Assembly: GCA_022567135.1 (NCBI GenBank)
Contig: JADFHP010000005.1
Coordinates: forward strand, 1-44,005
DNA from: Chloroflexota bacterium
GTDB lineage: Bacteria; Chloroflexota; Dehalococcoidia; Lucifugimonadales; Lucifugimonadaceae
DNA: 44,005 bases
Direction: 5' to 3'
The notes below the pieces were generated by a model. It did no database searches. It worked only from the letters and a program-made list of their open reading frames with translations, and was not told the DNA's origin. A program made the position numbers and the translations under genes. Positions 1 to 44,005 of this stretch are shown piece by piece. How positions within the stretch are numbered: the stretch's first letter is position 1; every line of letters starts with the position of its first letter.

Positions 1-707
1 TCCGGTTGGTCCGGCGCCTCGAGAACGATGTCCTGTTCCCTCGTAACCTCGATCGGGATGTCCAGGCCTACCCACGACCCGACCACCGCTCCCCACGGCC
101 CTGCGGCGTTGACGACCACCGGCGTCGCCACGGTCCCCGCGGTCGTTTCGACCGCGCTCACCCGGCCACCGGACACTGAGATGCCTGTCGCGCTCACGCC
201 CTCGGCGATCTCGGCACCGCGTGATTTCGCGACCCCGGCGAGCCCCTCGGTCGTCGCCACCGGGTCGGCGTGGCCTCCATTGTGCTCGATCAGCGCCGCG
301 CCTATTCCCTCGGGATTGATGCCCGGGATCAACTCGAGAAGCTCGTCCATTGACAGCATGTCGGCCTTCACACCGAAGGCACGGTGACGCGCGATGTTCA
401 GCTCCATCTCAGCAGCCATCGCGGCGGAGCCGATCTTTATCCAGCCTGTCTGGCTGAAGACGTTCTTGCGGCCGGTCCGCTCCTCGAATTCCTCGAATAT
501 CCGGACCGACCGGACAGCCATCTGGATGAGCGCGTCCTGGGAGTAGTGCTGGCGCACCAGCGCGCCGGAATGGCCGGTTCCCTCGGCCGCCAGCGTCTTG
601 CGCTCCAGCAACACCACGTCGGTGACACCGCGTTCGGAAAGGTGGTACGCGATCGCAGCGCCCATCACCCCGCCGCCAATGATCACCACGTCTGCGCTGC
701 TTCGCAT
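1..707 (-). CDS. FAD-dependent oxidoreductase (DAO family), truncated by window edge
   Basis: The reading frame runs from ATG at 707 off the left edge, giving about 235 residues of the N-terminal part. The start MRSSADVVIIGGGVMGAA holds the GxGxxG dinucleotide-binding motif (residues 11-16). An acidic residue ends the second strand (VVLLERK). Near the edge, VVNAAGPW is the typical second FAD-contact motif of the D-amino acid oxidase/sarcosine oxidase/glycerol-3-phosphate dehydrogenase superfamily. A GGAG about 6 nt upstream supports the start. The family oxidises amine or hydroxyl substrates. The substrate cannot be told because the C-terminal part is outside the window; sarcosine or dimethylglycine oxidase-like is plausible. 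Confidence 0.85.
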   Translation of the reverse strand, partial: MRSSADVVIIGGGVMGAAIAYHLSERGVTDVVLLERKTLAAEGTGHSGALVRQHYSQDALIQMAVRSVRIFEEFEERTGRKNVFSQTGWIKIGSAAMAAEMELNIARHRAFGVKADMLSMDELLELIPGINPEGIGAALIEHNGGHADPVATTEGLAGVAKSRGAEIAEGVSATGISVSGGRVSAVETTAGTVATPVVVNAAGPWGAVVGSWVGLDIPIEVTREQDIVLEAPDQP

Positions 708-1011
708 CTGGGCTCCGAATTCCGGATAGAAAGTCCGGTGGGCGGAAGCATACCGTTGATCAAACGAATGTCCAGATTGAAAAACTACCTGAAAAACCCC
801 CTCTCCCGCTGGGAGCGCCGACCTCAGGTACTCGAAGAGAGGGTTAGGGTGAGGGAGAAACCCGCTCTCACGCCCGCGTCTATATGCGCGTCTCGAGATA
901 GTTCCTAATTTGGTCTGGATCCCGCGCCATGATTTACGGGCGATTCAGACCCTATTGACACGTATACGGCCCGGCCGACGACGCCGGTTGCAACCCTGGG
1001 GAACACGGCCG
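708..1011. other. Intergenic region carrying dispersed repeat copy A
   Basis: This 304-bp gap lies between the stop of the VIT1-like gene and the start of the oxidoreductase, both on the minus strand. It holds repeat copy A (797-909). Overlapping reading frames here show no recognisable protein. Read on the minus strand, the repeat can form a stem ending in a run of five T, which could end transcription of the upstream gene. Confidence 0.7.
797..909 (+). repeat. Dispersed intergenic repeat, copy A
   Basis: This copy shares ordered blocks with 14937-15041 and 42882-43015. The blocks are CCTCTCCCGSTGGGAGC, then a TCAGGTACTCGAAG-type block, then GGGTGAGGGAGAAACCC, then an ACGCCCGCG block, and an end block like GAGATAGTTCCTAAT. 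All three copies have the same orientation and lie between minus-strand genes. On the minus strand CCCTCTC can pair with GAGAGGG, which is followed by TTTTT. No coding potential is seen. Confidence 0.75.
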
Positions 1012-1785
1012 TCAGACCGAGTCAACAATCCCGCGCAGCGCGACGCCAACGCCGTACGCCAGCAGGGCCGCTATGCCGCCGATGAGCAGCGTTTCGAGCC
1101 CCTCATACCACCAGTGGCCCGCGACGAAGCGGCTCTTGATCGCGCCTATCAGGAAAAACGCCCCTCCGGTCAGAATCGCGCTCCAGAGAAACGGGGAAGG
1201 GATATCTCCGCCGAGCGCAACGTTGGCTATGAAGATGACCAGCGGAATCACGCCTACCACCATGAACGCCAGGAAGGTGACCGTTCCCGCCCGGACGGCG
1301 GATGCGGGTACCGACATCACCCCATGGAGTTCGTGCAGGATTTCGTCGACCCAGCGATCACTGTCAGACGTCACGATCCGCACTGCCTTCTCCAGGTCTT
1401 CGCCATGAAACCCGCGGGCGGCGTAGATCTGGCGAATCGCCTCGCGGTCGCCCTCGGGGAAGACTTCGACATGCGTTTCGATCATGGACCGGAGACGGTC
1501 GACTTCCTGATCTTCCGCGCGCCCGCCGAGAAAGACTCCTATGCCCATGCTGAAACCGTCAGCCACAAGGTTGGCGACGCCGAGGACGACGATTATGCCC
1601 GCCGAGAGATCGGCGCCAACCGCGCCCGCAACTACCGCGAAAGTGGTGATCGCTCCGTCTATCGCTCCGAGCACGAAGTCACCCAGGTTCGAATGCCTGG
1701 GTCCCTCAGCCAGCCGCTCGCGAATCGCTTCCGGGGAGTGCGATTCCCGAAGCTCGTCTAGCGGCTCATCGAATCTCTGATGCAT
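1012..1785 (-). CDS. VIT1/CCC1 family transporter
   Basis: This 257-residue protein has the layout of the vacuolar iron transporter/CCC1 family, which moves iron or manganese across membranes. Near residues 30-55, SNLGDFVLGAIDGAITTFAV matches the conserved first-helix signature with its Asp. A second helix pair follows (GVANLVADGFSMGIGVFLGG). A charged cytoplasmic stretch (about 90-160) corresponds to the metal-binding loop region. Three helices close the protein. Its ATG overlaps the stop of the upstream GNAT gene as ATGA, so translation is probably coupled. Bacterial members are often of unknown ion specificity. Confidence 0.85.
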   Translation of the reverse strand: MHQRFDEPLDELRESHSPEAIRERLAEGPRHSNLGDFVLGAIDGAITTFAVVAGAVGADLSAGIIVVLGVANLVADGFSMGIGVFLGGRAEDQEVDRLRSMIETHVEVFPEGDREAIRQIYAARGFHGEDLEKAVRIVTSDSDRWVDEILHELHGVMSVPASAVRAGTVTFLAFMVVGVIPLVIFIANVALGGDIPSPFLWSAILTGGAFFLIGAIKSRFVAGHWWYEGLETLLIGGIAALLAYGVGVALRGIVDSV

Positions 1786-2210
1786 CAGTCGATAGGCTCC
1801 ACATTTTTCGCCAGCGCCTCGATTCCGCTGTTTGGTGCGTATCCAAGCGCGGCCCAGAATCGCCCGGCCTGGGGGCTATCGAGGAGGGCGAGCGCGTAGA
1901 TCCGAGTTGATCCCAACTTCCGCAACCTCTCTTCGACCCTTCGCACCAGCTCTGATCCGATACCCCGACGCCGATACTCCGGGTGCACCGCAAGCCGGTA
2001 CATGTTCGCGCGCCAGCCGTCCCACGCGCCGATCAGGCTGCCCGCCAGTAAGTCGGCGTCCCACGCCAGCAGGAACAACTCGCGATCGCGAATAAGCCGC
2101 GTCTCCAGCGCAGCCCTGGTATTGGTCGAGCCGCCAGGCGCGCCGATCTTCCACAGCTCAAGCACCCGTTCGACGTCCCCGGGCCGGCAGGCCCGGTAGC
2201 TGATTGCCAT
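1785..2210 (-). CDS. GNAT family N-acetyltransferase
   Basis: This 141-residue single-domain GNAT protein would transfer an acetyl group from acetyl-CoA to an amine. The motif A segment MYRLAVHPEYRRRGIGSELV (about residues 69-88) contains the R/Q-x-x-G-x-G/A pyrophosphate loop (RRRGIG). The later segment RFWAALGYAP is the usual C-terminal beta-bulge motif. ATG lies at 2210 with a purine-rich stretch (GAGAGGGG) upstream. The stop overlaps the start of the VIT1-like gene by one base, so the pair is likely cotranscribed. The substrate is not predictable; small RimI-like or metabolite acetylases look alike. Confidence 0.85.
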   Translation of the reverse strand: MAISYRACRPGDVERVLELWKIGAPGGSTNTRAALETRLIRDRELFLLAWDADLLAGSLIGAWDGWRANMYRLAVHPEYRRRGIGSELVRRVEERLRKLGSTRIYALALLDSPQAGRFWAALGYAPNSGIEALAKNVEPID

Positions 2211-2512
2211 CTCCGCCCACCCCTCTCAGGCCTGTACATGCGTAGTGACGGCAATCCAAGAACGCGTATCTGGGTTTGCGAACATACCCCTATCGAAAAC
2301 CGGAAACTCCTCCCGCCCACTTGCGTTCCGGTCGGCATGTAGTCGGTAGTCATCTAACGATTGAGCATCACGTCTGCGTTGCCTGGCCGCCGTTTCGCGT
2401 TCCGCGAAAATCGGTCTGAATATGGACCTGAGGAGGATAACATCGGCACTCAGCTGAGCCCCATTAACTCGTGTGCGTTAGGGTGGGAGTGGGATAACCG
2501 GACAATCGTTCA
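2211..2512. other. Divergent intergenic region with a perfect palindrome
   Basis: This 302-bp gap separates the minus-strand GNAT gene from the plus-strand penicillin acylase gene, so promoters for both should lie here. I could not find a convincing -35/-10 pair. The clearest structure is the hairpin or operator-like palindrome TTTCGCG-TTC-CGCGAAA at 2393-2409. A GAGGAGG stretch near 2428-2440 is not followed by an open frame that looks coding. Confidence 0.5.
2393..2409. promoter_or_regulatory. 17-bp palindrome, possible operator
   Basis: TTTCGCG (2393-2399) and CGCGAAA (2403-2409) are perfect inverted arms with a 3-nt centre. There is no T run after it on either strand, so a terminator is unlikely. 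Its place between two divergent genes fits a regulator site. This is inference only. Confidence 0.35.
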
Positions 2513-4945
2513 ATGAGTTCGAAAACGCCATACGCCGACCGCGTGGTCCCCCGCATCAGCAGGCCTTCAGCAATGCCGGCCTTGCACGCGGTACTGGGCG
2601 CAATCGCCCGTCTTGCGATCACGCTGCTCTCGAAACGCCGCCAGGCCAGAATCGACGGACGCATTGCGGTCGCCGGGCTCGACGGCGAGGTTGAGATTAT
2701 CCGTGACCGCTGGGGCGTGCCGCATATATACGCGTCGACTGAGCACGATCTCTTCTTCGCCCAGGGCTTCACCCACGCGCAGGACCGAATGTGGCAGATG
2801 GACCTGAGCCGCCGTATCGCGGCCGGCAGACTCAGCGAGATCGTGGGCGGCGAGCTGATTGAGACCGACACGATCGCCAGGACTTTAGGCTTCAGCAGGA
2901 ACGCCAGTCTGGACCTGAAGAACATGCCCCAGGAGATCATCGACCTGTTCACCGCTTACGCGGACGGCGTGAACGCCCACATCTCAGGCCTCGGCGGGCG
3001 CCTTCCTGTGGAGTTCACTCTCCTGAGGTACAGACCCGATCCCTGGACCGTGCTCGATAGTTTGAGCTACGTGCGGCTTCTGACATGGAGCCTCTCATAC
3101 GGTTGGTATCCCGAGCTGGTTACCGCCCGCCTCATCAAGGCGATCGGCCCGGAGCTCGCGGCCGACCTGCGAATCGAGTACCCGTCCGACCACGTCGACA
3201 CGCTGCCCAGAGGCATCGAGGTCGGCCCTCCGCGATCGGACGACTCACCGGCCGGTGGTTTCGTCAGCACCGGCGGAGCGTCCAATGCATGGGCCATCTC
3301 CGGCGGCCGCACGACTTCGGGTTCGGCTCTCCTGGCAAACGATCCGCACCTTCCCCTGCGGCTGCCCTCGATCTGGTACGAGAACCACCTGAAAGCCGCC
3401 GGCTTCCACGCAACCGGCGTCTCGTTCCCCGGACTGCCCGGGGTGGTCATCGGCCATAACGAGCACATCGCATGGGGCCAGACGGTCTCGTTCGTCGATG
3501 CGCAAGACGTCGTCGTGGAGCGGTTCGATCCCGCCCGGCCCCGCATGTACCAGACGGCGGTCGGCTGGCTGGAAGCCGAGTCCATCCAGGAAACGATCAA
3601 CGTGCGGCGTCGCAAGGAGCCGGTAACCAGGGAAATCCTCGTCACCCGGAATGGCCCCGTAATGCCTCAGATTGACGTCGGAGAAGGCCAGAAGGCAAGC
3701 ATCAGGGCCATGTCTCTCGGCCCATCACCGGACGCTGCGGGATTCATTGGCATCAACCGCGCCCGGAACTGGGCCGAGTTCCGGGATGCCTGCCGCAAGC
3801 TGCGGGCAACGCAGGTGAACTTCATCTACGCCGACGTAGAAGGCAATATCGGATACACGGCCGCCGGCGCGGTACCGGTGCGCGCAAGCGGAAACGGCAC
3901 ACTGCCGGTTGAGGGCTGGTCGCCCGATTCAGGACTCGTCGGCGAGATCCCGTACGAGGAGATGCCGCACGCCCTGAACCCGGCTCAGGGCTATCTCATC
4001 TCCGCCAACAACCGCATCGTCGACGACGCGTACCCGCACCATCTTGGCTCAATGTGGATCCCCGGCTATCGCGCCAACCGTCTCGAAGAGGTCATCGCAG
4101 GTTCTGAAAAGTTCGGTGCTTTTGAATCGATGGCCCTGCAGCTGGACTTCACCTGCCTGCCGGGACTGCAATTCGCCGACCTCGTGCGTGATCTTGACCC
4201 GGACGACCCCGACGCAAAGCTGGGCGCTGATCTGTTGAAGTCCTGGGATGGCGTGCTGGATGCGGCATCCGCGCCCGGCGCAATCTACGAGTTGATGCGG
4301 AGGCGCCTGCTCCGCCACCTGCTCGAGCCGGCCCTTGGGCCCGAGATGACGCGGCAGGTGATGGGAGACGGAATGCACCCGCTGCTCGCCTCGGAAAGCG
4401 AGTACGTCACCTACGACACAACGATTCTCCTGCGGCTCCTGGACAACGAGGGCGGGGCATCACCCCAATGGGTCGAGCGTGCCGGCGGCAGTGAGGCGGC
4501 GCTGGAGTGGGCGCTGGCCGATGCCGTCCGGGAACTGCGCGCGACACAGGGAGATGACCGGGCCGGATGGAGCTGGGGCAACATGCACAAGATGACCTTC
4601 GCCCACCCTATGGGTCTGCGCCAGCCACTGGACCGGGTATTCAATCGCGGGCCGTATCAGATCGGCGGCGACTCAGACACGCCGTGGCAGGCGTCGTACC
4701 CGGCCTCCGGACCCTATTCAGCGACGTCTGCCGGGCAGTCATACCGGCAGATCATTGACATGGGCGATCTGCCCGGCGCGATAGCGATGTACGCACCGGG
4801 CCAGTCAGGACGCCTCGGGAGCAGGCACTACGACGATCTGATCGAGCCATGGCTCGCAGGCGAATACCATCCGATGCTCTGGGACAGGTCGCAGGTCGAT
4901 AACGAGCGTCGGGCCACGCTGATACTCTCGCCGGACGGCGTCTAG
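2513..4945 (+). CDS. Penicillin acylase family protein (Ntn hydrolase)
   Basis: This 810-residue protein belongs to the penicillin/cephalosporin/AHL acylase family, amidases made as a precursor and self-cleaved before a nucleophilic residue. The N-terminal (alpha) part contains EIIRDRWGVPHIYA (about 61-74) and the DRMWQMDLSRR motif (91-101). The predicted cleavage site is GGA|SNAWAISG, with the nucleophile Ser257, followed by NDPHL (276-280), the family motif. A hydrophobic stretch near residues 22-40 may be a membrane anchor or signal. Length matches the family (700-850). The start is ATG 2513 without a strong ribosome binding site, so ATG 2573 is an alternative. The 3' end overlaps the opposing GNAT gene by 4 bp. 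The natural substrate may be an N-acylated compound. Confidence 0.9.
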   Translation: MSSKTPYADRVVPRISRPSAMPALHAVLGAIARLAITLLSKRRQARIDGRIAVAGLDGEVEIIRDRWGVPHIYASTEHDLFFAQGFTHAQDRMWQMDLSRRIAAGRLSEIVGGELIETDTIARTLGFSRNASLDLKNMPQEIIDLFTAYADGVNAHISGLGGRLPVEFTLLRYRPDPWTVLDSLSYVRLLTWSLSYGWYPELVTARLIKAIGPELAADLRIEYPSDHVDTLPRGIEVGPPRSDDSPAGGFVSTGGASNAWAISGGRTTSGSALLANDPHLPLRLPSIWYENHLKAAGFHATGVSFPGLPGVVIGHNEHIAWGQTVSFVDAQDVVVERFDPARPRMYQTAVGWLEAESIQETINVRRRKEPVTREILVTRNGPVMPQIDVGEGQKASIRAMSLGPSPDAAGFIGINRARNWAEFRDACRKLRATQVNFIYADVEGNIGYTAAGAVPVRASGNGTLPVEGWSPDSGLVGEIPYEEMPHALNPAQGYLISANNRIVDDAYPHHLGSMWIPGYRANRLEEVIAGSEKFGAFESMALQLDFTCLPGLQFADLVRDLDPDDPDAKLGADLLKSWDGVLDAASAPGAIYELMRRRLLRHLLEPALGPEMTRQVMGDGMHPLLASESEYVTYDTTILLRLLDNEGGASPQWVERAGGSEAALEWALADAVRELRATQGDDRAGWSWGNMHKMTFAHPMGLRQPLDRVFNRGPYQIGGDSDTPWQASYPASGPYSATSAGQSYRQIIDMGDLPGAIAMYAPGQSGRLGSRHYDDLIEPWLAGEYHPMLWDRSQVDNERRATLILSPDGV

Positions 4946-5610
4946 TCCGGAACCCCGGACCTGCCGCCCTCAACATCCGCCGGCGCACGATTCCCCGCTG
5001 CTTTCGCGTCACGATCTTCATCGGGATGATCGATAAGCCAGTCGGAACGCAACGCCTCCATCAATATGAAGTTATGCCCATCCCGAGAGACCTTCCGGAC
5101 CGAAGCGAATCCCGTCTTCTTGAAGACCGTCTGTGCGCGCTCATTCCATTCCAGCGTGTGTAGATAGACACGCTCGATGCCGGTCTCGACGAATATGTGG
5201 CGCAGGACGGTAGCGACTACGTCCGTCCCATAGCCGCGATCCCAGTACTCTCTAATGCCGATCATTATGCCCAGTTCGGCCTGGCGCTTGCGTTCGTCGA
5301 CGTCGTAGTACATGACGTTTCCGATATGCTCGCCGTCCAGAGTTTCCACTGCGAGACGAACCGACCAGGGTGAGGGATATTCCAACTCGTCCCGGAAGTA
5401 ACGTTTGTACTCTTTGAGCGATAGGCGAAGCGGTGGGGCGGCGTCCAGCGAGGCAAGTTCCGAGTCGACGCGCCATGCGAAATCGGCCTCAACGTCTTCT
5501 ATCCGCTTCTCCCTCAGGACGACAAGACGGCCCTGCAGCCGGAGATTGCGTTCAGCCGGCCGCTCGCTCTTGGGCCATGGTAATAGCCGCTTCCAGGATC
5601 CGGGATTCAT
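4942..5610 (-). CDS. GNAT family N-acetyltransferase (RimJ/RimL type)
   Basis: This 222-residue protein has an acetyltransferase domain at about residues 28-185. The start of the fold is LVVLREKRIEDVEADFAW, a central strand is HIGNVMYYDVDERKRQAELGI, the acetyl-CoA loop is YWDRGYGTDVV, and NERAQTVFKKTGF is characteristic of the RimJ/RimL group acting on protein N-termini or small molecules. The C-terminal tail is hydrophilic and unconserved. The start overlaps the NUDIX gene by 59 bp, so the true start could be slightly downstream, but no other ATG/GTG/TTG precedes the domain. Probably an operon with the NUDIX gene. Confidence 0.85.
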   Translation of the reverse strand: MNPGSWKRLLPWPKSERPAERNLRLQGRLVVLREKRIEDVEADFAWRVDSELASLDAAPPLRLSLKEYKRYFRDELEYPSPWSVRLAVETLDGEHIGNVMYYDVDERKRQAELGIMIGIREYWDRGYGTDVVATVLRHIFVETGIERVYLHTLEWNERAQTVFKKTGFASVRKVSRDGHNFILMEALRSDWLIDHPDEDRDAKAAGNRAPADVEGGRSGVPD

Positions 5611-6019
5611 TGTCGAAAGTTAATTGCCTCGTGGCCGAAGCGGCGTCAATCCACTTCACAATGTCGTGTTCTTCATCATGGTTGGCCATGTCCCCGCCAA
5701 CTGCTGCCATCAGGTAAAACGAGACGGTCTTATCGTAGCGCGTATCGCTGGCCCGGCGCACGAATTCGTAGTTGACGTCGCCGACTTTATCTATGATCTC
5801 AACTGCAAGTCCAGTCTCCTCCTGAACTTCACGGCGCGCCGTGGTTTCCGCCGACTCGCCCGGATCCGGCGAGCCCTTCGGCAATCGCCAGGTACCGTCC
5901 GCCATACGGCCGCATATCGCGACGTCATACTCTGTGGGCCCGCGCGACCGCAATACCACACCGCCGTACGAATTCGCTTTCAACTGCCTCATATGCGGAC
6001 ACGCCTGCCTGTCTGCCAT
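5552..6019 (-). CDS. NUDIX hydrolase
   Basis: This 155-residue protein has a complete Nudix box, Gx5Ex7REVxEExGL: Gly49, Glu55, Arg63-Glu64, Glu67-Glu68, Gly70. The family hydrolyses nucleoside diphosphates linked to another group. The early segment NSYGGVVLRSRGPTEYDVAI and the WRLPKGSPD strand resemble the diadenosine polyphosphate hydrolase/MutT-like group. An ATG at 6019 is used; ATG 5992 is an alternative, and neither has a clear ribosome binding site. It is the first gene of the minus-strand pair with the RimJ/RimL-type acetyltransferase. Confidence 0.9.
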   Translation of the reverse strand: MADRQACPHMRQLKANSYGGVVLRSRGPTEYDVAICGRMADGTWRLPKGSPDPGESAETTARREVQEETGLAVEIIDKVGDVNYEFVRRASDTRYDKTVSFYLMAAVGGDMANHDEEHDIVKWIDAASATRQLTFDNESRILEAAITMAQERAAG

Positions 6020-6080
6020 TCGTGTGTTCGGACTACCGGATAGCCACGGCGCCCACCCACGCGAGAGAGTGACCAGAGAT

Positions 6081-6099
6081 TCACGAGAGTTTATCGTGA
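6081..6099. promoter_or_regulatory. Inverted repeat TCACGA-N7-TCGTGA
   Basis: These are two perfect 6-bp arms (6081-6086 and 6094-6099), 62 bp upstream of the NUDIX start. It could be an operator or a 5' UTR hairpin of the NUDIX-GNAT transcript. No other copy was noticed in the window. Confidence 0.3.
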
Positions 6100-6185
6100 G
6101 TCTGTGGAATTTGTCACAAAGTCATCCCACCATCTCTCTCCGGCCATGTCCGGTGGTAATCGCAGATCAACCGTATGAAACTCGG

Positions 6186-6215
6186 TTGACACTCGAACTT
6201 GCCGAACCCGATAAT
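6186..6215 (+). promoter_or_regulatory. Sigma70-type promoter for the 2-oxoacid oxidoreductase genes
   Basis: A perfect -35 TTGACA (6186-6191) is followed after 18 bp by GATAAT (6210-6215), five of six matches to the -10 consensus. Transcription would begin near 6222. The -35 lies inside the left arm of the inverted repeat GTTGACA (6185-6191) / TGTCAAC (6230-6236). TTTGTCA is directly repeated at 6215 and 6228, so the promoter overlaps a plausible regulator site. Confidence 0.65.
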
Positions 6216-6325
6216 TTGTCATGACGGTTTGTCAACTGAACGAGCGCGCGGGCGCGTCCGGGAGCCAGGATTACGGTCTGGCGCCTTGCCAAAACCATGC
6301 CAGCAAATCTCATCCGGCACTTGAA

Positions 6326-6352
6326 GGCCAGCATCTAATAGAGAGGCTGGCC
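6326..6352 (+). promoter_or_regulatory. Stem-loop in the oxidoreductase leader
   Basis: GGCCAGC (6326-6332) and GCTGGCC (6346-6352) are perfect 7-bp arms around a 13-nt loop. There is no T tract after it, so it is not a terminator. It could be part of a structured leader RNA between the promoter near 6200 and the gene at 6563. No known riboswitch class was recognised. Confidence 0.35.
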
Positions 6353-6501
6353 CCGACGCGCGCTGTTTCGCACGGGCCACATTGATGAAGCATCGGCAGC
6401 GGTCATTAGCGCCGCCCTCGTCATACTGAATAGAAATATAGACTAGAAGAGGTAGTGGGCCGAGGCGATTCGGCCGCTGCCGGTCACTTCCGCCCAGGAG
6501 C

Positions 6502-6537
6502 CGGGCCACGGATCAGGCCACGGGTCAGGCCGCGGGT
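6502..6537. repeat. Three tandem 12-bp repeats upstream of the oxidoreductase start
   Basis: The units CGGGCCACGGAT, CAGGCCACGGGT and CAGGCCGCGGGT follow each other without gaps, ending 25 bp before the proposed TTG start. If translated from farther upstream they would give an Arg/Pro repeat unlike the enzyme family, which argues that they are non-coding. Confidence 0.7.
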
Positions 6538-6562
6538 CGAGGAAGTGGCCCTGGAGGATCGG

Positions 6563-8272
6563 TTGGACAAGCGAGATTTCATTGTCCGATTCGCGGGTGA
6601 GGCCAACGTGGTCACCGCGACAGAAGCCCTGGCGAGCGCCGCGGCGAGCGCGGGCTATCACGTTTACACCTTTGCCACCTTCCCATCACAGATACTTGGC
6701 GGCCCGATCTGGACCCAGATCCGAATCTCAACCAGCCCTGTGACGAGCCAGGGAGACTACCCGGACCTCCTGGTGGCATTCAACGAGTATGGCTACGTCC
6801 ACCATATACCGGAATTGCGTCCCGGCGGCGTAACCATCTACAACTTGAAAGAGTTTGAGTTGCCAGACGACGGTAAGAGCTTCGGAATCGATGTCGAAGC
6901 GCTTGCCAAAGAGGTGGGCAACCCACGGGCCACCAACTTCGTGATCGTGGGCGCCATCGCGCAGGAGATCGGCCTGGACCTGGACGACATCCGCCGCTTC
7001 AATAAGGCCAAGTACACCCGCGGCCGGCCCAACGATGAGCAGATCATTTCCTCGAACGACGCGGCCGTAGACCTGGGCGCCCAGGCGGCCCGGGACAGTG
7101 GCATTCACCTCGATGATATCGCGGCTCCAATCCCTCCTGATTACGAGCAGATCATGATCGAGAGCAGCGACGCCATCGGCATCGGCGCCATGGCGGCCGG
7201 CCTCAACTATTACGTCGGCTACCCCATATCTCCGGCCACGAAGATCCTGGTCTGGATGGAGTCGCGCCTCCTCGGCAAGGACCACTTCGTCCACCAGGTG
7301 TCTTCGGAAATCGAGTCGATCAACGCCCTGATCGGCGCCAGCTACGCCGGACGCAAGGTGATGACCGCCACCTCCGGCCCCGGACTGTCTCTCATGAGCG
7401 AAGGCCTTGGACTCGCGTGGATGGCCGAGATTCCCCTGGTCGTCGTAAACGTCCAGCGGGGAGGGCCGGCGACAGGGCTGCCGACGAAAACGGAACAGTC
7501 AGACCTCTTCGCCTGCATCCACCCCGCACACGGCGACGTAAAACTGCCGATCATCGCCCCCGGTGATCTGGAAGAGTGCATCTTCGGGGCCGCCAGGGCG
7601 CTCAACTGGGCCGAGCGCTACCAGGGACCGGTCATCCTGATCAGCGAGATGGTCCTCTCAGAACGGAAACAGAACATCCCGATGCCGGACCTGTCTCGAA
7701 TAAGAGTCGAAGAGCGACAGGTCTACTCCGGTGAAAACGGCTACCGGAGATACGAGGCCGCGGAAATGTCGCCAATGCCCCTCCCCGGCGGCCCAGGCGC
7801 CTACATCGCAAACGGGTCGGAGCACGATGAGTTTGGCGATACGACACATCTCGCGGAAGTACACGTTCACGGCACGCAGCGCCGCTTCAGCAAATTGAAC
7901 CTGCTGAACGATGGCGACTACGAAGAGATCAACCCGGAGGCGTCCGTGGTAATGATGCCCTGGGGCGGCACCAAAGGCCCGGCGCGGGAAGCGTTCGAGT
8001 TCCTCCAGGAACGGGGCGTAGACATCGGCTGGTTCTACACTATGTATCTACACCCGCTACCCGAAGGCGCTCTGGATATTTTGCAGTCGAAAGAGCTCGT
8101 GATCGTCCCTGAGTTGAACTTCCAGGGCCAGTGGTCCGCTCTTCTTCGCATGGATCGCGTAAGAGCAGAATCGATCACGCAGTACACCGGACTGCCATTC
8201 AAGGCCGGCGCGCTGGCCGACAGAATAGAGACAATGGTGCGCCAGCACCAGGAGGGGAACGTCCCCGCATGA
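6563..8272 (+). CDS. 2-oxoacid:acceptor oxidoreductase, fused gamma-alpha subunit
   Basis: This subunit of a ferredoxin-dependent 2-oxoacid oxidoreductase would help decarboxylate a 2-oxoacid (such as 2-oxoglutarate or pyruvate) to the acyl-CoA with the beta subunit encoded next. The protein is 569 residues from TTG 6563. A gamma domain comes first (FIVRFAGEANVV, ILGGPIWTQIRIS) to about residue 185. The alpha pyrimidine-binding domain follows with YYVGYPISPATK (about 216-227), ATSGPGLSLMSEGLG and VVNVQRGGPATGLPTKTEQSDL. TTG 6563 is preferred because GGAGG lies 5 nt upstream and the family's conserved sequence begins right after it. GTG 6545 or upstream starts would add Arg/Pro repeats. ATGA overlap with the beta gene indicates coupling. 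Confidence 0.9.
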   Translation: MDKRDFIVRFAGEANVVTATEALASAAASAGYHVYTFATFPSQILGGPIWTQIRISTSPVTSQGDYPDLLVAFNEYGYVHHIPELRPGGVTIYNLKEFELPDDGKSFGIDVEALAKEVGNPRATNFVIVGAIAQEIGLDLDDIRRFNKAKYTRGRPNDEQIISSNDAAVDLGAQAARDSGIHLDDIAAPIPPDYEQIMIESSDAIGIGAMAAGLNYYVGYPISPATKILVWMESRLLGKDHFVHQVSSEIESINALIGASYAGRKVMTATSGPGLSLMSEGLGLAWMAEIPLVVVNVQRGGPATGLPTKTEQSDLFACIHPAHGDVKLPIIAPGDLEECIFGAARALNWAERYQGPVILISEMVLSERKQNIPMPDLSRIRVEERQVYSGENGYRRYEAAEMSPMPLPGGPGAYIANGSEHDEFGDTTHLAEVHVHGTQRRFSKLNLLNDGDYEEINPEASVVMMPWGGTKGPAREAFEFLQERGVDIGWFYTMYLHPLPEGALDILQSKELVIVPELNFQGQWSALLRMDRVRAESITQYTGLPFKAGALADRIETMVRQHQEGNVPA

Positions 8273-9135
8273 CCTCAAAGAACCCTAATTACGACTTCAA
8301 ATGGTGCCCCGGCTGCGGGGATTTCGGCGTCCGCCGAGCCGTCGAATGGGCCCTTACTGCACGCAACGAGAAGTTTGAGACGCGGATGCAAGACCACGTG
8401 ATCGTGGCCGGCATCGGCTGCTCAGGCAACCTGGTCCACCTCATGGAGTCGATCGAGCAGCCATACGGTATCCATGGCATTCACGGCCGGTCTCTGCCCA
8501 TCGCGATGGGCGTGAAGTCCGCCAACCCCCAGCTCAACGTTATGATCGTCGCCGGCGACGGAGACTTCCTGAGCATCGGCATGGAGCACATCGGCCCGCA
8601 GGCAAACCGGAACCTGGACATCACGGCGATCATCATGGACAACGGCGTCTACGGCCTGACGAAGGGCCAAAGCTCGCCGACAACCCAGCTTGGCGTAGTA
8701 ACCAGCTCCACGCCGTTCGGCAAGATCGAGGGGGCGGTCCAGCCACTCGCCTACTACCTTGAGATCGGCGTGACGTTCATCGCGTCGCACTACTCCAGCA
8801 AACCGCGCGAGCTCGCCGCTTTGATCGAGGAGGCGATGGAGCATCGAGGGTTTTCCATCGTCCACGTGATATCGCCCTGCACGACCTACAACGACACGTA
8901 CGAGGAGTTGAAGGGCAATAAGCGGAAGGGAATCGAGCCGGGGATTTTCGGGCTGCCGGACGGGTACGACCCGACCGACAAGGCGCAGGCCGTCGAACTG
9001 TTGAAGGACCCCAGGATCCCGCTGGGACTCGTCTACCGGGAAGAGCGGCCTACCCTGGACCAGGCATACGGCGCAATCGCCGGCAAAGCCAATAGCGTGA
9101 CGGCAGAGAAAATTCTGGCGACATACGCGATCTAG
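8269..9135 (+). CDS. 2-oxoacid:acceptor oxidoreductase, beta subunit
   Basis: This is the thiamine-diphosphate-binding beta subunit, 288 residues. The start MTSKNPNYDFKWCPGCGDFG shows the typical CxxC (Cys13, Cys16). VAGDGDFLSIG with a downstream IIMDNGVYGLTKGQSSPT segment is the GDGD...N thiamine-diphosphate/Mg motif. The absence of an 8Fe-8S ferredoxin domain matches the two-subunit 2-oxoacid:ferredoxin oxidoreductase class. The start ATG overlaps the alpha stop (ATGA). A strong terminator follows 36 bp after the stop. 2-oxoglutarate is the likeliest substrate by family similarity, but pyruvate or branched-chain acids cannot be excluded. Confidence 0.92.
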   Translation: MTSKNPNYDFKWCPGCGDFGVRRAVEWALTARNEKFETRMQDHVIVAGIGCSGNLVHLMESIEQPYGIHGIHGRSLPIAMGVKSANPQLNVMIVAGDGDFLSIGMEHIGPQANRNLDITAIIMDNGVYGLTKGQSSPTTQLGVVTSSTPFGKIEGAVQPLAYYLEIGVTFIASHYSSKPRELAALIEEAMEHRGFSIVHVISPCTTYNDTYEELKGNKRKGIEPGIFGLPDGYDPTDKAQAVELLKDPRIPLGLVYREERPTLDQAYGAIAGKANSVTAEKILATYAI

Positions 9136-9171
9136 GCCGCGAAGTTCATCCCGCCCGCGCCCACAATGGCA

Positions 9172-9205
9172 AAAGACCCGCTCATATCGGCGGGTCTTTC
9201 CGTAT
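9172..9205 (+). terminator. Intrinsic terminator, shared by convergent genes
   Basis: AAAGACCCGC (9172-9181) pairs perfectly with GCGGGTCTTT (9190-9199) around an 8-nt loop. A/T runs at both ends let it work on both strands. It separates the oxidoreductase pair from the convergent sigma factor gene. Confidence 0.85.
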
Positions 9206-9225
9206 ATGCAGTTTTCTGAGCGAGT

Positions 9226-9780
9226 TTACGAACTTCGCTGATTGACATAATCAGCCAGGATGTTGCGGAGTGTCACCCTTCCGCGATGCAACCTTGCCTT
9301 CAAAGCCGATATCGACACTTCCAGCACCTGGGCCGCCTCGTCGTTCGTAAGCCCTTCAACGTCCCGCAATATGACCGCGGCCTTCAGATCGTCGGGCAGA
9401 GTTTCAATGGCTCCCTGAATCTGCTCCGAGAGTTCATTGTTCAACGCGGTGCGGTCCGGAGCATCCGCCCAGTCGGCCCGGTCGATCTGCTGGTACAACT
9501 CTGTGGGGTCGGTCGAGATCTCTTTCTTGCGGCTGTTCTTTCGGAGCCGCATCAGTGCCGCGTTCGTCGCGATGCGATATAGCCACGTGGTCACCTGCGC
9601 GTCGCCCCGGAACCTGTCGCGTGCTCGATAAGCGGAAAGGAACGTATCCTGGACGACCTCATCGGCGTCATCCGGATTGCCCATCATCCTGTACGCGACG
9701 TTGTAGACGAAACTCGAATGCTCAGAAACGATCTGCTCGAACTTCTCGTCATCCATCACAGATGTGCTGCTGGAAGTCAT
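9226..9780 (-). CDS. ECF-type RNA polymerase sigma factor
   Basis: This 184-residue sigma70-family protein contains only regions 2 and 4. Region 2 (about residues 15-80) has FVYNVAYRMMGNPDDADEVVQDTFLSAYR and TTWLYRIATNAALMRLRK. Region 4 (about 120-175) has IETLPDDLKAAVILRDVEGLTNDEAAQ and the helix-turn-helix ALKARLHRGR. ATG 9780 is chosen because GGAG lies 4 nt before it; TTG 9807 would extend it by 9 residues. It would redirect RNA polymerase to stress or envelope genes. The divergent neighbour at 10103 looks like its anti-sigma partner. Confidence 0.9.
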   Translation of the reverse strand: MTSSSTSVMDDEKFEQIVSEHSSFVYNVAYRMMGNPDDADEVVQDTFLSAYRARDRFRGDAQVTTWLYRIATNAALMRLRKNSRKKEISTDPTELYQQIDRADWADAPDRTALNNELSEQIQGAIETLPDDLKAAVILRDVEGLTNDEAAQVLEVSISALKARLHRGRVTLRNILADYVNQRSS

Positions 9781-9821
9781 TGCACTCCATCGGCGATTGG
9801 CGCTCAAATCGCGCCGGGTCC

Positions 9822-9839
9822 AGCCCTCCCCGGAGGGCT
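9822..9839. promoter_or_regulatory. Hairpin upstream of the sigma factor gene
   Basis: AGCCCTC (9822-9828) and GAGGGCT (9833-9839) are perfect arms with a CCCG loop, 42 bp upstream of the sigma start. It could be an operator or a 5' UTR hairpin. The rest of 9781-10102 shows no convincing promoter. Confidence 0.3.
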
Positions 9840-10102
9840 TGCACCGGCTCGCCTATCATATCGTCTAATTATCTGTACGCACAGGGTGATCAGGCTGCCC
9901 GCGATCTGCTCGCGAGTGGCAATCCGAATCCACCGGGCACATACGGGCATCCAATTATTTGCACGGACGATGGCCGGGAGGGATGTACCCGACCGACAGA
10001 TCGTGATAAAAAAATACAAGCACGCAAGCGCCGGATTTGGCACGGGGGCATTGAACAGCAGTGGTATTCAGATTTTTCAAGAGAGGCGCGGGGAAGCCCG
10101 AA

Positions 10103-10330
10103 ATGACCCCCTGCGAAGAGTTGCGAACACGCGGGTCTGACCTGATCGACGGGGATTGCGATGAGGAAACCGCCAGGAAACTCAACGCCCATCTGGACGA
10201 GTGCCCCGATTGCAACCCCTGGTTCTCGTCACTTCAGTCCACTGTCGGACTACTTCGGAATCTGCCGAAAAGCCGGCCCCCGGACAGCCTGCTGGAGCAT
10301 ATTCGCCAGGCGACCACCCGCGCCAAGTAA
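10103..10330 (+). CDS. Small zinc-binding anti-sigma-like protein (zf-HC2 type)
   Basis: This 75-residue protein begins MTPCEELRTRGSDLIDGDCD and carries AHLDECPDC, the Hx3Cx2C motif (His30, Cys34, Cys37) of the zinc-associated anti-sigma fold. Cys4 and Cys19 are possible further ligands. There is no transmembrane helix, so it would act in the cytoplasm, as RsrA-like proteins do when sensing thiol oxidation. ATG 10103 is preferred because family members usually start just before the first Cys. GTG 10061 would give 89 residues but has no ribosome binding site. It is divergent from the ECF sigma gene, which suggests a sigma/anti-sigma pair although such genes are usually codirectional. Confidence 0.7.
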   Translation: MTPCEELRTRGSDLIDGDCDEETARKLNAHLDECPDCNPWFSSLQSTVGLLRNLPKSRPPDSLLEHIRQATTRAK

Positions 10331-10347
10331 CGATCTCAGGAAAACGC

Positions 10348-10374
10348 AACGCCCCGCGGCCAGCGGGGCGTTCT
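10348..10374 (+). terminator. Intrinsic terminator between convergent genes
   Basis: AACGCCCCGC (10348-10357) pairs with GCGGGGCGTT (10363-10372) around GGCCA. The T run is short on the plus strand. It lies between the anti-sigma-like gene and the convergent ccmE. Confidence 0.8.
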
Positions 10375-10399
10375 CGCGCGAACTACATCCAAAGACCCT

Positions 10400-10999
10400 C
10401 TAGGTCCCGCCGTTCGCTTTATAGATCTCAGTGATCGTCTCAGGGTCGTCATAGTCGGCTGAGAACGCATCACTTCCGCTCGATTCGTCAACCGTCTCCT
10501 GGACGTTCACGTATTTCGTCGGGCACTTCACGATCAGGGTCTCGGTAGAGAAAACACCGTCTGCTCCGTATGCCCCCTCCAGAATCAGCTCTGAGTGGTC
10601 GTTGAAGAAGAGCTGGCCCACTTCGCCCGAATAGGCGACCGGTAGCACCTGGCCCTCCTCATCACGGATAGAGAAGGAGACTTCCAGACCGTTGTCGGCG
10701 CGCTCGAAAGACTCGCTCACCAGCTTTCCCGCGACCCGTACCAGGGTGCCATCGCCGGTGATTCCCTGCTCTTGCAGCTCGTTGACAGTCACGTAATAGA
10801 CAGAGGCATTCTGAAATGCCTGGATGGCGAAAAACGACAGCGCAGCTGCTATCAGAACAGCAAAGAGAATTAGCTTAGTCCGCGGGCTCAGCAGAGTGCT
10901 GGCCGAGGCCGACGTTGCCGGCCTCAGCACATCAGGCAGATCGTCCGGCTCCACGTCCGGAGAATCCAGATCTATCTCGTCTCGTTGATCAGGAGCCAT
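10400..10999 (-). CDS. ccmE: Cytochrome c maturation haem chaperone CcmE, CxxxY type
   Basis: CcmE carries haem outside the membrane between CcmABC(D) and the CcmF/H ligase. This 199-residue protein has a cytoplasmic N-terminus, one anchor helix (about residues 41-60) and a beta-barrel domain (VTVNELQEQGI, GTLVRVAGKLV, LPVAYSGEVGQLFFNDHSELILEG). At the haem attachment site, the classical His-x-x-x-Tyr is replaced by Cys159-Pro-Thr-Lys-Tyr163; I checked the TGC codon at 10525-10523. CxxxY variants are known from some anaerobic bacteria and archaea. The acidic C-terminal tail is unconserved. The ribosome binding site is weak. It is last in the ccm cluster, 11 bp after ccmD. Confidence 0.9.
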   Translation of the reverse strand: MAPDQRDEIDLDSPDVEPDDLPDVLRPATSASASTLLSPRTKLILFAVLIAAALSFFAIQAFQNASVYYVTVNELQEQGITGDGTLVRVAGKLVSESFERADNGLEVSFSIRDEEGQVLPVAYSGEVGQLFFNDHSELILEGAYGADGVFSTETLIVKCPTKYVNVQETVDESSGSDAFSADYDDPETITEIYKANGGT

Positions 11000-11010
11000 A
11001 CGGTGAGGCC

Positions 11011-11328
11011 CTAGCCCTTCCCCGTGCCCGGTTGCCCGGACGGCATCTGCTCAGTCAGCAGTTGCCGTAAGTCTTTTATCTCCCGCTCCATGGTGCGTTG
11101 CCTGCGTGAGACGACGAATATGTATGCGAAGAATCCCGCCCAGGTGATCATGTAAATGGCAAACAGGAAATCCAGGTTAGCCTCTGTGTTGGTGTTCTCC
11201 TGCGCCGCGATCTCAGCGGCCACTTCAGGCGGACCTCCGGCAGAGGCCAGCGCAACCGCGCCCGCCGGCACGAGCAGCACAAGCAGCGCCAAAACGATGG
11301 ACGAGGGCCGCTTCAATACCGCAAGCAT
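11011..11328 (-). CDS. ccmD: CcmD-family small membrane protein
   Basis: This 105-residue protein has an N-terminal hydrophobic segment resembling a signal peptide (about 8-30). A second helix, FLFAIYMITWAGFFAYIFVV (about 54-73), is followed by a basic/coiled segment (SRRQRTMEREIKDLRQLL), the pattern of CcmD-like proteins. These help release holo-CcmE from CcmC. It is longer than the usual 50-70 residues because of the signal-like N-terminus. ATG directly follows the ccmC stop codon (TAGATG). The assignment rests on layout and position between ccmC and ccmE more than on strong sequence conservation. Confidence 0.75.
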   Translation of the reverse strand: MLAVLKRPSSIVLALLVLLVPAGAVALASAGGPPEVAAEIAAQENTNTEANLDFLFAIYMITWAGFFAYIFVVSRRQRTMEREIKDLRQLLTEQMPSGQPGTGKG

Positions 11329-12096
11329 CTAGTCACCTGAAGCCGCGGGCACGGCGCCGCGCATCGTGGCGGCCGTTGCCGGCTCCGCCGCCGGCCGATA
11401 TAAGAGATTACGAACGTCGCGTTTCAGTTCACCAAGCTCGTTCTCAGACTGCCGCACCCGATACCGGTCCACCACCATGTATGCGTACAGGCTTGTGAAC
11501 GCGACGACCGATACCAGAAGGGTGATGGACATCTCGGAACTGAGGCCCGAAGACTCGGCCGCGGGCCCTATGAGGAGTTCGGGATGCGCGGTCCGCCAGA
11601 GATCGGCCGCGTAATAGACGAGCGGCACGTCGATGGCCCCCAGAATCGCCACCACGGCGGCCATCCTGTAGGCCTGGTTGCCCGGCGGCGCGAACGCCCG
11701 GAGCATCAGGTAAGCGACGTATAGGAACCACAGGATTGCCGTGGTCGTCAGCTTCGCGTCCCAGGTCCACCAGACGTTCCAGATCGGCTTCGCCCAGATG
11801 GCGCCGGTAACGAGCATGAGCGTCCCCACCAGGACACCCGTCTCCGCGGTGGCGAGGGCCACCGAGTCCCACTTGCGCTTGCCCGTGATCAGGTACATTA
11901 CGCTCGCCGAGGCGACGATGAATACGGCGACCATGGAGATCCAGGCGAGAGGCACGTGGATGTAGAGGGCGCGCTGGATCTCGCCGAGGTTCCTCTCGGT
12001 GGGCGCCCACTCGAAGATCATCCACATGGTGAACAGCACCAGACCAGCCGTTATGACCAGCCAGACAGCACGCTTTGGACCTACCGCGCCGACCAC
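11329..12096 (-). CDS. ccmC: Haem handling protein CcmC (CcsA/CcmF/CcmC family)
   Basis: CcmC loads haem onto CcmE. The protein has six predicted helices and the periplasmic tryptophan-rich motif WNVWWTWDAKLTT, the CcmC version of the haem-binding WWD signature. Likely haem-ligand histidines are seen in LYIHVPLAW and in WRTAHPELL. Length is 255 residues from GTG 12096, chosen because GGAGG lies 7 nt upstream; TTG 12099 is one codon earlier. The C-terminal tail is hydrophilic. ccmD follows with no gap. A 166-bp space separates it from ccmB upstream. Confidence 0.92.
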   Translation of the reverse strand: MVGAVGPKRAVWLVITAGLVLFTMWMIFEWAPTERNLGEIQRALYIHVPLAWISMVAVFIVASASVMYLITGKRKWDSVALATAETGVLVGTLMLVTGAIWAKPIWNVWWTWDAKLTTTAILWFLYVAYLMLRAFAPPGNQAYRMAAVVAILGAIDVPLVYYAADLWRTAHPELLIGPAAESSGLSSEMSITLLVSVVAFTSLYAYMVVDRYRVRQSENELGELKRDVRNLLYRPAAEPATAATMRGAVPAASGD

Positions 12097-12262
12097 CAAA
12101 AACCCTCCGAAAATACTTCGTGCAGTCTATCACAATCCAACGTGATTTCAGTTCACTTAAACGTCAAAAAACACGGCTCAGATTCCACCCTCTGGCGATG
12201 GCCGCGTGTCCATTTGCGGACCCATGCCCATGGAGAATAACCGGGCCCGCAGTGGGGCCTGC

Positions 12263-12949
12263 TTAGTCCTCCAGCAAAAACTGGAAAGTGAGCAACGCGG
12301 CGACGATGAAAATGACATCAAACGCGGCCAGAATCTCGATCCATTGCAGCGCGTCGCCCCATCCGCCGCCCTCCGTTACCCGCGCCGTCCCCTCCACCGC
12401 CGATATCAGTATCGGGACGGCGATGGGCAGAAACAGCACGGGCAGCATGATCTCCCGCGCCCGTGTGTTCACGGACAGCGCCGCAAACATCGTGCCCACC
12501 GTCGCGAGGCCGAGGATCGTGAGCAACGCAATCACGAAGACCTCGATCTTCAGGACGTTCACATCGAATAGCGCCGTGAAAACGGGAAACAGAATGACGA
12601 GCGCGGCGGCCATGAAGATGAAGTTGCCGACCGTCTTGCCGATCAAAATCGTGTCGCGTCCCACCGGCGTCAATAGCAGCCCGTCCAGGGCGTTGCCGTC
12701 CTTCTCGATGATGAACGACCGGTTGAGGCCGAGAACCGATGCAAACGCCACCGCCACCCAGAGCACGCCCGGCCCGACGGTATCCCGGTTTGCCGACGTC
12801 AGTTCGATCGCGAAGTTGAAGATGATAAAGATGAGCCCCGAAAAGACGAGGAGGGAGATCACAATCTCTCGATTCCGAACCTCCAGCAGAAGGTCTTTCT
12901 TGGCGACGGCCCATACCGGCCCCAGTGGAACTCTCCCTCGCACTTTCAC
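12263..12949 (-). CDS. ccmB: Haem exporter membrane subunit CcmB
   Basis: CcmB is the membrane part of the ABC-type complex with CcmA that drives holo-CcmE release. This 228-residue protein has six hydrophobic segments and the typical beginning WAVAKKDLLLEVRNREIVIS. The segment GLNRSFIIEKDGNALDGLLLTP and the LPVLFLPIAVPILISAVE helix are conserved family regions. The GTG start overlaps the ccmA stop as GTGA, so the two are translationally coupled. Length fits the family (220-230). Confidence 0.92.
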   Translation of the reverse strand: MKVRGRVPLGPVWAVAKKDLLLEVRNREIVISLLVFSGLIFIIFNFAIELTSANRDTVGPGVLWVAVAFASVLGLNRSFIIEKDGNALDGLLLTPVGRDTILIGKTVGNFIFMAAALVILFPVFTALFDVNVLKIEVFVIALLTILGLATVGTMFAALSVNTRAREIMLPVLFLPIAVPILISAVEGTARVTEGGGWGDALQWIEILAAFDVIFIVAALLTFQFLLED

Positions 12950-13773
12950 TGGCGCTCTCCGGTGAGCCGGCCGAAAATTCCCGGTAGCTCGCCCGGCTCG
13001 ATGTTGTCGCTCGAGTCGACGAAGACGAACTTCCCGCCGCCAAGTATCGCGACGCGATCGGCAAGAGCCAGCCCGCGCTCCAGGGAGTGTGTCGTCATGA
13101 CCACCGAGCCACCGACCTTCCGGTAGTCGGCGAGCAGGCCTTCGAATATCGCCAGCGTGTTCTGGTCAAGGCCGGTTTCGGGCTCATCCAGCAGCAGCAA
13201 CTTCGGCCGGTGGAGCAGCGCCCGAGCAAACGAGACTCGCTTCTCCAGGCCGTGCGAAAGATCGCGCACCTTGTCGTCCAGCCGATGCGCCACGTTCATG
13301 CGCTCGGCCACCTCGTTTATCCGGTTCTCGATCTCCGCAAGGTTGAACATCCGGCCGTAAAACCGCAGGTTCTCTCGCCCGGTAAGGTCGCCGTAAAGCA
13401 GCGAGGAGTGCATGACGACGCCGATGGTGCTGCGGACAAGCGCCGCCTCCCTGGTGAAGTCGAACCCGTTGATGACTACCCGCCCCGAGTCGGGCCGGGT
13501 CAGGGTGGCAAGCACCCTCAGAAGCGTGGTCTTGCCCGAGCCGTTCGGCCCGAAAATGGTGAACACCTCTCCTGCCGATACATCCATGTCCAGGCCGGAG
13601 AGCACCCCGTTGAAGCCGTACGACTTGGCAAGGCCGCGAACGGTTATCGCCATTTTGGGCATTTCTGGCGACGCTTCGGGCCCTTCGCCGGCCACCTGGT
13701 TTGAGATACTTGGGGCAGTCAGTGTCTGGTCCTCAGAAGCCAGCAGGCGGGGTGTGATCATGGTGCGCGGCAT
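12946..13773 (-). CDS. ccmA: Haem exporter ATPase CcmA
   Basis: This is an ABC ATPase with Walker A GPNGSGKTT, signature LSHGLEKRVSFARALL, Walker B LLLLDEPETGLD and switch His in TTHSLERG. Its partner is CcmB. From ATG 13773 it has 275 residues, longer than usual. The ABC domain begins at MAITVRGLAKSYG, so ATG 13653 (or 13662) could be the true start. No good ribosome binding site marks any of them. The long version overlaps the upstream amidohydrolase by 41 bp, and its extra N-terminus is low in conserved features. Confidence 0.9.
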   Translation of the reverse strand: MPRTMITPRLLASEDQTLTAPSISNQVAGEGPEASPEMPKMAITVRGLAKSYGFNGVLSGLDMDVSAGEVFTIFGPNGSGKTTLLRVLATLTRPDSGRVVINGFDFTREAALVRSTIGVVMHSSLLYGDLTGRENLRFYGRMFNLAEIENRINEVAERMNVAHRLDDKVRDLSHGLEKRVSFARALLHRPKLLLLDEPETGLDQNTLAIFEGLLADYRKVGGSVVMTTHSLERGLALADRVAILGGGKFVFVDSSDNIEPGELPGIFGRLTGERQ

Positions 13774-14905
13774 GAAATGGCGAGAAGCGGCGGCCCGCCC
13801 GGACAGTCTCTACCGGCTCCAGCAGCCGGTCGCCTAGCCGCACATCGCCGCGCGCATCTCTAAACTCTACCGGACCTTCTCTCAGCCGGAATATCGCCAC
13901 ATCTGCCGCCGCACCCGGCTTCAGCGACCCAACGATGTCACCCCTGCCGATCGCCTCCGCCGGGGCCTGCGTACCCAGCCGGACCACCTCGTCGAGCGAC
14001 ATGCCGAGGTGCATGAACTTCGAGAGCGTAGTCGCAAGGTCAAAGACCGGCCCGCGCACGTTATAGCGGTGGACGTCGGAGCTGATTGTGGCAGGGGTGA
14101 AGCCATGAGACATGGCCGCTTCCGCCACTTTGAAGCTAAAGCTACCGGCGCCATGGCCAACGTCAAAATTAACCCCGCGCTTGCGGGCATCAACAGCGGC
14201 TTCAATCACCTTCCCATCGTCGGTAATAATGCCGGGCGCGTTGGCCGTAAAGCTATGCGTGACGATGTCACCCTTGCGTAGCTTGCCAAAAATCTCCTCC
14301 AGCGGATGATGTGTCCCGCCGATGTGAATCATCAACGGAAGGCCGATATGCTCCGCCGCCTCCACCGCCCGCTCCAAGGCGACGACATCGTTGGCGCCGA
14401 CTATGCCCTCGGTGAGCCTGACCTTGATGCCGACGATAAGATCCTGGTTCGCCTTCGCCGTGTCGACCGCCGGGCCGACGCGCGCCCACCGTATGTCTTC
14501 CAGTTCGCCGATATCGTTGTCAAGCTGGCCCATGCCGGAGATGTGGAGGAACGCATACGCCCGGGTATTCACCCGCTCCATCACGTAGCGGCGAAATCCC
14601 GGGAACGTGTTGGATCCGGACGAGCCGGCATCGACGACCGTTGTCGCCCCGCGCGCCAGCGATGAAGGGTCGGCCTCGATTGCAAGATGCGCGACGCCCC
14701 ACCAGATGTGGACATGCAGATCGACAAGACCCGGGGTGACGATCAATCCGTCGGCTTCTATGACGTCGCGGGCATCGCCGTCCGGGATGTGATCCTCAAT
14801 CGAATGGACCACGCCGCCGGCTACGGCTATGTCCTTCTTCGCGTGCAGCCCCTGGGATGGGTCAACCACCATCCCGTTTTTGATGACCATGTCAAATCCC
14901 GGCAT
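13733..14905 (-). CDS. Amidohydrolase/deacetylase family metallohydrolase
   Basis: This 390-residue enzyme belongs to the amidohydrolase superfamily. Metal ligands are visible as His64 and His66 (DLHVHIWWG), the probable carboxylated Lys161 (VGIKVRL), His194 (LMIHIGG), His217 (VTHSF) and Asp277 (SSDVHRYN). The N-terminal beta-sandwich segment MVIKNGMVVDPSQG and the later GSLKPGAAADVAIF are typical. Family members act on cyclic amides or acetylated amino acids; some are called dihydroorotase-like or ornithine/acetyl-selenocystathionine-type deacetylases. It lies next to two D-aminoacylase paralogues on the same strand, which suggests work on N-acyl amino acids. Confidence 0.85.
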   Translation of the reverse strand: MPGFDMVIKNGMVVDPSQGLHAKKDIAVAGGVVHSIEDHIPDGDARDVIEADGLIVTPGLVDLHVHIWWGVAHLAIEADPSSLARGATTVVDAGSSGSNTFPGFRRYVMERVNTRAYAFLHISGMGQLDNDIGELEDIRWARVGPAVDTAKANQDLIVGIKVRLTEGIVGANDVVALERAVEAAEHIGLPLMIHIGGTHHPLEEIFGKLRKGDIVTHSFTANAPGIITDDGKVIEAAVDARKRGVNFDVGHGAGSFSFKVAEAAMSHGFTPATISSDVHRYNVRGPVFDLATTLSKFMHLGMSLDEVVRLGTQAPAEAIGRGDIVGSLKPGAAADVAIFRLREGPVEFRDARGDVRLGDRLLEPVETVRAGRRFSPFHAAHHDHTPPAGF

Positions 14906-14936
14906 TCAACGATTGTCCTCTCGACCGTCTCATTAA

Positions 14937-15041
14937 CTCTCCCTCTTCCGGTAGGAGCGCCGTCCTGAGCGTAACGAAGGGTGAGGGAGAAACCCACTCA
15001 CACGCCCACGCCTGAAAACGTGTTCTGAGATAGTTACTAAT
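14937..15041 (+). repeat. Dispersed intergenic repeat, copy B
   Basis: This is the second copy of the family seen at 797 and 42882. It has TCTTCCGGTAGGAGCGCCG, GTCCTGAGCGTAACGAAGG, GTGAGGGAGAAACCCACTC and the end block GTTCTGAGATAGTTACTAAT. It lies between two minus-strand genes, after the D-aminoacylase stop at 15092 and before the amidohydrolase start at 14905. On the minus strand TCTCCCTC can pair with GAGGGAGA. Confidence 0.75.
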
Positions 15042-15091
15042 GCAGTAAAGCCTAACTCCGCGCGCGAATGCCCGTTGATCGCCTGACTAAC

Positions 15092-16684
15092 TCACGCGTC
15101 CCGGCTTCGCAAAACACGGCCCGGAGTCGCGCCCGTCGGCTGGCCATCCCTCACGGCGAATGCTCCGTTCACGAGCACATGGCTCACGCCCGTCGCATAC
15201 TGGTGAGGATCGGCCTCCGTGGCGTTGTCCTGAACCGTATCGGGGTCGAAGATGGCGATGTCGGCGGCGTACCCCGCTGCGATGCGGCCCCGCCTGCTCA
15301 GCTGCAAGCGCTCGGCCGGCATACCCGTCATCCGATGGATGCCCTCGGCAAGCCCCATGACATTCCGCTCCCTGACCGTGCGCGCCAGATACCGCGCGCT
15401 GGCGCCGTAGTTGCGCGGATGCGGCACGCCCGACGAAAGCGGCCCCGTGGTCCGCAACGAACTACCGTCTGAACCCATCGATACATAGGGCGCGCGCGTG
15501 ATCAGGTCCACGTCTTCATCGCTCATCGAGTGGAGCACCACCGACGCCTCACCTCGCTCGTAAAGTTTCAGGGCGGCCTCGCGCGGATCAACGCCCATGC
15601 CGTCCGCGATCTCCCCAAGCGTCTTCCCCTCGAGCGAACTATCGGGGGCGTAGTTTGCCACGACGACACCCTCGGGGCCCTGGTACCGGATCAGTCCGAT
15701 CTCGATGCCGTCTCGCATACGGGCGCGCAGGTCGTCGTCCTGCATGCGGCCAAGCGTCGCCTGCCTGCCGCCCGCCTGCGACCAGCGCGGAAACAACACC
15801 CCGCTCAATCCAGCGCTGGATATCGTGTACGGATACTGGTCGCCCGCTACGTCGAGCCCCTCGCGGCGGGCATCCTCGATCAGGTCCAGCACCTGCCCGG
15901 CGCGGCCCCAGACGTACGTGCCGTTGCACTTGATGTGGGAGATCTGGACGCGCACGCCCGTGCGGCGGCCGATCTCGATGGCCTCCGTGATGGCGACCAT
16001 CAGCCCGCAGCCGTCGTTCGACTCCGAGCGGGGATGGGTCGAGTAGAGCACCCCGCGTTCCGCAGCCTCGGTGGCAAGCTCCACCACCTCGTCCGTCAGG
16101 GAGTAGCTGCCCGGCGCGAAGTAGAGACCGGTTGAGAATCCAAGGGCGCCCGCGTCGATGGCTTCGGCAACCATCCGGCGCATGGCGAGCAACTCCTCGA
16201 CAGATGGCGCCCGGGCATCCATCCCGACGATGGCGCTGCGCACCGTGCCGTGGCCCACCTGCGCGGCGAGGTTCAGCGTCGAGCCAGACTCCGTTAGCGC
16301 GTCCAGCCACGCGCCAAAGTCATCCCAGGCCAACTCCTTATCGGCATCAAATTTAGTAGTCCGGTCGCGCCACTCTTCCCGGTTTCTATCGTTGATCGGC
16401 GAGCAGTAGCTCATGCCGCAGTTGCCCATCAACTCAAGTGTCACGCCCTGCCGGACCTTGGAGTCGGCAAGAGGGTCCACCAGGAATGAGTTATCGGAAT
16501 GCGTGTGGAGGTCTATGAAACCCGGCGATACCGCGTGCCCGCCGGCATCCAACACCTCGCCATCCGCGGCACCAAGATCGCCCACCGCGGTGATGGCGTC
16601 GCCGTTGATCCCAACGTCGACCGGGATGCCGCTCGCGCCGGTGCCGTCGTACACGACCCCGTTTCTGATGATCAGATCAAACAC
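15092..16684 (-). CDS. N-acyl-D-amino-acid deacylase family protein (paralogue 1)
   Basis: This 530-residue D-aminoacylase-like member of the amidohydrolase superfamily would remove acyl groups from N-acyl-D-amino acids. Metal ligands include His60 and His62 (DLHTHSD) and the Cys of GNCGMS, the typical metal-bridging Cys of D-aminoacylases. Further ligands are the His of STHPRSE and of QISHIKC, and the Asp of SMGSDGSSL. The start is GTG 16684 with GGAGGAG about 9 nt upstream. That site overlaps the stop of paralogue 2, with only 6 bp between the genes. It closely resembles paralogue 2 over its length, so a tandem duplication is evident. Confidence 0.9.
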   Translation of the reverse strand: MFDLIIRNGVVYDGTGASGIPVDVGINGDAITAVGDLGAADGEVLDAGGHAVSPGFIDLHTHSDNSFLVDPLADSKVRQGVTLELMGNCGMSYCSPINDRNREEWRDRTTKFDADKELAWDDFGAWLDALTESGSTLNLAAQVGHGTVRSAIVGMDARAPSVEELLAMRRMVAEAIDAGALGFSTGLYFAPGSYSLTDEVVELATEAAERGVLYSTHPRSESNDGCGLMVAITEAIEIGRRTGVRVQISHIKCNGTYVWGRAGQVLDLIEDARREGLDVAGDQYPYTISSAGLSGVLFPRWSQAGGRQATLGRMQDDDLRARMRDGIEIGLIRYQGPEGVVVANYAPDSSLEGKTLGEIADGMGVDPREAALKLYERGEASVVLHSMSDEDVDLITRAPYVSMGSDGSSLRTTGPLSSGVPHPRNYGASARYLARTVRERNVMGLAEGIHRMTGMPAERLQLSRRGRIAAGYAADIAIFDPDTVQDNATEADPHQYATGVSHVLVNGAFAVRDGQPTGATPGRVLRSRDA

Positions 16685-16690
16685 GCTGCT

Positions 16691-18283
16691 CTACTCCTCC
16701 CTGCTCCGCAGTACCCGGCCGGCGGTTGCCCCCGTTGGCTGGCCGCCGGCAATAGCGCGAACGCCGTTCACCCAGACCTCATCTATGCCCACAGCGTACT
16801 GGTGGGGATTATCGAACGTAGCTTTATCGACCACTACATCAGGGTCGAACAACACGATGTCCGCGGCATAGCCGGGCGAGATCCGGCCGCGCTTGGTGAG
16901 CCCCAGCCGCTCCGCCGGAAGACCCGTCATGCGGTAGACGGCTGACTCCAGGCTGACTGACCCCTTCTTGTTCACGTACTCGGAGAAAAACCTGGCGTTA
17001 GTGCCGTAGCTCCGCGGATGCGGAACACCTGCCGACAACGGCCCCTCGGTCCGCAGCGAGTTGCCGTCCGAGGCCACCGAGATGAACGGTGCGGCTGCGA
17101 TGGTGTCCACGTCGTCCTGCCTGAGCGACGCGAGCACGACCTGCCCGGTCCCGCGCTCGTAAATCTGCAACGCGGCTTCCGCCGGCTCAACGCCCAGCTC
17201 ATCAGCGATCTGGCCCAGGTCCATCCCCTCGTAACGCGGCTCGGGAGCGTACGACGAAAAGGTAAACGCCTCCGGCCCCTTGTAAAGCCCGATGTTGTAA
17301 TCGATGCCTGCCCGGACCTGCGCCCGCGTATCGCTATCGGAGATCCGCTCCAGTACCGCTTCACGTCCACCCTCCTGCACCCATTTCGGGAACAGCGCGC
17401 CGGTCATCGCGGTCGACGAGCGGGGATATGGATACTGGTCGCCCGCGACGTCGAGCCCCTCGCGGCGGGCCTTTTCGATCAGCTCAAGCAGATCGTTCGC
17501 ACGACCCCAGACGGGAGATCCTTTGCACTTCACATGCGATAGCTCGACCCGCACTCCGGTCCTGCGGCCGATCTCGAGCGCCTCTTCGTACGCCGTCATC
17601 ATGCCGGGCCCGTCTGCGCCCTCTGAGCGGAGGTGAGACGAGTAGAGCGCCCCGTGATCCGCAGCCACCTGCGCCAGCGCCATCACCTCGTCAGTCAACG
17701 AGTAGCTCCCCGGCGTATAGAACAGGCCGGTCGAAAACCCCAGCGCGCCATCATCAAGGCTCTCCGCTACCAGCCGTTCCATCGCGGCAAGCTCATCGCC
17801 AGACGGGGCCCTCGCATCCATGCCAAGCACGTTCTGGCGCACCGTTCCATGCCCCACCTGCGCCGCAAGGTTCACCGTCGAACCGATGCCCTCCAGTGCG
17901 TCCAGATACCCGCCCATGCCGGTCCAGTCGACGGCGATATCGACCTCATATCGCTCCAACCAGTCGTCCAGATACTCCCGGGCCATTCCGCCAAGAGGCG
18001 CGCAAAAACTCATGCCGCAGTTGCCCATCAACTCAAGCGTCACACCCTGCCGGACCTTGGAGTCGGCCACCGGGTCCAGCAGGAATGAACCGTCGGAATG
18101 CGTGTGGAGGTCGATAAAGCCGGGTGTCACGGTCTTGCCCGCGGCGTCCACGACCTCCTCCGCATCGCCGTCCACACGGCCTATGACGGCAATACGCCCC
18201 GCATGCACCGCAATGTCAGTCGAATAGCCCGGCGCGCCGGTGCCATCGACGAGATTGGCGTTCCTGATAACTAAATCGAACAT
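16691..18283 (-). CDS. N-acyl-D-amino-acid deacylase family protein (paralogue 2)
   Basis: This is the first gene of the minus-strand pair, 530 residues from ATG 18283, exactly the length of paralogue 1. ATG 18298 would add five residues, but the GGGAG sits just before 18283. It has the same ligand pattern: DLHTHSD, GNCGMS, SSHLRSE, ELSHVKC and ASDGNSL. The shared stretch DSKVRQGVTLELMGNCGMS is nearly identical in both. Differences in substrate-facing segments suggest different acyl or amino acid preference. It is divergent from the FAH-family gene at 18467 across a region with an inverted repeat. Confidence 0.9.
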   Translation of the reverse strand: MFDLVIRNANLVDGTGAPGYSTDIAVHAGRIAVIGRVDGDAEEVVDAAGKTVTPGFIDLHTHSDGSFLLDPVADSKVRQGVTLELMGNCGMSFCAPLGGMAREYLDDWLERYEVDIAVDWTGMGGYLDALEGIGSTVNLAAQVGHGTVRQNVLGMDARAPSGDELAAMERLVAESLDDGALGFSTGLFYTPGSYSLTDEVMALAQVAADHGALYSSHLRSEGADGPGMMTAYEEALEIGRRTGVRVELSHVKCKGSPVWGRANDLLELIEKARREGLDVAGDQYPYPRSSTAMTGALFPKWVQEGGREAVLERISDSDTRAQVRAGIDYNIGLYKGPEAFTFSSYAPEPRYEGMDLGQIADELGVEPAEAALQIYERGTGQVVLASLRQDDVDTIAAAPFISVASDGNSLRTEGPLSAGVPHPRSYGTNARFFSEYVNKKGSVSLESAVYRMTGLPAERLGLTKRGRISPGYAADIVLFDPDVVVDKATFDNPHQYAVGIDEVWVNGVRAIAGGQPTGATAGRVLRSREE

Positions 18284-18321
18284 CTCGCTCCCTGTCATCG
18301 ATTCGAGGGATGGGCCGCCCA

Positions 18322-18356
18322 GTCTAAACGGGATGCCAGTTTAGACGGGATGGCAG
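18322..18356. promoter_or_regulatory. Operator-like inverted and direct repeat between divergent genes
   Basis: GTCTAAAC (18322-18329) and GTTTAGAC (18339-18346) are perfect 8-bp arms with a 9-bp spacer, about 17 bp centre to centre. A direct repeat (TAAACGGGATGCCAG / TAGACGGGATGGCAG) overlaps it. It lies 39 bp upstream of the D-aminoacylase start and 121 bp upstream of the FAH-family start. It could bind a dimeric regulator controlling both. Confidence 0.5.
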
Positions 18357-18466
18357 CGGGGAAGCCGGTACCTTACACTTGCGCCTCGCACTCAGATACA
18401 AGAAATTTACGACCGCCATCCCACGTGGCAGCGCCAGATGCAGAAGAGAGACGGGGGAGAGAAACG

Positions 18467-19213
18467 ATGAAATTTGTACGGTTCGAGGCAGGCGGCGCCA
18501 CCGCGTACGGAATCGTCGAAGGCGATACGGTCAAAGAGATCTCCGGCCCCGGCTATGAAAGCTACAGCGAGACTGGCAAGACGCACAGCCTGGAAAGCGT
18601 GAAGCTGCTCGCGCCGGTTTTGCCAAAGAAGATGCTGGCGATGGCGCTGAACTACGGCTCCCACCTCCACGATGCCCCTGCTCCCGAGCGGCCGGAGCCG
18701 TTTTTCAAGATCCACACCTCACTCGCCGGCCCCGGCGACGTAATCAGGATCCCAACCGACTCCGAGAAGGTGGACGCCGAATCGGAACTCGTTGTCGTGA
18801 TCGGCAAGACCGCGACCGGCGTCTCCGTAGCCGACGCCATGGACCACGTCTTCGGCTATACATGCGGTAACGACGTAAGCGCCAGGGACTGGCAGGCAGG
18901 CGACACAAGCTGGTGGCGCGCCAAGTCGTCTGACACCTTCTCACCGATAGGGCCGTGGGTCGTCACGGACATCGATCCCTCCAATCTCGATATCGAGGGT
19001 CGGATCAACGGCAAGGCATCCCAGAACTGCAACACCTCAGAAATGATCCACGACATACCTCACACAATTGCCTTCATCAGCAACTATGTGACCCTGGAGC
19101 CGGGCGATTGCATCTTCACCGGAACGTCCGGCACGGCCGGTCAGATACGTGCCGGAGACACCGTAGAAGTAGAGATTTCGGGTGTTGGGACGCTCATCAA
19201 CACCTGCGCATAG
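18467..19213 (+). CDS. Fumarylacetoacetate hydrolase family protein
   Basis: This 248-residue member of the FAH superfamily acts in hydrolysis, decarboxylation or isomerisation of oxo-acids in aromatic or sugar acid breakdown. The catalytic fold is seen in LNYGSHLHD, EPFFKIHTSLAGPGD and DAESELVVVIG, with metal ligands Glu105, Glu107 and Asp136 (GNDVSARDW). The ending DTVEVEISGVGTLIN is typical. ATG 18467 is chosen because GGGGGAG lies 7-8 nt upstream and the family begins at KFVRFE; an upstream frame extension has no protein-like features. The exact substrate is unknown. Confidence 0.9.
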   Translation: MKFVRFEAGGATAYGIVEGDTVKEISGPGYESYSETGKTHSLESVKLLAPVLPKKMLAMALNYGSHLHDAPAPERPEPFFKIHTSLAGPGDVIRIPTDSEKVDAESELVVVIGKTATGVSVADAMDHVFGYTCGNDVSARDWQAGDTSWWRAKSSDTFSPIGPWVVTDIDPSNLDIEGRINGKASQNCNTSEMIHDIPHTIAFISNYVTLEPGDCIFTGTSGTAGQIRAGDTVEVEISGVGTLINTCA

Positions 19214-19234
19214 CCGGATTTTTTGAAACCTAGA

Positions 19235-19263
19235 GAGGCCCGCAATCTAAACGGGCCTCATTT
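19235..19263 (+). terminator. Intrinsic terminator after the FAH-family gene
   Basis: GAGGCCCG (19235-19242) pairs perfectly with CGGGCCTC (19252-19259), followed by ATTTC. It sits 21 bp after the stop at 19213 and faces the convergent response regulator gene. Confidence 0.75.
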
Positions 19264-19290
19264 CGCTTATCGGGGCGCCGGGACCGTCAC

Positions 19291-19707
19291 CTAATCGCCG
19301 CTCAGGAAATCTCCAGTCATCACGTCGGCGATTATTCCCTGCAGATCCGAATACTGGAACGGCTTCTCCAGCAATCCATCGATCACCCCCGCGGACAGTC
19401 CCGTCTGCAACTCATGGAGGCGTGATCCGGTGGACATGACGATGATGTGGCCCGGCTTCTGAATATTGCCCTCCCCGGCAGCGATCGCATCGAGGATCTT
19501 TTCACCGGTCACGATAGGTAGGTGCAGATCGAGGAACAGAAGATCGAATTTCGTGTCCGTGAGAGCGTCCATCGCCTCCTGGCCGTCCACCACGACTGAG
19601 ATATTCACCTCCGCCAGCTCTCTGAGCATCAGGCTGAGCGCGAGCGGGATGTCAAGCTCGTCGTCAACGATGAGGATATCCAGCACCGGCTGTTTTGCCA
19701 TGGACAT
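19291..19707 (-). CDS. Stand-alone response regulator receiver protein
   Basis: This 138-residue protein consists of one receiver domain. Acidic pocket residues Asp15 and Asp16 (IVDDELD), phospho-acceptor Asp60 (LLFLDLHLP), Ser92/Thr93 switch region (IVMSTGS) and Lys115 (LEKPFQY) are all present, so it should be phosphorylatable. No output domain is attached. ATG 19707 gives the full length. ATG 19701 is two codons later and better spaced from GGAGG (8 nt). It is divergent from the histidine kinase at 20177 and probably signals in the same pathway. Confidence 0.9.
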   Translation of the reverse strand: MSMAKQPVLDILIVDDELDIPLALSLMLRELAEVNISVVVDGQEAMDALTDTKFDLLFLDLHLPIVTGEKILDAIAAGEGNIQKPGHIIVMSTGSRLHELQTGLSAGVIDGLLEKPFQYSDLQGIIADVMTGDFLSGD

Positions 19708-20001
19708 CGCCTCCGTATCCGGACAGAAATCTCGCGTTCGGCTCCCTCCGCAGCTCGAGCCGCGATTAGCACCTCTTACTGATCCACGTGGACGACAGCC
19801 GCCCCAGCGCTGCAGGCCTCACGACGCCGGGTCGTTGAGCACCCGCGTGCCAGAGACCCGACGGCGTTGGTAACAAGCATCTTATGGGATTTTCGCTGGA
19901 CACATCGTCGACATGTTCACTGCTCCGAATCGGATGGCGCCAGAAAAAGAGAACAAGAGGACTGAGGCCGCACCGAGCCTGCCGACGATGCGTCTTGTCT
20001 G

Positions 20002-20091
20002 CTCCAGAAACCCGAATGGCCGGATCACGACTCCGACCTGGGTGACACGGGCCCGCTGCGCGCCAGAAAACCCCGTATGAGGTTTCTGGAG
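20002..20091. repeat. 90-bp element with 11-bp perfect inverted ends
   Basis: CTCCAGAAACC (20002-20012) is the exact reverse complement of GGTTTCTGGAG (20081-20091). A second left arm, CCAGAAAACC (20063-20072), can also pair with GGTTTCTGG with one bulged A. As RNA, the right arm could fold with either partner. As DNA, it resembles a small non-coding repeat. No duplicate elsewhere in the window. Confidence 0.5.
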
Positions 20092-20112
20092 TAGCTGGCT
20101 CCACGGCTCTTT

Positions 20113-20142
20113 TTGACACCTTAGGCTCACTCTCGTTATCCG
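20113..20142 (+). promoter_or_regulatory. Possible promoter of the histidine kinase gene
   Basis: A perfect -35 TTGACA (20113-20118) is followed after 18 bp by TATCCG (20137-20142), a weak -10. Transcription would start near 20149, 28 nt before the ATG. The inverted-repeat element lies just upstream, so it could be an operator. Confidence 0.35.
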
Positions 20143-20176
20143 TTCAATCCCCGTTCCGACCACAGAGGCACGTGTT

Positions 20177-22246
20177 ATGCGGGTAACTTCCCCGTTCATC
20201 ATGGGTGTAATGCCCCCGGGCAGGAACATCCTCACCCAGGCCGCCAATCACGATGCAATGCGAAGCGTGGTCTTGAAAGTACACTTCAAAAACCGCAGAT
20301 CCTGGAAATCGCCGAAGCTCTTGAAGGGCAATGGCGAGAAGTCCGGTCGCCCTGGATGGCTTCGCAAACGGTCATTCATCTTCATCGCGGCCACCGCAGC
20401 GATCGTGGCCTGTTCCCCCGAAACATCAGAGATCGCGTCAGGCATCGATAGCGCTGACATCCTGGGGGCCTCCGGCATAGACGCGGCGAACGTTCGCCAG
20501 TTCATCAAGAGCGATGTCGTCCTTCCTGTCGGGCTTGCCGTCGGACTCGCCGGAATTGCCGTCGGACTTGCCATTGTCCTCGCCGTGCGCCGATTCAAGC
20601 TGACCGCACTGTTCCTGATCATCAGCGCCCTGACGTTCGCGGGTGTCGCCACCGCGATCAACTTCTCATCCCAGCGGTCGGAAGAGGCGAACGTTATCTT
20701 GATGACCACGGAGCAGTCTGAAAAAGACGCCAGGTTGATCGCCGATATCGTCATGAAGCTTCTGGCTGCCGAAGGCCAGACGGACAGCGCGTCGCCAGAT
20801 ACCGGGGACGGCGGTGGCGCGGGAGCCCAGTTGAGCATCGCCGACTTCCTGGCCTCGTCCAACATCGTTCGCCTGAGCCTCTATGAACTCGACGGTACCA
20901 ATGGTTGGAGCTCTACTCCCGACAAACAGTCGATCGAATACGGTCAGGCCGCGGTCTTCAATGATGCCGTTTCCGGAACCATATCTTCCGATCTATCCAA
21001 AAATAGGCTCGTCCTCGATTCCAGTGGAATCGGATACAACGCCGACATCGTGGAGACATTCATCCCGTTCATGCATTCTGACCAGGGGGTACCCGTCAGC
21101 ATTCTCGGCGTCACAAGGGACGTGACGAATGCTCTGAACTCCCGCGTTGTGGAAACCAGAAGCGCGATTTTCCGAACGATGATGATCAGCCTTGGCGTAG
21201 CCTTCGCCATCTTGCTGGGAACGATACTCAGCGCCGACCGCCACATCTGGAAACAGCGTGTACGGGCGGTTCAGTATGAGCGCGAGATCGCGTCACAAGA
21301 ACTGGCCGCGACGAAGCTGGACGTGGAGAACCTGGCTCTGCAGGAAACCAAAGAGGAACGAGCCAAATTCCTCGCTACGGTGTCCCACGAGCTGAGGACT
21401 CCCCTCACCAGCATCATGGGCTTCACCGATGTTCTCGCACGCCACCAGGATGGGCCGGACAGGGAAACCAATCTGAAGCAGCTAGAGATCGTCAAGAGGA
21501 ACGGCCTGCACTTGCTGAGCCTGATAAACGACCTGCTCGACTCCGGCGAACTGCAGACCGGCGACGTCGCTCTTAAGCCTGAGCAGTTCACGATCAACGA
21601 ATCGCTTCAAGCGATGGTGGAGACGATGAGTCCGCTCATCGACTCGAAGGGCCAGAAGCTTGAGTTCGCGGTGAGCATGGACAACGCACTCGTCAAGCTT
21701 GATCGCCGGAGAATCGGCCAGGTCCTCATGAACCTCGTCGGAAACGCGTCGAAGTACTCGCCCGATGGCACGCTAATCAGAGTGGAGGCCAGCGGGCGCG
21801 GGCACGACATGCAACTGATCATCGAAGACAATGGCATCGGCATTTCCGAAGAGGACCAACGGCGGCTTTTCACGAAATTCTTCCGGGTTGACAACGAAGC
21901 GACCCGAAGAGTCGGTGGAACCGGTCTCGGACTGGCGATCACGAAAGAGATCGTGGAAGCTCATGGCGGCACGATCTCACTCTGGAGTGAACTCGGCGTC
22001 GGTACCCGCATGACGATCAACATACCTGGCTGCGTCGTGGACGATGAGCAGACACGGGACCTCCCCGAGGGGAACTGGGACGAGAGCCGGCCGGAAATCG
22101 AACACATTCAGGCCGCCCACAGAGTTATATGGGGGTCTGCTCCTCGCCACGGCGGCTTCGCGTTGGAGCCAGCGATCGGAAAGCTTGCCGCGGTGCCGCC
22201 GACTCCGCGCAGACCGGTCGATCACACGATGCCTGTCGAAATTTAG
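20177..22246 (+). CDS. Membrane sensor histidine kinase
   Basis: This 689-residue kinase has an N-terminal hydrophobic segment ending in IVACS (about residues 66-80) that resembles a lipobox, then two adjacent helices (about 113-160). An outer sensing region (about 165-320) and a further helix (MMISLGVAFAILLGTILSA) come next. A coiled region leads to the HisKA dimerisation domain with His404 in TVSHELRTPLTSIMGF. The HATPase domain has LMNLVGNASKYS (N box), IEDNGIGIS (G1) and GGTGLGLAI (G2). About 70 residues of unrecognised tail follow. ATG 20177 has GAGG 8 nt upstream. A receiver protein follows at 22439 and another is divergent, so both are candidate partners. Confidence 0.92.
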   Translation: MRVTSPFIMGVMPPGRNILTQAANHDAMRSVVLKVHFKNRRSWKSPKLLKGNGEKSGRPGWLRKRSFIFIAATAAIVACSPETSEIASGIDSADILGASGIDAANVRQFIKSDVVLPVGLAVGLAGIAVGLAIVLAVRRFKLTALFLIISALTFAGVATAINFSSQRSEEANVILMTTEQSEKDARLIADIVMKLLAAEGQTDSASPDTGDGGGAGAQLSIADFLASSNIVRLSLYELDGTNGWSSTPDKQSIEYGQAAVFNDAVSGTISSDLSKNRLVLDSSGIGYNADIVETFIPFMHSDQGVPVSILGVTRDVTNALNSRVVETRSAIFRTMMISLGVAFAILLGTILSADRHIWKQRVRAVQYEREIASQELAATKLDVENLALQETKEERAKFLATVSHELRTPLTSIMGFTDVLARHQDGPDRETNLKQLEIVKRNGLHLLSLINDLLDSGELQTGDVALKPEQFTINESLQAMVETMSPLIDSKGQKLEFAVSMDNALVKLDRRRIGQVLMNLVGNASKYSPDGTLIRVEASGRGHDMQLIIEDNGIGISEEDQRRLFTKFFRVDNEATRRVGGTGLGLAITKEIVEAHGGTISLWSELGVGTRMTINIPGCVVDDEQTRDLPEGNWDESRPEIEHIQAAHRVIWGSAPRHGGFALEPAIGKLAAVPPTPRRPVDHTMPVEI

Positions 22247-22438
22247 GCCACGAGATTCAGGCGACAGGGCAGCACCAGCCCGGCCGTCAGGCCGCAGAGT
22301 GCGGTTGCCGCCATCGGCCCAGAGCACACGTTCACACACACTCGCCGGCCATGCAGATTGGCCTGAATCGATCGGTAGACATCATGGCAATGGGCCAGCA
22401 TCGCAAATACCATTTCTTCAACGCTCAGGGGGCTGGAC

Positions 22439-22807
22439 ATGTCTCTGATTCTTGTGGTCGATGACGAAGAGGACCTGAGGCTGCTCCTCTGTACTCTGCT
22501 GGAAGAAGCAGGGTACGAGACGATTTCGGCCGCTGATGGCCCGGATGCGATCGCCTCGGCCCAGCAGCACCGGCCCGATCTGATAACGCTCGATATAGCC
22601 ATGCCCACGATGGACGGCTATCAGACATTTGAGGTGCTCAAAGCCGATGAAGCCACCGAGTCGATTCCGGTGATCATGATCACCGCCCACGGGATGAACC
22701 ACGATCGGGCACGGGCGATGAGCCTGGGCGCCAGAGACTTCATCACCAAGCCGTACGAGCCTGACGAGGTAGCCCTTCGAGTAGGCTGGGCACTCGAAAA
22801 CGACTGA
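22439..22807 (+). CDS. Stand-alone response regulator receiver protein
   Basis: This 122-residue receiver domain has Asp8/Asp9 (VVDDEED), phospho-acceptor Asp52 (ITLDIAMPTMDG), the Thr of MITAHG and Lys104 (FITKPYEPDE), all key residues. No DNA-binding or enzymatic output domain is present, so it may act as a shuttle or through protein contact, like CheY. ATG 22439 has a GGGGG 6 nt upstream. It lies 192 bp after the histidine kinase on the same strand, which suggests a shared pathway. Confidence 0.92.
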   Translation: MSLILVVDDEEDLRLLLCTLLEEAGYETISAADGPDAIASAQQHRPDLITLDIAMPTMDGYQTFEVLKADEATESIPVIMITAHGMNHDRARAMSLGARDFITKPYEPDEVALRVGWALEND

Positions 22808-22844
22808 GGTCGGAGAGCGGCCAGAGCCCAAGAACTTAGAACAT

Positions 22845-23759
22845 CTAAATAATCTTGTCCGCCAACCCGCCTTCGGTAAGCCAGTAGAAGACTATGTAAC
22901 CGCCCGCTACCAGAAGTAGCACGGACGAGATCGTGTTGGTATGCGGGAGAATCTTTTTCAGACCTGTGGCCACCTGGTTCTGGGCCATCGCCAGGCTCAG
23001 CGTGAGCACGGTTATGACGAAAGACATGCCGAGCGCATATACGAAGAACTGGCCCGCCGCGTCAATGAACGTCCCGGTGGCAAGCGACGAGCTAATCAGG
23101 GCGATGAAGATCGGCAGCGTGCAACTCAAAGATGCGGTGGCGTAACTCAGGCCGAAGAGAAAGTAGCCCTTCATCGAGGCGTCTCTCGGATCACCGATCC
23201 TACTCGCCGTCTGAGTGGCGAACGATGTGTAGAGCTTGCCACCGGACATGATGTAACCGCCGACGATCGTCAGAACGGCGCCGACGCCGAGTCCTATCCA
23301 CGGGAACCAGTCGACGATGGACTGGGCGCCCGCCGAAATGACGATGCCCGCGGTGCCAAACAGGACTACGAAGCCCATTCCGACCGCAACACTGACAGTG
23401 CTCGCCTTGAAAAGCCGTTTCGTGAGATTGGGCCGCTGCTCCCTGGCGTCCTGCGTGCCGACGTACAGTCCCAGATAGGCCGGGAGCATCATGAACCCGC
23501 ACGGATTCACCGTGGAAACCATTCCCGCTGCGAAAGCGAAGCCGAACGGCAACGCATCGCCGAAGTTGCCCAGGAAGTTGGATGTGCTGGAGGAGGCGTT
23601 CAGTATGCCCCCGACAGCCGAGTTGCCGCCGCTGCCGACGATGATCCCCGCCACCACCGCGCTTACAAGCACGGCGACGGCCAACAGATAGGGCAGGACG
23701 TTGTTCGCTCGCAGCCGCTGTAGCTGCTCTACGGACTCCAGATTAGCTGTGGCAGCCAA
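22845..23759 (-). CDS. ccdA: CcdA/DsbD-type membrane thiol-disulphide transporter
   Basis: CcdA passes electrons across the membrane to keep apocytochrome c thiols reduced. The protein (304 residues) has several helices with the two reactive cysteines in STVNPCGFMMLPAYL (Cys87) and ATASLSCTLPIF (Cys213). An extra N-terminal helix (about 21-42) and a Gly/Ser-rich loop precede the core. TTG 23759 is used, with GAGG 5 nt upstream. There is no neighbouring thioredoxin-like TlpA/ResA. The function fits the ccm cluster at 10400-13773, about 9 kb away. Confidence 0.88.
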   Translation of the reverse strand: MAATANLESVEQLQRLRANNVLPYLLAVAVLVSAVVAGIIVGSGGNSAVGGILNASSSTSNFLGNFGDALPFGFAFAAGMVSTVNPCGFMMLPAYLGLYVGTQDAREQRPNLTKRLFKASTVSVAVGMGFVVLFGTAGIVISAGAQSIVDWFPWIGLGVGAVLTIVGGYIMSGGKLYTSFATQTASRIGDPRDASMKGYFLFGLSYATASLSCTLPIFIALISSSLATGTFIDAAGQFFVYALGMSFVITVLTLSLAMAQNQVATGLKKILPHTNTISSVLLLVAGGYIVFYWLTEGGLADKII

Positions 23760-24208
23760 CCGAACCTCTTTCGTAAAGGGCGCAAAGGGCGAGTTCCGGC
23801 AGCCTCGCCTTACTCATCCCTTATGAACAGTATCTTCTATCCGTCCCGGCCGTGGCGTAGCTGGGAAGCACCGGGAAAACGAGGCCCGGACTTGATCGCG
23901 TCTGGGCTCCCAGTTCGATGTCCGCGATCCGGCACGGGCGCGAAATCCGAACGTGAACGCGGCTATCAGCACCCTCCGCCTGCCCCGGGCGTCCGATTCT
24001 CACTTTGCTACCGGGCTCCTTACCTCATTACGATCATGGGTGGCGTTTGGCTTTGGCCGCACGCTTTAGCCCGTCTGGGCCAAAACCTTTTTCGACCGGC
24101 GCGTCAGCTCCGGTCAGATATGTGTTAGCGCGCGGGACCAGAATTCGGGCCGAAGCCTGGAACCGCCCTGGAACCCCTTCATTACCCCAAGCTCCGGGAC
24201 CGGCAGCA
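23760..24208. other. Divergent gap between ccdA and luxR-type gene
   Basis: This gap of about 450 bp lies between the ccdA start (minus) and the proposed luxR start (plus). Stem-forming stretches are numerous (CCCGG/CCGGG near 23847-23878) and a terminator-like hairpin lies at 24049-24092. No convincing promoter or ORF was found. The luxR reading frame stays open back to 24005, so part of this gap could be coding. Confidence 0.4.
24049..24092 (+). terminator. Terminator-like hairpin upstream of the luxR-type gene
   Basis: GGCTTTGGCC (24049-24058) pairs with GGCCAAAACC (24078-24087) with one mismatch, followed by five T (24088-24092). Within the loop, GCCC-GTCT-GGGC (24069-24080) forms a competing smaller hairpin. 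No plus-strand gene ends just upstream (ccdA is divergent), so this may be a leader attenuator. Confidence 0.45.
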
Positions 24209-24919
24209 TTGACTTCAAGCAGCGTTCGATCAACGCCGATTCAGCCCTATCTGGTCCCTCCGGCGGAGGCCCAGAGCACCCGCACCCGCGTCGCGGTTTT
24301 TCTTCCGAACGATAGCGATGGAGCCATGATCTCATCCTGGATGACGATGTCGCGCGACATCGACCTGATCGGCAATGCGAGAGCCAGAAGAGACGTGGCC
24401 GTGGACGTGGTCATTTCAACGCTTGTCCCGAGTCGCGACGGCAGCCATTTGCCCGAGAACATGCCACACCGCGCCGCCCGCTTGATTATCGCCGGCCCGC
24501 CTGCCGACGATGAGAGACTGGTGGACGCGGCCAGAAACGGCGCATGGGCGTATTGCCCGCTGGACGCTCCACCGCAGGAACTCACAGTGACGGTGCGGCG
24601 CGTACATGCCGGAGAGTGCCCGCTGCTGGCCGAGATTTCGCGGCGCCCCGCAGCAGCGGCCGCCACGCTTGCCATGCTTGCCGGGAGCGGGAGTTCCTCC
24701 CCCATCCCGAACCGCCTGCCGAACCCCCTCACTGAACGCGAAAAAGGGATCCTCACCGCCGTCAGCGACGGCGCGAGCAGCCGCGAAATAGCGGCAACTC
24801 TTGGCCTTACGGACCAGACAATACGGAACTACATGACCGCGCTGCTCCAGAAAATCGGCGCACGCACGCGCGGGCAGGCCGCTGCGCTAGCGCTGCGCAA
24901 CGGATGGCTCGAGGGCTGA
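24209..24919 (+). CDS. LuxR-family regulator with degenerate receiver domain
   Basis: The C-terminal part is a clear LuxR helix-turn-helix: NPLTEREKGILTAVSDG, SSREIAATLGLTDQTIRNYM, LLQKIGARTR. The N-terminal part follows the NarL/FixJ receiver layout (RVAVFLPNDSDG, RLIIAGPPADDERLVDAARNGAWAY, PPQELTVTVRRVHAGE). It lacks the acidic pair, the phospho-acceptor Asp and the conserved Lys, which is replaced in CPLDAPP. It is therefore probably not phosphorylated. From TTG 24209 it has 236 residues. The frame is open back to TTG 24005, and no start has a good ribosome binding site, so the N-terminus is uncertain. Confidence 0.75.
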   Translation: MTSSSVRSTPIQPYLVPPAEAQSTRTRVAVFLPNDSDGAMISSWMTMSRDIDLIGNARARRDVAVDVVISTLVPSRDGSHLPENMPHRAARLIIAGPPADDERLVDAARNGAWAYCPLDAPPQELTVTVRRVHAGECPLLAEISRRPAAAAATLAMLAGSGSSSPIPNRLPNPLTEREKGILTAVSDGASSREIAATLGLTDQTIRNYMTALLQKIGARTRGQAAALALRNGWLEG

Positions 24920-24979
24920 TCGCGGCGCCCTGAGACGGATTCCGCACCCCGCCCAAACGACCGCTCAGGACCCCCGCTG

Positions 24980-24988
24980 TGCTATACT
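24980..24988 (+). promoter_or_regulatory. Extended -10 promoter candidate for rpsB operon
   Basis: TGC followed by TATACT (24983-24988) is an extended -10 element with no good -35. Transcription would start near 24995, about 125 nt before rpsB. It lies between the luxR-type stop (24919) and a T6 tract at 25022. Confidence 0.5.
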
Positions 24989-25003
24989 TCCCGATGCTCT
25001 CGA

Positions 25004-25027
25004 CCGGTTGCCGGCCGGGGGTTTTTT
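25004..25027 (+). terminator. Hairpin with T6 tract upstream of rpsB
   Basis: CCGG (25004-25007) can pair with CCGG at 25011-25014 or 25015-25018, followed by GGG and TTTTTT (25022-25027). It may be the terminator of the luxR-type gene. If the extended -10 at 24983 is real, it is a leader attenuator of the rpsB operon. The stem is short, so stability is uncertain. Confidence 0.4.
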
Positions 25028-25119
25028 GCGCGCGCATGCGAGCATCTCTTTCGAATTACCCGGGCGGAGCGCTCGGTCAACGCACTTAGTCAACGGCATG
25101 GAACCAGAAGGCGACATTA

Positions 25120-26352
25120 ATGACGCAAGCGGTAGAAGCCACTCCGACGCCAGAGCAGGCGCCAGAGCCAGAGCCACAACAGGAGGCTGAGCAGCAGCTA
25201 ACAGTGAGGTCACTCCTGGAAGCTGGTGTCCACATCGGCCACCCAACCAAGCGCTGGCATCCCAAGATGCAGCCCTACATTTATCAGAAGCGGCAAAAGA
25301 TCCACATCCTGAATCCTCAGATAACCCTGAAACACATTGAGATCGCTGCGGAATTCGTAACGGAACTGACTTCCGGCGGCGGCAGCATACTGTTCGTCGG
25401 CACCAAGAAGCAGGCGGAAATCGTCATAGCAGAGGAAGCGGTCCGATGCGGCTCCATGTATGTGAACCGCCGATGGCTCGGCGGCCTCATGACCAACTTC
25501 CAGACCATCCAGACGCGGATCGATTATCTGGTAAGGCTGGAAGAGAGCATCGCGAAGGGTGAACTGCACACCACGACAAAACGCGAGGCCCAGCGCGCCG
25601 CAACGGAGGTTCGACGCCTCAATAACTACCTCGGCGGCATCAAGACCATGACGAAACTCCCAGACGCAATCTACGTCGTGGACATCATCAAGGAATCGAT
25701 CGCCATTGCCGAGGCCAAACGCCTTGGCATAAAGATCGTCGCAATGGTCGATACCAACTGTGATCCAACCGGAATCGATTACCTGATACCGAGCAACGAT
25801 GACGCAAGCCGCGCGATCAGCATCATTACCCGGCGGATTTCGAATGCGGTGCTGGCCGGCCAGGAGCGGCATCGGATGGCAGAAGAAGAGCGGCTGGCCG
25901 CCGAAACCGAGATCGAAGAACTGGAAGCGCAGGCCCGCGAGGCCGCGCAGACGGCCGCCGCCGCACGCCACGCGGAAGCCGCGGCAGCAGCAGCAGCAGA
26001 AGCCGAGAGCGCAACTGAGTCAAAGTCCAAGCCCGAAGCGAAGGCCACTCCTGAGCCAGAAGCCGAGAGCGCAGCTGAGTCAAAGTCCAAGCCCGAAGCA
26101 AAGGCCACTCCTGAGCCAGAAGCCGAGGCTGCTCCAGAACCTGAGCCCGAAGCAGAGGCCACCCCGGAGCTCGAGGCCGAGGCTGCTCCGGAGCCTGAGC
26201 CTGAAGCCAGGCCCACTCCTGAGCTAGATGCCGGGGCTGCCCAGGAACCTGAGGCCGAGCCGGAGTCCGATGCGAAGATGGACGCCGAACCGTCCCAATC
26301 TGACGATACTTCCGACGACGCTGCGTCGGACGATGAGAAAGACAACTCCTAA
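25120..26352 (+). CDS. rpsB: 30S ribosomal protein S2 with long acidic tail
   Basis: S2 binds the 16S rRNA/S1 side of the small subunit. The core spans about residues 27-250: LLEAGVHIGHPTKRWHPKM, ILFVGTKKQAE, VNRRWLGGLMTNFQTI, LGGIKTMTKLPDAIYVVD and NCDPTGIDYLIPSNDDASRA. Before it lies an Ala/Glu/Pro-rich leader of about 26 residues. After it comes about 160 residues of Glu/Ala/Pro-rich tail, giving 410 residues against the usual 230-270. The tail contains two 20-residue repeats (295-334) and two 18-residue repeats (335-370). ATG 25120 follows a weak ribosome binding site. It heads the operon rpsB-tsf-pyrH-frr. Confidence 0.95.
   Translation: MTQAVEATPTPEQAPEPEPQQEAEQQLTVRSLLEAGVHIGHPTKRWHPKMQPYIYQKRQKIHILNPQITLKHIEIAAEFVTELTSGGGSILFVGTKKQAEIVIAEEAVRCGSMYVNRRWLGGLMTNFQTIQTRIDYLVRLEESIAKGELHTTTKREAQRAATEVRRLNNYLGGIKTMTKLPDAIYVVDIIKESIAIAEAKRLGIKIVAMVDTNCDPTGIDYLIPSNDDASRAISIITRRISNAVLAGQERHRMAEEERLAAETEIEELEAQAREAAQTAAAARHAEAAAAAAAEAESATESKSKPEAKATPEPEAESAAESKSKPEAKATPEPEAEAAPEPEPEAEATPELEAEAAPEPEPEARPTPELDAGAAQEPEAEPESDAKMDAEPSQSDDTSDDAASDDEKDNS
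26002..26121 (+). repeat. Two 60-bp tandem repeats inside rpsB
   Basis: The units 26002-26061 and 26062-26121 differ at only two positions I could see. Each encodes 20 residues of the form AESxxESKSKPEAKATPEPE. The near-identity at DNA level shows a recent duplication or repeat slippage in frame. Confidence 0.9.
26122..26229 (+). repeat. Two 54-bp tandem repeats inside rpsB
   Basis: The units 26122-26175 and 26176-26229 encode AEAAPEPEPEAEATPELE and AEAAPEPEPEARPTPELD. They are more diverged than the preceding 60-bp pair. Both lie in the acidic tail of S2. Confidence 0.8.
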
Positions 26353-26417
26353 CCGTCGCTGGCCCGCCTCGCGAGAGCGGGGCCGGCACAGACGACAAGA
26401 TGAGATAGGGAACGGAA

Positions 26418-26921
26418 TTGAGCGTTACCGCATCGATGGTCAAAGAACTCCGGGACAAGACCGGCGCCGGCGTCATGGACGCCAAACGCGCCCTGGAGGA
26501 GGCTGACGGGAACCAGGAAAAGGCTTCGGAGATCCTCAAGGAAAAAGGACTGGCGGACGCCGCGAAACGCGCCGGCCGCGAAACATCCGAGGGATTGATC
26601 GAGTCATACATCCACAGTGGAAGCCGAATAGGCGCCATGGTGGAAGTCAATTGCGAGACCGACTTCGTTGCGAGGACTCCGGAGTTCGCAGAGCTGGCGA
26701 ACAACCTGGCGATGCAGATTGCCGCGATGTCACCCCTCTACGTCGACCGTCACTCTGTGCCGGACGATGCCGGGGACGTCGATGACGATCAGTTGCTGCT
26801 GGATCAGGTGTTTATCCGGGATCCGGGAATGACGGTTCGGGAACTGATAGACCAGACCAACGCCAGGACCGGAGAGAACGTCAAGGTGAAGCGATTCTCA
26901 CGCTTCGCGCTTGGAGAATAG
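26418..26921 (+). CDS. tsf: Elongation factor Ts (short form)
   Basis: EF-Ts recycles EF-Tu by catalysing GDP release. The protein is 167 residues, near the length of short Thermus-like EF-Ts. It starts at TTG 26418 ([18 protein letters not shown]), matching the family N-terminus; an AGGG lies 7 nt upstream. The UBA-like domain covers residues 1-50 with [12 protein letters not shown]. The EF-Tu contact region [17 protein letters not shown] is present. One of the two dimerisation subdomains of the long form is absent. The gap after rpsB is 65 bp. Confidence 0.93.
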
Positions 26922-26935
26922 ATAAGAGGACGGAA

Positions 26936-27685
26936 GTGTCCGACGGCGCCTACAATCGGATCGTTCTGAAGCTGAGCGGTGAGTCCTTCAAGGGGGCCAG
27001 CGCAGAGGTAATAGACCAGGAAGTGGTCCGCTACATCGCGAGCGAAATCAAGGCGGCATTTGATGAAGGCGCGCAGATCGCCCTGGTTACTGGCGGTGGC
27101 AACATCTGGCGGGGCGCCGATCACGAGTCGATGGGCATGGATCGCGCCGCCGCCGATAGCGCAGGCATGCTGGCCACGGTTATCAACGCACTTGCGCTCC
27201 AGGACTCTCTTGAGAAAGCAGGACTGGAAGTGCGGACTCAGACCTCTATCAATATGCCGACCGTCGCCGAGCCCTATATTCGGCGCAGGGCAATCAGGCA
27301 TCTGGAAAAGAGGCGTGTGGTCATATTCGCCGGCGGAACCGGCGATCCTTACATGTCGACCGACACGGCCGCGGGCCTGCGCGCGCTCGAGATCAACGCC
27401 GACGCCCTGATCATGGCCAAGAACGGCGTCGACGGAATCTATACCGCCGATCCGAATTTGGACGCAGACGCCACGAAAATAGTCCACATGACGCACATCG
27501 AAGCGCTGCGGCGCCGCACCGGAGCGCTGGATAGCACCGCCCTGTCACTCTGCATGGACAACGGCCTGCCTATCGTCGTATTCGATATGCTGCAAAAGGG
27601 AAATCTCCAGAAAGCGATGTCCGGTGACCCCATAGGCACGCTAATATCCGACGCTGCTCCTGCTTATATGGCCGGGGCCGGTTAA
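26936..27685 (+). CDS. pyrH: UMP kinase
   Basis: This 249-residue amino-acid-kinase-fold enzyme phosphorylates UMP to UDP. Motifs are [12 protein letters not shown] (ATP), [13 protein letters not shown], and a UMP-binding region [23 protein letters not shown]. The segment [20 protein letters not shown] and [14 protein letters not shown] are conserved. GTG 26936 is used, with AGAGGA just upstream. It is 14 bp after tsf and belongs to the conserved rpsB-tsf-pyrH-frr cluster. Confidence 0.95.
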
Positions 27686-27759
27686 ACGCATAATTAGCGA
27701 CAGGAATCCCGGACTGCGGATAGCGGAGCCGGGGAGATTGAAAAGACTCGGAGCCTGAC

Positions 27760-28317
27760 ATGACTACCGAAGCTCTCGCGGACGCAAGTTCCCGCATGAA
27801 GGGAGCAGTCGACGCACTGCAACGCGATCTGAATGGCATCCGCACCGGCAGGGCCAATCCTGCGATCGTGGAAAACATCATGGTGGAGTACGGCGGCGCC
27901 ACCTATCCGTTGAATCAGCTCGCGCAGATAGCGGTGGCGGACGCAAGACTGCTCACGATACAACCGTGGGACCCCGCTTCGATCAGTGATATCGAGAAAT
28001 CTATCCAGAGTTCAGATCTGGGCATCATGCCGGGCAACGACGGAAAGCTGATCAGACTGCCAATCCCGCCGCTCACCGAGGAGCGGCGCAAAGAACTGGT
28101 CAGGTCGGTTAAAAAGCGCGTGGAAGACGGAAAAGTGGCGGTGCGGAACGTCCGGCGAGACGTGCAGGATCGTATCCGCAAACTAGAACGCAGTAGCGAT
28201 ATCTCCGAAGATGACGCCCGCCGCGCACAGGGCGACCTGCAAAAAACAACCGACAATGCCGTGGCTGATATAGATGAAGTGAGCAAGCGGAAAGAAGAAG
28301 AGGTTCTTTCTGTCTAG
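27760..28317 (+). CDS. frr: Ribosome recycling factor
   Basis: This 185-residue protein, together with EF-G, splits post-termination ribosomes. The usual regions are MKGAVDALQRDLNGIRTGRANP, YGGATYPLNQLA, LLTIQPWDP and LIRLPIPPLTEERRKELV. The C-terminal part is a long helix (ARRAQGDLQKTTDNAVADID). ATG 27760 has GGAG 6 nt upstream. The gap from pyrH is 74 bp. Confidence 0.95.
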   Translation: MTTEALADASSRMKGAVDALQRDLNGIRTGRANPAIVENIMVEYGGATYPLNQLAQIAVADARLLTIQPWDPASISDIEKSIQSSDLGIMPGNDGKLIRLPIPPLTEERRKELVRSVKKRVEDGKVAVRNVRRDVQDRIRKLERSSDISEDDARRAQGDLQKTTDNAVADIDEVSKRKEEEVLSV

Positions 28318-28390
28318 GTCTGCTCAGGCAACCGGGACACCGGCTCAAGATCGCTTACCACCCGCTAATCTCCGTGAGGAACAAACCCCG

Positions 28391-29152
28391 TTGACAGTCG
28401 CCGACCCCGCAGACCACAACGACACTGGCCCTGCCGTGCCGCCCGGGCCGCAAACCGCGGTTCCGCGCCACGTCGCCATCATCATGGACGGAAATGGCAG
28501 ATGGGCGGAGGCCCGGCAGCAGACGCGTGCCGAGGGCCACAGCGCCGGCGTGGATAACATCCGCCTCGTGCTGAAACACCTTGAGCAACGCGGCGTTGAA
28601 TTCGCAACCGTCTTCGCTTTCTCAACCGAAAACTGGGGACGGCCGCCAGACGAAGTCTCCTTCCTCCTCAATCTTCTGAGAGAGGCGCTCAAGAAAGAAG
28701 TCGAAGACCTCCACCAGAGCAACGTCCGGATACTCCACATGGGCAGGCTGGACGGCCTGCCTCCCGGCTTCCGCGAAGAGATCGCGGCGGCAATCGAGCT
28801 GACGGCGCGGAATACCGGCCTGACGTTCGTCGTCGCCTTCAACTACGGTGGGCGCGCTGAGATCGTTGACGCCGTACGCCGCCTCCTATCCGACGGAATA
28901 TCGATAGACGATCTCGATGAGGAGATGCTGTCCGGGTACCTCGGCTGTCCCGGCGTCCCGGACCCGGACATGGTGATCAGGACCGGCGGGGAGTTCAGGA
29001 TCAGCAACTTCCTGCTCTGGCAGTCGGCCTATAGTGAGTTTTACTCAACACCTGCGCCCTGGCCGGATTTCGATGCGGAAGAGATCGACCGGGCGCTGAC
29101 GGCTTACGCCGGCCGGCAACGGCGCTTCGGTAAGATCCAGACAGCGTCGTAG
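28391..29152 (+). CDS. uppS: Isoprenyl transferase (undecaprenyl diphosphate synthase family)
   Basis: This cis-prenyltransferase makes the long-chain polyprenyl diphosphate used as a cell-envelope sugar carrier. The protein is 253 residues from TTG 28391. IIMDGNGRWAE carries the catalytic Asp33. FAFSTENWGRP and ELTARNTGLTFVVAFNYGGRAEI follow, and the FRISNFLLWQSAYSEFYST motif lies near the C-terminus. The N-terminal 25 residues are low complexity, and the ribosome binding site is distant, so a slightly different start is possible. Confidence 0.93.
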   Translation: MTVADPADHNDTGPAVPPGPQTAVPRHVAIIMDGNGRWAEARQQTRAEGHSAGVDNIRLVLKHLEQRGVEFATVFAFSTENWGRPPDEVSFLLNLLREALKKEVEDLHQSNVRILHMGRLDGLPPGFREEIAAAIELTARNTGLTFVVAFNYGGRAEIVDAVRRLLSDGISIDDLDEEMLSGYLGCPGVPDPDMVIRTGGEFRISNFLLWQSAYSEFYSTPAPWPDFDAEEIDRALTAYAGRQRRFGKIQTAS

Positions 29153-29273
29153 ACATTGGCGGCAATGCCGATGTCCGAGCGGAACTGTATTCACTCCCCT
29201 CATTCCTCCCCACGTCGCAATACCGATCACCCCGGCAATCCCGAGACTGCCAGGCGATTCCGAGAATGACTGA

Positions 29274-30071
29274 GTGCTGAGAACCAGAATCCTGACCTCA
29301 GCGGTGGGTATCCCCATCGTGATCGGCGCGATATGGGTGGGCACGTCCGCGGTCGGCGCTTTGATAATCGTGGCCGCGGGAATCGCCGGCTACGAAATCA
29401 GCAAGATGTCCATACCGCGGATCGGTAATCTGAACATCTTCGTGATGGTAATCCCGCTCGTCATGGCGATAGCCGGCCTGCTCATCGGCCTGGACCGTTT
29501 CGACTGGTCGCTACTTGCCGTCGTCTTCATCGCGGGCGGCATGACCGCGCTCACATTTGAACTGATGAGAATAGTCCACGGAAGGGCGTCCTATCCCGCC
29601 ATTCTAGGCGCCGGCTATATCGGCGCAATGCTGGCCCATGGAGCCCCACTGAGATCCCTTGACAGCTCGGTAGACTGGATACTGACGGCCATACTCATTA
29701 CGTTCGCTACGGACACCGCGGCCTATTTCGTGGGCACGATCTTTGGCAAGAGGCGGCTCGCACCGATAATCAGCCCTTCCAAGACGTGGGAGGGGGCCCT
29801 GGGAGGAGTTGCGGCCGGAACTGCGGCCGCGGTCGGCCTTACCGTGATTCTCGATCTGCCAATCGAGGCGCAGGAAGGCGCAATCATCGGCGTGGCGGCA
29901 TCGGCAGCAGCGGTCGGAGGCGATCTCGTGGAATCGGGATTCAAGCGTCTATCGGGGGTTGAAAACTCAGGCTCGATAATTCCCGGACACGGCGGCGTTC
30001 TGGATAGAATCGACAGCCTTGCGCCGAACTTCGCGGTCGTATACTGGATGGCAATATGGCTCACCCCGTGA
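29274..30071 (+). CDS. cdsA: Phosphatidate cytidylyltransferase
   Basis: This 265-residue membrane enzyme makes CDP-diacylglycerol from phosphatidate and CTP. It starts with MLRTRILTSAVGIPIVIGA (GTG 29274). Near residues 140-175 it shows ATDTAAYFVGTIFGKRRLAP and SPSKTWEGALGG. The C-terminal signature VAASAAAVGGDLVESGFKRL...IIPGHGGVLDRIDSL is complete. Its 3' end overlaps dxr by 16 bp, consistent with a coupled operon. Confidence 0.95.
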   Translation: MLRTRILTSAVGIPIVIGAIWVGTSAVGALIIVAAGIAGYEISKMSIPRIGNLNIFVMVIPLVMAIAGLLIGLDRFDWSLLAVVFIAGGMTALTFELMRIVHGRASYPAILGAGYIGAMLAHGAPLRSLDSSVDWILTAILITFATDTAAYFVGTIFGKRRLAPIISPSKTWEGALGGVAAGTAAAVGLTVILDLPIEAQEGAIIGVAASAAAVGGDLVESGFKRLSGVENSGSIIPGHGGVLDRIDSLAPNFAVVYWMAIWLTP

Positions 30072-31216
30072 GGCGCCTGGCAGTGCTGGGGTCCACAGGT
30101 TCCGTCGGAACCCAGACTCTCGACGTCGTGCGCGCATTCCCCGACCGATTCGATGTCGTCGCGCTCTCCGCGGGACGGAACCTTGAGCTACTCCAGAAGC
30201 AGATCGCCGAATTCGATCCCGAATACGTGCTCTGCGAGGACAGATCCGCACTTCCCTCGCTGGGCGCCAGGCCGTGTGCATCGCTCGAAGATATGGCGAC
30301 CCTGCCGCAGGTGGATATCGTCATGGTCGCCACCGTAGGCGCGGCCGGCCTGAGACCCACCCTGAGAGCGCTGGAGGCAGGTACAACCGTTGCATTGGCC
30401 AACAAAGAGGTCCTCATCATGGCCGGCGATCAGGTCATGGCGGCGAGCCGCCGGTTCGACAATCCCATAATTCCCGTAGACAGCGAGCCATCCGCCATCC
30501 TCCAATGCATGCTCGGCGAGGAAGACGACATTCGGAAACTCATCATCACGGCGTCCGGCGGGGCGTTCAGGGACAAATCACCCGATGAGCTGGCAGCGGT
30601 GACGCCCGAGCAGGCGCTAAAACACCCGACCTGGAAAATGGGCCGCAAGATCACCATAGACTCCGCCACACTGGTCAACAAAGCCTTTGAAGTGATCGAG
30701 GCGCACTGGCTTTTCGATATGCCATACGACCAGATTGACGTGGTCATCCATCGCCAGTCCATCATCCACTCCATGATCGAAACGGCAGACGGAGTGATAA
30801 AAGCGCACCTGGGATCGCCCGACATGCGCTATCCCATCCAGTACGCCCTTTTCTATCCGGAGAGGGTATTCAACCCGGGCCTGAAACCGTTTGACCCGGT
30901 CGAGATCGGCAAACTCACGTTCGAGGCCATGGACCCGAAGCTCTACCCGTGCTTCGAGCTGGCAATCGATATCGGAAGCAGAAAAGGCACCTGGCCGTCT
31001 GCTCTCATGGGGGCCGATGAAGCCGCCGTTGAACTTTTCCTCGCCGGACGCATCAAATTTACGGAAATCCCCCATGTCATCCAGTCCGTAATCGACGATC
31101 ATCAGGCAATCGACAACCCAAACCTGGACGAAATAATCTCAGCAGCCGGCTGGGCTGCCGAAAAAGCCCGCGAAAACGTTGGCGTCTCCCGCCAGGCACC
31201 CGCTCCCCGTTCATAA
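30056..31216 (+). CDS. dxr: 1-deoxy-D-xylulose 5-phosphate reductoisomerase
   Basis: This is the second enzyme of the MEP isoprenoid pathway (NADPH-dependent). The 386-residue protein has the NADPH motif VLGSTGSVGTQTLD, then ALANKEVLIMAG, the metal/substrate region VDSEPSAILQCM, and TASGGAFRD. DSATLVNKAFEVIEAHWLFD and VIHRQSIIHSMIE are also present. ATG 30056 overlaps cdsA. It is followed by rseP after 6 bp. With ispG downstream, two MEP pathway genes are in this operon. Confidence 0.95.
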   Translation: MAHPVRRLAVLGSTGSVGTQTLDVVRAFPDRFDVVALSAGRNLELLQKQIAEFDPEYVLCEDRSALPSLGARPCASLEDMATLPQVDIVMVATVGAAGLRPTLRALEAGTTVALANKEVLIMAGDQVMAASRRFDNPIIPVDSEPSAILQCMLGEEDDIRKLIITASGGAFRDKSPDELAAVTPEQALKHPTWKMGRKITIDSATLVNKAFEVIEAHWLFDMPYDQIDVVIHRQSIIHSMIETADGVIKAHLGSPDMRYPIQYALFYPERVFNPGLKPFDPVEIGKLTFEAMDPKLYPCFELAIDIGSRKGTWPSALMGADEAAVELFLAGRIKFTEIPHVIQSVIDDHQAIDNPNLDEIISAAGWAAEKARENVGVSRQAPAPRS

Positions 31217-31222
31217 AATCTC

Positions 31223-32941
31223 ATGGCTACACTGATTCTCGGAATAATCACCTTCCTGTTGGTCCTCGGACCACTGGTGGTACTGCACGAGTTCGGCCAC
31301 TACCTGATGGCGAAAGCCACGCGCACCAAGATCGTCGAGTTCGGATTCGGATTCCCGCCGCGCGCCGGTGGAAAGTGGACCGGCTCAACGCCCGTTCGCA
31401 TCACCCCCGGGACGAAAATCGACGCCGAAGTCTTCGGTGACGAACACCCCGCTTGGGTCGATGCACCCGATATCTCTAGCGAATCGTACCTGGCGTCCGT
31501 CGCAAAACCGGGCGCCATGGTGGCCTTCGCCACGACCCGCGACGAGAACGGCATCGCGGTCGCCAGCCGGGCCGCCTCCTATGACGACCGCATGGATGTG
31601 TCCGCGGACGGCGAACTCATCGCCGGCAAGATCAAGGAGATCAGGGACGGAACAGTCTACGTCTCTGAGATGCTCTGGTCGTTCAACTGGCTGCCGCTGG
31701 GCGGCTTCGTGAAGATGGTGGGCGAGGAAGACCCGACATCTTCGAACTCACTCGCCAGCAAGCCGCGCTGGCAACGGCTGCTTGTGCTTTCCGCGGGCTC
31801 CGGGGTGAACTTCATCCTCCCGTTTGTGATCTTCACCATCGTCGCAATGATCCCGCAAAACACCCGCGTCGGCGAGGTGATCATAACCGCTGTGATGCCG
31901 GGCTCGCCCGCCGAGCAGGCCGGGGCGCGGGAAGGCGACATGGTCGTCAAGGTCGATGGCCGAACCATCGAAAATATCGGCAACCTCCAGGAAGCAGTCA
32001 CCCTCAAGCTGGGCGCCGGGAGCGACTGGGAAGTGAGACGCGGAATCCCCGACCCCTTCCCGCTGCCAGGCACTCCGCAGCCAGCATTCCAGTACCGCGC
32101 TGAAACCGAGCAGTATCGCCTCGTGCCGCGCTGGCGGCCACCTTCCCGGTCGGTTGTGCGAGAAGTTACCGACCCGACGACAGAGATCTCGTTTGTCGCC
32201 GCGCGAAAGGCCGACCCAACCATCGGCCTCAGCAGCCTTCTCACGGTCGTTACGGAAGCGGTAGACAGCCTCCGAGAGATATCGCTATCCGACCTGCGAC
32301 GCCTGGATCCGGCTACCACCTACAGCGTCGGCGATCAGCTACGCGTAGTGGGCGAAGTCATCGACCCGAGCCGTGAAATCTCATTTGAGGACGCACGGCG
32401 CCACGACCCGGCGCTGGGACTATCGGCCCATATCCAGGAAGGACCGGTCGGCATCACTATACGGAGCCAGAATGAGGGGATTGAGAAAAGATGGGTCTGG
32501 CCCTGGATGGCCGTCGGAAGGGGCGTGAACGAGGTCCGGGATCTGGTGATCCTCACGAAGAACGGCATCACAGGCATCGTGATCGACAGCGGCAACCCCC
32601 AGTTGAGTGGCCCGGCCACGGTCGGACCGATCGGTATCGGGCAGCTAACCGGGGAGATCTCGACCTCGGACGCGGACATCGTCGCCAAGATCACTACCCT
32701 TGCGAACCTGGCCGCCACACTCAGCCTCAGCCTCGCGGTCATCAACATCCTGCCGATTCCCGCGCTCGATGGCGGCCGCATCTTCTTCGTGCTCATCGAG
32801 ATCGTCAGGGGCGGCAGGCGGATCTCGCCGGAGCGGGAGGGGCTGGTCCACCTGGCAGGTATGGCCGTCCTGCTCGGCCTGATCGCGCTCATAAGCGTTC
32901 AGGACGTACTGCGGATATTCCGCGGCGAGACATTCTTCTAA
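31223..32941 (+). CDS. rseP: Site-2 intramembrane protease, RseP-like, with unusual insertions
   Basis: This zinc metalloprotease (M50) cleaves membrane-bound anti-sigma factors or signal peptides. The active-site motif HEFGH is at residues 22-26 in the first helix. The third-motif segment NILPIPALDGGRIFF is at about 508-522. One PDZ domain lies at about 213-265 (VMPGSPAEQAGAREGDMVVKVDG). The 572 residues exceed the usual 350-450 because of about 110 extra residues (47-155) between the first helix and NWLPLGGFVKMVGE. A further insertion (about 275-410) contains three EIS(F/L) repeats. Location after dxr is the usual one in bacteria. Confidence 0.9.
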   Translation: MATLILGIITFLLVLGPLVVLHEFGHYLMAKATRTKIVEFGFGFPPRAGGKWTGSTPVRITPGTKIDAEVFGDEHPAWVDAPDISSESYLASVAKPGAMVAFATTRDENGIAVASRAASYDDRMDVSADGELIAGKIKEIRDGTVYVSEMLWSFNWLPLGGFVKMVGEEDPTSSNSLASKPRWQRLLVLSAGSGVNFILPFVIFTIVAMIPQNTRVGEVIITAVMPGSPAEQAGAREGDMVVKVDGRTIENIGNLQEAVTLKLGAGSDWEVRRGIPDPFPLPGTPQPAFQYRAETEQYRLVPRWRPPSRSVVREVTDPTTEISFVAARKADPTIGLSSLLTVVTEAVDSLREISLSDLRRLDPATTYSVGDQLRVVGEVIDPSREISFEDARRHDPALGLSAHIQEGPVGITIRSQNEGIEKRWVWPWMAVGRGVNEVRDLVILTKNGITGIVIDSGNPQLSGPATVGPIGIGQLTGEISTSDADIVAKITTLANLAATLSLSLAVINILPIPALDGGRIFFVLIEIVRGGRRISPEREGLVHLAGMAVLLGLIALISVQDVLRIFRGETFF

Positions 32942-33082
32942 CCGCGCCACACATACCATCGACCCTCCCGCGCCATTTCGAGGAACCGGCGAACATTCCC
33001 ACCGGCCACCAGATATATCTCGCGCCACCACACCTGACGGCATGATGGTCTATTCCAGTACACTTTTCAGCGTCCTGGGTGT

Positions 33083-33098
33083 ATCCCCATATTGGGAT
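33083..33098 (+). promoter_or_regulatory. Short hairpin upstream of ispG
   Basis: ATCCC (33083-33087) and GGGAT (33094-33098) flank the loop CATATT, in the 198-bp gap between rseP and ispG. There is no T run. No confident promoter was found in this gap, so ispG may be read through from rseP. Confidence 0.25.
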
Positions 33099-33139
33099 GC
33101 GCGTTCCAGTGCTCAATAACAAGGCAGCGGCGGACTTAC

Positions 33140-34297
33140 ATGGCCAAGAGGCGTATCACGAAGCAGATCACCGTAGGCGGCGTCAAGATCGGCGGCCGCG
33201 ACAATCCGATAATCGTTCAATCGATGACCATCGGCGACACCCGCGACGTCGCGGCCACCGTAGCGGAGATCAAGGGCCTGGAAGACGAGGGCTGCGAGAT
33301 CATTCGCGTCGCCGTGCCGGACATGGAAGCTGCAGACGCCCTCATCGGCATCAAGCGGAAGATAAACATCCCGCTGATCGCAGACATACATTTCCACCAT
33401 GAACTCGCGCTCGCGTCCATCCGCAACGGCGTGGATGCCCTGCGGCTGAATCCCGGCAACATCAGGGACGAATCCAAGGTCCGTGAGGTAGTGGAGAGCG
33501 CCAAAAAGGCGCACATCCCGATTCGCATAGGCGTCAACTTCGGCAGCCTCCCCCCGGTGGGCAAGATCGGCGTTACCAGGGGCATTAGACGAGTGGTCGA
33601 CGGCGTAAACGAACTGCCCACGCTCGCCGAAGCGCAGGCAAGCGGCGATGACGATGTCTACACCGTCGTAGACCACATGGTCGCCACGGCACTCTGGGAG
33701 ATCAGCATCCTCGAGGACCTGGACTTCGACGAGATAAAAATCTCGATGAAGGCTTTCGACGTCGAAACCACGGTGGAGGCGTATCGGCGACTGGCCAGAC
33801 TGGTCCCCTATCCGCTCCACCTCGGCATCACCGAGTCGGGCACCGTGACCACCGGGAGCATCCGCAGCGCGGTGGGACTCGGCATCCTCCTCTACGATGG
33901 AATCGGCGATACGATTCGCGTGTCTCTGGCCGGCCCCTCCACGGAAGAGGTGAAGACCGGGTTCGAGATCCTCAAATCCCTGAACCTTCGTGACAAGGGC
34001 CCCATCCTCGTTGCCTGCCCGAGCTGTGGCCGCGCCGATGTCGACGTGCTCAAGCTAGCCGCATCAGTCGAAAAGTTTGTGAAAGAGATAGAAACACCCC
34101 TCAAGATCGCGGTCATGGGATGCGAGGTCAACGGACCGGGCGAAGCCAAGGACGCAGACATCGGCATCGCCGGCGGCAACGGCCGCGCCATCATTTTCCG
34201 CAAGGGCGTCAAGGCGAAGATAGTCCCGGAATCGGAAATGCTGGAAGCGCTCATGGAAGAGGTCCGGGCAACAGAAGCTGAAATGGCCAAATCGTAG
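33140..34297 (+). CDS. ispG: 4-hydroxy-3-methylbut-2-en-1-yl diphosphate synthase
   Basis: IspG is the [4Fe-4S] enzyme that forms HMBPP in the MEP pathway. The 385-residue protein shows IIVQSMTIGDTRD and LRLNPGNIRD. Cluster ligands are Cys293 and Cys296 (VACPSCGRAD) and Cys328 with Glu335 (VMGCEVNGPGEA). ATG 33140 is preferred because the family starts near KRRITKQITVGGVKIG; an upstream TTG frame adds residues without conservation. The ribosome binding site is weak. The plant/apicomplexan-type central domain is absent, as in most bacteria. Confidence 0.95.
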   Translation: MAKRRITKQITVGGVKIGGRDNPIIVQSMTIGDTRDVAATVAEIKGLEDEGCEIIRVAVPDMEAADALIGIKRKINIPLIADIHFHHELALASIRNGVDALRLNPGNIRDESKVREVVESAKKAHIPIRIGVNFGSLPPVGKIGVTRGIRRVVDGVNELPTLAEAQASGDDDVYTVVDHMVATALWEISILEDLDFDEIKISMKAFDVETTVEAYRRLARLVPYPLHLGITESGTVTTGSIRSAVGLGILLYDGIGDTIRVSLAGPSTEEVKTGFEILKSLNLRDKGPILVACPSCGRADVDVLKLAASVEKFVKEIETPLKIAVMGCEVNGPGEAKDADIGIAGGNGRAIIFRKGVKAKIVPESEMLEALMEEVRATEAEMAKS

Positions 34298-34422
34298 CCC
34301 CAGCCCCACCGCACCTACTCGCAGAACATTCGACACCGCACTGTGGCACACTTTCCACTCGCGTCTTTCGCCGCCACTTATCAATCAAACCGCGATCATC
34401 TCGAAAAGGACCGAACCCCTTA

Positions 34423-36117
34423 ATGCGCATCTCCCGCTCCTTCGGAAAGACGCTCAGAGAAGCTCCGGCAGAGGCCGAGACCATCAGCCACCAGTTGCTG
34501 GTCCGGGCGGGATTCATCCAGCAACTCGCGGCGGGCCTCTACCAGTTCCTGCCACTCGGCTGGCGCAGCCAGCGCAAGATCGCAGAGATCATCCGGCAGG
34601 AGATGGATGCCGCAGGCGCGCTCGAAGTAAACATGCCCGTAGTCCAGCCAAGAGAGCTCTGGGAGCAGTCCGGCCGCGCCGACACGTTCTTCCCGCCACT
34701 TGCCACATTCGAAGATCGCCGCAACCGAAAGCTGATACTCGCGCCAACCCACGAAGAGGCCGTCACGACGATGGTCAAGGCGAACATCAGCAGCTACCGC
34801 GACCTGCCGGTAAACCTCTATCAGATCCAGACGAAGTTCCGGGACGAGACACGCCCCAGAGCCGGGCTGCTCCGAACGCGCGAGTTCATGATGAAAGACG
34901 CCTATAGCTTCGACGCCGACGAGGAGGCCCTGGACCTGAGCTACATCGCGATGGTGGAGGCGTACAAGAAAATCTTCGCCCGATGTGGACTCGACGTGAC
35001 GATGGTGGATGCCGACTCCGGCGGCATAGGCGGAAAAGACTCGCAAGAGTTCGTCCTGCTTGCCGAAAACGGCGAAGACGTGGTGCTCCTCTGCGACCAC
35101 GGCGACTACGGCGCCAACGTCGAGAAGGCGGAATTCGTCAAGAAGCCCAACCCCCCCGAAGAGCCGCTGGAGATTGAGGAGATCGCCACACCCGGCGTCA
35201 CGACGATCGAAGAGCTTGCCGAATCTCTTGGGATTCCCACGAACAAGACCGCGAAAGCTGTCTTCTACACCGTGGACGGCGATGTCGTTATCGTGACCAT
35301 AAGAGGCGATCTCGACGTCAACGAGGCCAAGCTGCGCAACCTGCTGGGCGGGATAGAACCGCGATTCTCGACTGCCGAAGAGGTCGCTAAATCCGGCCTT
35401 GTGGCCGGTTCCGCCTCCGCGGTGGGCCTGGATCACATCAGATCGATAGTCGACGACTCGATCACGCTCGGCGCCAACCTGGTAGCAGGAGCCAACAAAG
35501 AGGGATACCACCTCAAGAACGTCAACTTCCCACGCGACTTCAAGGCAGACATCGTGGCCGATATCGCAACCGCCAGACCCGGAGACACATGCCCCATCGA
35601 CGGAGGACGGCTGGAGGCGCGCCGCGGCATAGAGGTGGGCCACGTCTTCAAGCTCGGCACCGGCTACAGCGAGTCCCTGGACGCAAAATTCCTGGACGCG
35701 CAGGGAGAGTCACATCCCATCATCATGGGCTGCTACGGAATCGGCGTCAGCAGACTCCTCGGCGCCATCGTCGAGGCCTATCACGACGAGCGGGGCATGA
35801 TCCTTCCGAAGGCCATCGCGCCATACGCCGTATACCTGGCCAGCCTGAACGTCGACGATGACGAGGTCGTCTCCAAAGCCGACCAACTCTACGAAGACCT
35901 CACCGCGGCGGGAGTGGAAGTCCTGTACGACGATCGCGACGAGAAGCCGGGCGTCAAATTCAACGATGCCGACCTGATCGGCCTGCCGCTGCGCGTTGTG
36001 GTAAGCAGGCGCGGGCTCGGCAATGGTGAAATCGAGCTCAAGGGCCGCACCGAAGAGAAGGCATCGTACGTAGCGGTTGGCGACGCAGTGAGCGCTATTC
36101 AAGACAGGCTCGAGTAG
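34423..36117 (+). CDS. proS: Prolyl-tRNA synthetase
   Basis: This 564-residue class II synthetase is of the bacterial type. Motif 2 region QTKFRDETRPRAGLLRTREF is at about 136-155. An editing domain (about 230-380) is inserted between motifs 2 and 3 (NKTAKAVFYTVDGDVVIVTIRGD, GLVAGSASAVGLD). Motif 3 and the glycine-rich end are seen in YGIGVSRLLGAIVE. The C-terminal anticodon domain runs from VYLASLNVDDDEVV. ATG 34423 is clear. It ends the plus-strand operon; a 122-bp gap without obvious terminator follows. Confidence 0.95.
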   Translation: MRISRSFGKTLREAPAEAETISHQLLVRAGFIQQLAAGLYQFLPLGWRSQRKIAEIIRQEMDAAGALEVNMPVVQPRELWEQSGRADTFFPPLATFEDRRNRKLILAPTHEEAVTTMVKANISSYRDLPVNLYQIQTKFRDETRPRAGLLRTREFMMKDAYSFDADEEALDLSYIAMVEAYKKIFARCGLDVTMVDADSGGIGGKDSQEFVLLAENGEDVVLLCDHGDYGANVEKAEFVKKPNPPEEPLEIEEIATPGVTTIEELAESLGIPTNKTAKAVFYTVDGDVVIVTIRGDLDVNEAKLRNLLGGIEPRFSTAEEVAKSGLVAGSASAVGLDHIRSIVDDSITLGANLVAGANKEGYHLKNVNFPRDFKADIVADIATARPGDTCPIDGGRLEARRGIEVGHVFKLGTGYSESLDAKFLDAQGESHPIIMGCYGIGVSRLLGAIVEAYHDERGMILPKAIAPYAVYLASLNVDDDEVVSKADQLYEDLTAAGVEVLYDDRDEKPGVKFNDADLIGLPLRVVVSRRGLGNGEIELKGRTEEKASYVAVGDAVSAIQDRLE

Positions 36118-36239
36118 GCGCACTTCTCATGGACGCCGTCGATCAGCCCGAGGCGGACCGAAGAATCTCCCCCTCCGAGAGCAACACGCGTCCGCCGTGT
36201 CCGCAAACGGCCCATCTCATCGCCTGCGCCCGGGCGGAC

Positions 36240-36908
36240 CTACCCCTCAGCTTCAACTAGCCGCCTGATGCCGTCGAGAACATCGAAGAAATCTTCAAAC
36301 GGGGTGAACGCTATCCCCGCGCGCCTGCAATGCTGCGCCAGAGAACGGCGGGCGAACACCACGTCCGACTGCGCGGCTACACAGAAATCGGATAGCCCGT
36401 CGCCGACGTAGATCACCGTCGTACCCGCCTCCTGGCGCGGCCGGACCCGGTCGCACTTGCAGATGCCGTTGATCTCACAGCGCGTCGCGCCGGGTGAGAG
36501 GCCATAAGTGGCGAACTCACCGCCATCGAAGTTGGCACTCGCCGATGTGAACGGAATTTCCCCGAAACCCTGCCGCTTCAAGATTGCCCTGATGTAGAAC
36601 GACCAGCCGCTCGAAGCGATCTCAACCGGAATCTCGTTTGCGGCCGCATATTCGACAAGCTCTCTCAGTCCCGGCCTGATCTCCGCCTCATCGGCCGCGC
36701 GCTCTCTCATCTCCTTCGCCCTGGCTGCCGGCAGGAAACCCACCTCCCAACGGTGAAGCTCCATCGAGTTGAACTCGCCTGAACGGTACTTTTCGATGCC
36801 CTCTTCCCAGCCGGGCGCGCCGAACTCGGTGATCACCGCGAGCCCCATGTCGTCGCAAGTGATCGTGCCGTCGAAATCGATTACGACCGCGTATTTTTGC
36901 AAGTTCAT
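36240..36908 (-). CDS. HAD-superfamily phosphatase (MtnX-like)
   Basis: This 222-residue HAD-IB enzyme has motif I VVIDFDGTITCDD with nucleophile and acid Asp, motif II IASSGWSFY, and motif III/IV VIYVGDGLSDFCVA. It resembles MtnX, the 2-hydroxy-3-keto-5-methylthiopentenyl-1-phosphate phosphatase of methionine salvage, and related phosphoserine-phosphatase-like enzymes. A CxC (CKCDRV) follows the NG segment. No methionine salvage neighbours are present, so the substrate is uncertain. ATG 36908 has GGAG directly adjacent. TTG 36902 would place GGAG 6 nt upstream and still keep the whole domain. Confidence 0.85.
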   Translation of the reverse strand: MNLQKYAVVIDFDGTITCDDMGLAVITEFGAPGWEEGIEKYRSGEFNSMELHRWEVGFLPAARAKEMRERAADEAEIRPGLRELVEYAAANEIPVEIASSGWSFYIRAILKRQGFGEIPFTSASANFDGGEFATYGLSPGATRCEINGICKCDRVRPRQEAGTTVIYVGDGLSDFCVAAQSDVVFARRSLAQHCRRAGIAFTPFEDFFDVLDGIRRLVEAEG

Positions 36909-36985
36909 CTCCGGGTTGCCGGGCCCACTATCACCCCGGCCCTGGCCTGACTTCCGAAATCGACTAATTACGATGGCCCCCGAGT

Positions 36986-37014
36986 TTGCCGTGAGACCAT
37001 GAAATTGTTATAAT
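36986..37014 (+). promoter_or_regulatory. Sigma70-type promoter of nusA-ylxR-infB
   Basis: TTGCCG (36986-36991) and a perfect TATAAT (37009-37014) are separated by 17 bp. Transcription would begin near 37021. A terminator-like hairpin begins only about 22 nt later. Confidence 0.75.
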
Positions 37015-37042
37015 TTATGGCAATCTGGAGGTAGTGCTGAAG

Positions 37043-37065
37043 AAGTGGGTGCAGCCCACTTTTTT
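37043..37065 (+). terminator. Terminator-like hairpin in the nusA leader
   Basis: AAGTGGG (37043-37049) pairs perfectly with CCCACTT (37055-37061) around TGCAG, followed by TTTT(T). It lies between the promoter and the nusA start at 37121. No plus-strand gene ends nearby (the HAD gene points away), so this looks like a leader attenuator or a 5' stabilising hairpin. Confidence 0.75.
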
Positions 37066-37120
37066 GTTTGTTGGCGTATTCTCGAATCGCCAGTCGAATT
37101 CGCCAAGAGGGCAATCGTTA

Positions 37121-38818
37121 ATGAAAAGTGACCTGCTGCTCGCAGTAACTCAACTGGCCGCGGAAAGGAACCTTCCCGCGAGCGTAGTTGTGTCTGCAGT
37201 TCAAGATGCCCTCACGATGGCGTACAAGCGCGACCCAATTGCCGGCGGCGAGGACGTACTCGTCTCCCTGGACGCCGAGACCGGCGATGTAACCATACAT
37301 ACCGTCCGCAACGTGGTCGAAGAAGTCGAAGACCCCGACGCAGAGTGGACGCTGGAAGAAGCACAGAAGGTAGACGCCAACGCCCAGATCGGCGATCAGA
37401 TCAAAACAGGCCTCATCGAAGAGAACCCCGGCCGAATCGCCGCCCAGACGGCCAAGCAGCTTGTCATGCAGAGGCTCCGCGACGCCGAACGAGAACTCGT
37501 CTACGATGAGTACGTAGGGAAAGAGGGCGAAGTCGTTACCGCTACGATTCAGCGCATGGACCCGCGGTTCATCACGCTGGACCTCGGCAGGGCCGAAGCG
37601 GTCATGCCCCCGACAGAGCAGGTACAGCGCGAGCGCTACCGCCCCGGCATGCGCCTGAAGATCTACATATCAGAGGTCCGGCGCACTGCGCGCGGCCCTG
37701 AGATCGTCGCCTCACGCACGCACATTGAGCTGCTGCGGCGGCTATTCGAAACAGAAGTGCCCGAAATATTCAATGGTGTAGTCGAGATCAAGGCCATCGC
37801 CCGGGAGCCCGGCGCGCGCAGCAAGGTTGCCGTCTCATCCAACCAGGAAGGCGTCGACCCGGTCGGCGCCTGCGTCGGCCTGCGGGGCATTCGCATCCAG
37901 AACGTCGTCAACGAGCTGATGGGCGAAAAAATTGACGTTGTCGAGTGGAGCGATAACCCGACCGTTCTGATCTCCAGCTCCCTGAGCCCCGCCCAGGTCG
38001 ACAAGGTCATACTTGACCCTGAGGAGCAGAACGCGACCGTCATCGTCCCTGACCGCCAGCTTTCACTCGCGATCGGCAGAGAAGGCCAGAACGCCCGTCT
38101 TGCGGCCAAGCTCACCGGATGGTCGATAGACATCAAGAGCACCCTCGATGGCGCGCCCACTACAGTGACCACCGAGGACAAGCCTGATGCGGAAGCCGTG
38201 GCAGCGGCCCCTGCCGAGGCCCCTGCGGCTACAGAAGAGGCTGATGTAGCGGCCATAGCAGCCGAAACCGAACCGGCTGCCCCGGAAGAGACTAAAGAGG
38301 AGACCAAAGAAGAGGCCGAAGCGGATATCGCAGCGGAAGTCGAAACCGCTGGCGAACCTGAAGTCGCGGCAGATGACGCCGCCTCAGAAGCTGTCGCCAG
38401 AGCCGAAGAGATCGTTGAAGCGGCGGCAGCAAAGTCTGCCGACGCGGTCTCTGCAGAAGAAGAACTCGCACTGGCAGCGCTGGAAGAAGAACTTCGGGCG
38501 CTAGAGGCGCAGGAGAAGATCGATCAAGAGCGGCGCGAGGCAGAACTTGCAGCTTCAGCCGCATCGGTCGACTCGGAAGAGATCTGGCAGGTCGGCGGCG
38601 CCGGAACGAGTGACTCAGGCGGCGGGCTGCGATTCGCAGAGGACATCCTGGAATATCGGGACATGTCTTCGGGCAGGCGCAGTCGGCGCGGACGCGGCGG
38701 CAACAACCTGAGCCCCAAGGCGAGACGCGCAGCCGCTCGCAAAAAGTCCGCCTCGACAAACGACTCCTCGGGAAGCAGCTCCTCGGGAAGCAGCTCCTCT
38801 GGAAGCAGCTCCACTTAA
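37121..38818 (+). CDS. nusA: Transcription termination/antitermination factor NusA with acidic tail
   Basis: NusA binds RNA polymerase and modulates pausing and termination. The N-terminal domain is at 1-127 and the S1 domain at about 135-198. KH1 has [18 protein letters not shown] at about 249-266, and KH2 has [14 protein letters not shown] at about 318-331. After residue 345 a 220-residue low-complexity tail follows: Ala/Glu-rich, then a basic patch ([10 protein letters not shown]), ending in Ser/Gly repeats. ATG 37121 is chosen because the family starts at MKSDLLLAV, with AGAGGG 9 nt upstream; a frame open to 37034 contains the leader hairpin. No rimP gene precedes it. Total 565 residues. 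Confidence 0.95.
38768..38815 (+). repeat. 15-bp tandem repeats at the 3' end of nusA
   Basis: The unit TCCTCGGGAAGCAGC occurs three times (the last with a TCT variant) and encodes SSGSS repeats at the NusA C-terminus. Such arrays change length easily by slippage, so length may vary between strains. Confidence 0.85.
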
Positions 38819-38887
38819 CTCCAGGCGAGCTGGTAGCTCAGACCTGGAACACACGCGCGAACATGATCGCATTCGGAGGTTCGCTTT

Positions 38888-39184
38888 ATCCGGCCCAGGC
38901 ACATCCCGGTACGAACATGTGTGACCTGCCGGTCGAGAAGGCCGCAATCTGAATTCGTGCGGCTGGTCAGGGGCAAAGAGGGCGGAATTCTTATCTCGCC
39001 TCCCCGCGATGTGCCCGGCAGAGGCGTCTACCTTTGCCGGGATCAGAAATGCTGGGTTGAAGGGATAGAAAAGGGTAGGATTGCCCGCGCGATCCGCAGT
39101 TCGGTGGCTGCTAAAGACGCGGCTGCGATCATCGCCTGGGCGAGGAACTCCCTTGGCAGTCCGGACAGCGACACCGCAAAGTAG
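38888..39184 (+). CDS. ylxR: YlxR-family RNA-binding protein with probable AUC start
   Basis: YlxR (DUF448) is a small protein usually between nusA and infB and linked to RNA or polymerase functions. From ATC 38888 it has 98 residues: RPRHIPVRTCVTCRSRRPQ and EFVRLVRG match the family's conserved RTCxxCR start and following strand. GRGVYLCRDQKCW is the second conserved region. A perfect GGAGG (38875-38879) sits 8 nt before ATC 38888. The frame is closed by TGA at 38864, and the only standard start, GTG 38921, would remove the conserved RTC. The noncanonical start is inference. Confidence 0.8.
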   Translation: MRPRHIPVRTCVTCRSRRPQSEFVRLVRGKEGGILISPPRDVPGRGVYLCRDQKCWVEGIEKGRIARAIRSSVAAKDAAAIIAWARNSLGSPDSDTAK

Positions 39185-39261
39185 TGCGGCGCAGTCCCCG
39201 CGGGGCGTAAAGTTATCAGTTGAAACCGGTTGCTCCCCGGGACGGGGCGGCCACCGGAGGC

Positions 39262-39281
39262 CGGGCCGGACGTCTGGCCCG
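39262..39281. promoter_or_regulatory. 20-bp palindrome upstream of infB
   Basis: CGGGCCGGAC (39262-39271) and GTCTGGCCCG (39272-39281) are inverted with a single G-T type mismatch and no spacer. It lies 36 bp before infB within the 133-bp ylxR-infB gap. As RNA it would form a hairpin near the ribosome binding site. As DNA it could be an operator. Confidence 0.35.
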
Positions 39282-39317
39282 CAATAGAGCAGCAACAGAG
39301 AGGAAAACAGGAGCCAT

Positions 39318-41189
39318 ATGCCGAGACGACGGCAGCCCGGGGCACGACGCCGCAATATGCAGCGACGCGGTCCGCGCAGGCGAAGAGACCGGGCGCAACA
39401 AGCTGCGGTAGCCATCGTAGAGCGGCCTGATGGGCCAATCGAGCTACCCGCGCTCGTGACCGTGGGAGAGCTTTCGGAAATCTTGAAGATCTCCCACGTC
39501 GACGCGGTCAAAGCGGTTTTGCGTCTCGGCATTATGGCGACGGTCAACGAAGAGATCGACTTTCAGACCGCGGCGAAGGTCGCGGACGCCTTCGACGTAC
39601 AGGTCCGCCGCCCCCGCGAGAAGGAAGAGAGCGAAGCCAGCAGACGCGCCGCGCAGGACGAGGCGGAAGCCAGAGAGGACGAAAACGCCGTCACCCGGCC
39701 ACCCATCGTCACGATTCTGGGCCACGTCGACCACGGCAAGACCACCCTGCTGGACGCCATCCGGGGCACACGGGTTGTCGAGAGCGAGGCCGGCGGCATC
39801 ACCCAGGGCATCGGCGCCTACCAGGCGACATACAACGACAACCTGATCACATTCATCGACACCCCGGGCCATGCCGCGTTCACCGCCATGAGGGCTCGCG
39901 GAGCCCAGGCGACTGATATTGCGATTCTTCTGGTCGCCGTGAATGACGGCGTGCTGCCACAGACGATCGAGGCGATCGAGCACGCGAAGGCGGCAGGCGT
40001 CCCCATCATCGTCGCACTGAACAAGATCGATCTGCCCGGAGCAGATGTCGAGCGAACGAAGGCCCAACTGGCAGAGCACGACATCATCGTCGAGTCATAC
40101 GGTGGTGACGTCGTCTCCGTCGAGGTTTCGGCCCTGCAAAAATTAGGCATAGATGACCTGCTCGATAGCATCTTGCTGGTGGGTGAGGTGGAGGGCTTCT
40201 CCGCCAATCCGGACAAGCCCGCGGCCGGCGTGACGATCGAGTCCCGTATCGACTCGAAGCGCGGGCCGCTTGCCACCATCATCATCAGATCCGGAACAGT
40301 ACGGGTGGGCGACAACGTGGTTGTCGGTACCACCCGCGGCCGAATCCGAAACATGTCAGACGGGTTCGGAAAAGATGTCAGAGAAGCGGGGCCGTCGACT
40401 CCCATCCAGATCATGGGACTCAGTGAACTGCCGGAGCCGGGCGATAGTTTCGACGTCGTCGAAAACGAAAAAACAGCCAGGCAACTGGTAACCACGCGCA
40501 AAAGAATCGGCTCCGGCCGGGATCAGTCCCGCCGGCCGAGCACCATGGCAGAAGTCATGCGGGCCCGTGCGGGCGGCGAGGCCCAGGACCTGAACCTGGT
40601 CATAAAGACCGGGAGCCAGGGCGCTATTGACGCAGTACGTCGAGCCCTTGATCCGCTATCAAATGACGATGTCCAGGTAAGCATCGTCAGTATCGGCACG
40701 GGCGTGATCAACGAGACAGACGTGATGCTTGCCGCCGCTTCAGGCGCCATCGTTTTCGGATTTGAGACGTTCGCTCAGCCGGGAGCGGTCAGACAGGCAA
40801 GCACACATGGCGTAGAGATACGCACATACGACATCATTTATCAGCTGATCGACGATGTTGAGAGCACCGTCGAGGGCCTCATAGCTCCCGAAGAGCGTGA
40901 AGTGGTCCTGGGACGCGCTATCGTCCAGCAGGTGTTCTCGGCAGGCCGCCGGGACAAAGCAGGCGGAATCAGAGTCACCGATGGATTCTTCTCACGCACC
41001 GCCAGCATTCGAGTGCTGCGCAACGGCGAAGAGGTCCATTCCGGACGTATCGCCTCTCTGCGCCGCTTCAAAGAGGACGTACGGGACGTGCAGACCGGAT
41101 TCGAAGGCGGCGTGACCCTTCAGGGCTTCAACGACTTTGAAGTCGACGACATCCTGGAGTGCTTCGAGGTCCAGGAGTTCCAGCGCTAG
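39318..41189 (+). CDS. infB: Translation initiation factor IF-2 (short form)
   Basis: IF-2 is a GTPase that places initiator tRNA on the ribosome. GTPase motifs are GHVDHGKTT (135-143), DTPGH (181-185) and NKID (235-238). Conserved parts of domains II-IV include [35 protein letters not shown] and FEVQEFQ. The N-terminus is short: an Arg-rich stretch (1-25) and one IF2-N-like domain ([16 protein letters not shown]). That gives 623 residues against 800-900 in many bacteria. ATG 39318 has AGGAG close upstream. A terminator follows, and no rbfA or truB is present. Confidence 0.96.
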
Positions 41190-41220
41190 ATCAACCCGCA
41201 ACCCGAATGTGAGCGCGATG

Positions 41221-41245
41221 GGTCCCGCGACAGCGGGACCTTTCG
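41221..41245 (+). terminator. Intrinsic terminator after infB
   Basis: GGTCCCGC (41221-41228) pairs perfectly with GCGGGACC (41233-41240) around GACA, followed by TTTCG. It closes the nusA-ylxR-infB unit and faces the convergent methyltransferase gene. Confidence 0.8.
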
Positions 41246-41282
41246 CTTAACCGATCAGCGCCAACGTGGCTTTGCCTGGGCA

Positions 41283-42500
41283 TCAGCTCGACCTACGTGC
41301 GATCAGCAACCCGAACCCACGCCGCTTCTTTCGGTCGACCACCCGGAATTCGCTAACCTTTTCGACCGCCGCAGCAAGGCGCGCCACCGGCGTGGATCTT
41401 CCCGCAGCGAACATCTGCCCGCCCGGCTCTATCATCGATGAGAATGCGGCCGCCAGACTCGCGGCCTCAACCGCATCCTCGTTGCCGCGAAGCAACGCCG
41501 CGAGCAGCGCAACCGGAGCCTGATCGCGGAGCGCCGGCCCTGTCTGATGATGAACGCTGATCCGCTCTTCCGGGCAGCCGTTTGCAGTCAGATTGCGGTG
41601 CGAATACCGCAGCGCCAACAGGTCCGGTCCGACCAAGAACATATGTCGAGGCCGGGTGCGCTGCCAGACGCCGAGGGGAGCGTAGCCCTGGCCGGGACTG
41701 AATACAGCCGCTGAGCCGCTCTCTCCGATTTCACCAGCCCGGTCCAGCGCCTCAATCAGCAGGCCGGCGGCGATTCCGGGGCCTTCAAAATCGGGCAGCC
41801 CGTGAGCTGCCTGCATCGCGTACTCATGGCCGCCCAGATCGACCTCTATCTCATCCCGCAGATACGGCTCCAACGGATCCTCAGCGCCAGCCGACTCTCT
41901 TTCATCGCCTCCAAACCGGTAGTGCAATAGGCGGTACCTCGATCGGACGTCGTCATGCACGATCTCGACGCTGCCCAGCGTACCGAGCACATCCGCCGCG
42001 AAATCACCGAGCGCATCCACGATGACCACCGCCGCAAGTCCACCCGGCGCGAGATGATCGCCTGCACCGGCCAGCATGGAAGCGATCACCCGATCACCGG
42101 CCTTGCCGGGAATGTTCGCTGCGATCAGATCGAAGCCTTTGGCCCCGTAATCTGAGACATCGCTGTACCCGAGGCTGCCGTGGACGCTAACGTTCTCGAG
42201 CCCGTTGAGCGACGCGTTTTGCCGCGTGTAATCCACCGCCAACGCGTCCCTATCCACCAGTTGTGCCTCGGTGACGACACCGGCCTTGAGCAGGCTCAGG
42301 CCGATAGCCCCGTATCCGCAGCCGACATCGAGCAGCCGGCGAACGGAACCTACGGGAAGTTGCTCGAGCGACCTGAGAAGAAAGCGAGTGCCTGGGTCTA
42401 TCCGGTGGCTGCTGAAAAGCTGTTGCGACACCCGGAACCGCAGTGATGTGTCCCGGTATCTGAGCGGGATTGTTTTCTTATAAAAGAGGTCGGCATTCAT
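41283..42500 (-). CDS. RsmC-like methyltransferase with two Rossmann-type domains
   Basis: The protein has 405 residues from ATG 42500; GTG 42527 would add nine. The first domain (about 1-205) has the SAM motif LLDVGCGYGAIGLSLLKAG, an acidic ribose contact (LVDRDALAVDYTRQNA) and NIPGKAG in place of the NPPF-type motif. This resembles small-domain MTS enzymes such as RsmC (16S rRNA G1207). The second half (about 225-405) has a weaker fold with LALRYSHRNLTANGCP and ends with RRGFGLLIAR. RsmC-like enzymes also have two domains, but there the N-terminal one is inactive and the C-terminal one binds SAM, the reverse of this. The substrate is not certain. Confidence 0.75.
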   Translation of the reverse strand: MNADLFYKKTIPLRYRDTSLRFRVSQQLFSSHRIDPGTRFLLRSLEQLPVGSVRRLLDVGCGYGAIGLSLLKAGVVTEAQLVDRDALAVDYTRQNASLNGLENVSVHGSLGYSDVSDYGAKGFDLIAANIPGKAGDRVIASMLAGAGDHLAPGGLAAVVIVDALGDFAADVLGTLGSVEIVHDDVRSRYRLLHYRFGGDERESAGAEDPLEPYLRDEIEVDLGGHEYAMQAAHGLPDFEGPGIAAGLLIEALDRAGEIGESGSAAVFSPGQGYAPLGVWQRTRPRHMFLVGPDLLALRYSHRNLTANGCPEERISVHHQTGPALRDQAPVALLAALLRGNEDAVEAASLAAAFSSMIEPGGQMFAAGRSTPVARLAAAVEKVSEFRVVDRKKRRGFGLLIARRSS

Positions 42501-42576
42501 CCGCCGAACCCCATCGCCGACCAGCACTCGGGCATCTGTGATCCTGGATCCTGGATATGAATGGCTGAGAAGGCCC

Positions 42577-42822
42577 TCAGATGACCTCTACTTCCGTGAT
42601 CTCCGGAGCATGGATGCGCAGCGACATCAACAAGAAGCGCTGGACCGCGTCGACCGTCGGAACGCACTCCGGGCACTCTTCGTTCACGCCGGGTGTGTAA
42701 CCGACCCTGAGCGCGGGCGGAGCAAGCTCGACATCGTTCAATGTGCCGCCTTCAGAGGCCACCATCTTCTCGATATTCTCGAGGACGAGGTTGACCTTAT
42801 CGTCTGCCGTCATCTGCACCAT
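42577..42822 (-). CDS. NifU C-terminal-like Fe-S scaffold protein
   Basis: This 81-residue protein corresponds to the NifU/Nfu C-terminal domain, which carries a [4Fe-4S] cluster between two monomers. The segment VNLVLENIEKMVASEGGTLNDVEL leads to NEECPECVP with the CxxC (Cys50, Cys53). The sequence after GGTL is more diverged than usual. ATG 42822 is used, with GGGAG about 10 nt upstream; ATG 42813 is also possible. lipA, which needs sacrificial Fe-S clusters, lies upstream on the same strand, a meaningful functional link. A repeat copy lies between them. Confidence 0.75.
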   Translation of the reverse strand: MVQMTADDKVNLVLENIEKMVASEGGTLNDVELAPPALRVGYTPGVNEECPECVPTVDAVQRFLLMSLRIHAPEITEVEVI

Positions 42823-42881
42823 CGATGCTCATCTCCCTTACTTCAGGCACGCGATTCTATCTAAGAAACGATCCCAGAGAT

Positions 42882-43015
42882 CCCCTCTCCCGGTGGGAGC
42901 CTGTCCTGAGGTACTCGAAGGGAGGGTTGGGGCGGTGTCCTGAGCCAGACGAAGGATCAGGGAGAAACCCGCTCTAATACCCGCGCCCCCAAACGTGTCT
43001 TGAGATCGTCACTAG
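42882..43015 (+). repeat. Dispersed intergenic repeat, copy C (expanded)
   Basis: This is the third copy of the family at 797 and 14937: CCTCTCCCGGTGGGAGC, TCCTGAGGTACTCGAAG, AGGGAGAAACCCGCTC and the end GTCTTGAGATCGTCACTAG. It has an additional 25-bp block (GTGTCCTGAGCCAGACGAAGG) that repeats the TCCTGAG...CGAAGG unit. Its last bases include the lipA stop codon (43012-43014). Confidence 0.75.
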
Positions 43016-43902
43016 ACTTCCGCCATCGCGAGGGCACGGTCACCAGCGGCGCGCTGCTGCTCCTCCGCATGGTAGGAGCTTCTGACAAGCGGCCCGGCGG
43101 CAACGTGCTTGAACCCCATCGAAAGGCCCTCTTCCTCAAACTCCTTGAACTCATCCGGGTGGTAGAACCTGATCACGGGATGATGGCGCCGGGTCGGCCG
43201 CAGATACTGGCCCATCGTCAACAGATCGCATCCGGCATCGCGCAGATCCCGCATCGTCTCGAAAAGTTCGGATTTCGTCTCACCCAGTCCAACCATAATG
43301 CCGGACTTCGTGGTGGCGCCGGGCACGATCTCCTTCGCCCTCGCCAGAAGCTCGAGTGAGAGGTCATAGTCGCCGCGCGGCCGGACTTTGCGGAAGATCC
43401 GGCGCACTGACTCAATATTGTGGTTCAACACGTCGGGCTGCTGGCGCATTATGGTCTCGAGGGCGATACGGTCTCCGTTGAAGTCCGGAATCAGCACCTC
43501 CACGCTGATGCCGGGCACCCGCTCCTTGAGCTGCTTGATCGTCATCGCAAACACGCCGGACCCGCCATCGGGAAGATCGTCCCGATCTACCGAGGTGACC
43601 ACGATGTAGCTGAGGCCCATCTCCACCACGGTCTGGGCCACCCTGTGCGGCTCGCCAAGGTCGAGCCCGAGCGGCTTCCCGGTCTTCACGTTGCAGTAAG
43701 AACAGGCACGCGTGCATGTGTCGCCAAGAATCATGAACGTCGCGGTGCCCCTGTCCCAACACTCACCGATATTGGGGCAGGCCGCCTCTTCGCAGACGGT
43801 GTTCAGCTTGTACGTCCGCATCTGGTTCTTGATCCGCGCATAGCTTTCGCCACCAGGGAACTTGACCTTGAACCAGTCCGGAAGTCGTCGTTCTACTGTC
43901 AA
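43012..43902 (-). CDS. lipA: Lipoyl synthase
   Basis: LipA inserts two sulfurs into octanoyl-protein to form lipoyl groups. This is a radical SAM enzyme with an auxiliary cluster in CEEAACPNIGEC (Cys37, 42, 48) and the SAM cluster CTRACSYC (Cys63, 67, 70). The C-terminal RSSYHAEEQ holds the conserved RSSY. Start TTG 43902 gives 296 residues (MTVERRLPDWFKVKFPGG), typical of LipA, with GAGGG 4 nt upstream. GTG 43968 would add 22 residues with a Trp/Phe/Arg repeat unlike the family. The beginning of the upstream region is at the window edge. Confidence 0.95.
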   Translation of the reverse strand: MTVERRLPDWFKVKFPGGESYARIKNQMRTYKLNTVCEEAACPNIGECWDRGTATFMILGDTCTRACSYCNVKTGKPLGLDLGEPHRVAQTVVEMGLSYIVVTSVDRDDLPDGGSGVFAMTIKQLKERVPGISVEVLIPDFNGDRIALETIMRQQPDVLNHNIESVRRIFRKVRPRGDYDLSLELLARAKEIVPGATTKSGIMVGLGETKSELFETMRDLRDAGCDLLTMGQYLRPTRRHHPVIRFYHPDEFKEFEEEGLSMGFKHVAAGPLVRSSYHAEEQQRAAGDRALAMAEV

Positions 43903-44005
43903 AAAGCCCTCATTCTGAGAACCGGCGGCCCTGCTGAAACGCCAGAAACGCCAAAATCTCCAGGCCACATACCTGTTCGCTCAAATAGCGGTCAGTATTG
44001 GACTT

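Follow-up and report, generated by a model that had tools for sequence, protein, structure and literature searches.

A conserved promoter-proximal terminator before nusA in rimP-less Chloroflexota, a probable NusA-fed attenuator of the nusA-rnpM-infB operon

Introduction

Does NusA limit its own synthesis in bacteria whose nusA operon lacks rimP, and through which element? The question is raised by a short stem-loop that lies between a promoter and nusA in the window, the whole 44,005-nucleotide stretch of Chloroflexota DNA analysed here. The rimP gene is a widespread ribosome maturation gene. The general rimP-leader, described as the most ubiquitous transcription attenuator, precedes the rimP-nusA-infB operon; it comprises a stem with a GGGc...gCCC core and a U run, has no antiterminator, and has been described in Firmicutes and Gammaproteobacteria (PMC2965389). 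Naville & Gautheret (2010) left open whether the control is exerted by RimP or by NusA, and named NusA as the best candidate (PMC2965389). According to a 2025 review, NusA of B. subtilis controls its own synthesis by stimulating termination in its 5′ leader (PMC12288461). In S. agalactiae the rimP-nusA-infB operon has a termination site 31 nt downstream of its start site, and NusA feedback has been proposed (PMC4448216), and E. coli NusA is said to regulate its own operon (PMC6511841). The class of mechanism is already known.

Results

The element heads three genes on the + strand. The first, nusA (37121–38818), was identified with TIGR01953 (E = 1.5e-119), and its ATG matches the nusA start of relatives. 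It is followed by rnpM/ylxR (38921–39184), matched by NF047356 with an E value of 1.5e-11 and 44.2 bits, below the curated cut-off of 80, and by infB, which encodes IF-2 (39318–41189; TIGR00487, E = 1e-199). The source genome is a 2.6-Mb assembly of 190 contigs, 83% complete. Among GTDB genomes, the named records closest to it by NusA belong to Chloroflexi, Dehalococcoidia and SAR202, which places the window in Chloroflexota and probably in Dehalococcoidia.

Read along the + strand from 36986 to 37121, the leader consists of TTGCCG, 17 nt, TATAAT, about 28 nt, AAGTGGG-TGCAG-CCCACTT, TTTTGTTTGTT, 49 nt and the nusA ATG. A consensus scan recognised the first hexamer as −35-like (36986–36991), at a 17-nt spacing from TATAAT. 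Together with the sequence itself, it revealed an extended −10 element, TGtTATAAT (37006–37014), in which TATAAT occupies 37009–37014 and the TG (37006–37007) stands one base ahead. From the −10 position, transcription is predicted to start at 37020–37022. The terminator stem-loop (37043–37061), recognised by its fold, its conservation and compensatory changes, has arms at 37043–37049 and 37055–37061 that form 7 bp, with a T50–G54 wobble as the eighth pair. The T-rich tract TTTTTTGTTTGTT (37060–37072), read from the sequence and its alignment with relatives, is interrupted by one G after six T, as it is in many of the aligned relatives. The stem ends 59 nt before the ATG; in relatives this distance has a median of 47 and ranges from 13 to 249 nt. 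A preliminary description of this DNA had reported a perfect TATAAT promoter and a 7-bp stem with a T run ahead of nusA, and both stand, the promoter being TG-extended and conserved and the downstream gene being nusA by TIGR01953. The gap of about 22 nt that it gave between them is right if counted from the predicted start (~21 nt); the distance from the end of the −10 element is ~28 nt.

The hairpin fold reaches 12 pairs when the A and T flanks are used, and positions 37039–37066 fold with −14.8 kcal/mol. Against shuffles, z is −4.7 for the 28-nt hairpin piece, a piece that was chosen, and −1.7 for the 46-nt leader. The leader fold shows no antiterminator. Judging from the positions of the predicted start and stem, an RNA ending at the hairpin would be ~45 nt long, and once released it may have a role in trans. 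A 14-kb scan of a single genome returned 2 promoter-like sites against 3.3 expected from shuffles and 10 terminator-like sites against 11.8; within one genome alone, the promoter–hairpin pair is not beyond chance. We judge the pair to be real because it is conserved across relatives.

NusA was located in 59 of 60 related genomes, and the leaders upstream were then read. Of 58 order-level leaders searched for hairpins with no motif requirement, every one but L052 yielded a GYGGG-type stem with T's behind it. L052 carries an unrelated hairpin, GGCCCCGATACTTCGGGGC, in that position and keeps a promoter and a terminator-like form; one further leader (L026) carries a variant 3′ arm, GCTCAC. Among 57 order leaders, 41 have a TG-extended −10 element and 49 match TATAAT in at least five of six positions. 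In a set covering the phylum and 80 named records, the strict motif lies within 350 nt of nusA at 192 of 208 loci, mostly from Chloroflexota. Several of the 16 motif-less loci have rimP in between (L156–L158, L217, L222, L199, L227), and others have a variant hairpin (L133, L146, L153). Of 191 leaders, 169 have a −10 box matching at least 5/6 at 12–85 nt ahead of the stem, against 59.5 expected from mononucleotide shuffles, and 60 have a 6/6 box, against 10.3; the median distance from −10 to stem is 30 nt. The preliminary description had proposed looking for the same promoter–hairpin pair upstream of nusA in relatives, and held that the lack of a conserved hairpin would speak against its reading. 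The pair proved to be conserved throughout the order and in much of the phylum.

This conservation bears on whether the hairpin belongs to a different unit, either as the 3′ terminator of an upstream gene or as a stand-alone small RNA gene. Inspection did reveal a + strand reading frame upstream in some relatives. In the window, however, the adjacent upstream ORF (36240–36908) lies on the − strand and encodes an MtnX-like HAD phosphatase (TIGR01489, above the cut-off), and because this nearest gene is divergent, the hairpin is not the end of a neighbouring + strand gene. A promoter intervenes between the upstream gene and the hairpin in most relatives, and the link of the motif to nusA argues against both versions. 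We rejected the upstream-gene terminator on gene orientation and the intervening promoter, and regard this pair of explanations as very improbable.

The same order-level leaders were informative about translation-coupled attenuation through a leader peptide. In the window a GTG at 37034 stands behind GGAGG and opens a frame (37034–37120) that continues in frame into nusA with 29 extra codons, and in the sister species L003 a frame of 26 codons begins with an ATG and ends at a stop. Only 14 of 57 order leaders, however, have a start with a purine-rich site, just two of them an ATG, and lengths and frames vary from one leader to another. Lacking conservation across these 57 leaders, the leader peptide was rejected, and we find attenuation of this kind scarcely credible.

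Within the hairpin, the 7-bp stem is paired in all 462 of 462 cells of an alignment of 66 diverse leaders. Compensatory changes occur at three stem pairs (A-U to C-G and G-C; U-A to C-G), above shuffled and slid controls. These leaders were picked by a pattern containing GGG...CCC, so that the invariance of GGG/CCC in this set is partly built in; in the order, the motif-free hairpin search gives the same near-fixed letters. The A-A-G lower stem and the U-A pair covary, while the G-U-G-G-G letters barely change. Since these letters are nearly fixed while the lower stem covaries, the sequence, besides the pairing, seems to be under selection.

The near-fixed letters are relevant to constitutive attenuation, in which the terminator would fix the fraction of read-through to nusA-infB with no feedback. 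A hairpin that is stable by itself (−14.8 kcal/mol) in a leader fold with no visible antiterminator fits such a device. A fixed setting, however, would need neither near-fixed stem letters nor a near-fixed position across the phylum, and for this operon B. subtilis is reported to use NusA feedback. We therefore consider constitutive attenuation unlikely.

The element is largely specific for the nusA leader. The strict pattern AAGYGGG(3-8)CCCRCTT-N-TTT gave 31 matches in 60 genomes, all at the nusA leader except G010:C25; one of the nusA-leader matches, in G001, is the same hairpin read on the opposite strand. A covariance model scored the nusA-leader site of the source genome at 42.9 bits, with the runner-up at 30.5, and gave its top score to the nusA leader in nearly all of the 60 genomes. 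Across the phylum it matched in 183 of 301 genomes, a count from which strict filters lose weak matches. Nine loci with extra model matches were inspected and set aside as ordinary gene-end terminators, a Dehalococcoides-like repeated element, or the nusA leader itself. A conserved element, AAAGCGGGGGAGACCCCGCTTTTTTGCTTTTTTAGGG, recurs in Dehalococcoides-like genomes at sites away from nusA (L241, L242, L244, L246), twice in G064. An Rfam search of the window gave no match at the gathering threshold and only implausible ones at E values up to 10. RF01770, the Gammaproteobacteria rimP leader, had no match in the window at either setting, while the E. coli control matched with 102 bits.

We compared the hairpin with the known leaders of this operon. 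It shares with the general rimP-leader a G-rich 5′ arm, a C-rich 3′ arm, a GGG...CCC core, a U run, the lack of a visible antiterminator and a position at the head of a nusA-infB operon. Its stem, AGTGGGt-gca-gCCCACT, has the G-rich and C-rich arms of the GGGc...gCCC type, a T stretch follows right after the stem, and the 59 nt to the first gene fall within the 4 to 130 nt of the general leader. The c-g pair next to GGG/CCC in the general leader is U-G in the window, while many relatives have GGGC...GCCC. Whereas the general leader precedes rimP, the hairpin of the window stands directly before nusA, in an operon that has the nusA-infB part and lacks rimP. This makes it an attenuator of that design at the head of a rimP-less operon, outside the strict definition of the rimP leader. 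The earlier statement that nusA autoregulation in other bacteria runs through different leaders was wrong, the hairpin sharing the design of the general rimP-leader (PMC2965389).

The leader of B. subtilis is likewise a 5′-leader terminator of the same operon with the same proposed logic. It extends ~180 nt before ylxS/rimP (PMC2965389), compared with ~100 nt before nusA in the window, and its NusA autoregulation was shown by experiment, whereas in the window it is proposed from sequence and analogy. S. agalactiae also has a promoter-proximal terminator, with short and long transcripts from one start in RNA-seq. There rimP is the first gene and the evidence is RNA-seq, whereas the operon of the window is rimP-less and known from its sequence alone. 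The E. coli element resembles the window in its second hairpin, CTGGGC-TTTA-GGCCC with a T run, before rimP; RF01770, to which the window is unmatched, models the longer enterobacterial tandem structure.

The absence of rimP was assessed with domain searches whose controls were positive in 10 known genomes. Neither RimP_N (PF02576) nor RimP_C (PF17384) had a match in the source genome or in 60 relatives, so that rimP is lacking throughout the order as sampled. Across the phylum, RimP_N was present in 39 of 301 genomes and absent from 262, and among the matches listed none belongs to the class of the source. The argument is one of presence and absence in incomplete assemblies; rimP is missing in all 32 high-quality relatives, which assembly gaps do not account for. 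Other phyla have operons that begin with rimP (L217, L222, L199, L227), and there the hairpin stands upstream of that gene, whose identity was confirmed by Pfam at L217, L222 and L199. At L217 and L222 it is found 560–590 nt before nusA, upstream of rimP, and L199 is arranged likewise. As the hairpin precedes rimP elsewhere and nusA here, its place is at the operon's head regardless of which gene comes first. A sensor must exist wherever the leader exists, and the absence of rimP therefore excludes RimP as the sensor in rimP-less genomes. A hairpin that follows the operon points to NusA rather than RimP as the sensor. A phylum mostly without rimP, yet with the leader, is a natural experiment that separates RimP from NusA control.

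Some Chloroflexota do carry rimP, and for these we compared the rimP loci (L060–L089) and the NusA alignment by family (f55, f45, f58 and f78). In f55, a promoter and a GGGGCC-GTC/GCG-GGCCC-U run hairpin precede rimP in four of the five loci read, L066 having no such hairpin before rimP, and the NusA N-terminal domain is full-length. In f45, f58 and f78, almost no terminator-like hairpin occurs in the 420 nt before rimP, and the N-terminal domain is ~25 residues shorter (52–56 vs 77–83 residues between two anchors). Loss of the leader alongside a shortened N-terminal domain is expected if the leader works through NusA. In these three families rimP also lies close behind a gene with a SecF-like C-terminus, recognised by eye, and the leader may have been lost through operon fusion instead of a change in NusA. 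The three families may represent one event or a shared ancestor.

The family comparison also bears on the idea that something other than NusA reads the GTGGG/CCCAC stem, be it RnpM/YlxR, IF-2, a ribosomal protein, or NusG at the T-rich tract. The conservation of the stem letters beyond pairing suits such a reader, rnpM and infB belong to the operon here, and NusG of B. subtilis works at TTNTTT motifs (PMC12288461). Where the NusA N-terminal domain is shortened, however, the leader is lacking, and we consider another reader improbable.

Discussion

We propose that the promoter-proximal intrinsic terminator is probably an attenuator of the nusA-rnpM-infB operon, set in a self-limiting loop fed by NusA. 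RNA polymerase would start near 37021 and reach the hairpin after ~20 nt. There NusA would raise termination, and when NusA is scarce the polymerase would read through into nusA. The net effect would be negative feedback by NusA on nusA-rnpM-infB, that is, a homeostat. That termination takes place in the cell at the predicted hairpin is what we infer from the leader. Of the mechanisms considered, feedback by NusA has the best support, since a leader of this design is reported to act in that way in B. subtilis, and dependence on NusA in this lineage is presumed by that analogy. The NusA autoregulation suggested in the preliminary description is thus supported by the conserved leader and the B. 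subtilis precedent (PMC12288461).

Some observations weigh against this mechanism. NusA is most important at weak hairpins and interrupted U tracts (PMC12288461), and given this preference, the strong-looking hairpin and U run of the window count against a role for NusA. The near-fixed GTGGG/CCCAC letters, furthermore, are unexplained by hairpin stimulation alone, which counts against a simple feedback model. Tentatively, and as something possible rather than probable, the observations may be read jointly: loss of rimP would have left an ancient attenuator before nusA, the attenuator and the NusA N-terminal domain would coevolve, and lineages with a shortened domain would have dropped the hairpin. 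The GTGGG stem would then be a sequence-specific recognition element for NusA, or for NusA with RNA polymerase, and not merely a hairpin.

Relative to the literature compared, including the main text of PMC2965389, the phylum-wide occurrence of the leader before nusA in rimP-less Chloroflexota and its correlation with the NusA N-terminal domain are new; Chloroflexota nusA leaders may already be listed in the supplements of that paper. The locus sets apart stem letters fixed to a degree that pairing does not explain, and a link to the NusA N-terminal domain that can be tested. A phylum that has the leader but mostly lacks rimP bears on the choice between RimP and NusA left by Naville & Gautheret, and points to NusA.
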